Shown piece by piece: positions 1-64,000 of a stretch of DNA of 64,000 bases; the stretch's first letter is position 1; the number at the start of each line of letters is the position of its first letter. The translations under genes and the position numbers were made by a program. Source of the DNA: Spirosoma foliorum (lineage in GTDB: Bacteria; Bacteroidota; Bacteroidia; Cytophagales; Spirosomataceae). Location of the stretch: contig NZ_CP059732.1 in assembly GCF_014117325.1 (NCBI RefSeq), forward strand, positions 4,043,001-4,107,000, written 5' to 3'. A model generated the notes under the pieces. That model was given only the letters and a program-made list of their open reading frames with translations, searched no databases and was not told where the DNA came from.

Positions 1-792
1 CTAAAGGCCAAGACTGTAGAACCCGGCAAATGGGATTTAGTACTCGACCCATCGCATACCTATTTAACGATTCACGAATCAGTTGGACACGCGACCGAGC
101 TGGATCGGGTATTGGGCTATGAAGCGAATCTGGCCGGAACTTCATTTGCCACCATCGATAAATGGAAGTCCAAAAACTTCAATTACGGTAGTCCGGTCGT
201 CAATTTCTTCGCCGACAAAACGCAACCGGGCTCGCTGGGCGACGTAGGTTGGGATGACGAAGGCGTAAAAACCAAGAAATGGGATATTATTAAGGACGGC
301 ATTCTGGTCAACTATCAAGCCATCCGCGACCAGGTTCATATGCTGGGCGAAACCGAGTCGCAGGGGTGTTGCTATGCCGATAGCTGGAGCACCGTTCAGT
401 TCCAGCGCATGGCGAATATTTCATTGGCACCGGGTAAAGAGCGACTTTCAGTCGATGAGATGATCAAGGATGTCAAAAAAGGCATTTACATCATCGGCGA
501 CGGCTCCTATTCCATTGACCAACAGCGGTATAACTTCCAGTTTGGCGGTCAGTTATTCTACGAAATCAAGGATGGCCAAATTGTCGGAATGCTTCGGGAT
601 GTGGCTTACCAGTCCAATACACAGGAATTCTGGAACTCCTGCGTAAAAGTATGCGACGAACGCGACTACCGTATGGGGGGCACTTTCTTCGACGGCAAAG
701 GTCAGCCCGCTCAAATCAACTCGGTGTCGCACGGCAGCTCAACAGCACGCTTCAACGGCGTAAACGTACTCAACACGGGACGGAAAATATAA
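1..792 (+). CDS. tldD: TldD-family metalloprotease, C-terminal part (cut by window start)
   Basis: The frame is open from base 1 to the stop at 790-792, so this is the C-terminal part of a TldD-like protein and its start lies upstream of the window. The TldD zinc motif HESVGH is read at bases 73-90. The rest is nearly collinear with the full-length copy at 2600-4240, sharing blocks such as GYEAN-AGTSFAT, SQGCCYADSW and FNGVNV. TldD partners TldE in a heterodimeric metalloprotease that processes peptides in families such as microcin B17. The physiological substrate here is unknown. It is followed by a tldE-like gene after a hairpin repeat. Family assignment is secure; the target is not. Confidence 0.9.
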   Translation, partial: LKAKTVEPGKWDLVLDPSHTYLTIHESVGHATELDRVLGYEANLAGTSFATIDKWKSKNFNYGSPVVNFFADKTQPGSLGDVGWDDEGVKTKKWDIIKDGILVNYQAIRDQVHMLGETESQGCCYADSWSTVQFQRMANISLAPGKERLSVDEMIKDVKKGIYIIGDGSYSIDQQRYNFQFGGQLFYEIKDGQIVGMLRDVAYQSNTQEFWNSCVKVCDERDYRMGGTFFDGKGQPAQINSVSHGSSTARFNGVNVLNTGRKI

Positions 793-796
793 AATT

Positions 797-896
797 GTTT
801 ACGGTTTTCGGTTTATGGTTTACGGGGAGCTTACGCGTCTGTAACTCATGCATCAACCAACCATAAACTGAAAACCGTAAACCACAAACCGAAAAC
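797..896. repeat. Intergenic inverted repeat, GTTTACGG-word class
   Basis: The left arm (797-825) is made of repeated GTTTACGG/GTTTATGG words. The right arm (about 861-896) carries the complementary CCATAAAC/CCGTAAAC words. It fills the gap between tldD and tldE and has no coding potential. It belongs to the same class as 8819-8948, 9810-9918 and 22404-22484. It could fold in the transcript of the tldD-tldE unit. No U-run follows, so it is not a classical terminator. Confidence 0.75.
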
Positions 897-901
897 TCTT
901 T

Positions 902-2269
902 ATGGCCATCATATCTAAAGAAGAAGCAAAGAAAATTCTGGATAAAGCGTTGTCTTTTTCTAAAGCCGACGAAATGAGTGTCAGCCTGGGCGGAGGCCGA
1001 ACGAGTAATATTCGCTATGCTCTAAATAGCGTCTCCTCCGGTGGTGAATTCGACAACATGTCGCTGTTAATCACAGCTGGAATCGGCAAACGGATGGGTT
1101 CGGCAACCATCAACGAGTTCAACGATAAGGCTATTGAACGAACCGTTCGGCGGGCCGAGGAAATTGCCCGTCTAGCCCCCGAAAACTCCGAATATATGCC
1201 CATGATTGGGCCGCAGACCTATCTTGAAACGCCCATGTATTCCGAAAATACGGCCAAGATGGACGCTGAATACCGGGCTCAGGTCGCTTTTGACAGCGTT
1301 GACGCCTGCGAACAAAAAAATCTGAGTGCAGCAGGATTCATGCAGGACTCGGCGGGCTTTTCGGCTATCGCGAATAGCAAGGGATTGTTTGGATACAATA
1401 AAGCCACGTCGGTCGACTTTTCCGTTACCGTCCGAACAGCCGATGCCACTGGCTCGGGCTATGTCACCCGCGATTTCAACGACATCTCGAAACTAAAGAC
1501 CCGCTCGGTAACAGGTATTGCCATGCAGAAAGCATTGGCCTCGACGAACGCACGAGCCTTAGAACCAGGCAAGTATACCGTAATTCTGGAACCTACCGCA
1601 ATGGGTACTTTATTACAGAGTATGATGGGCGGCATGGATACCCGGCTGGCCGACGAAGGCCGGAGTTTCCTTAGCAAAAAAGGGGGCGGTACTCGTCTGG
1701 GCGAAAAAATGCTGGATGAACGTGTCACCATTTATTCTGATCCAATGAACCTGGAAGCCCCCAGTGAACCCTTTGCTGGCGAAGGCCGGAATCGTACAGG
1801 TTCCTTTCTCGGTGGAGGGGGTGCCGTTAGTGACGGACGTCCACAAGAAAAAATAACGTGGTTTGAAAACGGGGTAGTCAAAAATATGAGCTATTCCCGT
1901 TTCTGGGCCGATAAGAAGGGCGTTAAAGCGGTACCTCCGCCTACAGGTTTCATTATGGCAGGTGGTAATCAATCGCTGGCCGATTTGATCAAAAGCACGG
2001 ATAAGGGTATTCTGGTAACCCGTTTGTGGTACGTTCGGATGGTCGACCCCAAAACGTTGTTACAAACGGGCCTCACTCGCGATGGGACGTTTTACATCGA
2101 AAATGGGCAGATCAAGTTCCCAATCAAGAACTTCCGCTTCAACGAAAGTGCGGTCATTGTCCTGAATAATGTGGAAGCCCTGGGTGCCCCAATACGAGTG
2201 GGGGGCAACCTGATCCCACCCGTAAAAGCCCGCGACTTTACGTTCACAAGTTTATCAGACGCGGTTTAA
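902..2269 (+). CDS. TldE/PmbA-family protein, copy 1
   Basis: A 455-residue PmbA/TldE-like protein, the non-catalytic partner of TldD in the heterodimeric protease. It starts at ATG 902 (MAIISKEEAKKILDK) just after a hairpin repeat and ends with the family-typical ARDFTFTSLSDAV tail. No signal peptide is visible, so it should be cytoplasmic. It lacks the HExxxH metal motif, as expected for TldE. A second, clearly related copy lies at 4350-5687 with the same N-terminal plan (xKADE near residue 20, RTVRRAEEIARLAPEN near 80) and the same tail, so the tldD-tldE pair is duplicated. Copy 1 carries a short Gly-rich insertion near residue 305 (NRTGSFLGGGGAVSDGRPQ) that copy 2 lacks. Confidence 0.88.
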   Translation: MAIISKEEAKKILDKALSFSKADEMSVSLGGGRTSNIRYALNSVSSGGEFDNMSLLITAGIGKRMGSATINEFNDKAIERTVRRAEEIARLAPENSEYMPMIGPQTYLETPMYSENTAKMDAEYRAQVAFDSVDACEQKNLSAAGFMQDSAGFSAIANSKGLFGYNKATSVDFSVTVRTADATGSGYVTRDFNDISKLKTRSVTGIAMQKALASTNARALEPGKYTVILEPTAMGTLLQSMMGGMDTRLADEGRSFLSKKGGGTRLGEKMLDERVTIYSDPMNLEAPSEPFAGEGRNRTGSFLGGGGAVSDGRPQEKITWFENGVVKNMSYSRFWADKKGVKAVPPPTGFIMAGGNQSLADLIKSTDKGILVTRLWYVRMVDPKTLLQTGLTRDGTFYIENGQIKFPIKNFRFNESAVIVLNNVEALGAPIRVGGNLIPPVKARDFTFTSLSDAV

Positions 2270-2272
2270 ATT

Positions 2273-2338
2273 TAACTACAGAGGTACGGAGAACAACTAG
2301 TAGAAAGATATCTGTGTTCTCTGTGCCTCTGTAGTTAA
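2273..2338. repeat. Intergenic inverted repeat, ACAGAGG-word class
   Basis: The left arm begins TAACTACAGAGG and continues with GGAGAACA. The right arm reads TGTTCTCTGTGCC and CCTCTGTAGTTA. It directly follows the tldE stop codon. The same word family (CACAGAG, CTCTGTG) recurs at 44503-44592 and, decayed, at 63012-63090. Confidence 0.75.
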
Positions 2339-2349
2339 TCTTTTCAAGG

Positions 2350-2395
2350 ACAAGGGAGACATACTACTGGTGTGGCTCCTTTATTTTTTGCCTTG
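2350..2395 (+). terminator. Possible intrinsic terminator after tldE copy 1
   Basis: An imperfect stem (AAGGGAGACATAC with GTGTGGCTCCTTT) is followed by a T-rich tract, TTTATTTTTTG. It sits between two gene pairs on the same strand. Several mismatches make it moderate at best. The remainder of the 2270-2599 gap is AT-rich leader sequence with nothing else recognised. Confidence 0.4.
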
Positions 2396-2585
2396 GATTA
2401 CCGTTTAAATTAATCTTTTACCATCCAAAAATTAAGTCGGGCAACTTTTAATGATTTGGCTTTTATTCGCAATTCATCAATAACTATTGGTGATTGGCGT
2501 GAATTATGATGTTAAATTCTAGATTTCAGGCGTTAACCTGTATCTTGGCCGTGCTTTTAATTACGCTTCACTTAATTCAATAAAT

Positions 2586-2602
2586 AGGAGAACCAAACAT
2601 TG
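2586..2602 (+). promoter_or_regulatory. Ribosome-binding site deciding the TTG start of tldD
   Basis: AGGAG at 2586-2590 lies about 9 nt before TTG 2600-2602. Shine-Dalgarno sequences are uncommon in Bacteroidota, so this one supports the non-ATG start, which also yields the twin-arginine N-terminus. Confidence 0.55.
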
Positions 2603-4240
2603 AATCGTCGAGATTTCAACCAACTTATTGGCATGGGAACCGCTGGTATCCTGTTGCCTAAACCGCCCGCTTTTTCTCGTACCGTCAGTCCCGAAGTACT
2701 GTTGGAACCGGGCCTGGATGTAGCCGTAAAAAAACGTTTGGCCGATGCGGCCATGAATGCGGCCAAAAGTAAAGGTGCCAGCTACGCCGATGTTCGGATT
2801 GGGCGCTATCTGAACCAGTACGTTATCACGCGTGAAGACAAGGTGCAGAACATCGTAAACACTGAGTCATACGGAGTTGGCGTTCGCGTCATTGCCGATG
2901 GCTGTTGGGGTTTTGCTGCCGTAGTTGACGCCAAAAGTGAAGCCGACACCGCTCAGGCGGCCGAAAAAGCAGTGGCTATTGCGAAAGCAAATGCCAAACT
3001 GATGAAGCAACCCGTTCAACTCGCTGCTCAAAAAGGCTATGGCGAAGTAAGCTGGAAAGCACCTATCAAACGCAATGCGTTCGAAGTGCCCATCAAAGAA
3101 AAGGTTGATTTACTGCTTTCGGTCAATGATGCCGCGCTAAAAAACGGGGCTAACTACGTCAATTCCGTTCTGTTCATGGTTAACGAGCAGAAATACTTTG
3201 CCTCGACCGATGGCACTTATGCCGATCAGGATATTCACCGGATCTGGCCAATTTTCAACGTGACAGCCATTGATCCGAAAAGCGGAAAATTTGAAACCCG
3301 AAATGCCCTGAGTGCGCCCATGGGCATGGGCTATGATTATCTGCAAGTAAATCCCGCCGACAAAGTAACGGGTATCACTACTCGCTACAACAAGGGCTAT
3401 GATATGCTCGAAGATGTGACCGCAGCCGCCAAACAAGCGCGGGCCAAACATACGGCGAAGTCGGTTGAAGCCGGTAAATATGACCTTGTACTCGATCCCT
3501 CACACCTCTGGCTCACCATCCACGAATCAGTAGGTCACCCCCTTGAACTCGACCGCGTATTAGGCTACGAAGCCAATTTTGCCGGAACCAGCTTCGCTAC
3601 GCTGGATAAATGGCAATCGAAGAATTTCAACTACGGCAGTAAACAAGTGAACCTGATTGCCGACAAAACTCAAGTTGGTTCATTGGGTGCGGTTGGTTAT
3701 GACGATGAAGGCGTTGCCACTAAAAAATGGGATTTGGTTAAAGATGGCACGCTGGTGAACTACCAGGCTATTCGGGATCAGGTGCACATCATTGGTGAGA
3801 AAGAATCACAAGGCTGCTGCTATGCCGATAGCTGGAGTTCGGTGCAGTTTCAACGCATGGCCAACGTATCGCTGGCCGCTGGCAAAACGCCCTTATCGGT
3901 TCAGGATATGATTAAGGATGTCAAAAAAGGCATTTACATCATTGGTGATGGTTCGTTCTCGATCGATCAGCAACGCTACAACTTCCAGTTCGGCGGTCAG
4001 TTGTTCTATGAAATCAAAGACGGTCAGATTGCGGGCATGCTCAAAGACGTAGCCTATCAATCGAACACCCAGGAGTTCTGGAACTCATGCGTTGCCGTCT
4101 GCGACGAGAACGATTACCGGCTCGGCGGGTCCTTCTTCGACGGAAAAGGTCAGCCTCCGCAATCGAGTGCCGTTTCGCACGGTAGCAGCACCGCCCGCTT
4201 CAATGGTGTCAATGTGATCAATACAGCCCGGAAAATCTAA
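2600..4240 (+). CDS. tldD: TldD-family metalloprotease, full-length, with Tat-like signal
   Basis: A 546-residue TldD homologue. The start is TTG at 2600, placed about 9 nt after an AGGAG ribosome-binding site at 2586-2590; no ATG gives a sensible N-terminus. The N-terminus (NRRDFNQLIGMGTAGILLP) is a twin-arginine-type signal with RR-D-F then a weakly hydrophobic stretch, so export is likely. The zinc motif HESVGH is at residues 308-313. The C-terminal half is closely similar to the partial copy at 1-792. It is followed by tldE copy 2 after a hairpin repeat. A Tat-like signal on TldD while both TldE partners lack one is odd; piggy-back export or a lipid-free periplasmic homodimer are possibilities. 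Confidence 0.9.
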   Translation: MNRRDFNQLIGMGTAGILLPKPPAFSRTVSPEVLLEPGLDVAVKKRLADAAMNAAKSKGASYADVRIGRYLNQYVITREDKVQNIVNTESYGVGVRVIADGCWGFAAVVDAKSEADTAQAAEKAVAIAKANAKLMKQPVQLAAQKGYGEVSWKAPIKRNAFEVPIKEKVDLLLSVNDAALKNGANYVNSVLFMVNEQKYFASTDGTYADQDIHRIWPIFNVTAIDPKSGKFETRNALSAPMGMGYDYLQVNPADKVTGITTRYNKGYDMLEDVTAAAKQARAKHTAKSVEAGKYDLVLDPSHLWLTIHESVGHPLELDRVLGYEANFAGTSFATLDKWQSKNFNYGSKQVNLIADKTQVGSLGAVGYDDEGVATKKWDLVKDGTLVNYQAIRDQVHIIGEKESQGCCYADSWSSVQFQRMANVSLAAGKTPLSVQDMIKDVKKGIYIIGDGSFSIDQQRYNFQFGGQLFYEIKDGQIAGMLKDVAYQSNTQEFWNSCVAVCDENDYRLGGSFFDGKGQPPQSSAVSHGSSTARFNGVNVINTARKI

Positions 4241-4347
4241 TTCATTTACGATGTGCGAATTACGATTTACGAATCATAAATGAGCCTCAGCAATTCATTT
4301 TATCATTCGTCACAAATCGTAATTCGTAAACCGTAATTCGTAAATCA
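4241..4347. repeat. Intergenic inverted repeat, ATTACGATTTACGAAT-word class
   Basis: The left half has AATTACGATTTACGAATCA. The right half has AAATCGTAATTCGTAAACCG and further copies of the word. It lies between tldD and tldE copy 2, in the same position as the different-word repeat at 797-896 between the first pair. A partly decayed relative is at 32593-32690. Confidence 0.72.
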
Positions 4348-4349
4348 AT

Positions 4350-5687
4350 ATGGCCATCATCCTTACTGAAGCAGAAGCGAAAGCACTGCTCACCAAAGTT
4401 CTCAGCTACTCGAAAGCCGACGAGTGCGAAGTGAACCTCCTGGGCGAAGAACGGGGAAACCTCCGTTACGCCCGTAACGAAGTCTCAACCAGCGGCTCGC
4501 TTATCAATAAAAATTTAGTCGTACAATCGGCCTACGGCAAACGCGTTGGCACCGCAACCATCGACGAATTCGATGATGCATCGCTCGAAAAAGTGGTACG
4601 CCGGTCCGAAGAGTTAGCCAAACTCGCGCCCGAAAACCCTGAATATGTAGGCATCTTAGGACCCCAGCAATATGTAAAATCGAGTGGTTTCTTTGATTCA
4701 ACCGCCAAAATTACACCCGATACCCGTGCCACTGCAGTTGATAAAAGTCTGCAACTCTCGCGGGAAAAGAACTTAACGGCTGCTGGCTTTTTGCAGGACA
4801 ATTATGGCTACAATGCCATGATGAATTCCAAAGGCCTGTTTGCTTACTACCCAAGTACCAGCGTCAATTTCTCCTTAACCGTCCGTACACCTGATGGAAA
4901 AGGGTCGGGTTATGTAGCAAGGGGCTATAGCGATTTTTCCAAGCTGGATACTGCAGCCGCAACGCGTATTGCAATCCAGAAGGCGCAGGGTTCTGCCGAA
5001 GCGCGGGCCATTGAGCCTGGTAAATACACGGTAATTCTGGAACCAACAGCCGCTGTTGTCTTGCTCGAAAACATCTATTTCAACATGGATGCTCGCTCCG
5101 CCGACGAAGGGCGGTCGTATTTCAGCAAGGCAGGAGGCAAATCTCGAATCGGGGACAAGATTGTGGACGAACGGGTTACGATCTACTCCGATCCTACGAA
5201 TCCAGAATTACCCGCATCGCCCTGGTCAGGGGATGGCCGTCCACAGGAAAAGATGATGTGGATTGAAAAAGGCGTTGTCAAAAATCTGTCTTACGAACGG
5301 TATTGGGCGCAGAAACAGGGCAAAAAAGCCATTCCTTACCCGAATAACATGATCATGATGGGGGGTAATTCATCCTTAGAAGACATGATCAAGAGTACTC
5401 AGCGCGGCATTCTCGTCACGAAACTCTGGTACATTCGGGAAGTTGATCCGCAGACCATCCTGCTCACCGGCCTTACCCGCGACGGGACGTTCTACATTGA
5501 AAACGGCAAGATCAAGCATCCGATCAAGAATTTCCGGTTCAACGAAAGCCCGATCATCATGCTCAACAACCTCGAATCATTGGGCAAACCGGAGCGGGTA
5601 GTCAGTACCGAAACCGATCGCAACTACCTCGTGCCGCCGATGAAAATTCGAGAGTTTACGTTTACGAGTTTGTCGGATGCAGTGTAA
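4350..5687 (+). CDS. TldE/PmbA-family protein, copy 2
   Basis: A 445-residue TldE/PmbA-like protein starting at ATG 4350 (MAIILTEAEAKALLTK). It shares the length, plan and REFTFTSLSDAV tail of copy 1 at 902-2269. No HExxxH motif and no signal peptide are present, consistent with the structural subunit of a TldD/TldE complex. It differs from copy 1 by lacking the Gly-rich insertion near residue 305 and by having a longer segment (VVSTETDRNYLVPP) before the tail. It is probably co-transcribed with the upstream tldD, and a terminator follows. Confidence 0.88.
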   Translation: MAIILTEAEAKALLTKVLSYSKADECEVNLLGEERGNLRYARNEVSTSGSLINKNLVVQSAYGKRVGTATIDEFDDASLEKVVRRSEELAKLAPENPEYVGILGPQQYVKSSGFFDSTAKITPDTRATAVDKSLQLSREKNLTAAGFLQDNYGYNAMMNSKGLFAYYPSTSVNFSLTVRTPDGKGSGYVARGYSDFSKLDTAAATRIAIQKAQGSAEARAIEPGKYTVILEPTAAVVLLENIYFNMDARSADEGRSYFSKAGGKSRIGDKIVDERVTIYSDPTNPELPASPWSGDGRPQEKMMWIEKGVVKNLSYERYWAQKQGKKAIPYPNNMIMMGGNSSLEDMIKSTQRGILVTKLWYIREVDPQTILLTGLTRDGTFYIENGKIKHPIKNFRFNESPIIMLNNLESLGKPERVVSTETDRNYLVPPMKIREFTFTSLSDAV

Positions 5688-5691
5688 ATTT

Positions 5692-5736
5692 ATTGGGTAG
5701 TCTGGTCAATATCTGACTGGGCTACCCAATTTTTCT
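5692..5736 (+). terminator. Intrinsic terminator after the tldD/tldE cluster
   Basis: The stem ATTGGGTAG/CTACCCAAT has an inner, imperfect CTGGTCA/TGACTGG extension and is followed by TTTTTC. It lies immediately downstream of the tldE copy 2 stop. Confidence 0.75.
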
Positions 5737-5813
5737 TTTAGCTATCTTTATAGTCAAGTAAGTATAGTTTCGCCTAAAGGTCAAATTCTTCTATACTACT
5801 GAATTATCTATTT

Positions 5814-6074
5814 ATGCCGGTTATATCAATGTTTTACGGGCTGATTGTCAGTCTATACTATCTTGATAATAAACAACACCATCTGCCCCATATTCATGTT
5901 CGTTATGATGAAATGGAAGCCGTTTTCGCGATAGAAAGTGGCGAGCTCCTGGAAGGCAAGCTACCGAAAGGGAAAATAAAATTAGTTGATGCCTGGATCG
6001 AAGAAAATCTCATGGCCGATTGGCAATTAGCCATTAACGGGCAGCGAATATTCCCCATCGACCCTTTAAAATAA
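5814..6074 (+). CDS. DUF4160 domain protein
   Basis: An 86-residue protein with the DUF4160 pattern: an N-terminal ISMFYGLIVSLYY, a central HHLPHIHVRYDEMEAVF, and the ELLEGKLPKGKIKLVDAW-EEN segment. Its partner six bases downstream is a DUF2442 protein. DUF4160/DUF2442 pairs recur in many genomes and have been suggested to behave like toxin-antitoxin modules. That is family-level suggestion, not something visible here. No signal peptide is present, so it should be cytoplasmic. Function is otherwise unknown. Confidence 0.82.
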   Translation: MPVISMFYGLIVSLYYLDNKQHHLPHIHVRYDEMEAVFAIESGELLEGKLPKGKIKLVDAWIEENLMADWQLAINGQRIFPIDPLK

Positions 6075-6080
6075 ATAAGC

Positions 6081-6320
6081 ATGAACCCTCGTGTGACAGC
6101 TGTAAAGCCTCTTGATAATTACTGTCTTGAACTTCAATTTACAAATAAAGAACGTAGGCTATTTGACGTAAAGCCATACCTGTCCATTGGTATTTTTCAG
6201 GAATTACAGGACACCTCTTTATTTAATGGGATCAGGGCTTTCAATGGATCAATTGTTTGGCCTAATGACCTTGACTTGGATCCGGATACGCTTTACTTAG
6301 ATAGCAAGCCAGTCAGTTGA
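6081..6320 (+). CDS. DUF2442 domain protein
   Basis: A 79-residue protein with the DUF2442 layout: beta-strand-rich N-terminus (VTAVKPLDNYCLELQF), a central LFDVKPYL, and the ending WPNDLDLDPDTLYLDSKPV. It starts 6 nt after the DUF4160 gene and must be co-transcribed with it. In other genomes this pair behaves as a unit and is a candidate toxin-antitoxin or regulatory module; which partner would do what cannot be read from sequence. Confidence 0.82.
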   Translation: MNPRVTAVKPLDNYCLELQFTNKERRLFDVKPYLSIGIFQELQDTSLFNGIRAFNGSIVWPNDLDLDPDTLYLDSKPVS

Positions 6321-6357
6321 TTATTCATTTTAAGGAAGCTACCAGCTTTTGGCACGA

Positions 6358-6426
6358 ATGACTAAAGAACAGATTCTTGAGGCAATTCAATTGACTACAG
6401 AAACCAACAATGGTATTCTCCAATGA
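6358..6426 (+). CDS. Tiny ORF coupled to the acetyltransferase start (possible leader or gene remnant)
   Basis: ATG 6358 opens a 22-codon frame (MTKEQILEAIQL...) whose TGA overlaps the ATG of the acetyltransferase in an ATGA. The amphipathic, charged N-terminus looks protein-like, and the frame is open further upstream to the stop at about 6331. It could be a coupling leader, a decayed third member of the DUF4160/DUF2442 locus, or chance. Low confidence. Confidence 0.3.
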   Translation: MTKEQILEAIQLTTETNNGILQ

Positions 6427-6932
6427 TCACCATTATCCAAGCCACCGAACAAGACTTACCCCTCATTCGCGACATTGCCTATCAGACCTGGCCCAATACG
6501 TTTGGAGAAATTTTGTCGCCCGATCAGATTAGCTACATGCTCGAAATGATGTATAGCCAGGATGCACTAACTACCCAGATCAACGAAAAAAAGCACGTTT
6601 TCTTGATCGCGAAAAACACCGATAGCACTGAGTATCTTGGCTATGTTTCTTACGAGTTAGATTACACTGGTAAGCCCCTCACCAAAATCCACAAAATTTA
6701 TTTACTCCCAGCCAGCCAGGGCAAGGGCGTTGGCCGATTATTGATCGATCAGGTTGGCCACATTGCTACGGCTCATCACAATACCCATCTGGGCTTAAAC
6801 GTCAATCGGTATAATAAGGCTATTCAGTTCTACGAGCGAATGGGATTTTCGGTAGTTGGTACCGAAGACATCGATATTGGCGATGGCTTCCTTATGGAAG
6901 ATTTTGTGATGGAAAAACCGCTAAATCCTTAG
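6423..6932 (+). CDS. GNAT-family N-acetyltransferase
   Basis: A 169-residue GNAT protein that transfers an acetyl group from acetyl-CoA to an amine acceptor. The acetyl-CoA loop is seen as LLPASQGKGVGRLLID, with QGKGVG at residues 99-104. It is followed by the N-x-x-A-x-x-FYERMGF segment typical of the C-terminal fold. The start ATG overlaps the TGA of a 22-codon ORF. The acceptor cannot be predicted. Related single-domain GNATs modify ribosomal proteins, polyamines or antibiotics. It is likely cytoplasmic. Confidence 0.85.
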   Translation: MITIIQATEQDLPLIRDIAYQTWPNTFGEILSPDQISYMLEMMYSQDALTTQINEKKHVFLIAKNTDSTEYLGYVSYELDYTGKPLTKIHKIYLLPASQGKGVGRLLIDQVGHIATAHHNTHLGLNVNRYNKAIQFYERMGFSVVGTEDIDIGDGFLMEDFVMEKPLNP

Positions 6933-7110
6933 TTATTTAACGGCAAAACATGTATTTTTAAGCATAAAATGTAGGTTTTGAGCTGTTTATCCACGTTTTA
7001 CAAACAGCCCCTAAAATGAATATAATATTAACTGCTAATAGTAATATCGGCAGATTGATTAACAACTGACAGTATTTATACTGGCATACTTTCATCATCA
7101 ACAAACGCGC
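6933..7110. other. Short AT-rich intergenic region upstream of the MoxR operon
   Basis: No gene is supported here. It should hold the promoter of the MoxR/Bat operon, but no convincing TTG-N20-TAnnTTTG pair was found. Confidence 0.4.
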
Positions 7111-7729
7111 TTGAAACCTTTTTTTTTTCACTCGAATCCAATACACTTCTGGTGACTGGGAAACGGACCAGCGGATGCCATCGAACCTGATGCACTCGCT
7201 GGTGGAGTACACAACTTTGCCGGTTGATCAGAAAGAAAAAGTGGTGCAGCTGAGCAGTCCAGACCTGTTCAAAAGCCCGTTTTGCTACCTCAGCGGACAC
7301 AAACTGGTTGAATTTTCGGCACAGGAGCGTGACCACTTCAAGCGCTATGTCCAGAACGGTGGCTTCGTCTTTGTCGACGATTGCAACCACGATGTCGACG
7401 GCCTTTTTGCCAAGTCATTTGAGCAGGAAATGGCCCGTACATTTGGACCGAAAGCCTTGCAGAAAATACCTAATTCACACCCCATCTATACCTGCTTTTT
7501 TAAGTTTCCAGAAGGCCCGCCCACAACCTCGTTTGAGTTGAATGGCTGGGGCGATGATTTGGTGCATGATTACCTGAAAGCCATCATGATAAATGGTCGA
7601 ATTGGCGTTCTGTATAGCAACAAAGATTACGGTTGCGAGTGGGATTACGACTTCCGAAACAAGCGTTTTCTGGCCGAAGACAACACTAAATTCGGAGTCA
7701 ATATTGTGACATACGCATTAACAGCATGA
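7111..7729 (+). CDS. DUF4159 protein, first gene of the MoxR operon (5' frame broken at a T run)
   Basis: The DUF4159 fold is clear from YLSGHKLVEFS, the VQNGGFVFVDDCNHD segment and SFELNGWGDDLVHDYLK. An ATG at 7175 exists, but conserved DUF4159 N-terminal sequence (TRIQYTSGDWETDQR) is encoded in frame upstream of it, back to a stop at 7112-7114, with no start codon. A run of ten T at 7119-7128 lies in between. If one T is removed, TTG 7111 opens the frame as MKPFFFTRIQYTSGDW, which is a normal DUF4159 N-terminus. I therefore place the start at 7111 and treat the frame as disrupted as read. The protein probably works with the following MoxR ATPase; its biochemical role is unknown. Confidence 0.75.
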
Positions 7730-7732
7730 GTT

Positions 7733-7805
7733 TATATAGGATGTATGATCTATGATGTATTGACAACCATACTTCATACATCTTATATCATACATCACTT
7801 CATAC
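7733..7805. repeat. Intergenic repeat, GATGTATGAT-word class
   Basis: GGATGTATGATCTATGATG on the left faces CATACATCTTATATCATAC on the right. It lies between the DUF4159 gene and moxR. The longest reading of the MoxR frame runs through it, giving a nonsense N-terminus (MIYDVLTTILHTSYIIHH). The same word class is at 37167-37255. Confidence 0.65.
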
Positions 7806-7825
7806 AACCTGATACACATAGCAAG

Positions 7826-8815
7826 TTGGAATCAACAGACTTAACTCACTACAAAGCGCTGGTGGCAAAGCTGCCTCAGCTACGAAAAGAAATTGGAAAG
7901 GTCATTATTGGACAGGAAGATGCCATTGGTGAGGTTTTGATCTCGCTTCTGGCGGGTGGCCATTGCTTACTGGAAGGTGTTCCTGGACTTGCGAAGACAC
8001 TGATGGTAAAAACCATGTCGGATGCCCTGGCCATGCGTTTCAAGCGTATTCAGTTCACGCCCGATCTGATGCCCGGTGACATTGTCGGGACGGAGATTCT
8101 GGAAGACGATCTGGAAACGGGCCATAAAGTCTTCGTCTTCAATCAGGGGCCAATTTTTGCCAACGTCGTACTGGCCGATGAGATCAACCGGACTCCGCCT
8201 AAAACACAGGCGGCAATGCTCGAAGCCATGCAGGAGTATAAGGTTACTTATGGTGGCAAAAACTATCCCTTGCCGAAGCCTTTCCTGATTATTGCGACGC
8301 AAAACCCAATCGAACAGGCCGGTACTTATCCCCTACCCGAAGCCCAGTTAGACCGCTTTCTGCTGTACATCAAACTTAGCTATCCCGGTGAGCTAGAGGA
8401 ATTAAACGTCCTGAAAAGCACGACAGGCACTGCTCGTCCTGAGTTGAAAACGGTACTTTCGGATGAGGATATTATTCAACTGCAAAAACTGACTCGCGAA
8501 GTACATATCAGCGATGAACTGATTAGCTACATCAATAAACTCGTGCGGGCTACCCGTCCCGATGGTTCTCCTTCGTCGTACGTAAAACAGTGGTGCCAAT
8601 GGGGGGCTGGGCCTCGTGCCGGACAGGCGCTGGTGTTGTGCGCAAAAGCCCGTGCGGTGCTCAACGAACGTTTTTCGGTTATTCCCGACGATATCCAGTC
8701 GTTGGCTTATCCCATTCTACGTCACCGCATTGCCCTTAATTTCCGTGCCGAAGCCGAAGGTATCACGACCGACAAGGTGATCAAGCAATTATTAACGGAG
8801 CTTAGACTGGCGTAA
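7826..8815 (+). CDS. MoxR-family AAA+ ATPase
   Basis: A MoxR-type AAA+ ATPase, a chaperone-like activator that works with VWA/DUF58 proteins. Numbered from TTG 7826 (330 residues), Walker A EGVPGLAKT is at about 50-58, Walker B LADEIN at about 116-121, and the sensor-1 region ATQNPIEQAGTYPLPEAQLDRF follows. The frame is open back to 7745, but the extra 27 residues are translated intergenic repeat, so TTG 7826 (ESTDLTHYKALVAKLPQL) is preferred. The order DUF4159-MoxR-DUF58-BatA-DUF4175 matches the Bat-type gene clusters of Bacteroidota, linked to envelope or stress functions. Confidence 0.93.
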   Translation: MESTDLTHYKALVAKLPQLRKEIGKVIIGQEDAIGEVLISLLAGGHCLLEGVPGLAKTLMVKTMSDALAMRFKRIQFTPDLMPGDIVGTEILEDDLETGHKVFVFNQGPIFANVVLADEINRTPPKTQAAMLEAMQEYKVTYGGKNYPLPKPFLIIATQNPIEQAGTYPLPEAQLDRFLLYIKLSYPGELEELNVLKSTTGTARPELKTVLSDEDIIQLQKLTREVHISDELISYINKLVRATRPDGSPSSYVKQWCQWGAGPRAGQALVLCAKARAVLNERFSVIPDDIQSLAYPILRHRIALNFRAEAEGITTDKVIKQLLTELRLA

Positions 8816-8818
8816 AGA

Positions 8819-8948
8819 TTTACGGTTTACAGTATGCGGTTTATGGTTTACAGTTTACGGTGGTTGAAGCCCGCATATTCTCGCATAGCTTCCGTAGCCA
8901 CGAACCGCCGTAAACCATAAACCGCATACTGTAAACCACGTACCGTAT
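8819..8948. repeat. Intergenic inverted repeat, GGTTTACGG-word class
   Basis: The left arm begins TACGGTTTACAGTATGCGGT and continues with TTATGGTTTACAG. The right arm ends CATAAACCGCATACTGTAAA. The arms pair over roughly 40 bp around a loop rich in GCATA/TATGC. It separates moxR from the DUF58 gene in what should be a single operon. Confidence 0.8.
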
Positions 8949-8952
8949 AATT

Positions 8953-9804
8953 ATGCTCACAACTGATCTCATCAAGCTCAATAATCTGCAACTGGCTGGA
9001 AAATTAGTCAGCGATGAGTCGTTATTGGGTATTCAGGCCAGCCAGCGATCGGGTATTGGAACTGAGTTCGAACAATTCCGGCATTATACACCGGGCGATG
9101 ATCCGAAACGGATAGACTGGAAATTATTTGCGAAGTCGAATCAATACCTGGTTCGCGAATCGGCGACGGAAAGTAACCAGCAGATTCGCTTTGTGATTGA
9201 TTTGTCGGGCTCGATGAACTACACGGAAGCGGGCATCAGTAGATTGCAATACGCTAAAATTCTGCTGGCTTCGCTGGCCTATCTGGCCAATCGACAGAGC
9301 GATCAGATAAGCCTGTACAGTTTGAAGGATGGCGCGATACATACGCTGGTTCCGGCGGGCAAACAGGCTTTTCTAAAACTCGTAGCAACGCTTGAAGCCG
9401 CCCAGGCAAACGGCCCATGGACGAGCACGGCCACTTCATTCCCGGAGTTCAGTCGTAAGCAAAGTGAGATGCTCGTTATTGTTTCCGACTTTCTCCAGGT
9501 GAATGATGAGTGGGTGAATCTGATTCAAAAAGTGGCCGGACCTCGACGGGAAATTGTCATTTTTCAGCTCCTGGGCGATCAGGAAGTCGATTTTTCGATC
9601 AGTGGATTCTACCGGTTTCAGGATCTGGAATCAGGAAAAGAAATTGAACTACAAGCCGATGCCATTCGGGATACCGTTCGCCAGCGAGCAACAGATTATC
9701 TGTCCAATTTGGACGTCAGTCTCCGCATCCCGCATGTCCGGCTGATTCGCGTTCGCTTAAGCGATCCGATAGCCATTGTTTTGAAACAGTTTTTGACAAG
9801 TTGA
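8953..9804 (+). CDS. DUF58 domain protein
   Basis: A 283-residue DUF58 protein. The signature YTPGDDPKRIDWKLFAKS is at about 45-62, followed by a VWA-like metal-ion-dependent adhesion site, DLSGSM, at 83-88. No membrane segment or signal is present, so it should act at the cytoplasmic face. DUF58 proteins are regular partners of MoxR ATPases, which are thought to remodel or activate them. It is preceded and followed by long hairpin repeats of the GTTTACGG class. Substrate unknown. Confidence 0.9.
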   Translation: MLTTDLIKLNNLQLAGKLVSDESLLGIQASQRSGIGTEFEQFRHYTPGDDPKRIDWKLFAKSNQYLVRESATESNQQIRFVIDLSGSMNYTEAGISRLQYAKILLASLAYLANRQSDQISLYSLKDGAIHTLVPAGKQAFLKLVATLEAAQANGPWTSTATSFPEFSRKQSEMLVIVSDFLQVNDEWVNLIQKVAGPRREIVIFQLLGDQEVDFSISGFYRFQDLESGKEIELQADAIRDTVRQRATDYLSNLDVSLRIPHVRLIRVRLSDPIAIVLKQFLTS

Positions 9805-9809
9805 AAATA

Positions 9810-9918
9810 GGTTTATAGTATTAGGTTTTCGGTATTCAGTTTACGGTTGGCTGACGCGTTAGCTAGACGTGCCTCAGCCAACCGTAAACTGAATACCGAA
9901 AACCATAAACCCAATACC
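9810..9918. repeat. Intergenic inverted repeat, GTTTACGG-word class
   Basis: A 31-bp perfect stem: the left arm ends with GGTATTCAGTTTACGGTTGG then CTGA, and the right arm begins TCAG then CCAACCGTAAACTGAATACC. It is one of the best preserved stems in the window. It lies between the DUF58 and BatA-like genes. Confidence 0.85.
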
Positions 9919-9940
9919 AACATAAACCAAACACACATTT

Positions 9941-11134
9941 ATGCCCTTTGTTGAGCCACTTTTCCTGTGGGGTGCGTTGGCCGTTATTATTCCGGTCATC
10001 ATCCACTTCTGGCATCAGAAGCATGGCAAACCCTTGCCTTGGGCGGCTACGCAATGGCTTGTCGAAAAACAACAGCAACAAAGTAGGGGGCTTCAGCTTG
10101 ATAACGTTTTACTACTGATTGTTCGGTGTTTGCTCCTCATTTTACTGGCTATTTTACTTGCCCAGCCGCTTCTGAACTGGTTTACAAAGCCATCAGAAGT
10201 CCAGAAAATCCATTTAGTACAACCTAGTTCAGCAGTTGCTGATAATTTCAAGTTTGAGCTAACGGAAGCAGTCAAGAAAGGCGAAAAGGTTGTTTGGGCG
10301 GATGAACATCTGGAAAAAATGGATGGCAAGTCCTACAACTTTTCTAACGTAACCGAGCTTGACCCGTTACGGTTGCAAACAGCTATTAATCAGCTGGATG
10401 TACAACATAACGAACTACATCTTTATATCGGTAATAATCAGGCGCTTGCTGAGGTTCCGGCCATTTCGGTTCCGGCGCGGTTTCAATTGCACAGTATACC
10501 TGATTCGACAAGTCAGCCTCGTGCTTACCTGCTTCTAAAAGACAGCAAAAAACTATTTATCAATCGAACAGGTAAACTAACGAGCAGTCCTTCGCTGGAC
10601 CCTTCGTTAAAATTCCAATCGGAGCCTACGCATTCAGGACCCATCCGAACGCTACTGAGCTATCGTAACGCACACGAAAAACAAACGGTTGCGGCTGCTC
10701 TTGCTGCCCTGACCGATGTATATGGCCTGGATTTGGTAATTGACGACAAACAAAGCCCTAATCAGGTATACGACTGGGTACTCAGCGATCAAGTGCCCGC
10801 AAAGTCATCGCCACAAACGTTGTTTATCGTCTCTGGGAACGTGCAACCTACCGCCTTTTCTAACGTCATTTTGACCAACGAAACTCTAACACCTCAAACA
10901 TCTGAGCGTGTTGAAAATGGGCAGCTACCCGAATGGCTGGGCGAACAGTTACTACAGCACTATAACGTGATAGCAACGGCACAGCCACTGACTCACAGTG
11001 ACTTGAAGACATTATTTATACCCTCAACCAAACCAACAACGGAACAACATGCGAGCCTTCAAAACGCACTACTTCTGTTGTTTATCGTTTTAGTATTACT
11101 CGAACGCTGGCTTGCTTTGACTAAAAACGCATGA
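9941..11134 (+). CDS. BatA-like membrane protein (aerotolerance-type N-terminal domain)
   Basis: A 397-residue protein with the double-transmembrane BatA N-terminal domain: MPFVEPLFLWGALAVIIPVI then HFWHQKHGKPLPWAATQWL, and a second helix LLLIVRCLLLILLAILLAQ at about 58-76. The long middle part is presumably periplasmic. A C-terminal hydrophobic helix (LLLLFIVLVLLERWLAL) closes it. Bat proteins accompany MoxR and DUF58 in Bacteroidota and have been tied to stress tolerance. The stop overlaps the next start (ATGA at 11131-11134), so the two are translationally coupled. Confidence 0.85.
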   Translation: MPFVEPLFLWGALAVIIPVIIHFWHQKHGKPLPWAATQWLVEKQQQQSRGLQLDNVLLLIVRCLLLILLAILLAQPLLNWFTKPSEVQKIHLVQPSSAVADNFKFELTEAVKKGEKVVWADEHLEKMDGKSYNFSNVTELDPLRLQTAINQLDVQHNELHLYIGNNQALAEVPAISVPARFQLHSIPDSTSQPRAYLLLKDSKKLFINRTGKLTSSPSLDPSLKFQSEPTHSGPIRTLLSYRNAHEKQTVAAALAALTDVYGLDLVIDDKQSPNQVYDWVLSDQVPAKSSPQTLFIVSGNVQPTAFSNVILTNETLTPQTSERVENGQLPEWLGEQLLQHYNVIATAQPLTHSDLKTLFIPSTKPTTEQHASLQNALLLLFIVLVLLERWLALTKNA

Positions 11135-13371
11135 ACGAACTGAAACGCCTTATCTCGTCGGTCACGTACCAGTTGTATGCCAACGCCCTGCTGCGTTGTC
11201 TTCTGCTGGCCACTTCGGCCTATTTGCTGACAGTCACGTTTACCGGACCGTCTATTTGGCCTATTGCAGCAGGTCTGGTTGGGTTTGGGATCGGGGCCGT
11301 CCTCAACAAACTCTATCAGGACAAAAAGCCCGTTGCCATTCGGCTTATTCACCAGACGGTCGGTGATACCGAATACAGCCTGCCCCTGTTAACCAAGCCT
11401 CAGCTCAATCTGGCCGAGCAACTCCAGCTTGACCGCTTGAATCAGCAAATTCAACATGTTCAGGTACCAGTTGTCGTCTTGTCGAAAGCAGGGGTATATG
11501 GCCTGTTTCTTTTGGGTGCGCTGGCTGTTTATATCGGTTTTCCGATGTTGAAAAACGGGCCAAAATCGGGCCCTAAAAAGAGTGGATTTCTGGCGACCAT
11601 TATACCAGAAAGTAAACCTGCTCCGCCCACCTTCGAGTCGGCAAGTCTACGAATTCAACCACCAGCTTATACACGGTTGCCCGAAACAAACTCAACAAAT
11701 CTAAACGCATCGTCGATTGTTGGGTCAAACCTGACATGGCAAGTAGCATTTAGTCATAATCAGCACGTATCCGTCCGGCTTGTTGGTAGTCGCGGGCAGG
11801 AGTTAGCCTTTAAACAGGCGGGTGATGGGTTTACGTATCAGGATCGGCTCATTAGCTCGGGGTTATACGCAATCAAAGCCTACTGGCGAACGGCTGAAAA
11901 CAAAGATTCAGTCATTTATCAATCTGATTTTTACCGACTTGAAGCCAAGCCAGACCTAGCTCCTAAGATCGAACCCGATTCAAAAGTATTGTATCAGTTC
12001 CACTATCTTAAAGACCCGAAAGTAATGAACATCGGAGCCAAGTTTTCCGATGATTTCAGCATTTCGCAAGCCTTTATTGTAGCCACCGTTGCGCGAGGTT
12101 CCGGCGAAAATGTAAAGTTCCGGGAAATGAAATTCCCGCTCAGTCCAACAAACTTCAAGGAAGCCCGACTGACGAAAGCCATTGATCTGAAAGCGCTCAA
12201 TTTCACACCCGGCGATGAACTCTACTATTACTGGGCCGCTTTCGACAATCGCCAGCCCGAACCGAATTTCACCAAGTCAGATACCTATTTTGTCGTTTAC
12301 AAAGACACAACCAAGGTCGAAGAAAGTGAATTGGCAACAATGGCGGTGAACATTATGCCTGAGTATTTCCGGAGTCAACGGCAGATTATTATCGACACCG
12401 AAAAATTGATTGCCACCCGCAAGAAAATGGTGGACAAGTCAAATCCAACGCACGCGTTCAAAAGCCAGTCGAATGAAATTGGCTTCGATCAAAAAGCCTT
12501 ACGACTACGTTATGGCCAGTTTCTGGGCGAAGAGTTTGAGAAGTCCATTGGTGGAGATAGTCATGCGCATAGCGATGCAGCCCCCGTGTCAGGCATGGCG
12601 TCCATCGACGCGTACATGCACAAACACGACGAGGGCGAAGGCGATCACAGCGGTCCGGCCCAAGCGCATCATGACGACGACGACGATCATGATCATGGCC
12701 ATAGTCATGGAGCGGCTGATGATAGTAAAGATCCGCTAGCCGCGCTAATGGAGCAATACGTACATAACCACGACGATGCAGAAACGAACACGTTCCACGA
12801 ACAATCGACGCGGGCATTGTTGAAAACGGCGCTCGAAAATATGTGGCAATCGGAATTACATCTGCGCATGTATGAGCCCGAAAAAGCCTTGCCGTATGAG
12901 CAGGAAGCCCTTAAATTCCTGAAACTGTCGCAGCAGAAAGCCCGGACGTATGTGAAGAAAACAGGATTCGATCCTCCGCAAACGAAGGAAAAAGAAACCC
13001 GCTTAACAGGCGAGTTCAAAAACGTTACGGACGCGTTCAAGCAGGAGCGTAACTACAGCCAGCAACGAATTGAATCGCTGGTAGCCACCGTTCTGGGCTA
13101 TCTGGATTTACCAACACTCAGCAATCAACAACGGCTAACAACACAGCAGCTTAGCAACGCCCTGTCTGATCCTACGATAAACGGAAATCTGCAAAACTGG
13201 TCGGCGCTGGCTACACTTCAGAAATTAGCAGGCGGCAAGTCGATTTCTTCAGCAGAGAAAACAGGACTAAAAACAAAGCTATACGCCTTAACAGGAGCGT
13301 CGGAACGAACCGGCGCATCGTACGTAAGCGACCGTAAATTGCAACAAGCCTTCTGGCGGCATTTGAAATAA
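11131..13371 (+). CDS. Large DUF4175-like membrane protein with a His/Asp-rich loop
   Basis: A 746-residue protein. Two N-terminal helices (about 20-60) and a third near 125 are followed by a long, probably periplasmic, region including coiled-coil-prone C-terminal segments. The pattern resembles DUF4175-family proteins found in this operon type. Residues about 476-555 (bases 12559-12795) are unusually rich in His and Asp, with runs such as AHHDDDDDHDHGHSHG, a composition seen in metal-binding loops of transporters. It starts inside the stop of the BatA-like gene. Metal binding is inference only. Family call is moderate. Confidence 0.7.
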   Translation: MNELKRLISSVTYQLYANALLRCLLLATSAYLLTVTFTGPSIWPIAAGLVGFGIGAVLNKLYQDKKPVAIRLIHQTVGDTEYSLPLLTKPQLNLAEQLQLDRLNQQIQHVQVPVVVLSKAGVYGLFLLGALAVYIGFPMLKNGPKSGPKKSGFLATIIPESKPAPPTFESASLRIQPPAYTRLPETNSTNLNASSIVGSNLTWQVAFSHNQHVSVRLVGSRGQELAFKQAGDGFTYQDRLISSGLYAIKAYWRTAENKDSVIYQSDFYRLEAKPDLAPKIEPDSKVLYQFHYLKDPKVMNIGAKFSDDFSISQAFIVATVARGSGENVKFREMKFPLSPTNFKEARLTKAIDLKALNFTPGDELYYYWAAFDNRQPEPNFTKSDTYFVVYKDTTKVEESELATMAVNIMPEYFRSQRQIIIDTEKLIATRKKMVDKSNPTHAFKSQSNEIGFDQKALRLRYGQFLGEEFEKSIGGDSHAHSDAAPVSGMASIDAYMHKHDEGEGDHSGPAQAHHDDDDDHDHGHSHGAADDSKDPLAALMEQYVHNHDDAETNTFHEQSTRALLKTALENMWQSELHLRMYEPEKALPYEQEALKFLKLSQQKARTYVKKTGFDPPQTKEKETRLTGEFKNVTDAFKQERNYSQQRIESLVATVLGYLDLPTLSNQQRLTTQQLSNALSDPTINGNLQNWSALATLQKLAGGKSISSAEKTGLKTKLYALTGASERTGASYVSDRKLQQAFWRHLK

Positions 13372-13450
13372 TGGATAATGAATAATGTAAAATGAATAAT
13401 GTGTCCCATCCATTTTACATTATCCATTATTCATTTTACATTATCCATTA
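13371..13450. repeat. Intergenic inverted repeat, ATAATGAATAATG-word class
   Basis: The left arm (GGATAATGAATAATGTAAAA then TGAATAATG) is complementary to the right arm (CATTATCCATTATTCATTTT then ACATTATCC). It begins at the stop codon of the DUF4175-like gene and ends just before the next start. The same word family is at 39415-39545 and 50857-50990. Confidence 0.82.
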
Positions 13451-13456
13451 ATAGAA

Positions 13457-15097
13457 ATGCACACTACCATCAACTGGACTACACCTATTTCCTGGCTTAT
13501 TGCGGTAGCCTTGCTGGCCTTACTTGTTGTTCAGCTTTGGCTCATTATTCGCAATGATTCTCTTTCCAGTAATCGAAAGTGGATTCGGGCGGGGTTAAAT
13601 AGTTTGCTTTGGCTGGTTCTGGTTGCTTATTTTCTACAAATTCAATGGCCTATTTCCCGAGCAACAACGCACGCTTTGCTAGTTGGCGACGACGTTCCGG
13701 CTTCAGTTGCCCGACACCTGAAAGACAGCCTGCATATTGACGAGAGTTTTAACAGTCGGACCATAAAAGCGAACTATGATTCGATCACATTGATTGGTCA
13801 GCAATTTCCGACTGAAACCTTGACGCAACTGAGTAACGCACAAGTCCAGTGGATTCCTTATAATCAACCCGATCAGCTTGAGGCTCTTCATTGGAAAGGT
13901 ATCGTTCGGTTGGGCGAAATGCAGCAGGTGACGGGTCGGCTTCAATCCTCAAAAAAGCAATCGCTCCAGGTCCGGTTTGGTAACAAGACATTGGATAGTG
14001 TGGCGCTGCACGAAGGAGCAAACGCCTTTACATTTCAATTTCCAGCATTTACCAAAGGCCATAGTCAGGCAGAAATCGTACTCGGAACCACTACGCTCGA
14101 CACGCTTAATTTCTTTACTCGGCCAACCGATCCACTCACGGTTCAGATTTTGCTCAATAACCCCGATTTTGAGAGCAAGACTTTAGCCGATTGGCTGGGT
14201 AAGCAAGGATACACGGTAACGGTATCGGCCGCGCTGTCGAAAGCTATCAGTAGTCAGGTAAGCATTAACAAGGCGGGAAAATCAGGAGGTAAAACTACGC
14301 CCGATCTGATCATCACCGAACCCATCAACGCAGCCAGCACAGTAGTCAAAAAAGCCATTGCTGATGGGAAAGCGGTTCTTTTTATTAATCTGACAAATCC
14401 GGAAGTCGATTGTCGCACCATTAACCTGGCATTGGGAAGTCGTTGGCAGGTACGTAAAATCAACAACGAACCACTTATTCCACTGGGCAACGGTCTGAAC
14501 GCCCTCCCCTATCGATTTGCCGATAGCCCCAATCAGTTTTCAGTAGCAGGCTACCCAATTGCGGCTCAGCAAACAACCGGACGAGTGGGTGTTAGCCTGT
14601 TGAGCGAAACTTACCCCCTGTCGCTGAGCGGTGATAGTGTCACTTACAATCGGGTTTGGACAGCCGTACTGGCTCGCTTATCGGAATCGGACCAAAATAC
14701 AGTTCAGGTAGATGCGCCTGTATACAGCGGTATTCGGCACACGATTTCCGTCAATAACCCCACCAACCGGTTAACGAGCCTTCGTGTTGGGCAGGATACG
14801 CTTCGCCTACGTTACTCTCCAATGAATGACCGCTCGGCAACGGGAACCTCATCGTTCAGCAAATCGGGTTGGCAATCGGTGCAGGACTCATTAGCGTTGT
14901 ACGTCAATCGACTGACACCCAACGATCCAATTGCGAATCGGACACTTGTCGGTCAGTTTATGCTAGCCCATTCGTTGTCTTCATCCCTTGAAGGAACTAC
15001 TGCCCGAACAACCACCGCTCAACTCCCCAACTGGGTCTGGCTGGTGTTATTATTGGGTTGTTTTACGGCTCTTTGGGTAGAGCCGAAACTGGGTTAG
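13457..15097 (+). CDS. Membrane protein of the MoxR operon, BatA-like topology
   Basis: A 546-residue protein with two N-terminal helices (about 13-32 and 46-64), a large soluble middle, and a C-terminal helix (LPNWVWLVLLLGCFTALW at about 524-541). This topology mirrors the BatA-like gene upstream, and the gene ends the operon. Residues 420-470 look beta-rich. No catalytic motif was recognised. Its last 48 bases overlap the convergent small gene at 15050-15277. Its role is presumed to be an envelope component of the MoxR/Bat system, from context only. Confidence 0.75.
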   Translation: MHTTINWTTPISWLIAVALLALLVVQLWLIIRNDSLSSNRKWIRAGLNSLLWLVLVAYFLQIQWPISRATTHALLVGDDVPASVARHLKDSLHIDESFNSRTIKANYDSITLIGQQFPTETLTQLSNAQVQWIPYNQPDQLEALHWKGIVRLGEMQQVTGRLQSSKKQSLQVRFGNKTLDSVALHEGANAFTFQFPAFTKGHSQAEIVLGTTTLDTLNFFTRPTDPLTVQILLNNPDFESKTLADWLGKQGYTVTVSAALSKAISSQVSINKAGKSGGKTTPDLIITEPINAASTVVKKAIADGKAVLFINLTNPEVDCRTINLALGSRWQVRKINNEPLIPLGNGLNALPYRFADSPNQFSVAGYPIAAQQTTGRVGVSLLSETYPLSLSGDSVTYNRVWTAVLARLSESDQNTVQVDAPVYSGIRHTISVNNPTNRLTSLRVGQDTLRLRYSPMNDRSATGTSSFSKSGWQSVQDSLALYVNRLTPNDPIANRTLVGQFMLAHSLSSSLEGTTARTTTAQLPNWVWLVLLLGCFTALWVEPKLG

Positions 15098-15277
15098 TTG
15101 TTTATCGATATGATGTCCTTTGCAGCCACCATGATTGTGCCAATCGTGATGATTCTGATAACTATAACAGCCCCAACCTCGATGGCTATAGGCATGAGGA
15201 CCGATGAACGTCATCAGGCTCCCGAAGGTAAGCCCGGCCGTAATGATCACGGCCCAGGGGTTTAAGCGTTGTCTCAT
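15050..15277 (-). CDS. Small hydrophobic/His-rich protein, unknown
   Basis: A 75-residue reading frame with an N-terminal hydrophobic helix (NPWAVIITAGLTFGSLMTFI) and a His-rich stretch (HHDWHNHGGCKGHH). It starts 13 nt after the stop of 15291-15623 on the same strand, which favours a real two-gene unit. Its last 16 codons overlap the end of the convergent membrane-protein gene, so either the overlap is real or the C-terminus is spurious. No known family was recognised. Confidence 0.55.
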   Translation of the reverse strand: MRQRLNPWAVIITAGLTFGSLMTFIGPHAYSHRGWGCYSYQNHHDWHNHGGCKGHHIDKQLTQFRLYPKSRKTTQ

Positions 15278-15290
15278 TTGTTGCGATTAG

Positions 15291-15623
15291 TTATACGTTT
15301 GCTGAGGTGTCGTTCGTCGAATTTCCAGTGCCTTTCTGGTTGAAATAATCACCACAGCGACCACCCTGCTCGAAACGTTGTTTGAACTGATTGTATTCTT
15401 CGTCACTCATCTGGCGAATTCGGTCGGCAAAGGCGGGCATATAACCGTAGCCTCGACCTTGCCCCCATCCACCCCTCCTGAAACGCCTACCCCCAAAAAG
15501 GCGGAACAAAGCCCCGATAATCAGGAAGAAAACCACCAGCCGAATCAGGAAAAAAGGCATGATGAATAAAGCGGCTCCCAGTAGTACACCGGCAGCAATT
15601 GATTTTACAAGGTTATTGTTCAT
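15291..15623 (-). CDS. Small membrane protein with a QMSDEE motif
   Basis: A 110-residue protein. A hydrophobic N-terminal half (VLLGAALFIMPFFLIRLVVF) is followed by an Arg/Gly-rich linker (RRFRRGGWGQGRGYGY) and a charged helix RIRQMSDEEYNQFKQRF at about 69-85. The same membrane-helix, Gly-rich and QMSDE plan occurs in 17245-17574, next to the sigma factor. The two are therefore probably related and may be regulated together, although an IS110 element and a terminator separate them. Function unknown. Confidence 0.7.
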   Translation of the reverse strand: MNNNLVKSIAAGVLLGAALFIMPFFLIRLVVFFLIIGALFRLFGGRRFRRGGWGQGRGYGYMPAFADRIRQMSDEEYNQFKQRFEQGGRCGDYFNQKGTGNSTNDTSANV

Positions 15624-15829
15624 TGTCGTTATCTAGTTATTTGTTGTTGTATTAAGGATGACGGATCAGAGAAGAGATTACTTTACCAAGGCTAAAAAAA
15701 CTTGTAAAGTGTGTCCGTTTTGAGAAACCTCACCAAGTCGGGTTTTGGAACCTGACTTCACAATAAACCCTGTACACTAACGTAAATTATGGCCGATTTA
15801 CGAATAGAATTATACTAGTTTTTTGTCAT
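15624..15829. other. Intergenic region between the small membrane protein gene and IS110
   Basis: It contains a hairpin near 15735-15760 (AAGTCGGGTT/AACCTGACTT) and, at 15819-15829, TTTTTTGTCAT. That last piece is the severed outer end of the hairpin repeat into which IS110 inserted. No gene is supported. The promoter of 15291-15623 should be here. Confidence 0.6.
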
Positions 15830-15851
15830 GAACTGTGTCAAAAAACAAGTT

Positions 15852-16853
15852 TTAAGCCAAATTTTGTTTGGATAGGCTGAACCCATTGACGAATTCAATA
15901 TTCTTCTTCACCACCACAAACACCTGATGCAACAACTTATTCATCACCGCCACCATCGCCACTTTGTGGCATTTACCCTTGGCCCGTAGCCGATCATAAA
16001 GCGCTTTACAGCCCAAATTGTATTTACGGGCCGAACGAGCTGCCATGTATAAAAGGCCCCGTACATACCCTAAACCCGTGCGGGCCATCCGACCACGCCG
16101 ACGAACCGAACTGCCCGATTGAGTTTGACTGGGGGCAATGCCCACGAACTTAGCTACCGCTTTGGCTGACTCGAATCCAGCCAGCCCATTGGTGGCCGTG
16201 CACAAGGCTTGAGAGGAAGCCGGCCCAATCCCCTTGACCCGCTGCATCCGCTCCGAAATGGCCTGCAACTCCTGTTGACTCAGCTGATCCAGTTCCTCTT
16301 CAAAGAGCGCAATCTGAGTCAGGTAGCTCTGTTGGAGAACCAGCAGGCTAGCCTTGACTTTCTGACTGGCCCGGGGGTCGAACGACAGCGCATGAAGCTG
16401 ATTAGCCACCGCTTGCTGACTGATTCGCAGGTCGTTGAGGTGTTTGTGCTGTTGGCGAAGCTGATGTAGAGACTCATCGGCCAGTTGCGAAGGCTGGGGC
16501 TGAAAGACTTGTCCGTAGCGCGCCAATAGTGCCGCATCGCTCCGGTCGGTCTTGCTGATAGACTTCAGAGTGGCGGCAAAGCCTTTGCTTTGGTTGGGCG
16601 TAAGGAGGCTAAAGGGGCGATTTTGCAGGGCTAATACCCAAGCTAATCGAGCCGAATAGGTACCTGTATGCTCGAAAATGAGGTGGCTATTGGCGGGCAG
16701 TTCAGCAGCCCATTGCTCAATGGAGTCCGCTTGGTTGGGCAGGGTTTGATAGGCCCATTGGGGTTGCCCATTGGCATCGATTCCGATTTGGTAGCTGATG
16801 TGTAAGGTCTCTTTACTGACATCAACCCCGTAATAGATAGCTGGTTGGTTCAT
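15852..16853 (-). CDS. IS110-family transposase (bridge-RNA-guided recombinase)
   Basis: A 333-residue IS110 transposase. The N-terminal RuvC-like DEDD domain shows D11 (GVDVSK), E60 (FEHTGTY), and D102/D105 (KTDRSDA). The C-terminal Transposase_20 domain has the helix-hairpin-helix-like VKGIGPASSQAL near 205-216 and the serine motif GIAPSQTQSGSS, where S245 is the likely nucleophile. It starts at ATG 16853. Length and both domains are normal, so the enzyme looks intact. Enzymes of this family recombine donor and target DNA using an RNA from the element's non-coding end. Confidence 0.95.
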   Translation of the reverse strand: MNQPAIYYGVDVSKETLHISYQIGIDANGQPQWAYQTLPNQADSIEQWAAELPANSHLIFEHTGTYSARLAWVLALQNRPFSLLTPNQSKGFAATLKSISKTDRSDAALLARYGQVFQPQPSQLADESLHQLRQQHKHLNDLRISQQAVANQLHALSFDPRASQKVKASLLVLQQSYLTQIALFEEELDQLSQQELQAISERMQRVKGIGPASSQALCTATNGLAGFESAKAVAKFVGIAPSQTQSGSSVRRRGRMARTGLGYVRGLLYMAARSARKYNLGCKALYDRLRAKGKCHKVAMVAVMNKLLHQVFVVVKKNIEFVNGFSLSKQNLA

Positions 16854-16869
16854 GCTAAAAACGAAAAAA

Positions 16870-17040
16870 GCGGGATACTACTCATGCTCTCGACATCATT
16901 GTGAAACGGGCTATATGCCCACTGAACTGTCCGGGTTCCATGAGATTGGCTCTCCAGGCTACCGATCATGACAACCGGTCTTTTAGACCATCCCGACGTA
17001 GGTATGACCTGGAGAACCAAAGATTATTTGTTCAGAGCAA
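16870..17040 (-). ncRNA. Predicted IS110 bridge RNA (target- and donor-binding loops identified)
   Basis: Read on the minus strand. Loop 1: stem GGTTCTCCAGG (17018-17008) pairs with CCTGGAGAGCC (16958-16948). Its 5' side holds CGTCGGGAT (16998-16990), identical to the left target. A hairpin GGTCTAAAAGACC follows. Its 3' side holds TTGTCAT (16974-16968), complementary to the right target ATGACAA. Loop 2: stem CTCATG (16944-16939) pairs with CATGAG (16886-16881). It carries ACAGTTCA (16930-16923), matching the element's right end plus core, then hairpin GGGCATATAGCCC, then ACAAT (16902-16898), complementary to core plus left end (ATTGT). This is the known bridge RNA architecture. Exact RNA ends are estimated. 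Confidence 0.85.
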
Positions 17041-17047
17041 ACTTACA

Positions 17048-17118
17048 ATCCCGACGCCAGGAGGGATCTTCGGCAACTGGTTATTTACCGAAGATCCCTC
17101 CTGGCGTCGGGATGACAA
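17048..17118. repeat. Inverted repeat of the GTCATCCCGACG class, interrupted by IS110
   Basis: The left arm ATCCCGACGCCAGGAGGGAT then CTTCGG pairs with the right arm CCGAAG then ATCCCTCCTGGCGTCGGGAT, which runs on into GACAAAAAA. The left arm's outer part (TTTTTTGTC) is displaced to 15819-15827 by the insertion. Related repeats are at 52470-52555, 56898-56993 and 57121-57165. Confidence 0.85.
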
Positions 17119-17187
17119 AAAATGATATTATAAATAACTGACAATCAGTTGATAATTTCAGATTCTATCCATTAATCATGTTAAACT

Positions 17188-17220
17188 AAAAACCCTCACC
17201 AGATGCATCTGATGAGGGCT
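17188..17220 (-). terminator. Intrinsic terminator after the sigma factor unit
   Basis: The minus-strand transcript would form CCCTCATCAGATG/CATCTGGTGAGGG followed by TTTTT (complement of 17192-17188). It lies just downstream of the 17245-17574 stop, so the sigma unit ends here and the genes beyond IS110 need their own promoter. Confidence 0.82.
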
Positions 17221-17244
17221 TATCACTAGGTTTATGTACAACAG

Positions 17245-17574
17245 CTACGAGCGATCTTCGCTCCGTCGTCGCCATTCATTTTTGAATTTCGCTCGGTCTT
17301 CGTCGCTCATTTGGCGCCACTTCTCGCGCCAGGCAGGACCTCCGCCATCAAACGAGCGCCCACCCGATGGGCCCGCTTTAAATCCTCCCAGCAAGATTCG
17401 ACTCAAAACCAGTAAGCCCATTGCCTGCCAGTAGGTAACGGCTTTCACGGGAACAACCGCAACCAGTACTCTATTCCAGAGCCAATAGACCACAAACGAA
17501 AAAAAGAATAAGGCCATCAGGATGAACACCGGAAAGAAGAAACGAAATCGTCTTCGGCCAGGGTAATTTCTCAT
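17245..17574 (-). CDS. Small membrane protein in the ECF sigma unit
   Basis: A 109-residue protein with two hydrophobic segments (FFPVFILMALFFFSFVVYWL at about 13-32 and YWQAMGLLVLSRILLGGF at about 48-65). A Gly/Pro-rich linker and the charged segment WREKWRQMSDEDRAKFKNEW at about 82-101 follow. It begins 4 nt after the sigma factor stop, so the two are surely co-transcribed. Small membrane proteins next to ECF sigma factors often regulate them, but no anti-sigma fold was recognised. It resembles 15291-15623 in plan. Confidence 0.72.
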   Translation of the reverse strand: MRNYPGRRRFRFFFPVFILMALFFFSFVVYWLWNRVLVAVVPVKAVTYWQAMGLLVLSRILLGGFKAGPSGGRSFDGGGPAWREKWRQMSDEDRAKFKNEWRRRSEDRS

Positions 17575-17578
17575 TGTC

Positions 17579-18172
17579 TTACAGGTTATTGAGTTCGTTA
17601 TACAGGGATTGTAGCCGCTTCCGCAAGTGTTGCACAGCGTACCGTTTTCGCGAAATTATCGTTTTCAGGTTTTCGCCGGTTTCATCCGCAATTTCCTGCA
17701 AGGTGCGATCTTCCAGCTCATTTTGAACAAACACACTCCGCTGATTTTCGGGCAACTCATCCAGTGCCCGCATTAATTCGTCCCAGAAAATATCTTTAAA
17801 GAACTGGTCTTCGGGCGTTTGCGCATCAGCTAATAGAATCTCCCGAAAATTGATCTCCCCTTCGTCATCTTCAATCATTAACTCCGATAAGGGATCTTCT
17901 TTTTTCTTCCGATACGTGTCTGTTATTCGATTGCGAGCCACCTGAAACAACCAACCACTAATGCTTTCGATTCCATCGAGATCAACTACTTTGCTGAGTT
18001 GATACCAGACATCCTGCAAAATATCTTCCGCGTCCTCTTCGGATTTCACCTGTCCACGAATAAAGCGCGACAGCCGATTTCCGTACTGCTTCACGGTTTC
18101 GATAATATTTCGTTTAGGTGGGTCTGCCATCTTACTACTAAGCGCGGTATAGATTGATGAACGGGTTGTCAT
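17579..18172 (-). CDS. ECF-type RNA polymerase sigma factor
   Basis: A 197-residue sigma-70 family protein. Region 2 is at about 30-100 (EEDAEDILQDVWYQL and SGWLFQVARNRITDTYRKKK). Region 4 is at about 140-190 (ALDELPENQRSVFVQNELED then TLQEIADETGENLKTIISRK). The ATG at 18172 is used; M15 (MADPPKRN) is an alternative. It should redirect core RNA polymerase to a specific regulon. The downstream co-transcribed membrane protein is the only visible candidate for its control. Confidence 0.92.
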   Translation of the reverse strand: MTTRSSIYTALSSKMADPPKRNIIETVKQYGNRLSRFIRGQVKSEEDAEDILQDVWYQLSKVVDLDGIESISGWLFQVARNRITDTYRKKKEDPLSELMIEDDEGEINFREILLADAQTPEDQFFKDIFWDELMRALDELPENQRSVFVQNELEDRTLQEIADETGENLKTIISRKRYAVQHLRKRLQSLYNELNNL

Positions 18173-18562
18173 GTAGCGCTACTTGAAGTTTACAGGCTAT
18201 ATGTGCCGCGTTTTAGATCACGTATCCAGTCTTCGTGGTTAATACCTGTTGATTAATCGATTGACGTTGCAAGAGAAACCCAATGTCGATTTAATTAGTG
18301 CAAAAACCAGCGACCCCGATAACCACAAAATCAATGGAAGGTCGTAGATAAAGATGGTCGGTTGTAGAACAAGTTTATTATGCCTGAATTGTAACACAGG
18401 CTGTATCTCTTTTTTTCGACAGGACTACAGGAGTAGACAGGATTTTAGTCAACGATATCCTATCTACTCCTGTAGTCCTGTCGAAAATTAACCGTTTAAT
18501 TCCAGTAACAAAGCCGTACTTTACCTGACCTACGATTAGTTTCGCAGTCTAAAACAGCAACC
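18173..18562. other. 390-bp divergent intergenic region
   Basis: It lies between the minus-strand sigma factor and a plus-strand lipoprotein gene, so it should hold both promoters. Apart from the inverted repeat at 18416-18484, no gene or clear promoter was recognised. A weak TAGTTTCG close to the lipoprotein start resembles the -7 element. Confidence 0.5.
18416..18484. repeat. Intergenic inverted repeat, GACAGGACTACAGG class
   Basis: TCGACAGGACTACAGGAGTA then GACAGGAT pairs with ATCCTATC then TACTCCTGTAGTCCTGTCGA, 27 of 28 positions. It is flanked by T7 on the left and AAAATTAA on the right, so the T tract precedes rather than follows the stem. Confidence 0.85.
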
Positions 18563-19018
18563 ATGAGATATATTTCCCCTGTCTGTTTCCTCTTTTTATT
18601 AGCTGCCTGTGCGCCTAGCAAGGAGAAAATTTGCGGTAAAATGGACGACAGCATCCGCCGTTATCTTGAAAAATCAAACAAAGACCTAGCCATCCATGCA
18701 TTAAAAACCACTGACTTCGTTATGATTGGCGCGGGGCGTCTGGATACCCTTAGCAAGGAAAGCTATGGCAAGAAGATGGCCTATTTTTCAAAACGATACA
18801 CGGCCTCTGGTAATACCGCCAAAGCGGATCTGGACTCGATCAATTACTATTCGAAACTAGATTCGCTAACAACCCTACAAATTGCGAACAGATGGCAGGA
18901 CCCCAAGATCTATTATTATTCAAAAACCTATCTGAGTGCTACAATGGGTACAAAAAAAACAGCCGATACAGTGCATTATGCGCTTGATCGAACCTTTAAG
19001 CTGATTCCAATTCAATGA
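18563..19018 (+). CDS. Small lipoprotein, unknown
   Basis: A 151-residue protein with a lipoprotein signal (MRYISPVCFLFLLAACAPSK), where LAAC is the lipobox and C16 the lipidated residue. The mature part is charged and predicted mostly helical at first (DDSIRRYLEKSNKDLAIHAL), then contains Tyr-rich YYSK repeats. No family was recognised. It is monocistronic by position, with convergent or distant neighbours. Confidence 0.7.
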   Translation: MRYISPVCFLFLLAACAPSKEKICGKMDDSIRRYLEKSNKDLAIHALKTTDFVMIGAGRLDTLSKESYGKKMAYFSKRYTASGNTAKADLDSINYYSKLDSLTTLQIANRWQDPKIYYYSKTYLSATMGTKKTADTVHYALDRTFKLIPIQ

Positions 19019-19197
19019 TATTGGGGCTATCGATAATATGTTGCGCAAATTATCTGCTGGCCGCCAGCGTTTATAATTGGTTAATAAAAAAAATTGAATT
19101 GTCGTTGCAGGCCATAGCGCACCAATCGAAAAACTATTATCTTACCTCTTCGTTTCTCAACTAATACGAAACTGCATTTTTCTAACCCACGACACTA

Positions 19198-20295
19198 ATG
19201 CCCGTATTCACCCTTGGTATTGAAGAAGAGTTTCAGACAATTGACCCCAACACGGGCGAGCTTCGTTCGCACATGTCGAAGATCGTTGACGGTGGTCAAA
19301 TAGTTCTCCAGGAGCGCGTAAAGGCCGAAATGCACCAGGCGGTGGTTGAAGTAGGCACTAATATCTGCACCAATATTCAGGAAGCACGCCAGGAAGTTAC
19401 GTATCTCCGCAAGATGATTATCGAGCTGGCCGAAAAGCAGGGGTTAAAGATTGCGGCTGCCGGAACACACCCATTTTCAGACTGGCAGGAGCAGCTTATT
19501 ACGCCGAACGAACGCTACGATCGACTGATTGAAGAAATGCGTGACGTGGCCCGCTCAAACCTCATTTTTGGTTTACACGTCCACGTTGGCATTGAAAGTC
19601 GGAATGAGGGTATTCAGATCATGAATGCTGTGCGGTATTTTCTACCCCACATTTACGCGCTCTCCACCAATTCGCCATTCTGGAGAGGTCGGAATACGGG
19701 GTTCAAGTCATATCGTTCCAAAGTATTCGACAAGTTTCCACGTACGGGTATTCCTGACTTTTTCTCGTCAGCGGCTGAGTATGACGAATACATCAACCTG
19801 CTGATAAAAACGGGCTGTATCGACAACGGGAAGAAAATCTGGTGGGATATTCGCTTACATCCCTTCTTCGATACCATTGAGTTCCGCATTTGTGACGTAC
19901 CAATGCGTATCGACGAAACCATTTGTTTGGCGGCTATTATGCAGGCACTGGTGGCCAAAATTTATAAGCTTCACAAGCAAAATCTGAACTTCCGCCCCTA
20001 CCGACGCATCCTGATCAATGAAAACAAATGGCGGGCTGCCCGCTATGGTATCGAAGGAAAACTGATTGATTTTGGGAAGCAGGAAGAGGTTCCTACCCAC
20101 CAGCTGATTCACGAATTACTAAGTTTTATCGACGACGTTGTAGACGAGCTTGGCAGCCGCGAAGAATGCGAATACGTGCTCAAAATCCTCGAAATGGGTA
20201 CTGGTGCCGACCGTCAACTGGCTGTTTTTCAAGAGACAAATAGCTTTAAGAGTGTTATGGATTATATTATCGAAGAAACTTCTTTGGGTATCTGA
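19198..20295 (+). CDS. Carboxylate-amine ligase, GCS2/YbdK family
   Basis: A 365-residue member of the GCS2 (YbdK) family, ATP-dependent ligases related to glutamate-cysteine ligase. The signature GIEEEF is at residues 7-12. VVEVGTNICTN and the later IFGLHVHVGI segment carry metal and substrate residues typical of the fold. YbdK itself has only weak glutamate-cysteine ligase activity, so the natural product is unclear. It is followed at 51 and 19 nt by a glutamine amidotransferase and an ATP-grasp-like protein, which suggests a small biosynthetic cassette that makes or trims an amide-linked small molecule. Confidence 0.88.
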   Translation: MPVFTLGIEEEFQTIDPNTGELRSHMSKIVDGGQIVLQERVKAEMHQAVVEVGTNICTNIQEARQEVTYLRKMIIELAEKQGLKIAAAGTHPFSDWQEQLITPNERYDRLIEEMRDVARSNLIFGLHVHVGIESRNEGIQIMNAVRYFLPHIYALSTNSPFWRGRNTGFKSYRSKVFDKFPRTGIPDFFSSAAEYDEYINLLIKTGCIDNGKKIWWDIRLHPFFDTIEFRICDVPMRIDETICLAAIMQALVAKIYKLHKQNLNFRPYRRILINENKWRAARYGIEGKLIDFGKQEEVPTHQLIHELLSFIDDVVDELGSREECEYVLKILEMGTGADRQLAVFQETNSFKSVMDYIIEETSLGI

Positions 20296-20345
20296 CAGTT
20301 ATTTTCCGAACGACTATCATCAACAATTAGCCGTAACTACAACCT

Positions 20346-21182
20346 ATGAATTTAGTAAAAATTGCCGTTCTGGACATGAATAACAACCACGCCAACGAAG
20401 GTATGCGTTGTATTCTACAACAGATTCGGAACATGCAGGGGAATACGCAGGACGAACTTAGTTATGACGTATTCGATGTCCGATCAAAAAACGAAATCCC
20501 TGATTTAGAGTACGATATCTATATTTCGTCGGGTGGCCCAGGTAGTCCATTAGCTTCATCAGAAGAATGGGAAGCTCGTTATTTCGACCTGATCGACCAG
20601 ATTATCAACTGGAATCAAACTAACGATCGCAAGAAGTTTGTTTTCCTGATTTGTCACTCGTTCCAACTGGTGGTTCGCCATCTTGATCTGGGCTTACTGA
20701 GTCGTCGCCGGTCTACTTCGTTCGGTATTTTTCCGGTTCATAAAACTGATGAGGGTGCCGAAGAGCCTCTTTTTGAGGGCTTACCTGATCCGTTTTACGC
20801 GGTTGATTCGCGAGACTACCAGATTACAGAGCCAAATGCAGAGCATCTGGACGAAATGGGAGCTACAATTTTGTGTCTGGAAAAGATCCGCCCGCACGTT
20901 CTGCTTGATCGCGCAGTGATGGCTATTCGTTTTTCGCCCGAAATTATTGGTACCCAATTTCACCCCGAAGCGGATAATCAGGGGATGTTACGGTATTTTC
21001 TACAAGACGAAAAACGGAATCACATCATCTCAAATTTCGGTCAGGAGAAGTACAACGACATGGTGGCCTATTTACAGGACCCCGATAAAATTGCGCTCAC
21101 CGAGTCGGTTATTCTGCCCAGCTTTTTAAGTCAAGCCATTCAGGCATTGGACCTGACCGAACAGTTTATAGAACAGAATTAA
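20346..21182 (+). CDS. Class I glutamine amidotransferase-like protein
   Basis: A 278-residue GATase1-fold protein. The putative nucleophile is C103 in the elbow LICHSFQ. The His-Glu pair is H206/E208 in GTQFHPEAD. A Gly-rich ISSGGPGSP precedes the elbow as the oxyanion strand. The usual GxCxGxQ elbow is altered: the Gly positions are Leu and Ser (LICHSFQ), which may change activity from glutaminase to another amide hydrolysis. It lies between the YbdK-like ligase and the ATP-grasp-like protein and is probably co-transcribed with both. Confidence 0.85.
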   Translation: MNLVKIAVLDMNNNHANEGMRCILQQIRNMQGNTQDELSYDVFDVRSKNEIPDLEYDIYISSGGPGSPLASSEEWEARYFDLIDQIINWNQTNDRKKFVFLICHSFQLVVRHLDLGLLSRRRSTSFGIFPVHKTDEGAEEPLFEGLPDPFYAVDSRDYQITEPNAEHLDEMGATILCLEKIRPHVLLDRAVMAIRFSPEIIGTQFHPEADNQGMLRYFLQDEKRNHIISNFGQEKYNDMVAYLQDPDKIALTESVILPSFLSQAIQALDLTEQFIEQN

Positions 21183-21200
21183 GCTTGTCATAAAAAATCT

Positions 21201-22397
21201 ATGATACAATCCGTTCGAGAAACTTTCAACCAAGCTTTTAGCCCGGAAACTTACCGGGCTTTTTTGGATAAAATAAACGCTGATCTGCCCGATCAACTCG
21301 ATTTTCGTGTAGCCGAAACGCCTGTTTTTGTACCGAAAATACTGACAGACAAGCTTCTGCAAGCTTGCGATGACATTGTCAGCGTGATTACCCGTGATGA
21401 CTTCAAAAAGCTGACTGAAAAAGCGATTCCAGATGGTCAGGAAGTCCCGAACGAAGATGCACATACCCAGTTTCTGGCGGTCGATTTTGCCGTCTGTAAA
21501 GATGAACACGGAGAACTGACGCCCCAACTTATTGAACTACAGGGCTTCCCGTCACTATACGGGTTTCAGCCTTATGTAGCCAATCTTTTCCGTACGATTT
21601 ATGCCATTCCTGATAATCTATCACATTTGTTCAACGTCGATACGAATGCGGAATATCTGGAACAACTCCGTCAAATGATCGTGGGTGATTGCCAGCCCGA
21701 AGAAGTCATTTTACTGGAAATCTATCCCGAAAAGCAAAAAACACGCATTGACTTTGTCCTGACAGAACAGGCGCTGGGCGTTGCACCCGTCTGCCTGACT
21801 AAAATCAGAAAAGAAGGGCGTGCGCTGTTTTACGAAAAGGATGGTCGGCAAATACGAATCAAGCGCATTTACAACCGCCTGATTTTTGACGACTTACAGA
21901 ATTTTCCTGACTTAAAAAGCGACTTTCATCTCACCGATGATGTGGATGTGGAATGGGTGGGTCATCCAAACTGGTTTTTCCGAGTCAGCAAGTACACGCT
22001 TCCATTGCTAAAAAGCCCGTACGTTCCTGCCAGTTATTATCTGTCGGATTTGAGTGAATATCCGGCTGATTTAGAAAATTACGTTCTAAAACCGCTGTTC
22101 TCTTTCGCTGGTAGCGGTGTTAAACTGAACATCACCACGGCCGATCTCGATGCTATTCCAGCCAATCAGCGCGATGGGTATCTGCTTCAGCGAAAGGTGA
22201 AATACGAGCCCGTTATTCAGTCGCTGGATGGTTTGGTGAAGTGCGAGATTCGAATGCTGTTTATCTGGCCTAAAGAAGACCCAAAACCAACGCTAATTAC
22301 AAACCTTAGTCGCCTGAGTCGGGGCGAAATGATTGGGGTTAACTTCAACAAAAACAAAGACTGGGTCGGTGGTTCAGTCTGCTTCTTTGAAAAGTAA
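21201..22397 (+). CDS. ATP-grasp-like protein, third gene of the ligase cassette
   Basis: A 398-residue protein. The C-terminal third has an ATP-grasp-like arrangement: YVLKPLFSFAGSGVKLNI with Lys297 and a Gly-rich loop (304-307), LLQRKVKYEP, then CEIRMLF (E349, R351), and finally GVNFNKNKDWVGG (N381/N383) where Mg ligands usually sit. The N-terminal two thirds have no recognised domain. It starts 19 nt after the amidotransferase. By motif and context I infer an ATP-dependent ligase acting with its two neighbours; this is inference, not a database match. Confidence 0.6.
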   Translation: MIQSVRETFNQAFSPETYRAFLDKINADLPDQLDFRVAETPVFVPKILTDKLLQACDDIVSVITRDDFKKLTEKAIPDGQEVPNEDAHTQFLAVDFAVCKDEHGELTPQLIELQGFPSLYGFQPYVANLFRTIYAIPDNLSHLFNVDTNAEYLEQLRQMIVGDCQPEEVILLEIYPEKQKTRIDFVLTEQALGVAPVCLTKIRKEGRALFYEKDGRQIRIKRIYNRLIFDDLQNFPDLKSDFHLTDDVDVEWVGHPNWFFRVSKYTLPLLKSPYVPASYYLSDLSEYPADLENYVLKPLFSFAGSGVKLNITTADLDAIPANQRDGYLLQRKVKYEPVIQSLDGLVKCEIRMLFIWPKEDPKPTLITNLSRLSRGEMIGVNFNKNKDWVGGSVCFFEK

Positions 22398-22403
22398 TAA
22401 ATG

Positions 22404-22484
22404 GTGTTTGGTTTGAGGTATTCGGTTTACGGTGGTTTGTCGCTAGCCGGGTCACTGTAAACCGAATACCTCAAACCGTAAACC
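22404..22484. repeat. Intergenic inverted repeat, GGTTTACGG-word class
   Basis: GGTTTGAGGTATTCGGTTTA then CGGTG (22410-22434) pairs with CACTG then TAAACCGAATACCTCAAACC (22452-22476), 24 of 25 positions. It ends just before the start codon of the SDR gene. Confidence 0.85.
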
Positions 22485-22487
22485 TTT

Positions 22488-23271
22488 ATGAAAGACATAC
22501 TCCCTTCCGAAAAATCCTTTTTTGACCTTACTGGAAAAGTCGCCATCATTACCGGGGCTAGTAAAGGCATCGGTGAAGACATGGTCCGTGTGTTTGCCCG
22601 GTTTGGTGCAAAGGTTGTGATTAGCAGCCGGAAACAAGATGCCTGTGATGCCCTCGCCAACGACATCAAAGCTCAGGGGGGCGAGGCAACCGGCATTGCT
22701 GCCCACGTTGGTGATATGGTCCAGCTTCAGCAGCTAGTCGACAAGACGATTGCAACCTACGGCGGCATTGATATTCTGGTCAACAATGCAGCGTCAAACC
22801 CTGTTTTTGGTCCTTCGCTCGATTGCGATGGTGCGGCTTTCGACAAAATCATGCAAGCCAACGTAAAGGCTCCTTTTGAGCTAAGCAAACTCTGCTATCC
22901 CAGCATGAAAGCCCGTGGAGGTGGCAGCATTATTATGATCAGCAGCATTGCAGGTCACACGCCCGACCCTGGTTTGGGCATGTACAGCGTCAGCAAAGCG
23001 TCCTTGAATATGCTCACCAAAGTACTGGCGAAGGAATGGGGCACTGACGGTATCCGCGTGAATGCCATTTGTCCCGGCCTGATCAAAACCAAGTTCAGTC
23101 AGGCACTCTGGCAGGACGAAAAAACGCTGGCTCGCTTCACCAAACATATTCCCATTGCCCGTATGGGTACCACCGACGAAATCAGCCCATTGGCGCTCTT
23201 TCTGGCCTCCGATGCCTCATCGTATAGCACCGGAAGCTTGTTCTATGCCGACGGGGGGGACTGTGATTTGA
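22488..23271 (+). CDS. Short-chain dehydrogenase/reductase (3' end frameshifted at a G run)
   Basis: An SDR oxidoreductase using NAD(P). TGASKGIG is at 22-29, NNAAS at about 99-103, and the catalytic YSVSK is at Y166/K170 with the preceding ISSIAG serines. The frame as read continues to 23351 with a 30-residue tail unlike any SDR and overlapping the convergent lipoprotein gene. Removing one G from the seven at 23253-23259 gives the normal ending YADGGTVI and a TGA at 23269-23271 (260 residues), clear of the neighbour. I give the corrected end. The substrate is unknown. Confidence 0.85.
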
Positions 23272-23303
23272 GTAAGGTGATTTCCCTTTACAAACTACAT
23301 ACA

Positions 23304-24114
23304 TTAGTAAGATTCGTATTCATAAGTAGTTTCAGAGGTACCATCGCGTAGCGCAATCTTGCTTAATAAGCCATTGGTATCATAAGTGTAAAGTCTGGTA
23401 CTTTCTATGACGTTATTCTTGCTGAAGGTGCTGACATCAGGGCTTCCTATAATTAACCCGTAAAACGGATTGGGTTTATCATCGTATTGAAGTACCTGAC
23501 TAGTCGTATAGGTATTATAACCGTTGTAATGGGTTGGTCTATCGGTACGCTTTACCTCAACCACATTACCTGCGCTATACGTATACTCTTGAGTAAAGTC
23601 AAGCTCTGGGTCAAATTGAGATCCATCGTTAATTTTCGTGTCTATTTTTACGGGAAACACTGTGCTTCCATACGTTAGCTTACTATCTTCCTGAAGAAAT
23701 GGATGGGCAGGATCGGACTTGAAAACTTTATATTTTTTTATAGCAACGATATTGCTGTTAGCATCATAGTCATACGTCGTTCTGTAGTAAAAAGTAAGGA
23801 CGGGGTTGTTGTTGGTGGGTTCTATCAGGTTTTCTATTTGTGATAATCTGCCCTGACTATCATATTCCATAGTCGTCCGGCCAAATGCATAAGAGGTTAC
23901 AGTAGGTATAACCGTATTGTCGATTATACTCATTAAGCGGCCACTATCGTCATAATTATACATGCTATAGGAATAGGACGTTGAGGTCGACGATGTATAG
24001 GTAACTTTTTTTTAGCCGAAATCGCGGAGCTGCTGGAATTCGGTGATCTTCGCAGGATGTAAGTGTTACAAACAGTGCTAAAATACTAAGACAAATGCTA
24101 AAGTTGAGTCGCAT
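23304..24114 (-). CDS. YD-repeat lipoprotein (frame broken at a T/A run)
   Basis: On the minus strand, ATG 24114 starts a lipoprotein signal (LALFVTLTSCEDH, lipobox LTSC). After about 36 codons the frame meets eight A (plus-strand T at 24006-24013) and then stops. With seven A it continues into KKVTYTSSTSTSYSYS and the long open frame to 23304, which has tyrosine-rich YD-type repeats (MYNYDDSGRL, TMEYDSQGRLSQI, TYDYDANSNI, LYTYDTNGLL). Such repeats form extended beta structures in surface proteins. The whole is about 270 residues once corrected. Function unknown; surface lipoprotein by signal. Confidence 0.75.
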
Positions 24115-24188
24115 ACAATAGGTGTTTAACTGGTGAAACCATCAGACGTTGTTTAGCTATATAGGCGTAGGTACAAAAAGGAAAGTCG

Positions 24189-24217
24189 TTGTAAATAAAA
24201 TTTTTGGTCCTATTTTG
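24189..24217 (+). promoter_or_regulatory. Candidate promoter of the DinB gene
   Basis: TTG at 24189-24191, 19 nt, then TATTTTG at 24211-24217. This is one base short of the Bacteroidota -7 consensus TAnnTTTG. It lies 45 nt before the ATG. A GTCCTATTTTGC string is shared with the region before the GT9 gene (60705-60715). Confidence 0.45.
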
Positions 24218-24261
24218 CCTATAGTTGGTCCATTCGTCGGCCCAGTTAAGTAAGTACACCT

Positions 24262-24777
24262 ATGCAACCTCCCATTGAAACGCGTGAAGTCTGGCTCCGC
24301 GGTCCTTTATCTAATATACCGCCCCTCGTTCAACCCATAGCGCACGCGCTGATGCAGGCTCGCGAAGAGGTAAGCGCCCTGATGCACGATTTTCCAGAAC
24401 ATTTGCTTTGGGAACGGCCCGCAAACGTAGCCTCCGTCGGTTTTCATCTGCAACACCTAACGGGCGTACTGGATCGGCTCTTCACGTATGCGCGACAGGA
24501 AGCCCTTTCGCCCGACCAGTTAGCGTTCTTAGCATCAGAAGGCAAACCGGGCGCAGTACATCTATCTGTTCAGGAATTAGTGAGTTCGTTTGCGGAGCAG
24601 GTTGAAAAAGCGATTGGCCAGCTTCGTAGTACCGATGAACAAACCCTAACCGAAGTACGTGGCGTTGGACGGGCGCAGCTACCATCAACCGTGATTGGCT
24701 TACTAACACACTCCGCCGAACACACGATGCGGCATGTAGGGCAGCTATCGGTTACGGTGCGTGTGATAACAGTTTAA
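24262..24777 (+). CDS. DinB-superfamily protein
   Basis: A 171-residue DinB/YfiT-like four-helix bundle protein. The histidine pattern HLQHLTGVLDR near 58-68 and HSAEHTMRHVGQL near 153-165 matches the metal-binding triad of the superfamily. Members include thiol-dependent transferases and damage-inducible proteins; the substrate here is unknown. No signal peptide is present, so it should be cytoplasmic. A Bacteroidota-type promoter candidate lies 45 nt upstream. Confidence 0.85.
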   Translation: MQPPIETREVWLRGPLSNIPPLVQPIAHALMQAREEVSALMHDFPEHLLWERPANVASVGFHLQHLTGVLDRLFTYARQEALSPDQLAFLASEGKPGAVHLSVQELVSSFAEQVEKAIGQLRSTDEQTLTEVRGVGRAQLPSTVIGLLTHSAEHTMRHVGQLSVTVRVITV

Positions 24778-24883
24778 CTCCCTTTTAAGTTATCATTCAT
24801 CGGCTCTTCAGACTAGGAGTCGAACTTTCATTCAGGAAGTTCACCTAAAAGGTGCGCTTTGTACTAAAACCATTCGTAAGCTC

Positions 24884-25069
24884 ATGAAAAAATCCATTTT
24901 GGCTGCTTTCGTAGTAGCCTCTCTTTGTATCAATAGCACGTTTGCTAACACACCTTCGCAAGACAAACCCGTATCAAAAACCACAACGGTGAAGAAAACC
25001 ACGGCGCCGTCAATGAAGTCTAAAACCACGACGTCAGCGGTGCATAAGAAACATGTTAAGCAATCGTAA
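24884..25069 (+). CDS. Small secreted Lys/Thr-rich protein
   Basis: A 61-residue protein with a clean signal peptide (MKKSILAAFVVASLCINSTF with cleavage after ANA-type FA-N). The mature part is short, basic and low-complexity (KTTTVKKTTAPSMKSKTTT). A strong terminator follows immediately, which supports it being a real transcribed gene. Probably periplasmic or surface; no family was recognised. Confidence 0.65.
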   Translation: MKKSILAAFVVASLCINSTFANTPSQDKPVSKTTTVKKTTAPSMKSKTTTSAVHKKHVKQS

Positions 25070-25082
25070 GTGAGTTTCTAAA

Positions 25083-25122
25083 AAGCAAAAGCGGCCCGTT
25101 TTTCAACGGGCCGCTTTTGCTT
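25083..25122 (+). terminator. Strong hairpin terminator
   Basis: AAGCAAAAGCGGCCCGTT pairs perfectly with AACGGGCCGCTTTTGCTT over 18 bp with a TTTC loop. The internal GC core and the A/T outer stem on both sides allow it to act in both directions between the small secreted gene and the convergent OmpA-family gene. Confidence 0.85.
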
Positions 25123-25123
25123 C

Positions 25124-25156
25124 AAACCTATAAGGTTTTGGAAACCTTATAGGTTT
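25124..25156. repeat. Second perfect hairpin, AAACCTATAAGG class
   Basis: AAACCTATAAGGTTT and AAACCTTATAGGTTT form a perfect 15-bp stem with a 3-nt loop, directly after the terminator and just before the OmpA-family stop codon on the other strand. Either half is itself nearly palindromic. Confidence 0.8.
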
Positions 25157-25172
25157 TATATGATTTGATTCT

Positions 25173-27455
25173 TTACTGCACAGCTAAGACTTTAAACTCT
25201 GTCCGGCGATTTTGCTGGTGTTCGTTTTCCGTGCAATTCACCCCATCGACGCAACCGTTCAAAATTTCCGATTCTCCATATCCACGCGCCACTAATCGAT
25301 TAGCCGGAATCCCTCTTGCTACTAAATAATCCATCGCAGCACGGGCACGACTCTCCGACAGGCGAATATTGTACGCATCGGTAGCACGAGCATCGGTATG
25401 CGAGCGCAATTCGATCTGCATTTGTGGATATTCTTTCAGAATTGCCAGTACGTGATCGAGTTCATGTGCCGCATCGGCCCGAATAAAGAACTTGTTCAGG
25501 TCGTAGTAAATGTTCTTGAGTTGGAACACGTCGCCTACGCCATATAAACCCAGCGAATCGGTAACAACTTTCGACTTGCGCTTCGTTTTGCCATACTGGG
25601 CTCTTTTAGTTGCATACCGGTCTTTCTGAGCCGTAATCGTATAAGGTGCGTTCGGTTTTACATCGAATTCGTAGCCACCATCAGGGCCAGTCGTTACGGT
25701 TTGCTCAGATTTGTCTTTCTCGTTCCGCAGCGTAACTTTCACGCCATTGGCAGGCTGCTGGTTCACCTCGGTTTTGATAACTCCCTTCACCAACGTATTC
25801 TCCGACTTCTCTAAGTAAATCGACACGTTCATGACTGGTTTTGGTGATTGGGTTAGAGTCGAGAAGCGAACGCTGTTCATGGCATACCCTTCCTTGATCG
25901 CCTTGAATTCGTATTCGGTGTTCGAATCCACACACAAATCCGTGCGTCCCTGTACATTCGTTAGTCGCAGGTCCTGATTGACACCATTCCGTAAAATCCG
26001 AACGTCGGCGTTTTCGAGTGGGACATTGGTTTTGGCGTCATATACCAGAATGTTCAGCTGCTTACAGGTGCGTCGGAACGAATAGATATCATCGTCGCTT
26101 ACCCCTTTCTTACGGTTACTACTCACAAAACCTGTCGTGCGGTTTTTATCCGTAATGAAACCAAAGTCATCTTTTTCGGAGTTGATTGGTGCGCCTACAT
26201 TTTGAACGCCTTTATAGGCGATACCATCTTTTAGTTCGGCCACAAATACATCCAAGCCACCCAGACCTTCATGTCCGTCGGATGAGAAGTACAAGTCATC
26301 ACCCTCTGTAGCATATGGAAACATTTCGTTACCTTCCGTATTAATTTCCTTACCCATATTTACGGGTGTTCCCCACTGGCCGTTATTAAATTCGACTACG
26401 TAAATATCTGTGCCGCCATAACCGCCCGGCATATCTGAAGCAAAGTACATTTTGGTGTTGTCAGCCGAGAATGCAGGGTGACCGACAGAGTATTCACTAC
26501 TGTTGAATGGCACCTCCTGGATATCAACCCATTTACCATTCTTATTCACGGAAGAGTACAATTTCAATTTTTTTACACCATCCGAGCTTTTACCAGCTTT
26601 TCCCTTACTTGTATTGTTTCGGGTAAAGACGATAAAGTTTTGATCCTTCGTGAAGGTCATTGGTCCCTCGTGGTATTTGGTATTGAGCGTACGGCTAAAA
26701 ATCTCGGCTTTCGACAAGGGTTGTGCATCGGCAGAAGCTTCCGTATTTCCCGCTTTCGCATCGCTACCACCCCCCAAAATAGACGAGTTAACTGAGCGAT
26801 TCAGATCAGCTCCCGGAACACGAAGCTGGTTTGTGTCAGGATGAAAATAGAGATCCAGGAATGGCGTCTGGTTCCAGTTGAACACCCGTTTTACTACCCC
26901 CGACTCATCACGCGCCGACACGAAAACAATTCCACCCTTATAATACATCGGGCTAAAATCGGCCTGACGAGAGTTGATTGGCAGGTTGTACATCCGGTAC
27001 GAGGATGAATCCTGATAGAACCGGCTCATATCCATATAAGACACCGTAAATCGGCGTCCACGTAGGTCCTGGCCCTGTTTTTCACCATACTGGCTATACA
27101 TTTTCTGCGACTCCCGGTACTTACCATTAGCCGCCAGCGATTGTGCATAATAGAGGTAAACTTCGCTGTCTAAATCGGTATATGATTTAACCAGTTCGCC
27201 ATACACACGCTCAGCATTTCGGGTATCCTGCAACTTACGATAGCTATAGCCGAGCTTAATCAGGGCATCGCGAGTTTCGGCGGGATCTTTCTTTTTATCG
27301 ACCCGTAAAAACTCTTCGTATGCCCGTACTGCGCTTACATAGCTAAGATTATCAAATTGCTTATTAGCCGCTCGTAGCCGTGCACTTTGTGCCTGGGCAT
27401 TCAGACTCCAGAAGGCTAGTCCTGTTAGTAGTAGGACTCGTACAATTCGGTTCAT
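25173..27455 (-). CDS. OmpA-family outer membrane protein with TPR and PD40 repeats
   Basis: A 760-residue protein. Signal peptide (MNRIVRVLLLTGLAFWSLNA), TPR-like helices at about 30-125, and WD40/PD40 beta-propeller repeats at about 240-430 (HPAFSADNTKMYFASDMPGG, MFPYATEGDDLYFSSDGHEG). Carboxypeptidase-regulatory-like beta domains follow at about 470-620, and a C-terminal OmpA peptidoglycan-binding domain at about 640-755 (ELRSHTDARATDAYN, LSESRARAAMDYL). This architecture matches PorE-like type IX secretion proteins and related envelope anchors of Bacteroidota. It should sit in the periplasm attached to peptidoglycan. Whether it is the true PorE is not decided by sequence alone. Confidence 0.88.
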   Translation of the reverse strand: MNRIVRVLLLTGLAFWSLNAQAQSARLRAANKQFDNLSYVSAVRAYEEFLRVDKKKDPAETRDALIKLGYSYRKLQDTRNAERVYGELVKSYTDLDSEVYLYYAQSLAANGKYRESQKMYSQYGEKQGQDLRGRRFTVSYMDMSRFYQDSSSYRMYNLPINSRQADFSPMYYKGGIVFVSARDESGVVKRVFNWNQTPFLDLYFHPDTNQLRVPGADLNRSVNSSILGGGSDAKAGNTEASADAQPLSKAEIFSRTLNTKYHEGPMTFTKDQNFIVFTRNNTSKGKAGKSSDGVKKLKLYSSVNKNGKWVDIQEVPFNSSEYSVGHPAFSADNTKMYFASDMPGGYGGTDIYVVEFNNGQWGTPVNMGKEINTEGNEMFPYATEGDDLYFSSDGHEGLGGLDVFVAELKDGIAYKGVQNVGAPINSEKDDFGFITDKNRTTGFVSSNRKKGVSDDDIYSFRRTCKQLNILVYDAKTNVPLENADVRILRNGVNQDLRLTNVQGRTDLCVDSNTEYEFKAIKEGYAMNSVRFSTLTQSPKPVMNVSIYLEKSENTLVKGVIKTEVNQQPANGVKVTLRNEKDKSEQTVTTGPDGGYEFDVKPNAPYTITAQKDRYATKRAQYGKTKRKSKVVTDSLGLYGVGDVFQLKNIYYDLNKFFIRADAAHELDHVLAILKEYPQMQIELRSHTDARATDAYNIRLSESRARAAMDYLVARGIPANRLVARGYGESEILNGCVDGVNCTENEHQQNRRTEFKVLAVQ

Positions 27456-27593
27456 GGTATTAGTGAGTTAGTCTCGCCGGAAACATATCAAATAGGATGC
27501 CAATTTTATAAAATCATGCTTAAGATCAGTTCTAAAAGGACATGAAACGCGTTTTATCACACTAAAATACAATTTCTCGAATAGCTACTCAAG

Positions 27594-28943
27594 CTAGGAA
27601 TCAGCTTTTGAATTCAACAAAAATCGACCTATTCGTTTAGTTTCTGCCTGCACCCGAAACCGATGGTCGATGCGGTAACCGATGACCCACGCAATCTGAT
27701 CGCCGGAAAGCAGTACCGCCGTTTGTTCTCGCTCAGTACGACTCAATTTCAGATCGTTTAATAAATCACTGACTAGTTTATGCCCATTTAACCCAAGCGG
27801 TCGAAAACGGTCACCCTGTCGCCAGGGGCGAATGGTCAGCGGGAGTTGTAATTTATCCGCATCCAGGCAAGCGATGGCGGAATCGGCAGGTGGGCGAAAG
27901 TCGGCTGACTTTTCAATTTCGTCGATGGTCAGCGAAAACGCCCCACCTACTTCTACCAGACCGCTCGCCAGGGTGGTTAACGTAATTTCGGGATATAGCT
28001 GCGATGGCAACGGTTCGAGCAATAATCCTTCTCGTTCGTGGCTAATCCGATGTGTTGTTGAGCTAAACACTTGCCCGATGGGTCGATTTAAAGCGTTTGC
28101 GATCTGATTTGCTTGGTCATCTGTAAAGCCAAATGGTTTCAGCCAATTTGCCAGTCGAAAATCAAGTTCCGGCAACGCCTTTAACTTAGTTGTTGGCAAA
28201 CTAATCTGCTGTCCCTTCACTTCGGCTGTTTGCTGCCAGGATCGCTCAAGCTCAGCCTGCATTACTGTTTCGGCAGCTCTCAAACGCTCAATAGTACGGG
28301 GCAACGTTTGCCATAAACCGGGGTTCAGACTCGTCAATACAGGGACAACATGATGCCGAATCCGATTGCGTGCGTACTTATCGTCGCTATTCGAACTATC
28401 TTCTCGATAAAGCAGCTCTCGTTCATCTGCGTAAGCAACTAACTGAGGGCGAGTTGCAAATAGCAATGGCCGAACAATGCCATTCTGATTGCTGGCGATA
28501 CCATGCAGGCCAGCTAATCCCGTACCTCGTGTCAGATTAAGCAGCAGGGTTTCCAGGGTATCATTCAGATGATGGGCTGTGGCCAGACAAGCATATTTAT
28601 ATTCGTCGAGAAGTTGAGCAAACCAGGTATACCGAAGTTCTCGAGCAACCATTTGGATCGAAACGCCACGTTCGGCAGCCACAGCTTTGGTGTCGAAACG
28701 AGTGCCATGAAACGGAACCCCATACTGTTCGGCCTTGTTCTGAACAAAAAGGGCATCAGCCTCAGATTCTGCCCCTCGTAAACCAAAATTAACGTGGGCT
28801 ATTGCAACTGGTTGGTTAATTCGGTGAAACAATTCGGCCATCACCATCGAGTCAATACCACCACTAATTGCTAACAACACACGATCATTGGAGCCGAACA
28901 ATTGATTGTCGTTAATAAATGCTAAAAAACGCTGCTCTAACAT
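27594..28943 (-). CDS. tilS: tRNA(Ile)-lysidine synthetase
   Basis: TilS attaches lysine to C34 of the tRNA-Ile with a CAU anticodon, using ATP, which switches codon reading from AUG to AUA. The PP-loop SGGIDSM is near residue 27, with AHVNFGLRGAESEADA and the ATAHHLNDTLETLLLNLTRG segment following. The C-terminal substrate-binding domain ends with WRQGDRFRPLGLNGHKLVSD. The frame is open to a TTG at 28958, but ATG 28943 (MLEQRFLAF) is the better start (449 residues). It is divergent from the OstA-like gene with only about 30 bp between. Confidence 0.95.
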   Translation of the reverse strand: MLEQRFLAFINDNQLFGSNDRVLLAISGGIDSMVMAELFHRINQPVAIAHVNFGLRGAESEADALFVQNKAEQYGVPFHGTRFDTKAVAAERGVSIQMVARELRYTWFAQLLDEYKYACLATAHHLNDTLETLLLNLTRGTGLAGLHGIASNQNGIVRPLLFATRPQLVAYADERELLYREDSSNSDDKYARNRIRHHVVPVLTSLNPGLWQTLPRTIERLRAAETVMQAELERSWQQTAEVKGQQISLPTTKLKALPELDFRLANWLKPFGFTDDQANQIANALNRPIGQVFSSTTHRISHEREGLLLEPLPSQLYPEITLTTLASGLVEVGGAFSLTIDEIEKSADFRPPADSAIACLDADKLQLPLTIRPWRQGDRFRPLGLNGHKLVSDLLNDLKLSRTEREQTAVLLSGDQIAWVIGYRIDHRFRVQAETKRIGRFLLNSKADS

Positions 28944-28963
28944 CCGGTGTCGGCCCAAAGCCG

Positions 28964-28971
28964 TAGTTTTG
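28964..28971 (+). promoter_or_regulatory. -7 element immediately upstream of the OstA-like gene
   Basis: TAGTTTTG matches the Bacteroidota -7 consensus TAnnTTTG and ends only 4 nt before ATG 28976, implying a leaderless or near-leaderless mRNA. No clear TTG -33 partner was found at the expected distance. Confidence 0.5.
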
Positions 28972-28975
28972 TCTT

Positions 28976-30814
28976 ATGATTCGTTTATTTTCTCGTATTT
29001 TATTCACATTCATCTGGCTCTTTTTTCTGGTTTCTTCTACTGATGCCCTGGCTCAGGTAGGCGGAGCATCTGTAGCTGCTGGTCCTGGCGATAAAGTCGA
29101 GCTATTCCACGCCGATAGTTTGGTTGTGCTTAATATACCTGGTCAAGTCGTTCGAAAGTTGCATAATAACGTGCGGCTGCGGCACAAAGGTGTACTTATG
29201 TACTGCAACCTTGCGATCCAGAACGTGACGACTAACGTAATCGAAGCCTATGGTAACGTTCGATTGGTTCAGGGTGACACGATCAATGTGCGGGGCGACA
29301 CGATGTTTTATTATGGTAACACCCGCCAGGCAAATATGCGGGGGCACGTTGTCATGCGCGACCGCAAAATGACCCTAACCACCGCTCAACTCGATTACGA
29401 TATGGTATCGGGTATTGCGCACTACCCTGTCCCCGGCCGTATTGTCGATAAAGAAAACGTATTGACCAGCCTCGAAGGCTACTATGATACCCGAACCAAG
29501 CTTTCTACATTTCGCCGGAATGTTCGTTTAGTAAATACCAAAGGTACGCTCACTGGCGATTCGCTGCTTTATAATTCGCTCACTCGGCTGGCCACATTTC
29601 AGGGGCCAACCCGTATCAAGAACAAAGATGGTGTTCTGACAGCCGTTGCAGGTCAATACAATACCACAACGGGCATCTCGAATTTCCAGCGCCGGGCAAC
29701 TGTTGAAACCCCGAAATATCGGCTCACTGGAGATTCCCTTTATTACGACAATGTATCCGAATTAGGCATTGCCAAAGGCAAGGTAATTATGGTTGCGAAA
29801 GACCGTAAAGCCGTCATTCTGGGCGATCATGTTCGCTATAATGGAAAAGCAGGAATCTCGCGGGTTACGGGCCACGCGGTTGCTAAAAGTCTCGCGAACG
29901 AAACAACAAATGACACCCTCTATTTGCGAGCAGATACGTTATTTTCCTTCGATAATAAGGTAACCAACACCCGTCGACTGGTGGGTCAAAAAAATGTTTT
30001 TGTCTATAAATCAGACATGCAAAGTAAATGCGATTCGCTCATTTATGACATGGCCGATTCGACAATTTATTTTTATAAAAAACCCATTCTCTGGAGCCAG
30101 AATAAGTACCAGATGGAGGCCGATTCGATGACCGTTTTACTCAAAAATAATCGGATTCATACGATGTATCTGAAAGCAAAATCATTCGTCATTTCGCTCG
30201 ATACGCTTAAAAATTTCAATCAGGTTAAAGGGCGTACCATTACCGCTTATTTTGCCACAAAACTGGTAAATCCTGACACTATTTCGGTGGCTTCCAATGA
30301 AGTACAGCCAAACAAAAAACGAAACGCGCAGACAAATACGATCAAAAATGCAGTAGCCTCTGCAACGAATACCCTACCCAAAGGCGTATCCACTAGAAAA
30401 AACGAATCAACAACACCCGATTCCGTTCGACTGCAGGAACAGACCACCTTGGAACGGGTTATTGTTGATGGGAATGGGCAGAGTATCTATTATGCCCTGA
30501 ATGAGAAAAATAAATTAATTGGGTTGAATCACGTTGAGTGTAGTCGGATGAACATCGAATTCACCGATAATAAAGTTGGTCGAATTCGATTTTACGGTCA
30601 CCCGGATTCTCAACTAATTCCCCCCAAGGAAATAACTGGTGAGACGAAAGAGTTGGATGGTTTTCGGTGGCGTGAAGCAGAAAAGCCTACCAAGGGGCAG
30701 GTTTTATGGCTCGAAACTCCACCAACTGAAAAACCAGCCGTGAAAAAACCATTAAAAAAGAAGGGCCAAAACAAACCTTTGGCTCAAAAATTGGTTCGAA
30801 AAGTTAATAATTAA
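28976..30814 (+). CDS. OstA-like / LptA-domain protein
   Basis: A 612-residue protein with a signal peptide (FTFIWLFFLVSSTDALAQ). A long series of OstA/LptA-type beta-jellyroll repeats follows (IEAYGNVRLVQGDTINVRGD, MFYYGNTRQANMRGHVVMRD, TLTGDSLLYNSLTRLATFQG). These domains form the periplasmic bridge that carries lipopolysaccharide to the outer membrane. The C-terminus is Lys-rich. LptC, the inner-membrane partner, is at 38918-39496. It belongs to the envelope gene neighbourhood with bamD. The OstA-like call is firm; its exact role beside a canonical LptA is inferred. Confidence 0.85.
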   Translation: MIRLFSRILFTFIWLFFLVSSTDALAQVGGASVAAGPGDKVELFHADSLVVLNIPGQVVRKLHNNVRLRHKGVLMYCNLAIQNVTTNVIEAYGNVRLVQGDTINVRGDTMFYYGNTRQANMRGHVVMRDRKMTLTTAQLDYDMVSGIAHYPVPGRIVDKENVLTSLEGYYDTRTKLSTFRRNVRLVNTKGTLTGDSLLYNSLTRLATFQGPTRIKNKDGVLTAVAGQYNTTTGISNFQRRATVETPKYRLTGDSLYYDNVSELGIAKGKVIMVAKDRKAVILGDHVRYNGKAGISRVTGHAVAKSLANETTNDTLYLRADTLFSFDNKVTNTRRLVGQKNVFVYKSDMQSKCDSLIYDMADSTIYFYKKPILWSQNKYQMEADSMTVLLKNNRIHTMYLKAKSFVISLDTLKNFNQVKGRTITAYFATKLVNPDTISVASNEVQPNKKRNAQTNTIKNAVASATNTLPKGVSTRKNESTTPDSVRLQEQTTLERVIVDGNGQSIYYALNEKNKLIGLNHVECSRMNIEFTDNKVGRIRFYGHPDSQLIPPKEITGETKELDGFRWREAEKPTKGQVLWLETPPTEKPAVKKPLKKKGQNKPLAQKLVRKVNN

Positions 30815-30845
30815 GCTTTTTAACAATTTTTTAGACAATAGTGAG

Positions 30846-30876
30846 TTGACTTTGTCTTTTAAGCTGAATAGGTTTG
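30846..30876 (+). promoter_or_regulatory. Bacteroidota-type promoter of the T9SS-sorted protein
   Basis: TTG at 30846-30848, a 20-nt spacer, and TAGGTTTG at 30869-30876. This matches the TTG-N17-23-TAnnTTTG consensus exactly. The ATG is at 30909, giving a leader of roughly 25 nt. Confidence 0.75.
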
Positions 30877-30908
30877 TGGTGAATAGGTGTGTACCTGAAT
30901 AGACTTAC

Positions 30909-31571
30909 ATGAAGAAATTTATACTTATTGGTGTATTGACGGGCTTGCTAACGGCAACTATCCCGCTCCGAGCGCAGGTCGCTCCGCGGGATACGGATGT
31001 CCGGAAAGGGAGCCGACTCGAACTGGGCCGAACGTCATCGCCACAGAAAACCAGTGCATCTCGACTACCGTCTCAACGGTTTGCGATTATGCCTAACCCG
31101 ACCTTGTCGGGACTTGATCGGTCAATAACGCTCAATAAAAACTCGGCGATCAACGAACATTATCGATCCCTGTTGCTTCCGAACGCAGGCTCTAAGCCAA
31201 CTGCCCGTGCGTCGTCGGCAGAAGTGTCGGCTCAGGCTACTGAACTACGATCAGCCCCTGCACAGGAAGGTAAAACTGATAACCGTCTGTTTTCCAACGA
31301 TAAGCTATGGATTTCGAACGCCTACCCTAACCCAGCCGATGATGTGGCTGAGTTAGACTATCAGTTCAGCGGCACGGCTACGGAAGCAAAGTTGGTCCTA
31401 CTGAATATATTGGGAACACCTGTAGCTGGATATGAGCAGATAGAACTAGATCGTAATGATCGCAAAGTTCGGATTATTACCCGCCCGCTAGATACCGGGT
31501 ATTATCTCTATCAGCTCACCGTTGATGGGAAGAAAGTAGCGACTAAACGCTTGCTTGTTCGCCATCAGTAA
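30909..31571 (+). CDS. Protein with type IX secretion C-terminal sorting domain
   Basis: A 220-residue protein. A signal peptide is present (LIGVLTGLLTATIPLRAQ). The C-terminal sorting domain starts at about 138 (ISNAYPNPADDVAELDYQF), continues with VLLNILGTPVAGYEQIEL, and ends YYLYQLTVDGKKVATKRLLV. This is the signal recognised by the type IX secretion system, so the protein should be exported across the outer membrane and attached to the cell surface. The middle region (about 25-130) is low-complexity with no recognised domain. It has its own promoter. Confidence 0.85.
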   Translation: MKKFILIGVLTGLLTATIPLRAQVAPRDTDVRKGSRLELGRTSSPQKTSASRLPSQRFAIMPNPTLSGLDRSITLNKNSAINEHYRSLLLPNAGSKPTARASSAEVSAQATELRSAPAQEGKTDNRLFSNDKLWISNAYPNPADDVAELDYQFSGTATEAKLVLLNILGTPVAGYEQIELDRNDRKVRIITRPLDTGYYLYQLTVDGKKVATKRLLVRHQ

Positions 31572-31681
31572 TAGCCCGGCCTGATTTGTTAAAATAGTTT
31601 AAACAGCCTTATTTACTGTTTATTTTCAGCACTATCACAGGCTGCGTCGTCGTTAAAACGGTGTAGCCTGTATTTTTTTTG

Positions 31682-31689
31682 TATCTTTG
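31682..31689 (+). promoter_or_regulatory. -7 element immediately upstream of bamD
   Basis: TATCTTTG fits TAnnTTTG and ends 7 nt before ATG 31697, so the transcript would be essentially leaderless. This also argues against the TTG at 31679 as a start, since it lies upstream of the promoter element. Confidence 0.6.
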
Positions 31690-31696
31690 CAAGCAT

Positions 31697-32590
31697 ATGC
31701 AACAACGTCATTTGGGTAAGATTCTGCTGGGAATTGGGGTAGTATTTTTACTGGGTTCGTGTAGCCCATTCTCAAAATTGCAGAAAAGTGGTAGCGATGA
31801 TGCTAAGTACAAAGGAGCTATTGCTTATTATAAAAAAGGAGACTGGTACCGCGCTGGACTCCTGTTTGAAGAATTAATTCCTGTACTGAAAGGCAGTAAT
31901 GAGTCGGAAATGGCTCAATTTTATTATGCGTATACACAGTATCAGCAAGGACAGTATTTGTTAAGCTCAACATTGTTCAAGAAGTTCTATGAAACCTTCG
32001 CCCGGTCAGATTATGCCCAGGAAGCCATGTATATGTACGCCTATTCGCTCTATCGCGATACGCCTTCCTTTAATCTGGATCAGTCGAATACCCTGACGGC
32101 AACATCAGCTTTACAGGATTTTATCAATGCCTACCCTGACAGTAAGTACCGGGATGACGCTACGAAGCAGATTCTGGATTTACGGGGTAAGCTGGAACGA
32201 AAAGCTTACGAAAAAGCCAAGCTTTATTATAAAACCAGCGGCTTTAACATCGCTTCCTATAAATCGTCGGTCATTGCTATTAACAACTTTCAGAAAGAAT
32301 TCCCCGATTCTGAATACAATGAGGAATTGGCGTATCTGAAAGTGGATGCAGAATTTAGCCTGGCTCAAAATAGTTTGGAAAACAAGCAAAAGGAACGTTA
32401 TCAGGAAGCGATTAGTTATCACCAGGCATTCATTGATAAGTATCCGAATAGTAAGTACCTGAAACAAGCCGAAAAAATGTTCGAGACCAGCCAGAAGGAA
32501 ATCGATCGGTTGGATAAAGCAGAACAGGCACGTGAAAAGGAAAAAGAAAAGCTTAAGAATCTTCCGGCAAAAGTGACAGCCGCAAATTAA
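31697..32590 (+). CDS. bamD: Outer membrane assembly lipoprotein BamD
   Basis: A BamD homologue, the lipoprotein subunit of the BAM complex that inserts beta-barrel proteins in the outer membrane. The lipobox is FLLGSC near residue 21. TPR repeats follow (AIAYYKKGDWYRAGLLFEEL, SSTLFKKFYETFARSDYAQE, ISYHQAFIDKYPNSKYLKQA). The C-terminal tail is Lys/Glu-rich. The frame is open to TTG 31679, but ATG 31697 gives the better signal peptide and sits after the -7 element. It is followed by rpoZ after a decayed repeat. Confidence 0.92.
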   Translation: MQQRHLGKILLGIGVVFLLGSCSPFSKLQKSGSDDAKYKGAIAYYKKGDWYRAGLLFEELIPVLKGSNESEMAQFYYAYTQYQQGQYLLSSTLFKKFYETFARSDYAQEAMYMYAYSLYRDTPSFNLDQSNTLTATSALQDFINAYPDSKYRDDATKQILDLRGKLERKAYEKAKLYYKTSGFNIASYKSSVIAINNFQKEFPDSEYNEELAYLKVDAEFSLAQNSLENKQKERYQEAISYHQAFIDKYPNSKYLKQAEKMFETSQKEIDRLDKAEQAREKEKEKLKNLPAKVTAAN

Positions 32591-32592
32591 AT

Positions 32593-32690
32593 TATGAATT
32601 GCGATTTACGAATTACGTTAATTATGGCTAGCCCAGGAATGTAATTTGAAATCGTACCGCTCCGGCGGCCCGGCTCGTAATTATTAAACC
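32593..32690. repeat. Decayed intergenic repeat, ATTACG-word class
   Basis: Contains ATTGCGATTTACGAATTACG on the left and CTCGTAATTATTAAACC on the right. The middle has diverged and the stem is no longer continuous. It lies between bamD and rpoZ and resembles 4241-4347. Confidence 0.5.
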
Positions 32691-32702
32691 ATAAATCAAA
32701 AC

Positions 32703-33014
32703 ATGGCCACAAATCAATCCATCATTACCCGAAATAACGATAAGATTGCCGCTCAAACGGGCAACTTATACGAATCGGTTTCGATCATCTCTAAACGTGC
32801 CCGGCAGATTGCCACCAAAAATAAAGAAGAGTTAAGCAACAAACTTTCCGAGTTTGTTTCGGCAGTTGACAACCTCGAAGAGGTTTTCGAAAACCGCGAA
32901 CAAATTGAAATCTCGAAATTCTACGAGCGCATGCCGAAGCCAACTTCGATTGCTACGGATGAATTTCTGGAAGGAAAAGTTTACTGGCGTTCTAACGAAG
33001 AAGCTCAGCAATAA
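32703..33014 (+). CDS. rpoZ: RNA polymerase omega subunit-like protein
   Basis: A 103-residue small protein matching the Bacteroidota omega subunit pattern: LYESVSIISKRARQIATKNK near 23-42, and EEVFENREQIEISKFYERMP near 60-79. Omega stabilises the beta-prime subunit and aids assembly of RNA polymerase. Its position between bamD and coaBC is the typical Bacteroidota arrangement. A strong terminator follows. Confidence 0.88.
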   Translation: MATNQSIITRNNDKIAAQTGNLYESVSIISKRARQIATKNKEELSNKLSEFVSAVDNLEEVFENREQIEISKFYERMPKPTSIATDEFLEGKVYWRSNEEAQQ

Positions 33015-33039
33015 GCTTGCTTTGTTTTCTGTTTTCAGG

Positions 33040-33070
33040 ACCGCACGGTAGATTCACCGTGCGGTTTTTA
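33040..33070 (+). terminator. Intrinsic terminator after rpoZ
   Basis: ACCGCACGGT, loop AGATTC, ACCGTGCGGT, then TTTTA. A perfect 10-bp GC-rich stem followed by a T run. Confidence 0.92.
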
Positions 33071-33170
33071 GTGTTTAACGATACCCACAATAAATAGTCT
33101 ATGAGCATACACTCCTATTCTAGTGGGAAGTGAATGTGTATCGACGCTTGCCTAGCGACCTCCTAAATCC

Positions 33171-34424
33171 ATGTCAATAGCGGGGAAACATATCCTTGTT
33201 GGTGTAACAGGCAGTATTTCAGCCTACAAATCGGCCCTGTTAGTTCGCCTGCTTGTTAAGGCAGGAGCCGAAGTTCAGGTTGTCATGACCGAAGCCGCTC
33301 AGGCTTTTATTACTCCATTGACTCTCGCTACCTTATCAAAGCGGCCAGCTCTGTCAACCTTCGTATCTTCCGAATCGGGGCAATCAGGCAATGGTAGCTG
33401 GAACAATCATGTAGAGTTGGGTTTGTGGGCAGATGCGATTGTTATCGCTCCTGCTTCGGCAAATACACTGGCTCGTTGCGCAACAGGTTTATGCAATAAC
33501 CTATTGGCAGCGGTTTATTTGTCTACTCGATGCCCGGTATTTTTCGCGCCCGCTATGGATGTCGATATGTATCGTCATCCAACAACAGTCGAAAACCTGC
33601 GTCGACTCGAATCATTTGGCAATCACATTATCCAGGCTGAACACGGCGAATTGGCCAGTGGCCTAATTGGAGAAGGCCGACTCGCCGAGCCCGAAACGAT
33701 TGTACAATTGCTCCACGAGTTTTTTGAGAAAAAAGACAGCCCTCAAGAAATAGGTAATTTGGCGGGGAAACGTGTTTTAATCACAGCGGGACCTACCCAA
33801 GAGCCCATCGATCCCGTCCGCTACATTAGCAATCATTCGACCGGAAAAATGGGGTATGCCATTGCCAGTGCTTTTGCGATGGCCGGAGCCATCGTCACGT
33901 TAGTTAGTGGCCCTACTACCCTATCAATCGCTCATCCAGGCATCCAGCGGATTCAGGTTCGATCAGCTCAGGAGATGTTTGAAGCTGCACTACTAGCTTT
34001 CGGTGAAGCCGACATCGTTGTACTAAGTGCGGCTGTTGCCGATTATACACCAGCTCACCCCGCCGATCGGAAAATCAAGAAAAAAGAAACCTTCTTTTCC
34101 CTCGAACTCACTAAAACCACCGACATTGCTGCCACGCTCGGAACCCAGAAACAACCCAATCAATTGATGATGGGATTCGCTCTGGAGACAGATAATGAGT
34201 ATGAAAACGCAATAAAGAAACTTCATGCAAAGAATCTGGACTGGATTGTGCTAAATTCATTACGCGATGCTGGTGCTGGTTTTGGACACGATACGAATAA
34301 AATCACCGTTATTGACAAAGAGGGACAAACACACGAATTTGCGCTAAAATCGAAAGATGATGTGGCACAGGATTTGGTGAACTTAGTTGTCCAAAAGCTC
34401 AACCCGTTGCAAAGCCCTACCTAA
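33171..34424 (+). CDS. coaBC: Bifunctional phosphopantothenoylcysteine decarboxylase / phosphopantothenate-cysteine ligase
   Basis: A 417-residue CoaBC, catalysing two steps of coenzyme A synthesis: CTP-dependent coupling of cysteine to phosphopantothenate, then decarboxylation. The N-terminal flavin-dependent CoaC half starts GKHILVGVTGSISAYKSALL, with NHVELGLWADAIVIAPASAN (active-site His) and PAMDVDMYRHP. The CoaB half begins near 197 with GKRVLITAGPTQEPIDPVRY and ISNHSTGKMG, and later has KIKKKETFFSLELTKTTDI. Normal length and full motifs. It is followed by porD and recN, a common Bacteroidota order. Confidence 0.95.
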   Translation: MSIAGKHILVGVTGSISAYKSALLVRLLVKAGAEVQVVMTEAAQAFITPLTLATLSKRPALSTFVSSESGQSGNGSWNNHVELGLWADAIVIAPASANTLARCATGLCNNLLAAVYLSTRCPVFFAPAMDVDMYRHPTTVENLRRLESFGNHIIQAEHGELASGLIGEGRLAEPETIVQLLHEFFEKKDSPQEIGNLAGKRVLITAGPTQEPIDPVRYISNHSTGKMGYAIASAFAMAGAIVTLVSGPTTLSIAHPGIQRIQVRSAQEMFEAALLAFGEADIVVLSAAVADYTPAHPADRKIKKKETFFSLELTKTTDIAATLGTQKQPNQLMMGFALETDNEYENAIKKLHAKNLDWIVLNSLRDAGAGFGHDTNKITVIDKEGQTHEFALKSKDDVAQDLVNLVVQKLNPLQSPT

Positions 34425-34493
34425 CCCTAATGCGCTCTCTATCATTTGTTTATAATGGAGAAAAAGCATAATTTATACAGCAAATCATTTCGA

Positions 34494-35399
34494 ATGCGAA
34501 CGGTACATACTCTATTTTTGCTACTCTTTTTGTCTGCCTTTGCTCAGGCACAAGAGTTGAACTGTCAGGTGACAGTTAACTCTGACCAGTTGTTTGCCCA
34601 GCAGAAAACAGATTTTGCCTACGTAAGCCAGTTGAAGGGCATCATTACGGAGTTTATGAACAACCGGCGCTGGAGCAACGAACAGTTTGCCGTTAACGAG
34701 CGTATTAACTGCTCCATGAACATCAACCTGGTGAAATCATTGTCGCAGGGAGTATTCGAAGCCACGGCCCAAATTGTTGTTACTCGCCCGGTTTATGGTA
34801 CCAACTACGAAACGACCATTTTTAGCTACGTAGACCGGGCCTTCAACTTTGTTTACCTACCAACAACGCCGGTCTACTTTCGGGAAAATCAATTCTCAGA
34901 CGACCTGACTTCGTTACTGGCTTACTATGCTAATGTCATTTTGGCCGTTGATTATGACACATTTAGCAAAGAAGGCGGGAGTCAGTTTATACAAAAAGCT
35001 TATAGCATTACGAATCTGGCTCAGCAGGGATCATCCAATGGGGCCTGGCAAGCCGGGGGTGACCGACGTAACCGGTATTGGCTCATCGAGAATCTGCAGA
35101 ATCAGCAATTAATTCCTTTTCGCGATGGCATGTACACCTACCACCGCTTGGGATTAGATATGTTTGCAGGCAACCCCGTACAGGTACGAAAACAGATCCT
35201 TGATTTACTGGCTACGATTCGTACCATTGGCCTTCAGATGCCCAATTCGGTACTGCTTAATTCGTTTTTTGACGCTAAGTCGCAGGAACTCTATAATATT
35301 CTATTCGAAGGCACCCCTACCGAGCGTCAGAAAGCCTTCGATTTACTTTCGTATCTGGACCCGGCCAAGACAGAAAATTACCGAAAATTAATTCAGTGA
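34494..35399 (+). CDS. porD: PorD-like protein, DUF4835 (type IX secretion component)
   Basis: A DUF4835 family protein. ATG 34494 gives a clean signal peptide (MRTVHTLFLLLFLSAFAQAQ); the frame is also open from ATG 34455 and TTG 34446. The mature part starts ELNCQVTVNSDQLFAQQKTD, exactly as PorD proteins do, with MNNRRWSNEQFAVNERINCS and the long conserved middle. PorD is needed for type IX secretion, probably in the periplasm or outer membrane. It is between coaBC and recN. The presence of a sorting-domain cargo at 30909-31571 is consistent. Confidence 0.88.
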   Translation: MRTVHTLFLLLFLSAFAQAQELNCQVTVNSDQLFAQQKTDFAYVSQLKGIITEFMNNRRWSNEQFAVNERINCSMNINLVKSLSQGVFEATAQIVVTRPVYGTNYETTIFSYVDRAFNFVYLPTTPVYFRENQFSDDLTSLLAYYANVILAVDYDTFSKEGGSQFIQKAYSITNLAQQGSSNGAWQAGGDRRNRYWLIENLQNQQLIPFRDGMYTYHRLGLDMFAGNPVQVRKQILDLLATIRTIGLQMPNSVLLNSFFDAKSQELYNILFEGTPTERQKAFDLLSYLDPAKTENYRKLIQ

Positions 35400-35498
35400 G
35401 CGAACAACAACGACCACTATTCCTGTTACTTATGTATGGCTGCTTATTCCATTTAGTAGCTTAATCTGGTACTTGCTCACTGTTAACTGTTTCTGATT

Positions 35499-37166
35499 TT
35501 GTTATCGCATTTACTAATAAAAAACTATGCACTGATTGACGAACTCGAACTCATGCCCGACCGTGAGTTGAATATTATCACGGGCGAAACAGGAGCTGGA
35601 AAGTCAATCATGTTAGGGGCTATTGGGTTGCTGTTAGGTAACCGGGCAGATACCCGCGCTTTATATAATCCTGAACAGAAATGTGTTATTGAAGGTACAT
35701 TTGGTGTAACTGGTTACGCCATCGAACGTATTTTCGATGAAGAAGAATTAGACTATTCCAATACCTGCATTGTTCGTCGGGAAATTAGTGTGAGTGGTAA
35801 ATCGCGGGCGTTTGTCAATGACACACCGGTCAATCTGGAAACCCTTCGTCGGGTAACAAGCCAGATGATGGACATTCACTCTCAACACGATTCTGTTCTG
35901 CTTGGGTCTAATGAGTATCAATTGGAAATTATTGATACGTACGCCCAGAACGACAATTTATTACGCAGCTATCGTACTGATTATCAAACTTATCGAACGA
36001 AGAAGGCTGCTTATGATCAGTTGCAATCGGAAGCCGCGTCGATGCGAAAAGAGTTTGATTACAATAACTTTCTGTACGAAGAATTAGTCAAAGCACAACT
36101 GCAACCCGATGAGCAGGAATCGCTCGAACAAGAGTTGACAATTCTGGAGAATGCGGAGGAAATAAAGGAACGTCTGCAACTCGCCTACGAATACCTCGAC
36201 AATACCGAACAATCCGTCATTGACTTTTTAAAGGGTGCGGTTAGTAATCTGGCCTACATCAGTAAGCTTTCGGATCAGTATGAACAATTGCAGCAACGGG
36301 CGCAAAGCAGTCTGATTGAGTTACGTGATTTAGCCGATGAAATCAGCACGGAGCAAGATCAGGTAGAAGTGGACGATGTTCGTGCGGAAACTATTCGCGA
36401 ACGCCTGAATTTACTGTACCAACTCCAGACCAAGCATCAGGTTAAAGATGTGCAAGCCTTGATTGCTTTACGGAACGAATTGGCCCAGAAAGTGAGCAAA
36501 GTGCTGAACCTGGACGATGCCCTTGGCGAAGCCAAAGCACAAGCCTCAGCCGCATACGCTCAATTGCAAATCTCTGCCGAAGCCTTGTCGGCTTCCCGGC
36601 AAGCTGTGCTCTCCCCTATCGAGCAGGAAATTGGCACCTTGTTGTATGACTTGGGCATGCCAAACGCATCGCTAAAGATTCAGGCTGAAACAAGTAAACC
36701 AACCCTCGCGGGAGTCGATACGATATCGTTTTTGTTCAGTGCCAATAAGGGAATGAAACCTCAGCAACTGAAAAATGTGGCTTCTGGTGGTGAATTTTCG
36801 CGATTGATGATGGCGATTAAATATATTCTGGCTAGTAAACGATCACTACCGACTATTATTTTCGATGAGATTGATACGGGAGTATCGGGCGAAATTGCCA
36901 TTAAAATGGGCAACATGATGCACGATATGTCGCACAGTCACCAGATTATTGCCATTACTCATCTCCATCAGATAGCCGGACAAGGCACTGCGCATTATTT
37001 CGTTTACAAAGATCACTCGTCCGACAAAACGGTTAGCCGAATTAAAAAACTAACGTTGGACGAACGCATCAACGAAATCGCCCAAATGATTGGTGGTAAA
37101 AATCCGTCGGCGAGCGTCCTCAAAAATGCTCGTGAAATCCTGAAAAAACGCGCAACAGTAAAGTAA
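35499..37166 (+). CDS. recN: DNA repair protein RecN
   Basis: A 555-residue RecN, an SMC-like ATPase acting in double-strand break repair. It starts at TTG 35499, because MLSHLLIKNYALIDELEL is the conserved RecN N-terminus and no ATG precedes it. Walker A GETGAGKS is at 29-36. A central coiled coil spans about 155-380. The ABC signature region VASGGEFSRLMMAIK lies near 427-441, and Walker B IIFDEIDTGVSG near 452-463. Complete and normal in length. A GATGTATG-class repeat follows its stop. Confidence 0.95.
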   Translation: MLSHLLIKNYALIDELELMPDRELNIITGETGAGKSIMLGAIGLLLGNRADTRALYNPEQKCVIEGTFGVTGYAIERIFDEEELDYSNTCIVRREISVSGKSRAFVNDTPVNLETLRRVTSQMMDIHSQHDSVLLGSNEYQLEIIDTYAQNDNLLRSYRTDYQTYRTKKAAYDQLQSEAASMRKEFDYNNFLYEELVKAQLQPDEQESLEQELTILENAEEIKERLQLAYEYLDNTEQSVIDFLKGAVSNLAYISKLSDQYEQLQQRAQSSLIELRDLADEISTEQDQVEVDDVRAETIRERLNLLYQLQTKHQVKDVQALIALRNELAQKVSKVLNLDDALGEAKAQASAAYAQLQISAEALSASRQAVLSPIEQEIGTLLYDLGMPNASLKIQAETSKPTLAGVDTISFLFSANKGMKPQQLKNVASGGEFSRLMMAIKYILASKRSLPTIIFDEIDTGVSGEIAIKMGNMMHDMSHSHQIIAITHLHQIAGQGTAHYFVYKDHSSDKTVSRIKKLTLDERINEIAQMIGGKNPSASVLKNAREILKKRATVK

Positions 37167-37255
37167 TGATGTATGGTGTAGGATGTATGATATAGATTCC
37201 CAAAATACATCATATACCCTATATCATATATCTTACCTCATATACCAATTATACA
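37167..37255. repeat. Intergenic inverted repeat, GATGTATGAT-word class
   Basis: Left: GATGTATGGTGTAGGATGTA then TGATATAG. Right: ATACATCATATACCCTATAT then CATATATC. The arms pair imperfectly. It starts at the recN stop codon and ends just before a lipoprotein gene. Same words as 7733-7805. Confidence 0.7.
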
Positions 37256-37267
37256 TAACTCCATTCT

Positions 37268-37726
37268 ATGAACAAAACTACACAGACACTTGCCATCTTA
37301 GTTGCCCTTAGCGGTGCTTTCTGGTCCTGTAATTCGGGAGAAGAGGCCGTTAAAAAGGCAGAAAACGAGGTATTTGCCATTCATGATGAGATTATGCCTA
37401 AAGTAATGGGCGATCTCGTCAAATTGAAGAAACAATTGAATCAGCGTGGCACATCGCTCGATAGCCTGAAGGCCAATGGCTCAGCCGCAGCCACCGTACG
37501 AGTCGATGAGGAAAAAGCACAAGTGACTCGACTGAACCAGGATCTGCTCGTTGCTGATAGCCTTATGAACAATTGGATGGCTCAATACAATGGCGATACA
37601 CTCGCAAAACTCTCTTCCGACGAAGCGCTGAATTATCTGGCCGCACAAAAAGATCAAATTACGGATGTCAAGAAAAAAGTTAATACCAGCATTGAACAAG
37701 CCAAGCAGTTTTTGGAGAAAAAATAG
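37268..37726 (+). CDS. Small lipoprotein with a coiled-coil domain, unknown
   Basis: A 152-residue protein with a lipoprotein signal (LAILVALSGAFWSCNSG; lipobox FWSC). The mature part is helical and heptad-like (VMGDLVKLKKQLNQRGTSLD, VRVDEEKAQVTRLNQDLLVA). Its last 62 bases overlap the start of the downstream SCO-like gene. It may form a unit with SCO and cytochrome c, for example in respiratory cofactor handling, but that is only context. Confidence 0.7.
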   Translation: MNKTTQTLAILVALSGAFWSCNSGEEAVKKAENEVFAIHDEIMPKVMGDLVKLKKQLNQRGTSLDSLKANGSAAATVRVDEEKAQVTRLNQDLLVADSLMNNWMAQYNGDTLAKLSSDEALNYLAAQKDQITDVKKKVNTSIEQAKQFLEKK

Positions 37727-38363
37727 TGGGTGGATTGTCGTAATTGGCTTTATTTCTTCTCTATGGGGCTGTGGTAATTCGTCGACGGATAAACTGCCTA
37801 TTCTAGGCCAGCGGGAAGCTGTTACCAAGGTGGTGAATGGGAAAGAAGAGACAGACTCTGTCTATCAATCCATTCCGGATTTCAAATTCGTTAGCCAATA
37901 TGGCGACACGGTAACGGCCCGAACACTCGACAATAAAATTTATGTAGCCGATTTCTTTTTTACCAGTTGTCCAACCATTTGTCCAAAAATGAAGGTGCAA
38001 CTAAAGCGGGTTTACGAGAAATTCAAGGGCAATCCAGATGTCATGTTGTTATCGCATACCATCGACCCAGCACATGACTCGGTGGCTGTGCTGAAAGAGT
38101 TTGCGCAAAACTTAGGCGTAACAGGCCGTCAATGGCTGTTTGTAACTGGCGACCGCGACAAGATTTACGATCTCGGGCAGAGTAGTTATATGGTTACGGC
38201 ACAGGCAGATAGCACAGCCCCCGGAGGTGTCATTCATAGCGGTGCATTTATTTTGGTCGACAAGGAAAAACACATACGAGGCATCTATGATGGCACAACA
38301 GAAGCCGGTGTCGATAAATTAATGACCGATATGACTCGGCTCTTGGCTGAGTACAAACCATGA
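37665..38363 (+). CDS. SCO1/SenC-family copper/thiol protein
   Basis: A 232-residue SCO family lipoprotein. It has the lipobox SSLWGC near C36 and the thioredoxin-fold copper site C102-PTI-C106 (SCPTICPKMK). The third ligand is a His in GGVIHSGAF at about 191. SCO proteins deliver copper to cytochrome oxidase or act as thiol reductases. The start is uncertain: ATG 37665 overlaps the upstream gene by 62 bp, and TTG 37695 (MNKPSSFWRKN) would shorten the N-terminus. Its stop overlaps the cytochrome c start (ATGA), so the two are coupled. Confidence 0.88.
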   Translation: MSRKKLIPALNKPSSFWRKNSGWIVVIGFISSLWGCGNSSTDKLPILGQREAVTKVVNGKEETDSVYQSIPDFKFVSQYGDTVTARTLDNKIYVADFFFTSCPTICPKMKVQLKRVYEKFKGNPDVMLLSHTIDPAHDSVAVLKEFAQNLGVTGRQWLFVTGDRDKIYDLGQSSYMVTAQADSTAPGGVIHSGAFILVDKEKHIRGIYDGTTEAGVDKLMTDMTRLLAEYKP

Positions 38364-38776
38364 TTCGACTCACCAGCCTTTTCGGCTTTTTTGGTATTCT
38401 TATTGGCCTAGTATCGTGCCAAAGCGAAGAAGAAATAAAGCGGCAACGATATATTACGGAGGGGATTCTGGTCTATAAAAACAATTGTGCCAATTGCCAT
38501 CAGAGCAAAGGCGAAGGTCTCGCTTCGCTTTATCCGCCAATTGCTAAATCAGATTTTCTAGGGGATAAAAACAAAGTTATCTGTCTGATGCGGTATGGCC
38601 AACAAGGACCTATAGTGGTGAATGGTAAACCCTATAATCGTCCAATGCCTCCGCAACCACAATTAAGTGACCTGGAAATTGCCGAGCTAGCTACGTATAT
38701 CTACAATGAGTGGGGAAACGAAACCAAATTGACAGACGTCAAATCGATAAAACCTATTCTGGAAGCGTGTAAATAA
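38360..38776 (+). CDS. Lipoprotein cytochrome c
   Basis: A 138-residue c-type cytochrome. It has a lipobox near C20 (IGLVSCQSE) and a heme-binding CxxCH (C43-AN-C46-H47, NNCANCHQSKGEG). A likely distal Met is in YNRPMPPQPQL at about 95. It ends YIYNEWGNETKLTDVKSI, typical of the family. It should be an envelope electron carrier. It is coupled to the SCO gene by an ATGA overlap, consistent with a role in respiration. Confidence 0.9.
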   Translation: MIRLTSLFGFFGILIGLVSCQSEEEIKRQRYITEGILVYKNNCANCHQSKGEGLASLYPPIAKSDFLGDKNKVICLMRYGQQGPIVVNGKPYNRPMPPQPQLSDLEIAELATYIYNEWGNETKLTDVKSIKPILEACK

Positions 38777-38820
38777 TGCAGATCTCAGTTACCAAAACAG
38801 ATTCTAGTGACGCTATAAGA

Positions 38821-38881
38821 TTCTGTTGATTCTATTCCATTGGTTAACAAAAAAAGAATCCATGGAATAGAATTAACAGAA
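38821..38881. repeat. Convergent intergenic inverted repeat, GATTCTATTCC class
   Basis: TTCTGTTGATTCTATTCCAT then TGG pairs with CCA then TGGAATAGAATTAACAGAA with two mismatches and an A-rich loop. It lies between convergent cytochrome c and lptC genes, where it could act as a two-way transcription barrier. Confidence 0.8.
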
Positions 38882-38917
38882 CTTCACAGTATCTATAAAA
38901 ATCTATTTAAAACGACT

Positions 38918-39496
38918 TTATATCCCGGTTTGTACATTGAAAACACCGGTTACTTTCCGTATGGCATATTTGGAGAAATCCTGATTCGCATCTAAGCCCA
39001 TTCCGTAGAGTTTTTCGCCCGTCAACTGGCTCAGAATTGTTACCCGTTTGTCTGTATATACTTTCTTGGTTACGGGACTCCAGGTTAATTCAGGCGTGAG
39101 AAGCTTTTCCTGCTTTTGCTTGTTAATGACCACAACGTTGCCCATTACCACATATATATCCTTCGCTTTATCATAACGGCCAGAATCGGAGCGAATCGTT
39201 GTTATTTCATCGCCCATGGGGTTAAAAAACGAAATATTAACAGGATTGGGGTAACGTCGATTTTCGTTAAGATAGCGGAGTTGTTTAGCCGTTGTCAGCT
39301 TCACTTTTAGTAAAGCCGCTTCACTATAAAGCAGCTTTACGTCATTGATTTCTTCAATAGGGCCACTATAGGGCTCTACTTTCTTAATCTGCTTACGTTC
39401 TCCGCAGGCCAGTAGTATTAATGAACAATGAATAATGAGTAATGAATAATAGAAAGATTTCCGAAGATACTGGCTTCTTGTCGCCAGCAAAATCAT
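38918..39496 (-). CDS. lptC: LPS export protein LptC
   Basis: An LptC-family lipoprotein, the inner-membrane-associated bridge of lipopolysaccharide export. Core features are YSEAALLKVKLTTAKQLRYL, NPVNISFFNPMGDEITTIRS, the DIYVVMGNVVVIN strand and LYGMGLDANQDFSKYAIRK. The frame is open to 39535; I prefer ATG 39496 (MILLATRSQYLRKS). Its lipoprotein signal core (YYSLLIIHCSLILLACG) is encoded by a repeat of the ATAATGAATAATG class. It is last in a coaX-OMP-lptC unit. Confidence 0.88.
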   Translation of the reverse strand: MILLATRSQYLRKSFYYSLLIIHCSLILLACGERKQIKKVEPYSGPIEEINDVKLLYSEAALLKVKLTTAKQLRYLNENRRYPNPVNISFFNPMGDEITTIRSDSGRYDKAKDIYVVMGNVVVINKQKQEKLLTPELTWSPVTKKVYTDKRVTILSQLTGEKLYGMGLDANQDFSKYAIRKVTGVFNVQTGI

Positions 39497-39545
39497 TTTC
39501 CTACTCGTCATTTTCCATTTTTCATTATTCATCATTCATTATCAT
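39415..39545. repeat. ATAATGAATAATG-class repeat overlapping the lptC 5' end
   Basis: One arm, ATGAACAATGAATAATGAGT then AATGAATAATA (about 39420-39450), is coding sequence for the LptC signal peptide on the minus strand. The other arm, CATTTTTCATTATTCATCAT then TCATTATCATT (about 39518-39545), is the gap before lptC. Compare 13371-13450 and 50857-50990. Confidence 0.75.
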
Positions 39546-40850
39546 TTAGTCAACAGCCCGCTTAATGAACCACCAGTCGTTCAACGAGAAGCCTAGTGCA
39601 ATCTGCACATAGCGCTCGCGAATCTGATTAGCCGTCAATACACCTCGCTGGCCCGCCACCAAGGCTAAGGTTATGTGGTTAACCAGGTTATACCCTAGTG
39701 GTAGCGAAAGGCCGATACTCCCATTGACATCATTAATGGCCTGGCCCCCTATTTTATAGGGCATTTGGTTATACTGGAAACCTGCACGGTAGGTGATCAG
39801 ATCACGGTAACGGTTTGAAGTCGGTTTAGGCGTGTACTCAATCCCAGAGGCAAACGTCATCGCATCAAACAGGCCACCCGCTTTATTATCAGCGGTACGA
39901 TACTCACTCCACTTCTGCAGGCCAACATCAACGCCCACCAATAATGACTGATTCGCCTTTTCCAGACTAATCCCAAAATGCATCTGCTGGGGCAAGGTTG
40001 CTTTACTGTTTGAGTTGAGTCGAATTGTATCAGGGGCAGTAATGGCAAGCCCAGACAAGGATGTTTGTTGATAAATATCTGTCTGCTGTGCTTTGATGCG
40101 CGCTTTTGGTTCGTAGGTAGCTCCCAAATTAAGCGTCCATTTATCGCTTAGTTTAGGGCGCCATGCACCACCCAGTTTAAAGACGACATCACTATAGTTA
40201 ACCCGATTTAAGTGCGTCACCAACAAATCGGTCGTACTGGTAACAGCTCTCGAATCGGCCGAATTGGTAACGTTACCAAACAGGAATGAAGCTTCAGCGC
40301 CTAAATAGAAGTTATTGGTAATCCGATATCCATTCGCAAACGTTGCTTTGTTCAAGCCTCCACGCCCGGTGTAATTATACGAGGCCAGATACTGTGTGCC
40401 GGGCACAGCCGTATTTTCCTGTGTGTTGTAATTAACAAACGTGTACGGCTTTAAACTTAAAGATATGTTCCAGCGAGAACTAGCCGGAAATGCCAATGCC
40501 AGGTAACCCAGATTTCCGGCCACATTACTCTGGCTCTGTTCTGTATTACTAATGTTCTGGCTAAGGCCTGCCGATTTTCCGATCAAGCCTACTTCAAAGA
40601 CAGTAAAGCGTCTGCGTTGAGCCAACAATGCCGGATTTTGAAGATTCAGATAGAAACCGCTGGCATTACTTACCCCAACACCGCCCATGCCCATATTGGT
40701 CGCATTGCCTGGACTGTACATTTCTCCGATACCCAGAGACGAATAGGGTGAATTACCCAATCCTTGCGCCAATACCATCGGCGATGTTGCGGCAACGGCC
40801 AGCAAACTATGCGTTAACGTCCGACGTATCCGCTTGTAAATTCTCAACAT
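39546..40850 (-). CDS. Outer membrane beta-barrel protein, unknown
   Basis: A 434-residue protein with a signal peptide (LTHSLLAVAATSPMVLAQ). The pattern is alternating, aromatic-flanked beta-strands to the C-terminus (SLGIGEMYSPGNATNMGMGG, ISLSLKPYTFVNYNTQ, LNLGATYEPKARIKAQQTDI), consistent with a FadL/PorV-type barrel. Its start lies inside the last 44 bases of coaX, so the two are translationally coupled. It is followed by lptC. Substrate or partner is unknown. Confidence 0.75.
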   Translation of the reverse strand: MLRIYKRIRRTLTHSLLAVAATSPMVLAQGLGNSPYSSLGIGEMYSPGNATNMGMGGVGVSNASGFYLNLQNPALLAQRRRFTVFEVGLIGKSAGLSQNISNTEQSQSNVAGNLGYLALAFPASSRWNISLSLKPYTFVNYNTQENTAVPGTQYLASYNYTGRGGLNKATFANGYRITNNFYLGAEASFLFGNVTNSADSRAVTSTTDLLVTHLNRVNYSDVVFKLGGAWRPKLSDKWTLNLGATYEPKARIKAQQTDIYQQTSLSGLAITAPDTIRLNSNSKATLPQQMHFGISLEKANQSLLVGVDVGLQKWSEYRTADNKAGGLFDAMTFASGIEYTPKPTSNRYRDLITYRAGFQYNQMPYKIGGQAINDVNGSIGLSLPLGYNLVNHITLALVAGQRGVLTANQIRERYVQIALGFSLNDWWFIKRAVD

Positions 40851-41625
40851 TATAGCGTAAAATTCGATTCAATCCAGTCAGCACCAATTCGGGCACTGCA
40901 AATATCGGCTGTTTAAGACGACTTTCAAAGGCAGGAGCATCGCCACCGCAAAGGATCACCCTAATATCGGGTCGTTCCTGACGATATAAGTCGATGATTC
41001 CGTTCAGTTCAAAGGCCAGTCCGTTCATCACGCCACTCTGCATGGCCGCTCTTGTATTTTTAGCCGTCAAGTCAGGCCACTCCTCGGCGGAGTCAACTAA
41101 TGGCAGCCGGGCCGTTTGCTCGTGCATGGCCCGAAAGCGCATGTGTAAACCCGGCGAAATCAGCCCACCCTGAAATACAGCATCGCGATCAATCAGGTCG
41201 GCAGTTAGGCAGGTTCCGAGATCCAGAATCAGACAGTCCTGATCCGGAAATAACGTCATAGCACCTACTGCAGCCGCAACCCGGTCGGCTCCAAGGGTGT
41301 TAGGCGTATCGTATGCCTTGCGTATGGGTATAGGCGTTTGGCTGTCCAGCACCCAGAAATCAGTCTGTAACCCTACTAATCGAGTCCGAATTTCATCGGC
41401 CGGACGGCTAGTCGACGAAACCAAAACATGCTCACTGGTGCGGTTGGCAAGCGCAAAAAACAGTTCGTCGGGTGAAGCATAACGACCTGTTTCAACCAGC
41501 ATCGACCCAACAAACCAGCCGGCTTTCAGGCTGGTATTCCCCCAGTCGATAACCAGGGTTGGAGAAACTTGCAGATTATGATAGGACGTATCTGTTCGAT
41601 CCATAGTTGAAAATGCAACGCTCAT
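40807..41625 (-). CDS. coaX: Type III pantothenate kinase
   Basis: A 272-residue CoaX, which phosphorylates pantothenate in the first step of coenzyme A synthesis using a monovalent-cation-dependent ASKHA fold. Motifs: DWGNTSLKAGW at 27-37, the LGADRVAAAVGA segment, and DLGTCLTADLID followed by FQGGLISPGLHMRFRAMHEQ. Length and motifs are normal. The ATG at 41625 is used; MDRTDTSYHN at residue 8 is an alternative. It leads the coaX-OMP-lptC unit; coaBC at 33171-34424 supplies later steps of the same pathway. Confidence 0.94.
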   Translation of the reverse strand: MSVAFSTMDRTDTSYHNLQVSPTLVIDWGNTSLKAGWFVGSMLVETGRYASPDELFFALANRTSEHVLVSSTSRPADEIRTRLVGLQTDFWVLDSQTPIPIRKAYDTPNTLGADRVAAAVGAMTLFPDQDCLILDLGTCLTADLIDRDAVFQGGLISPGLHMRFRAMHEQTARLPLVDSAEEWPDLTAKNTRAAMQSGVMNGLAFELNGIIDLYRQERPDIRVILCGGDAPAFESRLKQPIFAVPELVLTGLNRILRYNVENLQADTSDVNA

Positions 41626-42268
41626 GTAGCGAACAAAATTTATTCAGCCTGGAGGTTTTAAGTTTTTTTAACGACAGAATCACGCTTTCCCCTTTACCAA
41701 GGCTATCGTTATCGTATATGACAATCAAGGCACACAAAAGAACTTTTGAACGTATGGTGTAGCTACAACGAATCGGCATGATGATTGCCTGCTACCAAGG
41801 CATGAACTTTCAATTAAAATCTTTTTTTATTCAATATTCAGGAAACATTTCTGACAGAATAACGTTTCCTTGATAATACCGCAACAAAACATTACCTTTG
41901 TTACCATCAATCTAGTTGGCAGGTTTGGGTTCTTCAGAAATAGATACAACCCATAACGACAGCTGATAATCGCAACGGCGAACCGCCATTTTCCAAACGT
42001 TTTTAGTAAACACTACATCTGGCCCCACCAGACGGTGAAGTTTGGATCAGGCAATCACTCCAAGTTATATTTTTGGTTTATTTTTCAATACGTAATCACT
42101 TGAATTTGTTGAGGTTAGTTTGGTTCATTAATCAATAACCCCACAACCAGACCAACCAGGTCTCTTAACGCGCCTACCAAAACAGCGGTTTCTTACTATC
42201 AACAATCCTCAACTTATATCCTTACCGCTCAGGCGGTCCTTTCAAGGTTTATCGCTAACCTGACCTCT
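41626..42268. other. 643-bp gap between coaX and rho
   Basis: It contains a canonical promoter at 41870-41900. From the expected start site to the rho ATG there is a leader of about 360 nt. A small hairpin CCGCTCAGGCGG (about 42226-42237) lies near its end. No gene is supported. Long leaders before rho are known in other bacteria in connection with Rho autoregulation. Confidence 0.6.
41870..41900 (+). promoter_or_regulatory. Bacteroidota-type promoter of rho
   Basis: TTG at 41870-41872, a 20-nt spacer, and TACCTTTG at 41893-41900, an exact TTG-N20-TAnnTTTG match. It is about 370 nt upstream of the rho start codon. Confidence 0.78.
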
Positions 42269-44488
42269 ATGTTTAAGAAAGAAGAATTAGACATGAAGCT
42301 TCTCTCCGAGCTTCACCCAATTGCCGAGCAATTTGGCATTCGTAATATCGCCAAATTCACAAAAGAAAAACTGGTTTACGAAATCATAAAACAACAGTCG
42401 GAACGTCCCGGTCCCGAAGAAACGGCTCAGCCTGAAGAAGCACCGAAGCGTAATCGACGTGTCAAAGCGCCCGCTGCCGTGGCTGATGAGGTTCCCGTTC
42501 AGGAAAGCCAACCGGTCTCAGTCGATGTTACGCCTGTGCCCGATAGTATACCGAGTGCCCAGCCACGTCAACGTGTCAAACGTGAGCGTGTCGAAACCAA
42601 GCCAAGCGCAGCAGATGAAGTAGCGCAGAGTGTTCCTACCCCAGTAGTTGAAACGGCTCCGACCCCGGCACCTGAAATTAGCACCCCGGCAACTGCCGAA
42701 AGTGTACCTGCGGAAACGCCAGTCGCAACAGAAGCAGCCGCTCCTATACAGACAACTACCCCTGTTCCGCAATCTCGCGTTAACCGTGAGCCCGGTCAGC
42801 GGAATGGTCAATTTACCCAACCTGGTCGGAATCGTATCGAAAACCGACGCGATGGCGACGAAGGTAATTCATCTGCCGATCGTTCATTCCGACAAGGTGC
42901 CCCTCGTAACGATAGAGATCGAAGCACCCGCCCTGACCAAAATCAGCAGCGGAACCTACGTCCAGATGGACAACGGGATAATCGGCAACGCAACGATGCG
43001 GGGCAAGGCTCAAACAACCCACGGGATCTACGAGACAATAACCAGCGTCGCGACCAACGCCCAAGAACCCAGCGGATTGTTACGGACGAAACAGCTATAA
43101 ACTACGGTGGTCAGGCTGACGATGAGTTTTTGACACCAACCGTTGTTTCGGAAGAGAATGCAGCCAATATTCAGTCGACTGCAGAACCAGCCGCAGTTGC
43201 TACCGATGCAACCGTTGAGCAGACAACTACACCTACCGAAACGCAAGCGGATCAACCTGCCCAGGCAGAAGGTGGTCAGGCTCCCCAACCCCAATTGAGC
43301 CAACCCGCTCGTGAAGCTCAGGAATATCAAAACCGTATTCGTCGGCAGTATAACCAGCACATTCGGGAGTTCGATGGTATTATCGACAACGAGGGTGTTC
43401 TGGAAATTATGCAGGACGGTGGCTACGGTTTCCTTCGTTCAGCAGATTATAACTACCTGGCCAGCCCCGATGATATTTATGTCTCGCCCTCGCAGATTAA
43501 ATTATTTGGTCTGAAAACGGGCGATACGGTACGCGGTGCTATCCGTCCGCCCAAAGAAGGCGAAAAATATTTTGCTCTCCTGCGCGTATCGACCGTCAAC
43601 GGGAAAACAACCGAAGAAATCCGCGACCGGATTCCATTCGAATACCTGACTCCCCTTTTCCCCGAAGAGCAACTTCATCTCAGCAACCGACCCGACAATT
43701 ATTCGTCGCGGGTACTGGATTTATTTGCGCCGATCGGAAAAGGTCAACGGGGTATGATTGTGGCTCAACCCAAAACAGGTAAGACTGTTCTGTTGAAGGA
43801 AATTGCCAATGCCATTACCCGGAATCATCCAGAAGTATACTTAATCGTACTCCTGATCGATGAACGCCCTGAAGAGGTGACCGACATGGCCCGTAGCGTG
43901 AATGCCGAAGTAATTTCATCCACCTTCGATGAGCAGGCCGACCGTCACGTAAAAGTATCGAGCATGGTGCTCGAAAAAGCCAAACGCATGGTTGAATGCG
44001 GCCATGATGTCGTGATTCTGCTCGACTCGATCACTCGTCTGGCACGGGCGTATAACACGGTCGTTCCTTCATCGGGCAAAATTCTGTCGGGTGGTGTCGA
44101 TGCAAACGCACTTCACCGACCTAAGCGATTCTTTGGGGCAGCCCGTAATGTAGAAAATGGCGGCTCGCTGACCATTATTGCTACGGCGCTGATCGATACA
44201 GGTTCGAAAATGGATGAGGTTATCTTTGAAGAATTCAAAGGAACCGGCAACATGGAACTCCAGTTAGACCGCAAACTAGCCAACAAACGGGTTTATCCTG
44301 CTATTGATGTTATGGCATCGGGCACACGTCGGGAAGATTTGCTGCTAGACAAAGAAACGCTACAACGTGTCTGGATTCTTCGTAAGCACATGGCCGATAT
44401 GAATCCAATGGAAAGCATGGACTTCCTGCTTGGCCACATGAAAGGCACCCGGAACAACGAAGAGTTTTTAACGTCGATGAATCGGTAA
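42269..44488 (+). CDS. rho: Transcription termination factor Rho with long disordered N-terminus
   Basis: A 739-residue Rho, the hexameric RNA helicase that ends transcription. The N-terminal Rho_N helix-extended-helix is at about 8-45 ([20 protein letters not shown]). Then about 300 residues of low-complexity sequence follow, first Pro/Ala/Thr/Glu then Arg/Asn/Gln/Asp-rich ([38 protein letters not shown]). The cold-shock RNA-binding domain starts near 370 ([20 protein letters not shown]). Walker [14 protein letters not shown] is near 500, followed by the RecA-type core and the Q-loop/R-loop. The insertion is a Bacteroidota feature; a disordered Rho region drives condensate formation in Bacteroides. 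Confidence 0.95.
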
Positions 44489-44502
44489 AAAGGTTTAATT
44501 TT

Positions 44503-44592
44503 TTAAACACAGAGAGCACGGAGAATCGCACAGAGTTCACAGAAAAATAAATCTGTGTGCTCCGTGTAATCCTCCGTGCTCTCTGTGTTTAA
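44503..44592. repeat. Intergenic inverted repeat, CACAGAG-word class
   Basis: AAACACAGAGAGCACGGAG with CACAGAGTTCACAG on the left; CTGTGTGCTCCGTG and CTCCGTGCTCTCTGTGTTT on the right. Outer 19 bp pair perfectly. It follows the rho stop codon. Same words as 2273-2338. Confidence 0.82.
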
Positions 44593-44625
44593 AAGATACT
44601 AACTTGCATAAAAGTCAGAAAAATT

Positions 44626-45510
44626 ATGAGAGATCTGATTCAGTATGCTATTCCAGGTTTTGTTATTCTGCTGGTTGTCGAAATTATTGTAACGGTCAAA
44701 CAACAGAAAGATTATTACGTATCTAAAGACACGGCCAGCAGTTTGTCGATGGGAATTGGTAACGTTATTATCAGCGCCGTCATTGGGAAAGCTATGGTTC
44801 TGGGTGCCTTTACACTAGCCTATCAATTTCGACTGTTTACGATTGATATGACTCAGTGGTGGGCCTGGGCAATCCTGTTTTTTGCCGATGATTTTAGCTA
44901 CTACTGGTTTCACCGGATCAGCCACAGTAGCCGATATTTTTGGGCATCGCACGTAGTGCATCACTCGTCCATGAAATACAATCTCGGTACGGCCCTACGT
45001 CAAACCTGGACAGGTAACTTATCAGGCGCTTTCATTTTCTGGATATGGCTTCCCTTAGCTGGCTTCTCGCCCATAGCGATCATGACCATGCAGTCGATCA
45101 GCCTGCTATACCAGTTCTGGATTCACACCGAACTCATCGACAAGTTTCCCAAACCGATTGAGTTTATTTTCAACACACCCTCCCATCACCGGGTACATCA
45201 TGGCTCCGACCTCGATTATCTGGACAAAAACCACGCGGGTATCCTTATTATCTGGGATCGTATGTTCGGTACGTTTGAAATAGAGCGGAATCGGCCAACG
45301 TACGGTCTGGTCACGAATGTCAATTCGCATAATCCCGTCCGGATTGCTTTTCACGAGTGGGTAGCGATTGGGCAGGACATTCGGCGGGCAACATCACTTC
45401 GGGCTGCCTTGGGTTATATTTTCGGACCTCCCGGCTGGAGTCATGATGGTTCACGAAAAACGACGAAACAACTTCGGGAAAAGAAAGAGGAAGTTACTGA
45501 GCTTACTTAA
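44626..45510 (+). CDS. Sterol desaturase / fatty acid hydroxylase family membrane protein
   Basis: A 294-residue integral membrane di-iron protein. The histidine clusters are complete: WFHRISH (about 101-107), HVVHHSSMKYN (about 116-126) and HHRVHHGSD (about 188-196), which bind the two irons. Several hydrophobic helices precede and separate them. Family members hydroxylate or desaturate lipids (sterols, fatty acids, carotenoids); the substrate is unknown here. Hopanoid or carotenoid modification is plausible in pigmented Cytophagales but is only a guess. Confidence 0.88.
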   Translation: MRDLIQYAIPGFVILLVVEIIVTVKQQKDYYVSKDTASSLSMGIGNVIISAVIGKAMVLGAFTLAYQFRLFTIDMTQWWAWAILFFADDFSYYWFHRISHSSRYFWASHVVHHSSMKYNLGTALRQTWTGNLSGAFIFWIWLPLAGFSPIAIMTMQSISLLYQFWIHTELIDKFPKPIEFIFNTPSHHRVHHGSDLDYLDKNHAGILIIWDRMFGTFEIERNRPTYGLVTNVNSHNPVRIAFHEWVAIGQDIRRATSLRAALGYIFGPPGWSHDGSRKTTKQLREKKEEVTELT

Positions 45511-45549
45511 ACTTCACGCTACCACTCTATTACATAAAAGCTAGTGGCC

Positions 45550-45624
45550 TTGTCTGGGCCAAGCTCCAACTTGGCCTGTTCAATTCTAGTAAACAATGGC
45601 CAAGCTGGAGCTTGGCCCAGACAA
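45550..45624. repeat. Intergenic inverted repeat, GGGCCAAGCTCC class
   Basis: TTGTCTGGGCCAAGCTCCAA then CTTGGCC pairs with GGCCAAG then CTGGAGCTTGGCCCAGACAA, 26 of 27 positions, around a 21-nt loop. Each arm itself contains the near-palindrome GGCCAAGCTCCAACTTGGCC. Confidence 0.88.
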
Positions 45625-45808
45625 AGGTCGAACCTCTAACTTTCTAAAAATTAGTTTGCCCAATCACTCGCACTCCAATAGCCTGATTTCTGGGTAAAAC
45701 TAAAGCCAGACTCAAATAAATTCTATTCTGTAGGAATAGTAGTCTATAACAGTATATCTCGATAGAGTATTAGGTAAATAGCTGTTTATCAGATTTTTGT
45801 AAAAATTC

Positions 45809-45839
45809 TTGGAAATAGAAAAATCGCTAGTCACCTTTG
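45809..45839 (+). promoter_or_regulatory. Candidate promoter for the susCD locus
   Basis: TTG at 45809-45811, a 20-nt spacer, and CACCTTTG at 45832-45839, differing from TAnnTTTG at one base. It lies about 500 nt before susC, leaving a long leader with two stem-loops. Confidence 0.4.
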
Positions 45840-46208
45840 CCAATCAAACTACAAGAGTATCGCCAACTACTCTGTGGAATAAAGCATATATATGAAAGCA
45901 GTCAATCTTTTCACTACCCGTACCCATTCCGGCTTTTATAAAAACAGAACCCTTTCTGTCTTTATAAGCTGTTGCTGCTAAGCCATTACACAGCCGTAAC
46001 GCCCTTTCTTACCAAGTCTACGCAGTTACTTCATCGCTCTAGACCCTTCATCAAATTACGTAGTACAGGACTTCAACGCAATCTAGTTCATTAATTTATA
46101 TTCTATTAACCCCATAGAATATATGTCAATTTTTCACCTCAACTGATATGATTACCTAACAACCCAAAATACCAGCGGCAGTAATTGCCACCAGCTCGGC
46201 ACATAAAA

Positions 46209-46236
46209 AATCCGGAACGGCGCCAACCGTCCCGGA
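46209..46236 (+). promoter_or_regulatory. GC-rich hairpin in the susC leader
   Basis: ATCCGGAACGG, loop CGCCAA, CCGTCCCGGAT: a stem of ten pairs interrupted by one mismatch, about 100 nt before the susC start codon. It could be an attenuator or an RNA-binding site; no U-run follows. Confidence 0.4.
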
Positions 46237-46338
46237 TAGTCACAACAAGACAGAAACTGCCGAAGCAATTCTCAGAGCCTTCAGATGCTACCAACATCAG
46301 CTGGCCTGCCTCATTTCTCACGTAACCAATGCAAAGTA

Positions 46339-49300
46339 ATGATAAAAACTCTATCGGGCCGCGTCCGGCTTCTTTGGGGATTAAGTCTATTAATTCCGGC
46401 TGTAGTATTGGCGCAGCCCATTCCGCCAACCATTAATACCACGCTCAGCGGCCGAATAACCGACCAGCGAACAGGTGAACCTCTCATTGGAGCTACCGTC
46501 TTAATTAAAGGAACAACCAACGGAGGAACGGCCGACACCAACGGCCAGTTTACGCTCAAAACGGGCCAAAAACTTCCATTTTCACTGATTATCAGCTTTA
46601 TTGGCTATCAGTCAAAAGAAATTATTGCCGAAGGTAATCCAGTCAATATTGAACTGGCAGCCGATTCCAAACAACTCTCCGAAGTTGTTGTGATTGGCTA
46701 CGGTACGGTGCGAAAAACGGATCTGACTGGTTCTGTCTCGTCAATAAATACCGAACAGATTAACAAAACCATCAATTCATCGCTCGATCAGGCGCTGGCG
46801 GGCCGGGCAGCCGGTGTTCAGGTAACTCAAACCTCGGGCCAGCCAGGTAGTGCCATCAGCATTCGAATTAGGGGTGGCAATTCGATTACAGGCGGTAATG
46901 AGCCCTTGTACGTAATCGATGGTTTCCCGGTTTATAACAATAATACCGATGCAAACGCTGGCGTTGTCAGTGGCCCAAGCATCAACGCGCTGGCCAGTCT
47001 GAATCCCAGCGACATTGAGTCAATGGAAGTGCTGAAAGATGCCTCGGCGACGGCTATTTATGGCTCACGAGGTGCCAATGGCGTTGTTTTGATTACTACC
47101 AAAAAAGGGAGAGCGGGCCAAAACAGCATAACCTATGAGACGTATTATGGCCAGCAGAGTGTTCTAAAAACTGTTGATGTGCTCACAAGCGCCCGCGATT
47201 GGGCCCTTCTAAAAAACGACGCTCGGGCTAATTCAGGAAAAGCGCCTTATTATACCGATGCCCAACTTCAGGCATTGACGGGCGGCACTGATTGGCAAAA
47301 AGAGGCTTTTACGTCGGCTCTGATTCAAAATCACCAACTGAGCATGACGGGTGGTGACGACCGTACGCGTTATGCGATTTCGGGAAACTACTTTAAACAG
47401 GACGGTATTCTCCGCCATACCGACTTCGATCGCTATTCTATTCGCATCAACCTCGACCGTGATTTCTCGGCAAAATTCAGGGTTGGGACAAACTTTACCG
47501 CAAGTAAGGTTTCTGCCCGGATTGCCAATGCGGGCATCGTGAATGCGCTTTTGTCCATGCCACCTACGGTTCCTATCCGGACTGCTACGGGCGAGTATAC
47601 CTACCAAAGTGAATTTGAGACACCGCTAGGGAATCCCATCGCCACACTCGAAAAAGAGATCAATAAAACAACTACGTATCGTCTGTTAGGCAACGTATTT
47701 GGCGAATACACGCTGGCCGAAGGGCTGGTGGCTAAAATCTCGTTTGGCGCCGACATTATCAATAACAAACAGAATCGCTATGTACCATCTACAATCTATC
47801 AGGGAGCTAATGCAAGCGCAACGGGTACGGCCTCTGTAGGTAGTAAATTTGCGTCGAGCTGGCTGAATGAAAACACGTTAAGCTACAGCCGTAGCCTGGG
47901 TGGGCGGCATTCGATCAACGCGGTTGTTGGGTATACGCAACAGGCTTATCAGAACGAAAGCGTTATAGCTGGCTCGCAACAATTCGTTACCGACCAACTG
48001 ACTTACAACGACTTAGGAAGTGGATCAGTCTATACGCAACCTTCTTCCAGCGCGACTCAATGGGCCTTAAATTCATTTTTAGGGAGAGTCAATTATTCGT
48101 TCGATCAGAAATATATCCTGACCATCAGTGGACGGGCAGACGGTTCTTCCCGTTTCGGGAAAGACAAGAAATGGGGTTATTTCCCATCGGCGGCATTTGC
48201 CTGGAACGTGAGTCGGGAATCATTTTTAGCCTCAGTACCCTCGGTTAGCAATCTGAAACTTCGACTGAGCGCTGGTATTACCGGAAACCAGGAAATCGGG
48301 CAGTATCTATCGTTGGCGACTTTAGCAACGAACACGTACTTCTTTGGTAATCAGACGGTAATTGGCTTTGCTCCGAGCCGAATTTCCAATCCTGATCTGG
48401 GTTGGGAAACAACTGCTCAATACGATGCGGGGATAGATTTAGGCTTATTTAAGAATCGCCTGAGTATCGTTTTTGACGCCTACTACAAACGAACCACGAA
48501 TCTGCTCCTGAACGTGCCAATCCCTTACACAACTGGTCAATCAACTTCATTGCAGAACTATGGAACGGTTGATAATAAGGGAATTGAACTGGGAATTAAC
48601 TCGCAAAATCTACGCGGCAGATTTTCCTGGAATACGAATCTGGTGTTCTCGCTCAACCGCAATAAGGTTGTCAGTCTGGGCGATGGGGCCAGCTATATCA
48701 TTTCGGGGGCCAATATTGCTAAAGTTGGCGAACCGCTGGGGTCTTTCTATGGCTACCAGACGAACGGTATTTTCCAGACTACCGATAATATTGCCGAGCT
48801 GCCAACCATTGATCCCACGAAAACTAAACCCGGAGATCGTCGGTATGTCGATATTAATGGCGACGGAAAAATTACGCAAACCGACGACCGGACGATTATT
48901 GGCAATGCCCAGCCCAAGTTTATTGGCGGCTTGACGAACAATTTCTCGTACGCAAACTTCGATTTGAGCATTTTCTTCCAGGGTTCGTACGGCAATCAAC
49001 TCTTCAACCAGAACAAACAGCAGCTTGAGCTTCTGACCGGTCAGCAGAATGCTTCCATAACGGCATTGGATCGGTGGACGCCTACTAACCCAAGTAATAC
49101 AATCCAACGTGCGTTTGAAGACCCGGCCCCGGTAAACACGAGTCGGTATGTAGAAGATGCGTCGTATTTACGGCTTAAAAATCTGTCGCTGGGTTATCAT
49201 TTACCCAAAAGCATCGCGTCGAAAATTCGATCCAGCCAGGTTAGAGTGTACGTGACGGCTCAAAACCTATTCACCTTCACGAGCTACAGCGGTTACGACC

Positions 49301-49404
49301 CCGAGGTAAGCCGTAATGAGCAAAGTACGCTTAATCTGGGCATCGACTACAGTGTTTATCCCAGCAGCAAAGCCTATCTGGCTGGCTTAAGTATTTCATT
49401 TTAA
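46339..49404 (+). CDS. SusC/RagA-family TonB-dependent outer membrane transporter
   Basis: A 1021-residue SusC-type transporter that imports oligosaccharides with SusD. ATG 46339 gives a proper signal peptide (VRLLWGLSLLIPAVVLAQ); the frame is open to 46285. A carboxypeptidase-D-like domain follows (LSGRITDQRTGEPLIGATVL), then a TonB box/plug with VVVIGYGTVRKTDLTGSVSS and the SusC hallmark YGSRGANGVVLITTKKG. A long barrel ends YLAGLSISF. It is co-transcribed with susD 25 nt downstream and begins a locus with four sulfatases. Confidence 0.95.
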   Translation: MIKTLSGRVRLLWGLSLLIPAVVLAQPIPPTINTTLSGRITDQRTGEPLIGATVLIKGTTNGGTADTNGQFTLKTGQKLPFSLIISFIGYQSKEIIAEGNPVNIELAADSKQLSEVVVIGYGTVRKTDLTGSVSSINTEQINKTINSSLDQALAGRAAGVQVTQTSGQPGSAISIRIRGGNSITGGNEPLYVIDGFPVYNNNTDANAGVVSGPSINALASLNPSDIESMEVLKDASATAIYGSRGANGVVLITTKKGRAGQNSITYETYYGQQSVLKTVDVLTSARDWALLKNDARANSGKAPYYTDAQLQALTGGTDWQKEAFTSALIQNHQLSMTGGDDRTRYAISGNYFKQDGILRHTDFDRYSIRINLDRDFSAKFRVGTNFTASKVSARIANAGIVNALLSMPPTVPIRTATGEYTYQSEFETPLGNPIATLEKEINKTTTYRLLGNVFGEYTLAEGLVAKISFGADIINNKQNRYVPSTIYQGANASATGTASVGSKFASSWLNENTLSYSRSLGGRHSINAVVGYTQQAYQNESVIAGSQQFVTDQLTYNDLGSGSVYTQPSSSATQWALNSFLGRVNYSFDQKYILTISGRADGSSRFGKDKKWGYFPSAAFAWNVSRESFLASVPSVSNLKLRLSAGITGNQEIGQYLSLATLATNTYFFGNQTVIGFAPSRISNPDLGWETTAQYDAGIDLGLFKNRLSIVFDAYYKRTTNLLLNVPIPYTTGQSTSLQNYGTVDNKGIELGINSQNLRGRFSWNTNLVFSLNRNKVVSLGDGASYIISGANIAKVGEPLGSFYGYQTNGIFQTTDNIAELPTIDPTKTKPGDRRYVDINGDGKITQTDDRTIIGNAQPKFIGGLTNNFSYANFDLSIFFQGSYGNQLFNQNKQQLELLTGQQNASITALDRWTPTNPSNTIQRAFEDPAPVNTSRYVEDASYLRLKNLSLGYHLPKSIASKIRSSQVRVYVTAQNLFTFTSYSGYDPEVSRNEQSTLNLGIDYSVYPSSKAYLAGLSISF

Positions 49405-49429
49405 TCGACTTACTGTCTTCATTTTACGC

Positions 49430-50854
49430 ATGAAAAAGGCACTGATCTTTTCGATTGGGCTGTTGGCTCTGACCTCCTGCACCGATTTAAATGAGAATCC
49501 CCAGGCCCTGCTCACTGCAGAGCAATTTTACAAAACCGAAAGTGATGCGATATCGGCCGTGAATAGTGTGTACAACGGTGCCCTCAACAATGGTGGCCTA
49601 ACGATGTACAATCGGCTGTTTCACCTCGCTTTCGAAATCATGTCGGATGATGCCATTGCGGGTCTTCGGGTGACCAATGCCGACGTTCGCTCTATTGCAG
49701 TACTAGCTCACTCGACCACTAACGACCGCGTCGATGAATTGTGGAAAGAAAGCTATACCGCCATTAACCGCGCCAATATTGCGATTGCCCGCATTCCGGC
49801 GATTTCAATGAACGAAACCCTGCGAACCAGGCTGATCAACGAAGCTAAATTTCTGCGCGCCTTAACCTACTTCACTCTGGTACGTTTGTGGGGCGATGTA
49901 CCGCTTATAGTCCAGGAAACAGGCTCATTGGAGAAAGAAGCAATTCAGGTGAGCCGCACACCAGCAGAGCAGGTTTATCAGCAGATTATCAGTGACCTGA
50001 CCGATGCCGAAGCGTTACCCAATTCGTATAGCGGTGCTGATGCGGGCAGGGCAACGGGTGGTGCTGCTAAAGCCATTTTAGCCAAAGTTTACCTAACCCG
50101 GCAGGAATGGAGCAAAGCCGCGACCAAGAGTCTGGAGGTTATCAACGGCCCGTATGGGTACGATCTGTTCGAAAACTTCGCCGATGTCTTTAATGTGGCC
50201 ACCAAGAACGGGAAGGAGCATATTTTCTCTGTTCAGTGTAAATCAAATGTCAATGGTCAGGGAAATCGGTTGGCGTCGTCGGCTACGCCGGTGGGCATTG
50301 CAGGTGTTGCATCGGCTGGTACCGACGAACCCCAACCGGATGTCTATAAACTGTATTCAGCAACTGACAAGCGACGGGATGTTACCTTCTTCACCTCGCT
50401 GGTTAGCCCGACAACAGGAAAGGCCGTTACGTTTGATCCCCGATTTTTCAAATATTTCGATCCAGCTCAGACGGCTAACCCAACCGAATCGGCTAAGAAT
50501 ATTCCCGTCATCCGGTTTGCCGAAATTCTGCTGATTTATGCCGAAGCGTTGAACGAAGCGGGTTCGCCCACTACAGAAGCGTACACGGCCATTAACCGGG
50601 TACGGAAACGGGCTGGTCTTGCTGCATTAGAAAATCTGACTCAGTCGCAGTTCCGCGAAGCGGTCTACACCGAACGTCGACTAGAGTTGATGTTCGAATT
50701 TCAGCGCTGGTTCGACCTCATCCGTACCAAACGCATGATTACGGCCCTGCATGCAGCAGGTAAGCCGAATGCGGCAGAAAAGCACTACCTCCATCCTGTT
50801 CCACAACGGGAAATTGACCTTAACCCCAAACTGACCCAAAATCCGGGCTGGTAA
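49430..50854 (+). CDS. RagB/SusD-family surface glycan-binding lipoprotein
   Basis: A 474-residue SusD-like lipoprotein that caps the SusC barrel and binds glycan. The lipobox is LALTSC, C17. The SusD fold appears as FYKTESDAISAVNSVYNGAL, EAKFLRALTYFTLVRLWGDV, and C-terminal AEILLIYAEALNEAG, YTERRLELMFEFQRWFDLIR. It ends LNPKLTQNPGW, the standard SusD ending. It pairs with the upstream SusC and defines this region as a polysaccharide utilisation locus. Confidence 0.95.
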   Translation: MKKALIFSIGLLALTSCTDLNENPQALLTAEQFYKTESDAISAVNSVYNGALNNGGLTMYNRLFHLAFEIMSDDAIAGLRVTNADVRSIAVLAHSTTNDRVDELWKESYTAINRANIAIARIPAISMNETLRTRLINEAKFLRALTYFTLVRLWGDVPLIVQETGSLEKEAIQVSRTPAEQVYQQIISDLTDAEALPNSYSGADAGRATGGAAKAILAKVYLTRQEWSKAATKSLEVINGPYGYDLFENFADVFNVATKNGKEHIFSVQCKSNVNGQGNRLASSATPVGIAGVASAGTDEPQPDVYKLYSATDKRRDVTFFTSLVSPTTGKAVTFDPRFFKYFDPAQTANPTESAKNIPVIRFAEILLIYAEALNEAGSPTTEAYTAINRVRKRAGLAALENLTQSQFREAVYTERRLELMFEFQRWFDLIRTKRMITALHAAGKPNAAEKHYLHPVPQREIDLNPKLTQNPGW

Positions 50855-50856
50855 TT

Positions 50857-50990
50857 GATAAATAATGGATAATGAACAATGAGTAATGGATAACAAAAAC
50901 CGATAAAGTACTGAATTTCAATACACTAATCCATGCACTAAGCATTATCCATTACTCATTATTCATTACTCATTGTTCATAATCATTAAT
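50857..50990. repeat. Intergenic inverted repeat, ATAATGAATAATG-word class
   Basis: Left words: AATAATGGATAATGAACAAT then GAGTAATGGATAA. Right words: TTATCCATTACTCATTATTC then ATTACTCATTGTTCAT. Separated by a unique loop of about 45 nt. The frame of the first sulfatase is open through the right arm (MFIIINLYSP), so ATG 51003 is the true start. Confidence 0.8.
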
Positions 50991-51002
50991 CTATACTCTC
51001 CA

Positions 51003-52428
51003 ATGAACCGTCTGCTCTCAAAAAGTTTACCACTTAGTTGGGTAATTTGTGCTCTTCTGTCGACTCCACAGGTATATGCACAACGGCCAGGAACCCCGAA
51101 CATCGTCATTGTTGTGGCCGATGATTTGGGGTGGAATGATGTCGGGTTTCATAACCCGAAAATCATTTCGCCGAACCTGAATGCGCTGGCGAAGAAAGGT
51201 CGGGAACTCTCCCGATTTTACGTAGCCGCTATTTGCAGTCCCACCCGATCGGGCTTACTGACAGGCAAATATCCCGATCGGTTTGGTATTCGGAATGAAG
51301 TTATCCGACCCAATACCATTGGTGGCTTACCACCTGAAGAACAAACACTGGCCAATGTGCTGGCCAAAGCCGGGTACGATCGTCGGGGCGCCTTTGGGAA
51401 ATGGCACCTGGGTCATTCCGATGCAAAATACCATCCACTGAACCGGGGTTTTACATCGTTCTACGGCCATTACAATGGTGCTATTGATTATTACTCCCAT
51501 TTCAGAAATGGTGCGCTCGACTGGCACCGAAACTTCGAAACCAGTGCCGATACGGGCTATTCTGTTGATTTGGTCGCGCGAGAAGCCGTCAAGTTTATTC
51601 AGGACTCGCCAACCTCGAAGCCGTTTTTGGCCTACGTGGCTTTCAATGGGGTTCACGCTCCTCTTCAGGCAAAGGCAAGTGATTTATTGAAAAACGGCTA
51701 CGACCCGTCGAAATCACAGGAAGGGTTCACAAGTGGTGGTGGTCAACCGGGCGAATTCAACACGCCTGATTATGGTAAAAAAGGTCGGGGAAACAACCTT
51801 CGGCAAACCTACACCGCCATGGTGACCGGTATGGACAATGCACTGGGCCAGATCCTGAAAGCCATTGATGAGAAAGGCATTGCCGACAACACGATCATCT
51901 GGTTTCTGAGTGACAACGGTGGCATCCCCACCTTTGGCGGCAACAACGATCCGTTACGAGGCACCAAACATACGGAGTGGGAAGGCGGAGTTCGCTCATC
52001 TTCTGTTGTTTACTGGAAAAGCAAAATCGAGGGAGGCCAAAAGATCAATGAAGTTATTGGCTTCATTGATGTACTTCCCACACTGACTCGTCTGGCTAAG
52101 GCACCCAATATTCCTAAAACGGATGGTATCGACGTGATCCGCGCACTCCAGGGCGAAACATTGCCCGACCGGACGCTCTTCCTGGGCCATGAGGCTGTCG
52201 TGACAAAACGATGGAAATTAAATGAAGGACAACTGTTCGATCTTAGTCAGGACAACTCCGAAACAACGAACGTAGCGGCTTCGCACCCAGCCGAGTTTAC
52301 TCAGTTAACGAATGCGCTCACAGACTTCAAAAAATTTGTTATTCCATTCCCTTTTCCTTCTCAACCCAAAGGCTGGCTCCCCCCCCACAAACTGGACCAT
52401 ACCAGGTGCACCAACGGCAACTCGTTAA
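51003..52428 (+). CDS. S1-family sulfatase 1 (3' end frameshifted at a C run)
   Basis: An arylsulfatase-type enzyme. A signal peptide (LPLSWVICALLSTPQVYAQ) precedes the metal site PNIVIVVADDLGWNDVG. The formylglycine motif C78-SPTR (AAICSPTRSGLLTGKY) is near residue 78. FGKWHLGHSD and FLSDNGG supply the rest of the active site. The frame as read runs to 52484 with an odd tail. Removing one C from eight at 52379-52386 restores the usual ending GWLPPTNWTIPGAPTATR and a TAA at 52426-52428. It should remove sulfate from an imported glycan in the periplasm. Confidence 0.85.
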
Positions 52429-52469
52429 GTCGGCTCGCTCACGGACAAAATCAACTGGCTACTTATTTG

Positions 52470-52555
52470 TTTTTGTCATGCTGACGAAGGAAGCATCTTC
52501 GGATAAGGCAATTATTAAGTTACCGAAGATGCTTCCTTCGTCAGCATGACAAAAA
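52470..52555. repeat. Perfect 33-bp inverted repeat, GTCATGCTGACGAAGG class
   Basis: TTTTTGTCATGCTGACGAAG then GAAGCATCTTCGG pairs exactly with CCGAAGATGCTTC then CTTCGTCAGCATGACAAAAA around a 20-nt loop. It is the cleanest member of the class hit by IS110. The T run is on the 5' side of each strand, so it is not a normal terminator. Confidence 0.9.
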
Positions 52556-52592
52556 AATCAAGCTAATGTATTTTATTCCAAATACTTACATT

Positions 52593-53967
52593 ATGAAAAA
52601 TTGCTTATTTCTGTTTGGCCTACTGGGACTTACGCTATCAGTCAGCGCCCAATCCACAAAGTCGGCTTCGGCCAAAAAAAGAATCGCCAAATATCATTCT
52701 GATACTAGCCGATGATATGGGTAAAGAATGCATTGGTACTTATGGCAGTACCTATCAAACGCCCATTATCGACCAACTCGCTCAGGACGGGCTGAAGTTC
52801 AATTACGGCTTTTCTCAGCCGCTTTGTACGCCCTCTCGGGTTCAGCTCATGACGGGCAAATACAATTACAAAAACTATACACAGTTCGGATTTCTGAATC
52901 AGAATGAGAAAACCTTCGCGCACCTGGCTCGGGATGCGGGTTACACAACGGCTATTGCCGGAAAATGGCAACTGGGTCCAAATCAGGGACTTCCGAATCA
53001 TTTTGGGTTCGATAAGTATTGTCTGTGGCAACTAACTCAGCCTCGTAAAAAAGGCGAACGATACGCCAAACCGCTGATTGAACAGGACGGTAAGCTACTC
53101 AGCAGCACCGACGATGATTACGGCCCAGATATTTTCGTAGACTACCTGCTCAATTTTATCGAGACGAATAAAGACCGGAAGTTTTTTGCCTATTATCCCA
53201 TGGCGTTGGTGCACGAACCGTTCCTGCCAACGCCCGATAGTAAGAGTTGGAAAACGAATCCAGCCGGGCGACAAACCAAAGACACGCTTAACTTCCGGGA
53301 CATGGTTGCCTACACGGATAAGAACGTAGGCAAGATTATCCAAAGGCTAAAAAAGCTGAATCTGTACGAGAACACCATCATTATTTTTACGGGTGATAAT
53401 GGCACTGGCCATGAAGTGATTACGACGCTTAAAGATGGCACCCGGATTCCCGGAGGAAAAGGGCTCACCCTCGATCGGGGTCACCACGTCCCGCTGATTG
53501 TCAACTGGGGAAGCAATCGGTACAAACAACACGAAACCAACGACCTGGTTGACTTTACGGACTTCCTGCCCACCTTTGCCGATATCATGAATGTGCCTGT
53601 CCCAAAGGCCTGGAATATAGACGGCACTAGTATTTATCCACAGATCAAAGGCGAGAAAGGTAAGCCCCGCCAATGGATTTTCTCCCATTACAGCCCCATC
53701 CATTCGCCAGCGGCCGACAAGCATTCGGCCCGCTTTTTCCGGGATCATCGCTATAAACTGTATCAGGACGGTCGTTTCTACGATTTAAGTCAGGATCTGG
53801 AAGAAACCAGCCCCATTGCTCTTGGCAAAGGTTCGCCCGAAGCCGAGAAAATCCGGCAAGTTTTTGCAGCTGAGTTCCGTAAACTTCCCCCCTGGAAACC
53901 CGGTGATCCGGGGCAACCCAAATCTATTCTGCCCGGTCTGGAACCGCTAAAAAGTTTCACCGAATAA
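52593..53967 (+). CDS. S1-family sulfatase 2 (5' frame broken at an A run)
   Basis: ATG 52593 encodes a signal peptide (MKNCLFLFGLLGLTLSVSAQ) in one frame. After seven A at 52674-52680 the enzyme continues in another frame (ESPNIILILADDMGKECIG). With six A the two join as SASAKKESPNIILILADDMG. A start at TTG 52615 would only give an out-of-frame reading of the signal sequence. The formylglycine motif is PLCTPSRVQLMTGKY (C at about 52825). FTGDNGTGHEV and the C-terminal DLSQDLEETSP complete the fold. A periplasmic glycan sulfatase; it may be inactive as read if the frameshift is real. Confidence 0.82.
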
Positions 53968-53979
53968 GCCCAATTAGTC

Positions 53980-55410
53980 ATGAAAAGAGAATCCCTACGT
54001 TTCATTGCTTATGGCCTTGTGAGTCTGGCCACTCTAACTGGTTTCAAATCCATTGACCCTCCCGCCAAGAAAAAGTACAACGTACTCTTCATTGCCGTCG
54101 ACGATCTGAACAACGATCTGGGTTGTTATGGAAACACATTTGTACAATCGCCGAATATTGATCGGTTAGCCAAACGGGGTGTCAAGTTTGATCGGGCCTA
54201 TACCCAATACCCACTTTGCAGTCCCAGCCGCTCGTCCTTATTGACGGGTTACCGTCCCGACAAAACCGGGATTTACGAACTGCAAACGCACTTCCGAAAG
54301 AATCTGCCTGATGTAGTAACCCTGCCGCAGTTGTTCAAAAATAACGCCTACTTCAGCGCGCGTATTGGTAAGATTTTCCACTATGGCGTACCAGCGCAGA
54401 TTGGTACAGATGGTCTTGATGATCCTATTTCCTGGAACCAGGTCATTAACCCCAAAGGGCGCGATAAGGTCGAAGAATCAAAGATTAAGAATCTAACGCC
54501 AGGTCGGCCGTTGGGTAGCGCCCTTTGTTATTATGAAGCAGAAGGGACAGACGATGAACAAACGGATGGCCTGATTGCCAACGAAGCGGTTCGGTTACTG
54601 GAGCAGAAAAAAGACGAACCATTCTTTCTGGCCGTAGGTTTTTTCAGGCCTCACACACCCTACGTTGCGCCTAAGAAATATTTCGACCAATATCCGCTGG
54701 ATAAAATCCCACTGCCTAAAGAGCAGGCCAATGATCTGGACGATATTCCGGAAGCAGCCCTGTTCACGAAACCTCCACATTGGGGTCTTGGCGAAGCCGA
54801 ACGGCGGGAGGCACAACGGGCTTACTACGCCACTATTTCCTTCATGGACGCTCAGGTTGGCAAGTTGCTGGATGCGCTGGACCATCTGAAACTGTCAGAC
54901 AACACCATCATTGTACTCTGGAGCGATCACGGCTATAACGTTGGTCAGCATGGCCAATGGATGAAACAGAGTCTGTTCGAAAACTCGGCCCGCGTACCCC
55001 TGTTAATTTCGGTACCCGGTGGCGTGACCGGGAAAGCCTCCGGCCGAACGGTAGAATTAGTGGACCTCTACCCTACCCTGGCAGACTTATGTAGCTTACC
55101 AGCACCAGTTGATCTGGCAGGCAAAAGCCTAACGCCTTTACTCAAAAACCCGAATGCATCCTGGGCAAAACCGGCCTACTCGCAGGTATTACGGAATAAA
55201 ATTTTTGGGCGTAGTGTCCGCACCGAACGCTGGCGCTATACCGAATGGGACGAAGGCAAAGCTGGCGTTGAACTCTACGATCATCAGACCGATCCTGATG
55301 AGTTCACAAATCTATCCGGCAAACCTGAACACGCAGGAACGGTAAAAGAACTGGCGGCTTTGCTTCATAAAGGGGCTACTCTTGCGACAGAAAAAGTCAA
55401 ATCGGAGTAA
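53980..55410 (+). CDS. S1-family sulfatase 3, iduronate-2-sulfatase-like
   Basis: A 476-residue sulfatase with a signal sequence (IAYGLVSLATLTGF). Metal site: NVLFIAVDDLNNDLGCYGN. Formylglycine motif C80-SPSR (YPLCSPSRSSLLTGYRPD). Further: VGFFRPHTPYVAPKKYFDQY, LWSDHGYNVGQHGQWMKQ. These blocks resemble iduronate-2-sulfatases, but many bacterial relatives act on other sugars, so the substrate should be left open. It starts 12 nt after sulfatase 2 and is in the same transcript. Confidence 0.9.
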   Translation: MKRESLRFIAYGLVSLATLTGFKSIDPPAKKKYNVLFIAVDDLNNDLGCYGNTFVQSPNIDRLAKRGVKFDRAYTQYPLCSPSRSSLLTGYRPDKTGIYELQTHFRKNLPDVVTLPQLFKNNAYFSARIGKIFHYGVPAQIGTDGLDDPISWNQVINPKGRDKVEESKIKNLTPGRPLGSALCYYEAEGTDDEQTDGLIANEAVRLLEQKKDEPFFLAVGFFRPHTPYVAPKKYFDQYPLDKIPLPKEQANDLDDIPEAALFTKPPHWGLGEAERREAQRAYYATISFMDAQVGKLLDALDHLKLSDNTIIVLWSDHGYNVGQHGQWMKQSLFENSARVPLLISVPGGVTGKASGRTVELVDLYPTLADLCSLPAPVDLAGKSLTPLLKNPNASWAKPAYSQVLRNKIFGRSVRTERWRYTEWDEGKAGVELYDHQTDPDEFTNLSGKPEHAGTVKELAALLHKGATLATEKVKSE

Positions 55411-55436
55411 TCCTTAGAATTATTTAGTACTAGTCC

Positions 55437-56864
55437 GTGATGAAACGACTAACCAATCCTTGTTTTGCGACTATCCTAATGGTAGGTATTCTTTGGTTCA
55501 GCAACAGGTTCAACCCATTGCTTGCCCAGAAAATACCTACTCAGAAACGCCCCAACATCATCTTTCTGCTGACAGACGATCACCGCTGGGATGCACTCGG
55601 GGCGATGGGAAACTCGATCATTAAAACGCCAAATCTGGATGCGCTGGCGAATAAAGGGATTCTCTTTAAGAACGCTTACGTAACAACGGCAATCTGCTGC
55701 GTTAGTCGGGCCAGTATTTTACGTGGTCAATACGAATCCCGGCATGGAATCAATGATTTTACGACGCCTTTTACCCCCGAAGCATTGGCCAAAACCTATC
55801 CTCTGCTGTTGAAAAAGGCTGGCTATACCATCGGATTCATCGGTAAATATGGTGTTGGCGAAGGGAAAGACCACCCCAGCCAGTTCTATGATTACTGGTC
55901 GTGCGGGAAAGAAGGGCAGCCGCCTTATGAGTTTATTAACGCATCGGGTCAGCTCGTCCATCATACGGATAGCGTGCAACACGATATCCAGAAATTTCTG
56001 GAAACCTATGGGTCAAAAAGTCCATCACGGCCGGGGCCATTTTGCCTATCGGTTAGTTTTAAAGCACCTCACGAGTTAGACGGTAATCCGCCAACCTATC
56101 CTGTACAGGCCCGCTACAAAAATCTGTACAGCGATGTCACAATTCCTGAGCCTGTAACAGCCTCCCCGATCTACTGGGAACGGTTTCCGGCTTTTTTCAA
56201 GACGGATCAGAACATAGCCAGAGATCGGTGGAAGCCCCTTTTCTCTACCTCCGAACGTCGGCAGGAAACTGTTAGGAACTACTATCGGCTGATTACAGGT
56301 GTGGACGAGGTAGTTGGGAAGCTTGTAGCCCAACTTAAAAGCCTGAATCTGGACAAAAACACGGTCATTGTTTTTATGGGCGACAATGGCTTTTATCTGG
56401 GCGAACATGGCCTGGAAGGGAAGTGGTATGGTCACGAAGAATCCATTCGAGTGCCGCTTCTGGTCTATGGTTCCTCATTACCTGCAACGCTGAAAGGCTC
56501 CCGGCCCACGCAAATGGCGCTCAACATCGACATTGCTCCTACGATTCTGGCGCTGGCTGGAGTTGCTACTCCGCCTGATATGCAGGGTGTCGACCTAATT
56601 AAGCTGGCACAAAAGAAAGTAGCGGCTCGACCAGACTTTTTCTATGAGCACACCTTTATGGGCAGTCCCCGACTCCCAAAAGTGGAGGGAGTTGTGACGC
56701 CTACATTCAAGTACATGAATTTTATCGAACATGAATACGAAGAGTTGTACGACACGGCTCACGATCCACACGAAACCACAAATCTGGCCTATAATCCAGC
56801 TTATGCTTCGAAGAAAGCAGCGTTAAAAAAGCGCTATACCGCTCTCAAACAGACAGTTCGATAA
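55437..56864 (+). CDS. S1-family sulfatase 4 with CCVSR active-site motif
   Basis: A 475-residue sulfatase. N-terminal signal (ATILMVGILWFSNRFNPLLA) and metal site PNIIFLLTDDHRWDALGAMG. The formylglycine motif reads C87-CVSR (TAICCVSRASILRGQY), with Val in place of the usual Pro. This variant is known in some Bacteroidota and planctomycete sulfatases, so activity is plausible. FMGDNGFYLGEHGLEGKWYG follows. It is last of the four tandem sulfatases, 26 nt after the third. Repeats lie downstream. Confidence 0.9.
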   Translation: MMKRLTNPCFATILMVGILWFSNRFNPLLAQKIPTQKRPNIIFLLTDDHRWDALGAMGNSIIKTPNLDALANKGILFKNAYVTTAICCVSRASILRGQYESRHGINDFTTPFTPEALAKTYPLLLKKAGYTIGFIGKYGVGEGKDHPSQFYDYWSCGKEGQPPYEFINASGQLVHHTDSVQHDIQKFLETYGSKSPSRPGPFCLSVSFKAPHELDGNPPTYPVQARYKNLYSDVTIPEPVTASPIYWERFPAFFKTDQNIARDRWKPLFSTSERRQETVRNYYRLITGVDEVVGKLVAQLKSLNLDKNTVIVFMGDNGFYLGEHGLEGKWYGHEESIRVPLLVYGSSLPATLKGSRPTQMALNIDIAPTILALAGVATPPDMQGVDLIKLAQKKVAARPDFFYEHTFMGSPRLPKVEGVVTPTFKYMNFIEHEYEELYDTAHDPHETTNLAYNPAYASKKAALKKRYTALKQTVR

Positions 56865-56897
56865 GTAGTGGCATAAGGGAGTAATAAAAATTTAGCT

Positions 56898-56993
56898 ATT
56901 TTTTGTCATTCCGACAAAGGAGGGATCTTAAGGTCTCTTGCTGATCTAACAAGGGGGCTTTAAGATTCCTCCTTTGTCGGAATGACAAAAAAT
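56898..56993. repeat. Inverted repeat, GTCATTCCGACAAAGG class
   Basis: ATTTTTTGTCATTCCGACAA then AGGAGGGATCTTAA pairs with TTAAGATTCCTCCT then TTGTCGGAATGACAAAAAAT with one mismatch over 34 bp. Same class as 17048-17118 and 52470-52555. Confidence 0.87.
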
Positions 56994-57009
56994 AGCAATC
57001 ACTTTGTTG

Positions 57010-57094
57010 GGCGTAGTCTCTGGACTACGCCGTGTTGTTATCCGGTCTCCGACCGGTTTTCCAATTTATTTCCCCCGGTCAGAGACCGGATAAC
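57010..57094. repeat. Two stacked hairpins, GGCGTAGTC and GTTATCCGGTCTC classes
   Basis: GGCGTAGTC, loop TCTG, GACTACGCC (57010-57031) is perfect. GTTATCCGGTCTCCGACCGG (57037-57056) pairs with CCGGTCAGAGACCGGATAAC (57075-57094) with one mismatch. Both lie in the convergent gap. Confidence 0.85.
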
Positions 57095-57120
57095 ACTCGA
57101 ACGTAGTTAATACTACGCTC

Positions 57121-57165
57121 AACTGGGGATACTTTAAGATCCCTCCTTCGTCGGGATGACAAAAA
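57121..57165 (+). repeat. Single arm of the IS110-target repeat class
   Basis: GATCCCTCCTTCGTCGGGAT then GACAAAAATA is one arm with no partner nearby. It contains CGTCGGGATGACAA (57149-57162), the full IS110 target sequence as rebuilt at 15830/17047, here unoccupied. Confidence 0.7.
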
Positions 57166-57176
57166 TATAGCCCACA

Positions 57177-60100
57177 TTATTTAGCCGTCGTAACGGACAA
57201 CACGCGCACTGGCCCCAGCAAACCCGACGACAACACTGGCGAATCGGCTCGATAAAACGGCAAAGTGGTATAGGTAATTTTGTTGGTTACGCCCGGTTGC
57301 GCATCACCAATCAGGCGATTTACCCATAAGTTGGTCACCTTAACCTGTACCGAATTACGACCTGGTTTCAAAGCCCCGCTGATATCGACCCGAAACGGTT
57401 TCTTCCAGACAGTTCCCACCGATTTACCATTGACAATCACCTCAGCAATGTTTTTCACATCGCCCAAATCGAGCAGATAAGATGCGTTTTTACTTCTCGC
57501 TGGCAAATCGAACGAATTGTCGTAAGTAGCCGTGCCGGAGAAATATTTAATACCCGGCTCTGCACTCTCCGTCAACGATGCCAACGAAGTCATTGTGGTC
57601 TGTTGCGGAGCGCCCCGGCCTTCCTGGAAATGAACGTTCCAGGTTCCCGTTATGCTGGCAACCGGCGATTCAGTAACGGCAGGGGTAGTATACGAAGCCA
57701 CTGTCGATTTATCATGGAAAACAATGAAATAGGCTCCCCACGACTCAAACGTAAGTGGTATAATTGTCCGGCCGTCCTTTTGCTGGTACGATACTTTCTC
57801 CAGTTTACCCGTTTGCGGATTCCACAATTGAGGCACTTTTCCAGTTACCCGAAAGCTGATTTGGGCTTCGCTTGGATTCTCACTCCGGCTATCCAGCCAA
57901 TAAATGTCGCTGTCGTTAGTTTGGCGATGCACATATAGGATTTTGGAGTTCGCATGAAGTATATCCATATCTTTTTGCACGCCCATCTCACCTAATAGCG
58001 TCCCTATTGGTTTGGTCGACACATTTGGGTTGCTCCAGATTTGGTTAACCAACGTCGTAAACTCCGCCGGGTTATCGCTTAAACTTGGGGAGCGTTCCGG
58101 TTTTTCGCCTACTACCTTCAGTCCAGCTTTCACCAGTTCGCCTAGCTTTTTCAATACGGGTAACGTCATCAGTTTAGCCGATCCATCCAACACTAATAGG
58201 CGGTACTGCTGACCACTTTGCGCAACAATCTTTCCTCCCTCAACCCGCAATGCATTTTTCAGCGCTGTAGCGTTAACAAAGTCGAATGCGTAACCAGCAG
58301 GAATATCGGGGAGTTTTTCCGCACAAATTTGCGTGATATTGTTGTTCTCCCCATAATAGTACAGCACATCCACAACAGGTCTTCCTTGCTGAAGTAGGAA
58401 GCAACTCCGACCCAGATAATCTGTCCAGGCTTTCGCCTGTTCAGCCCAGGTTTCCTGTCGGGTGAAATACTGCCCGAAAGGCCCAAGCGAGAACCCTGGT
58501 TTCTTGTCATCAAGTGGCTGGTGGACAGATGTATGGATCACAAAGCGATTGAGCCCCGAGGCCATTTCCAGATCGGCTGTCCGTTTCAGTTTTTCAGGAT
58601 GCCAGCTAAACCCATTTCCAACAGATGTCATCGACTCAGCCGCAACAAACGGTTGACCATAGATGTGCGCTACTGAAGCCGCTTCCCGGATATCGGCCTC
58701 ACTCCGAACTTCCTCATTACTACCTCCAGCAAGACTACCCGGCGTCCACATCGCCGACATGGGAATCTCGGCCAGGCGCTTTACGTCCATACCATCGGCC
58801 AGGTAAATCCGGCCGTTTTCGTGCGATTCGGTATACCGTTTCATCCCTCTGGCGTGCAGTGCATCACCAATTACTTCGTAGTGATTTTCGACAATCAGTT
58901 CACCGATGGTTTTGCGAAAATCCCACAGGAATTTCTCGCTGGCTTCGGCACTCTGTATTATCCGGCCCGCCAGAACGGGTAGCCAGGGCGTGAGGCTATA
59001 CCCCCGTCGTTTCTGAAACTCAGCAGGCATATCCTTCGTCCAGGTCATATGGCCAGCCTCATAACTGTCTAGTACCATATATTGCAGTCCCTGAGCGCCC
59101 ATTTGGCCACCAGTGGCGTCTTTATACATATCCAGATAGGTGTCGATATATTTCCGAACAGCGATCTTGTCCAGCTTGTCAACTTCCAGGCCAGTGGCTT
59201 CGGGTGATGCAGGGTGATTTTCCCGGCCTGTGAGCGAGTAGCCCAGCCGCATAACTACCCATTTGCCCGCTGGCGGTGTCCAGTTCAAGGTGCCATCGGC
59301 GTTCATTTTCGTGCTTAGATCCACCACATCGGTAGATGGAATAGCGTCAGCATCAGCTTTCACGAGCGAGTGCGTGCTTTCTTTCCAGGCAGCAAAACCG
59401 GCTTTCTGTTCAAAAAGGTCAATCCGGTCGGTGTTATGCAGCACTAGCTCAGCGACAGGGACACCCTGCGGCTTACCCGGTGCCGAACTACCCCCGAACA
59501 TAGCTGCAAACGGGCTACCTTCCGGTTTTTCAGTTTTGAATGTGAAACGGAAAATTTTAGCCGTTGTAGGCAAAATTCCCATTGTGCTCTGCGATACGGT
59601 GCTGCCCCGAATAATCACGACATCACGGAAGTTTACGCCATCGTCACTTACTTTCAGGCCCCGATTATCGGGCATTCCCCGAAATTCGGCCAACTCACCA
59701 GCAACGGGTGCCCCTACGATGGTAAATGCTTTGAACGTCTGCGGCTGGTCGAACTCAAACTGAATCCACATATCCTGCCCCACTTCCATAGGGGGCAGCA
59801 TCGTCGTTTTAGCCAAATCGCCATCGGTTAGATCAGCCAGTGCGAAAGTGCCTCCACTCGACGTAATCTTCGGATTCAGGGCTGATAATGGCTTTTCGGC
59901 AGCCGGTAACCGATAGGCAATTACAGCTGCATCGGCGTAATAACTTGGTATTTCTTTCGGTGGCCCGCCCAGTACATTCGCTGAAGCCAGGGGTACGTTC
60001 TGGAATTTACCCGCAGCCGATGAGGGTTGCGGCAGTTTTCCCGAAAAAGGTTTATTTCCCTCAACTACGGTTTCGGTCCAGACGTATTTTTTCATTCCAT

Positions 60101-60482
60101 CTCTGGGCTCCACCCACGGGCCGCCCGTCACGCTCCAGCCCGGCGAACCGGCAATGGCCATTTCGAGACCCAGCGTTTTTGCCAGATTGGTCGTGTGTTT
60201 AAAAGCGTCTTTCCATTCGGGTGTCATGAACACGAGCTTCTTTGGGGTAACGTTGGGCGTAAACAGGCTGGCGTCGAAGTTCTGAAAGCCGCCAATACCA
60301 ACGCGTTTCATCCACTCAAGGTCTTTGGTAATGCCCTCTTTGGTGATATTACCGTTCATCCAATGCCACCAAACGCGCGGTTGAGCCGCATTTGGCGGAG
60401 TCTGAAAGCCTTGTTGGAGTGGAGCGGGCTGCCCTGCAGCAAGCACGGGAAGCAAGCAAGCCAGGAGTACTTTTTTGTTCAT
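57177..60482 (-). CDS. Glycoside hydrolase, GH106-like (alpha-L-rhamnosidase family)
   Basis: An 1101-residue secreted enzyme (signal MNKKVLLACLLPVLAAGQ). The N-terminal catalytic region begins PRVWWHWMNGNITKEGITKD with LEWMKRVGIGGFQNFDASLF, the pattern of GH106 alpha-L-rhamnosidases. Central blocks include YMVLDSYEAGHMTWTKDMPA, YTESHENGRIYLADGMDVKR and FVAAESMTSVGNGFSWHPEK. The C-terminal beta-sandwich (YLLDLGDVKNIAEVIVNGKS, VTNLWVNRLIGD) is a GH2-type sugar-binding domain. It faces the sulfatase operon convergently and probably belongs to the same polysaccharide locus. Confidence 0.85.
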   Translation of the reverse strand: MNKKVLLACLLPVLAAGQPAPLQQGFQTPPNAAQPRVWWHWMNGNITKEGITKDLEWMKRVGIGGFQNFDASLFTPNVTPKKLVFMTPEWKDAFKHTTNLAKTLGLEMAIAGSPGWSVTGGPWVEPRDGMKKYVWTETVVEGNKPFSGKLPQPSSAAGKFQNVPLASANVLGGPPKEIPSYYADAAVIAYRLPAAEKPLSALNPKITSSGGTFALADLTDGDLAKTTMLPPMEVGQDMWIQFEFDQPQTFKAFTIVGAPVAGELAEFRGMPDNRGLKVSDDGVNFRDVVIIRGSTVSQSTMGILPTTAKIFRFTFKTEKPEGSPFAAMFGGSSAPGKPQGVPVAELVLHNTDRIDLFEQKAGFAAWKESTHSLVKADADAIPSTDVVDLSTKMNADGTLNWTPPAGKWVVMRLGYSLTGRENHPASPEATGLEVDKLDKIAVRKYIDTYLDMYKDATGGQMGAQGLQYMVLDSYEAGHMTWTKDMPAEFQKRRGYSLTPWLPVLAGRIIQSAEASEKFLWDFRKTIGELIVENHYEVIGDALHARGMKRYTESHENGRIYLADGMDVKRLAEIPMSAMWTPGSLAGGSNEEVRSEADIREAASVAHIYGQPFVAAESMTSVGNGFSWHPEKLKRTADLEMASGLNRFVIHTSVHQPLDDKKPGFSLGPFGQYFTRQETWAEQAKAWTDYLGRSCFLLQQGRPVVDVLYYYGENNNITQICAEKLPDIPAGYAFDFVNATALKNALRVEGGKIVAQSGQQYRLLVLDGSAKLMTLPVLKKLGELVKAGLKVVGEKPERSPSLSDNPAEFTTLVNQIWSNPNVSTKPIGTLLGEMGVQKDMDILHANSKILYVHRQTNDSDIYWLDSRSENPSEAQISFRVTGKVPQLWNPQTGKLEKVSYQQKDGRTIIPLTFESWGAYFIVFHDKSTVASYTTPAVTESPVASITGTWNVHFQEGRGAPQQTTMTSLASLTESAEPGIKYFSGTATYDNSFDLPARSKNASYLLDLGDVKNIAEVIVNGKSVGTVWKKPFRVDISGALKPGRNSVQVKVTNLWVNRLIGDAQPGVTNKITYTTLPFYRADSPVLSSGLLGPVRVLSVTTAK

Positions 60483-60862
60483 ATTAATTGACTCAATCGG
60501 TTAAAGGAAGTAATAGCTAGGCACTAAGAAACAAGGGTAATTGCCTACGTCTAATCGCCAATATGTATTGTTTACGCATTAAAGGTAAAGGGGATTCTCA
60601 TTGCAGCTAGCCTATACTTACCCATTTTCCACTATTTTTTCATGGAAAAATTACAAGTGTTTTTAATAAAGGCTAGTCTGTTTGAATTGGGCGAAAATCA
60701 GTAGTCCTATTTTGCGATAGCTTTTGCGCATTGCCATCAACTCTTTAAGGGCAGGTTGTTGTAACACCAACGCAACTGAACAGTCAGCTTCTCCGTACAG
60801 ACAAAGGCATTAAGATTTCTGCTAATACCTTTCAACGCTTTCTATACACTTAAGTCATATAT
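60483..60862. other. 380-bp divergent gap between the GH106-like and GT9 genes
   Basis: It should contain promoters on both strands. A candidate for GT9 is TTG (60687-60689), 18 nt, TATTTTG (60708-60714), similar to the DinB promoter candidate. Short direct and inverted words (GCTAGCC, GGCTAGTC) are seen, but no gene, strong hairpin or known element. Confidence 0.45.
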
Positions 60863-61912
60863 ATGCTTTTCGCAGCCAAGGCAAAAAAGTGGAATCACCC
60901 ATTTAGTCCTAAACGGATTTTAGTGATTCGGCTTCAGGCCATTGGCGATGTCATCATTACGTTTCCGTTTGTACAACAACTTAAGGATCAGTACCCAAAT
61001 ACGCGCATTGACTTTTTAACCCGAGCCAATCAAGTCGATCTGGCTCGCCATATAACGGCTGTCAACAAGGTAATTACGTTTACAGATAGTCATCGTCGAT
61101 GGCGTCAACTCGCCTGCACACTGCGTCTGTTACCCCAACTGCTTTTAAGGCGATACGACGCTGTTTTAGACTTACAGGCCAATACATTTTCGAAGATTAT
61201 TAGTCGCAGTTTTGTGGGTAAAACCTTCACGGAATTTGAGCGATTTACGCCCTTTACTGCCGCCGAGCGCAACCTGAGAGCGATTCAGCAAACGGGGTTA
61301 ATTAGTCATTTTAAACATCCTGTTTTAGTGCTTAAGGATAACAAGCTGGGCCTATCGATGCTCGCTGAACAGGGTTGGGATAGTCAAAAACAGTTAATTG
61401 TCCTGAATCCAGCAGGCGCTTTTGCCAGTCGTCATTGGGCGCCCGAAAACTATGTTCTATTTGCCCGACTCTGGTTGGCCAGCTATCCGAATGCTCAGTT
61501 TCTGGTGCTGGGTACTCCGAAAATCGCCGAGAAAGCCGTTTTTTTTAAACAGGAACTGGGTGACGCCTTGATTAATCTGGTCGGCCAAACAACGCTCTCA
61601 GAAGCCTTTACGATTCTGGCCAAAACGAGCCTTGTCATTTCCGAAGACTCCGGACTCATGCAGATGGCCTGGGCACTGAAACGACCAACAATTGCCTTGA
61701 TTGGGTCAACCCATAAGTATCGGAGCGCGCAGGAAGGCACTCATATGGTTATTCTCAATTCGGACGATCTACCTTGTGGCAATTGTATGCAAGTCGATTG
61801 TTCTTTCGGCACAGTGCCGCCCTGCTTAAGTCGGTACGACCCCGCAATGATTGTGGAACTAGGTAAAAAACTACTTGCAACCCAATGGCCAGAAAACGAA
61901 TTGCGGTACTGA
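60863..61912 (+). CDS. Glycosyltransferase family 9 (heptosyltransferase-like)
   Basis: A 349-residue GT9 enzyme. The N-terminal Rossmann-like start RILVIRLQAIGDVIITFPFV and the C-terminal nucleotide-sugar site VISEDSGLMQMAWALKRPTI are typical of heptosyltransferases of lipopolysaccharide synthesis. Four C-terminal cysteines (DLPCGNCMQVDCSFGTVPPC) are notable. No signal is present; it should work at the cytoplasmic side of the inner membrane. The next gene, a GT4, overlaps its end by 28 bases, so the two form one unit, probably for a cell-surface glycan. Confidence 0.88.
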   Translation: MLFAAKAKKWNHPFSPKRILVIRLQAIGDVIITFPFVQQLKDQYPNTRIDFLTRANQVDLARHITAVNKVITFTDSHRRWRQLACTLRLLPQLLLRRYDAVLDLQANTFSKIISRSFVGKTFTEFERFTPFTAAERNLRAIQQTGLISHFKHPVLVLKDNKLGLSMLAEQGWDSQKQLIVLNPAGAFASRHWAPENYVLFARLWLASYPNAQFLVLGTPKIAEKAVFFKQELGDALINLVGQTTLSEAFTILAKTSLVISEDSGLMQMAWALKRPTIALIGSTHKYRSAQEGTHMVILNSDDLPCGNCMQVDCSFGTVPPCLSRYDPAMIVELGKKLLATQWPENELRY

Positions 61913-63003
61913 TTTACGGCGGAGTGGGTGTAGGCATAGGTTCTGAAGGTGTAGTCTGCCTGGTTAAACTCTGCGAAACTATTGCTAGGGATTACGACCT
62001 GACCGTGTTTTCGATGGTCCGGATTGACGACAATTACCAACCCAACGGATACCAGCTGATTGGCACACCCTTCAGCGAAAAACGCAGCACTTTAGTTCGG
62101 ATGGCCTACATCGGCTTTAAGATGCTTCAGCAGCATCGGCAAAAAAAGTATTCCATTATACACGCTTTCTGGGCTTATCCGGCGGGTTTCTGGGCCATAC
62201 AGTTGGCGAATTTCCTGCGACTTAAAACCATTGTAACATTTATGGGGGGCGAAGTAGCCAATCTATCTTCGATCAACTATGGCCTTTACCAGACCACGTT
62301 TAAGCGAAAACTGATTCAGCAAATTGCTCGGCACGCCAATGTTGTTGTAGCCTTAACTCAGCACCACTCTCGAAAAATCACCACTAAGCTCACTGTAAAG
62401 CAGCTGGTAGTCATCCCCTTTGGTGTAGATTTAGCGCAGTTTTCTATTGTTCCCAAACTCCTTAAGCCGCCTTATCGTTTTCTGTATGTGGGCAATTTAA
62501 ATCGAGTCAAAGACATTCCGACGCTACTCCACACCTTTCAGAGAATTAGTCAACAGGTAGACGCACGTTTGGACTTGATTGGCCTGGATACCTTGCACGG
62601 AGAAATGCAGTTGTTAGCGAAGAAGCTAGGGTTGGCCGATACTGTTTATTTCCATGGCTACCAGCCCAATAACCAGCTTCAAGAATGGCTGGCGAAGACC
62701 CATATTCTATTGCATACATCCCTATGGGAATCGCAGGCGGTGGTGGTCAATGAAGCTATAGCGTCAGGCGTGGTGGTATGTGGTACCCGAGTAGGCCTGA
62801 TTGCCGACCTTGAGGGAACCGCTACAATAGCTGCAGCAGTAGGCGATGCTAATGAGTTAGCGCAAAAAGTGCTTCAGTTAGTAGATGATCCTACTCATTA
62901 TGAGGAGTTAAGAAAAAACGGCATTGCCTGGAGCAAACGTCATGATTGGAAAATCCAGTACCAATGCTATAGTGGCTTATATCAGATGTTAGCAGCGATT
63001 TAG
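61885..63003 (+). CDS. Glycosyltransferase family 4
   Basis: A 372-residue GT4-type retaining glycosyltransferase. N-terminal acceptor domain: IAVLIYGGVGVGIGSEGVVC. C-terminal donor domain: RFLYVGNLNRVKDIPTLLHT, DTVYFHGYQPNNQLQEWLAK, and the E-x7-E-type segment LWESQAVVVNEAIASGVVVC. Its start lies inside the end of the GT9 gene (28-base overlap). The sugar and acceptor are unknown; lipopolysaccharide or exopolysaccharide synthesis is likely from context. Confidence 0.9.
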   Translation: MARKRIAVLIYGGVGVGIGSEGVVCLVKLCETIARDYDLTVFSMVRIDDNYQPNGYQLIGTPFSEKRSTLVRMAYIGFKMLQQHRQKKYSIIHAFWAYPAGFWAIQLANFLRLKTIVTFMGGEVANLSSINYGLYQTTFKRKLIQQIARHANVVVALTQHHSRKITTKLTVKQLVVIPFGVDLAQFSIVPKLLKPPYRFLYVGNLNRVKDIPTLLHTFQRISQQVDARLDLIGLDTLHGEMQLLAKKLGLADTVYFHGYQPNNQLQEWLAKTHILLHTSLWESQAVVVNEAIASGVVVCGTRVGLIADLEGTATIAAAVGDANELAQKVLQLVDDPTHYEELRKNGIAWSKRHDWKIQYQCYSGLYQMLAAI

Positions 63004-63011
63004 CTATATTT

Positions 63012-63090
63012 TTACCGCAGAGATCACAAAATCCCCAGACCCTCTGCGACCTTTGTAAATGGCCCTAGCGTTCTTTGCGGTTAAAAAATA
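63012..63090. repeat. Decayed repeat, CAGAG/CTCTGCG class
   Basis: ACCGCAGAGATCACA on the left and CTCTGCGACCTTTG with CTTTGCGGTTA on the right are traces of the CACAGAG word class (compare 2273-2338 and 44503-44592), but continuous pairing is lost. It lies between convergent GT4 and methyltransferase genes. Confidence 0.5.
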
Positions 63091-63098
63091 ACTCCCAT

Positions 63099-63890
63099 TC
63101 ACTCCCTTTTTTTCCGAATAACAACCCAGGGAAACTGGCTCCGATTCTGTCTTAATAACCGTTGCCAGATGCTCGCTTTTCTATACTTATAAATCGGAGA
63201 ATAAGGCGCTAATTCCTGAAATGTATGGTGGAAATAATAGTGTGCCATTTCCGGATGGCCCAACTGTTGGTAATAGGCCTGTGTTCGTTTACGGGCGCTT
63301 TCCACGTCCTGAGATTCATAAAAAGGACTATCCAGAATATGGATTTCGCCGGTCGGTGTTAACACATCAAACAGTACCGTTACGAGTTTTTCGATGGAAG
63401 GGAAATATTGGCAGGCAGCGTTCAGTACCACTCTGTCAAAACTTTCAGGGGTGAATAAGCCCGTCAAGATATCGCCATAGCAGAAAGTCAGTTTAGGGCT
63501 GCCAAAGAGCTTTTGTGCCTGCTGCAGTTCCGGCAGGTTCAGGTCCAGGCCTACCACATATACCTGAGGTAAGGCAGTCATTTTTGCTGAAAACCAGCCA
63601 TTACCGCAGCCTAAATCCAGAATGCGCGTAGTAGTTTGGGACTGAGCTAAATCCAGGCAAAAACGATTGGCCGTTTGTTTTCGAAGTTGCCATTCCTGAG
63701 CATGTGGAGTGCCATCGGGTAAGTCAGGCAGTAGGTTAACTAAATCGTCACTCATCACCCGATCCTCTTTTGTTCGAACCTGCAGATAGGCTTCTTCGTG
63801 CGTACATTCAGGCATATAAGGCGAGAGCAAATAAACGCCTTCCATAGTAGGCGATTGTTCTATGCATTGATGAATAGCCATAGTACGCAT
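63099..63890 (-). CDS. Class I SAM-dependent methyltransferase
   Basis: A 263-residue methyltransferase. The SAM-binding motif I is RILDLGCGNGWFSAKM, followed by the acidic YVVGLDLNLPELQQA, then FDRVVLNAACQYFPSIEKLV and the post-motif HILDSPFYE. The frame is open to TTG 63938, but ATG 63890 (MRTMAIHQCIEQ) overlaps the stop of an upstream same-strand gene as TAATG, which is the natural start. The N-terminal 70 residues are not part of the standard fold. Substrate unknown; next to glycosyltransferases, so a glycan or quinone-like acceptor is possible. Confidence 0.87.
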   Translation of the reverse strand: MRTMAIHQCIEQSPTMEGVYLLSPYMPECTHEEAYLQVRTKEDRVMSDDLVNLLPDLPDGTPHAQEWQLRKQTANRFCLDLAQSQTTTRILDLGCGNGWFSAKMTALPQVYVVGLDLNLPELQQAQKLFGSPKLTFCYGDILTGLFTPESFDRVVLNAACQYFPSIEKLVTVLFDVLTPTGEIHILDSPFYESQDVESARKRTQAYYQQLGHPEMAHYYFHHTFQELAPYSPIYKYRKASIWQRLLRQNRSQFPWVVIRKKRE

Positions 63891-64000
63891 TAAAGCATTG
63901 TAGCTCCTTCTGTTTCTGGTTGCCGGTATCGAAGCCAAAATCGTTGTAGCAGTTTAAGTTCAAGGGGAAAATGAAAGAAATTTGTTCGGTATCGAAGCTT
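63890..64000 (-). CDS. C-terminus of an unidentified gene, cut by the window end
   Basis: On the minus strand an open frame enters at the window edge and stops at TAA 63892-63890. It ends LELKLLQRFWLRYRQPETEG then ATML, a composition typical of a protein tail. Its TAA overlaps the methyltransferase ATG as TAATG. Only about 36 residues are visible, so the product cannot be named. The overlap suggests a common transcript with the methyltransferase. Confidence 0.5.
   Translation of the reverse strand, partial: KLRYRTNFFHFPLELKLLQRFWLRYRQPETEGATML

Follow-up and report, generated by a model that had tools for sequence, protein, structure and literature searches.

The window, the whole 64,000-nucleotide stretch of Spirosoma foliorum DNA that was analysed, carries an IS110-group insertion sequence on its minus strand at 15830-17047, with 1218 bases between two AT cores. 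Its non-coding ends are unequal, with 194 bases on the left, where the predicted RNA lies upstream of the gene, against 22 bases after the stop codon on the right (15830-15851). The initial annotation had described a 194-base left end (16854-17047), and this is correct. As judged from sequence comparison, the interpretation of this feature as the bridge RNA of the element is well supported. The locus is made up as follows.

15830..17047, minus strand: IS110-group insertion sequence (shared ends in ten copies; joined flanks aligned gaplessly to the uninterrupted G001 site)
15852..16853, minus strand: recombinase gene, 333 residues, with DEDD and Transposase_20 domains (PF01548, PF02371; NF033542; IS621 and ISCro4 structures as relatives)
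16854..17047, minus strand: left end, predicted to encode the bridge RNA (covariance model match at 16875-17030, by construction; independent left-end matches in relatives; pair counts)
17048..17049, no strand: AT core at the left junction (flanks of the ten copies; uninterrupted site)
15828..15829, no strand: AT core at the right junction (flanks of the ten copies; uninterrupted site)
17048..17113, no strand: palindromic repeat (arms of 29 bases) that provides the target at its edge; in window coordinates the element sits at the left edge (genome repeat searches)

The recombinase matches the profiles PF01548 (DEDD, RuvC-like domain) and PF02371 (Transposase_20 domain), and it reaches 173.1 bits with NF033542, "IS110 family RNA-guided transposase", for which the cut-off is 140. 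Two sequences with solved structures match it, ISCro4 (9t56) and IS621 (8wt6), and its similarity to the IS621 recombinase is only distant (phmmer, 82.9 bits). In the alignment, D11, E61, D103, D106 and S246 fall opposite acidic residues and a serine of IS621. These are catalytic residues of that recombinase. Its S241 is named in PMC11208158. A scan of genome contigs for relatives of the element found one, in Spirosoma sp. 48-14 (L077/L078), and a scan of viral contigs found none.

The host genome (8.85 Mb, one contig) holds ten full copies of the element. Every copy measures 1218 bases from core to core with the same ends, all ten are 100% identical in the search, and the recombinase frame is open and free of stops in 10/10. 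An uninterrupted site carries a single AT and an occupied site carries AT on both sides, which is insertion at a short core without further duplication. The element ends are fixed precisely because the uninterrupted unit in G001, another genome of the same genus, aligns with the joined flanks gaplessly over 186 bases, with a single AT. By analogy with its group, the element would pass through a circular intermediate.

Guides, insertion sites and covariation

Four short guides lie in the left end.

16990..16998, minus strand: left target guide CGTCGGGAT, seven bases plus the core (position check; covariation)
16968..16974, minus strand: right target guide TTGTCAT, the complement of the core plus GACAA (position check; covariation)
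16923..16930, minus strand: left donor guide ACAGTTCA, the right end plus the first core base (position check; covariation)
16898..16902, minus strand: right donor guide ACAAT, the complement of the core plus TGT of the left end (position check; covariation; 18-row donor-loop table)

All four motifs had been proposed in the initial annotation, and a check to the base finds each at its minus-strand place. The matching DNA lies at 17048-17056 (left target plus core), 15823-15829 (core plus right target) and 15829-15836 (right end plus first core base). The fit is complete, at 9/9 and 7/7 bases for the target and 8/8 and 5/5 for the donor, and the core AT falls within all four guides, except that the left donor guide takes in only the first base. 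In both the target and the donor loop, the 5' side would pair with the bottom strand and the 3' side with the top strand, core included, as the two-loop rule has it. Possible handshake guides of the kind described for IS621 were sought by eye: the next two bases beyond the right target guide would match the donor, the bases following the right donor guide would mismatch the target, and relatives differ, so we make no claim for them. We compared the guides with 20000 dinucleotide-preserving shuffles of the left end. The target pair scores 16/16, and the best shuffle reached 15, three times; the donor pair scores 13/13, and the best shuffle reached 12, 23 times. No shuffle attained either full score.

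The insertion sites in the host follow the guides. All ten copies lie between CGTCGG(G/A)AT and GACAA, as the target guides predict, and the initial annotation's concern that the same element might occur at sites that do not match found no case among them. The left site is CGTCGGGAT in eight copies and CGTCGGAAT in two (L006, L010), and the right site matches at 7/7 bases in all ten. The single G-to-A change in the two left sites would be tolerated by G-T wobble. The genome also holds 63 uninterrupted CGTCGGGATGACAA sites (zero-mismatch rows, counted by hand) and 116 CGTCGGAATGACAA sites. The exact site is used more often than the one-base variant (8/71 vs 2/118, one-sided Fisher p 0.0066), which is modest evidence from a test that takes sites as independent.

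The target is one edge of a dispersed palindrome. This palindrome sits inside a larger unit of ~186 bases with inverted ends TAACGT...ACGTTA (window 15778-15829 plus 17048-17183). The unit is uninterrupted in G001 (L142) and is common to the flanks of host copies L002 and L003. It looks like a small non-autonomous mobile element that the IS110 element entered. In another genome (G003:C77:202111-202185, compared with window 15686-17188), ~73 bases lie between the same two flanking genes, so neither the repeat unit nor the IS110 element is present there. Among the matches listed, the palindrome recurs in many genomes of the genus at ~72-87% identity (G012, G013, G015, G018, G033, G034 and others). 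An intergenic, near-perfect long inverted repeat at 18411-18489 is distinct from the target palindrome, and two weak Rfam plant microRNA matches fall on it.

Relatives of the element from the genus, family and order (34-48% identity) share the right end A(C/T)AGT(T/C)C and carry other target guides. Element boundaries were set by a conserved left-end start and the right-end motif, with boundaries and left anchors picked by hand from candidate lists. For each target we scored a 9-base left and a 7-base right guide, in order and 8-17 bases apart, by their best joint fit of 16. The tests covered 17 distinct elements, the window's and 16 relatives. Dropped from them were L078 (the window's guides and target), L081 (near L080, same left target), three of the four copies in G335, and L083, L111 and L126 (left boundary unclear or left end missing). 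The contigs of G134 end inside the element, so its left flank was taken from L119 and its right flank from the copy L109.

Guides fit their own targets with a mean of 14.06/16, compared with 10.20 when scored on the other elements' targets. The highest mean in 20000 permutations was 12.06, and 14.06 was never reached. An element's own target is strictly best in 12/17 and tied in 2/17 (L082 and L117, which have identical targets within the scored bases); the exceptions, L108, L112 and L124, show no preference for their own. The recombinases of L108 and L078 each contain a stop by the tool's count, and the L078 guides nonetheless fit. The four G335 insertions score 11 (L128), 14 (L129), 15 (L130) and 13 (L131) of 16, and repeating the test with each in turn gave means from 13.82 to 14.06, with 0/20000 permutations each time. 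Exact left guides are found in L107 (TTTTGTCAT), L079 (GATTTCTAT), L116 (TCTTAACAT) and L127 (CTATCATGT). The left guides of L124 and L125 differ at one base, and their targets differ likewise there. Four plasmid relatives were added later: L144, L145 and L146 fit their own target best, with right guides at 7/7, and L147 does not.

The donor side varies in step as well. The right donor guide tracks the first bases of the left end through AT-TGT, AT-CGT, AT-TCT, AT-AGT, AT-ACT, AT-CTT and GT-CGT. It is a full five-base complement in 13/18 rows and matches 4/5 bases in the other five. Its fit to its own end averages 5.18/6 vs 4.23 for others (0/20000 permutations). We consider covariation, above all that of the target guides with their insertion sites, to be the decisive evidence for the bridge RNA reading. 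Close relatives show natural re-targeting.

Two further observations concern cores and targets. In L108, L110 and L147 the two cores of a single element differ, one being GT and the other AT. Such pairs could have arisen when a target and a donor with unlike cores recombined. L107, L082 and L117 carry the guides TTTTGTCAT or TT(C/T)TGTCAA with CGGCAT/CGGAAT, and they occupy repeat edges of this kind but face the other way: distinct IS110 elements aim at one palindrome family from either side.

Structure of the predicted RNA

The guides are framed by two loops with the following parts.

17008..17020, minus strand: 5' arm of the target-loop stem, pairing with 16946-16958 (folding; paired C-G to G-C change in L078)
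16946..16958, minus strand: 3' arm of the target-loop stem (folding)
16977..16989, minus strand: hairpin GGTCTAAAAGACC between the target guides (pair counts)
16908..16920, minus strand: hairpin GGGCATATAGCCC inside the donor loop (pair counts)
16939..16944, minus strand: CTCATG, proposed 5' arm of the donor-loop stem, pairing with CATGAG at 16881-16886 (by eye, at the script's place for L078)
16881..16886, minus strand: CATGAG, proposed 3' arm of the donor-loop stem (by eye, at the script's place for L078)

An 11-bp target-loop stem had been described earlier. The stem is present, but it is longer, with 13 pairs (17008-17020 with 16946-16958), one of them G-U. In the minimum-energy fold the guides are enclosed in 18 pairs, and some guide bases are paired together. 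For the donor loop, the script chose another stem in the window's element than CTCATG/CATGAG. When the whole left end is folded, the minimum-energy structure has the 5' leader paired to the left donor guide, and we did not build on it. Fold energy is only moderately better than in shuffles (z -2.27; 4/200 shuffles fold at least as well), and the structure therefore rests mainly on covariation among relatives. Such support, on which the initial annotation had staked its reading, was found both between guides and targets and within the stems.

A covariance model built from six sequences was searched against 50 sources (240908 bases). All of its 17 matches fall in left ends. Six come from its building set, and for six (L083, L082 and the four G335 copies) E exceeds 0.001. 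A more distant group, L079-L081, L112, L113, L116, L124 and L125, was also searched, and there the model finds no RNA. An Rfam search of window 14000-19500, with E up to 1, yielded no match within 16854-17047. In 14 distinct sequences, 90.0% of cells are paired, vs 69.4% when shuffled and 32-45% when slid by one to three columns; two-sided changes occur in 18/22 pairs and in 62 cells vs 21.8 in shuffles, all from an alignment fitted to the model, which favours the model. An unfitted MAFFT alignment of 11 sequences has 13 pairs, nine with two-sided changes.

Target-loop segments were also folded singly, in a set without L108 and L112. The guide region is enclosed by 10-23 pairs in 16/16 elements shown, and a small hairpin of 2-5 pairs lies between the guides in all 16. 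Across 18 rows, an outer stem of at least 5 pairs around the donor loop averages 7.9 pairs, compared with 6.1 when shuffled and 6.9 in the largest of 500 shuffle sets. Compared with the window's RNA, the left end of L119 (G134; 1010-1246) carries an insertion of ~35 bases in its target loop, located on the 5' side of the outer stem region.

A probable promoter divided between the element ends

The left end starts with TGTAAGTTTG, and each end holds one putative promoter box.

17038..17045, minus strand: TAAGTTTG at the beginning of the left end, the predicted -7 box of a promoter of Bacteroidota type, with the RNA start predicted near 17033 (box consensus in PMC9723704)
15846..15848, minus strand: right-end TTG, which the joined ends place 20 bases ahead of TAAGTTTG (15/17 elements at exactly 20 bases)

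Bacteroidota promoters carry a TTG near -33. When the right end, core and left end are joined as a circle, the sequence reads TTG-N20-TAnnTTTG, and in the integrated copy the two boxes are split. Joined ends have the TTG at exactly 20 bases in 15/17 elements; it lies at 21 in L113 and is absent in L110. In the integrated state, only 1/17 left flanks offer a TTG at 20 bases. TAnnTTTG is found in 16/17 elements, the remaining one having TAGTATTG; TTTG-like letters helped to set the left boundary, so this half of the signal is partly by construction, which the TTG and its distance are not. Four plasmid-borne Bacteroidota relatives have the TTG at 20 bases in 3/4, and their boxes read TACATTTG in the Phocaeicola element and TATGTTC(A/G) in three Hymenobacter ones. 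These counts are for Bacteroidota elements; the Pseudomonadota elements L148 and L149, whose ends are not resolved, were left out.

Joining the ends therefore seems, by its letters and spacing, to rebuild a Bacteroidota-type promoter that would turn the bridge RNA on. In Flavobacterium the main sigma factor uses TAnnTTTG as its -7 box, which spans -12 to -5 (PMC9723704). In IS621 a sigma-70-like promoter rebuilt at the circle junction yields the RNA (PMC11208160), and circles of ISEc11 and ISEc21 are also reported to have a promoter at the junction (PMC11187229). We think it likely that the ends of Bacteroidota IS110 elements are halves of a phylum-specific promoter and that circle formation alone brings them to the proper spacing. 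Strong production of bridge RNA and recombinase would then be restricted to the free element, with insertion itself turning both down. The ends would be doubly constrained, by donor-guide pairing and by the host sigma factor, and this may confine the elements to the phylum.

An unlikely alternative accepts the bridge RNA and has the TTG and TAnnTTTG kept for recombinase binding or RNA pairing. The first bases of the left box adjoin or overlap the donor bases paired by the right donor guide, and the boundary effect on the TTTG-like letters works in the same direction. The TTG, however, is 16-18 bases away from the core, beyond the 7 or 8 donor bases that the guides pair with, and it played no part in setting boundaries. 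Its distance to the box is exactly 20 in most elements, the box is that of the phylum's main sigma factor (PMC9723704), and the same junction makes the RNA in IS621 (PMC11208160). A promoter divided between the ends is the reading we prefer.

Proposed mechanism and comparison with known systems

Taken as a whole, the locus is almost certainly best explained by a left end that encodes a bridge RNA, with a circle-completed promoter and RNA-guided insertion. The sequences themselves show the guide matches, the covariation of guides with targets and element ends, the precise ends, the stem covariation and the split promoter boxes; circle formation, transcription, protein binding, catalysis and the off-switch on insertion are modelled on IS621. 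The element would be excised as a circle in which the right end meets the left end and completes the Bacteroidota-type promoter. From the circle, RNA would be transcribed from near 17033 downward and would bind the recombinase. The first loop would then pair with both strands of the target CGTCGGG-AT-GACAA at the edge of the dispersed palindromic repeat, and the second with both strands of the joined ends ACAGTTC-AT-TGT. Strand exchange by the recombinase at the AT core would insert the circle, leaving AT on both sides, and insertion would part the promoter boxes again.

It is very unlikely that the RNA was a working bridge RNA whose host-genome copies are no longer mobile: the ten copies are 100% identical, the recombinase frames are open, and the acidic residues and serine are aligned. 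Least probable is that the left end is a structured leader of the recombinase message, its guide matches stemming from chance or a captured piece of the target repeat; although CGTCGGGAT and TTGTCAT also occur in the repeat adjoining the element, which makes capture conceivable from the window alone, and the fold energy is only moderately unusual, shuffles fall short of the window's guide score, the right donor guide, unrelated to the repeat, covaries too, and capture is rejected because guides covary with targets in 17 elements, relatives at other targets having other, fitting guides at the same places in the RNA. The bridge RNA reading is retained.

The element shares several features with IS621. 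The recombinases are homologous, and the bridge RNA lies in the left end upstream of the gene (PMC11208160, PMC11208158). The target loop comes first and the donor loop second, the left target guide has 9 bases, the core falls within the guides, and the left donor guide stops at the first core base (PMC11208158). The second core base is T, a promoter would likewise be rebuilt across the circle junction, and targets lie in dispersed palindromic (REP) sequences. The Spirosoma element differs in its AT core, where IS621 has CT, in a right target guide of 7 bases instead of 4, and in a predicted junction promoter of Bacteroidota instead of sigma-70 type. IS621-type bridge RNAs also have a 5' stem-loop; no hairpin is found in the ~13 bases between the predicted start at 17033 and the stem at 17020, which leave no room for one if the RNA starts there.

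Spirosoma sp. 48-14 (L077/L078) offers a close parallel, with an 85% identical recombinase, the same four guides and the target letters CGTCGGGAT plus ATGACAA. L078 differs by a paired change from C-G to G-C in the target-loop stem, another inner loop and one stop counted in the recombinase frame.

In ISEc21, an element of the IS110 type, the seekRNA is likewise a guide RNA and comes from non-coding DNA that precedes the gene. A promoter created at the circle junction, natural re-targeting between related elements and a REP target, in ISPa11, are further likenesses (PMC11187229). Unlike the Spirosoma element, ISEc11, ISKpn4 and ISPa11 belong to the IS1111 type and have their RNA on the downstream side of the gene. 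The short seekRNAs were mapped by sequencing (PMC11187229), whereas the Spirosoma RNA is predicted from the DNA.

"Bacteroid" is absent from the main text of the founding papers PMC11208160 and PMC11187229, and a literature search, supplements outside it, found nothing on IS110 insertion sequences in Spirosoma; we do not claim the Bacteroidota junction promoter as unreported. The locus provides a clear bridge-RNA element, in ten identical copies, in a phylum those main texts do not name. The proposed split of its promoter offers a testable explanation for RNA production chiefly from the circle and for a possible difficulty of such elements in crossing phyla. IS621 is less efficient with non-CT cores, and a longer right guide helped (PMC11208160). 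The Spirosoma element has AT matched in both target guides and a 7-base right guide, and against that weakness of IS621 its group may therefore be a source of naturally AT/GT-core enzymes.
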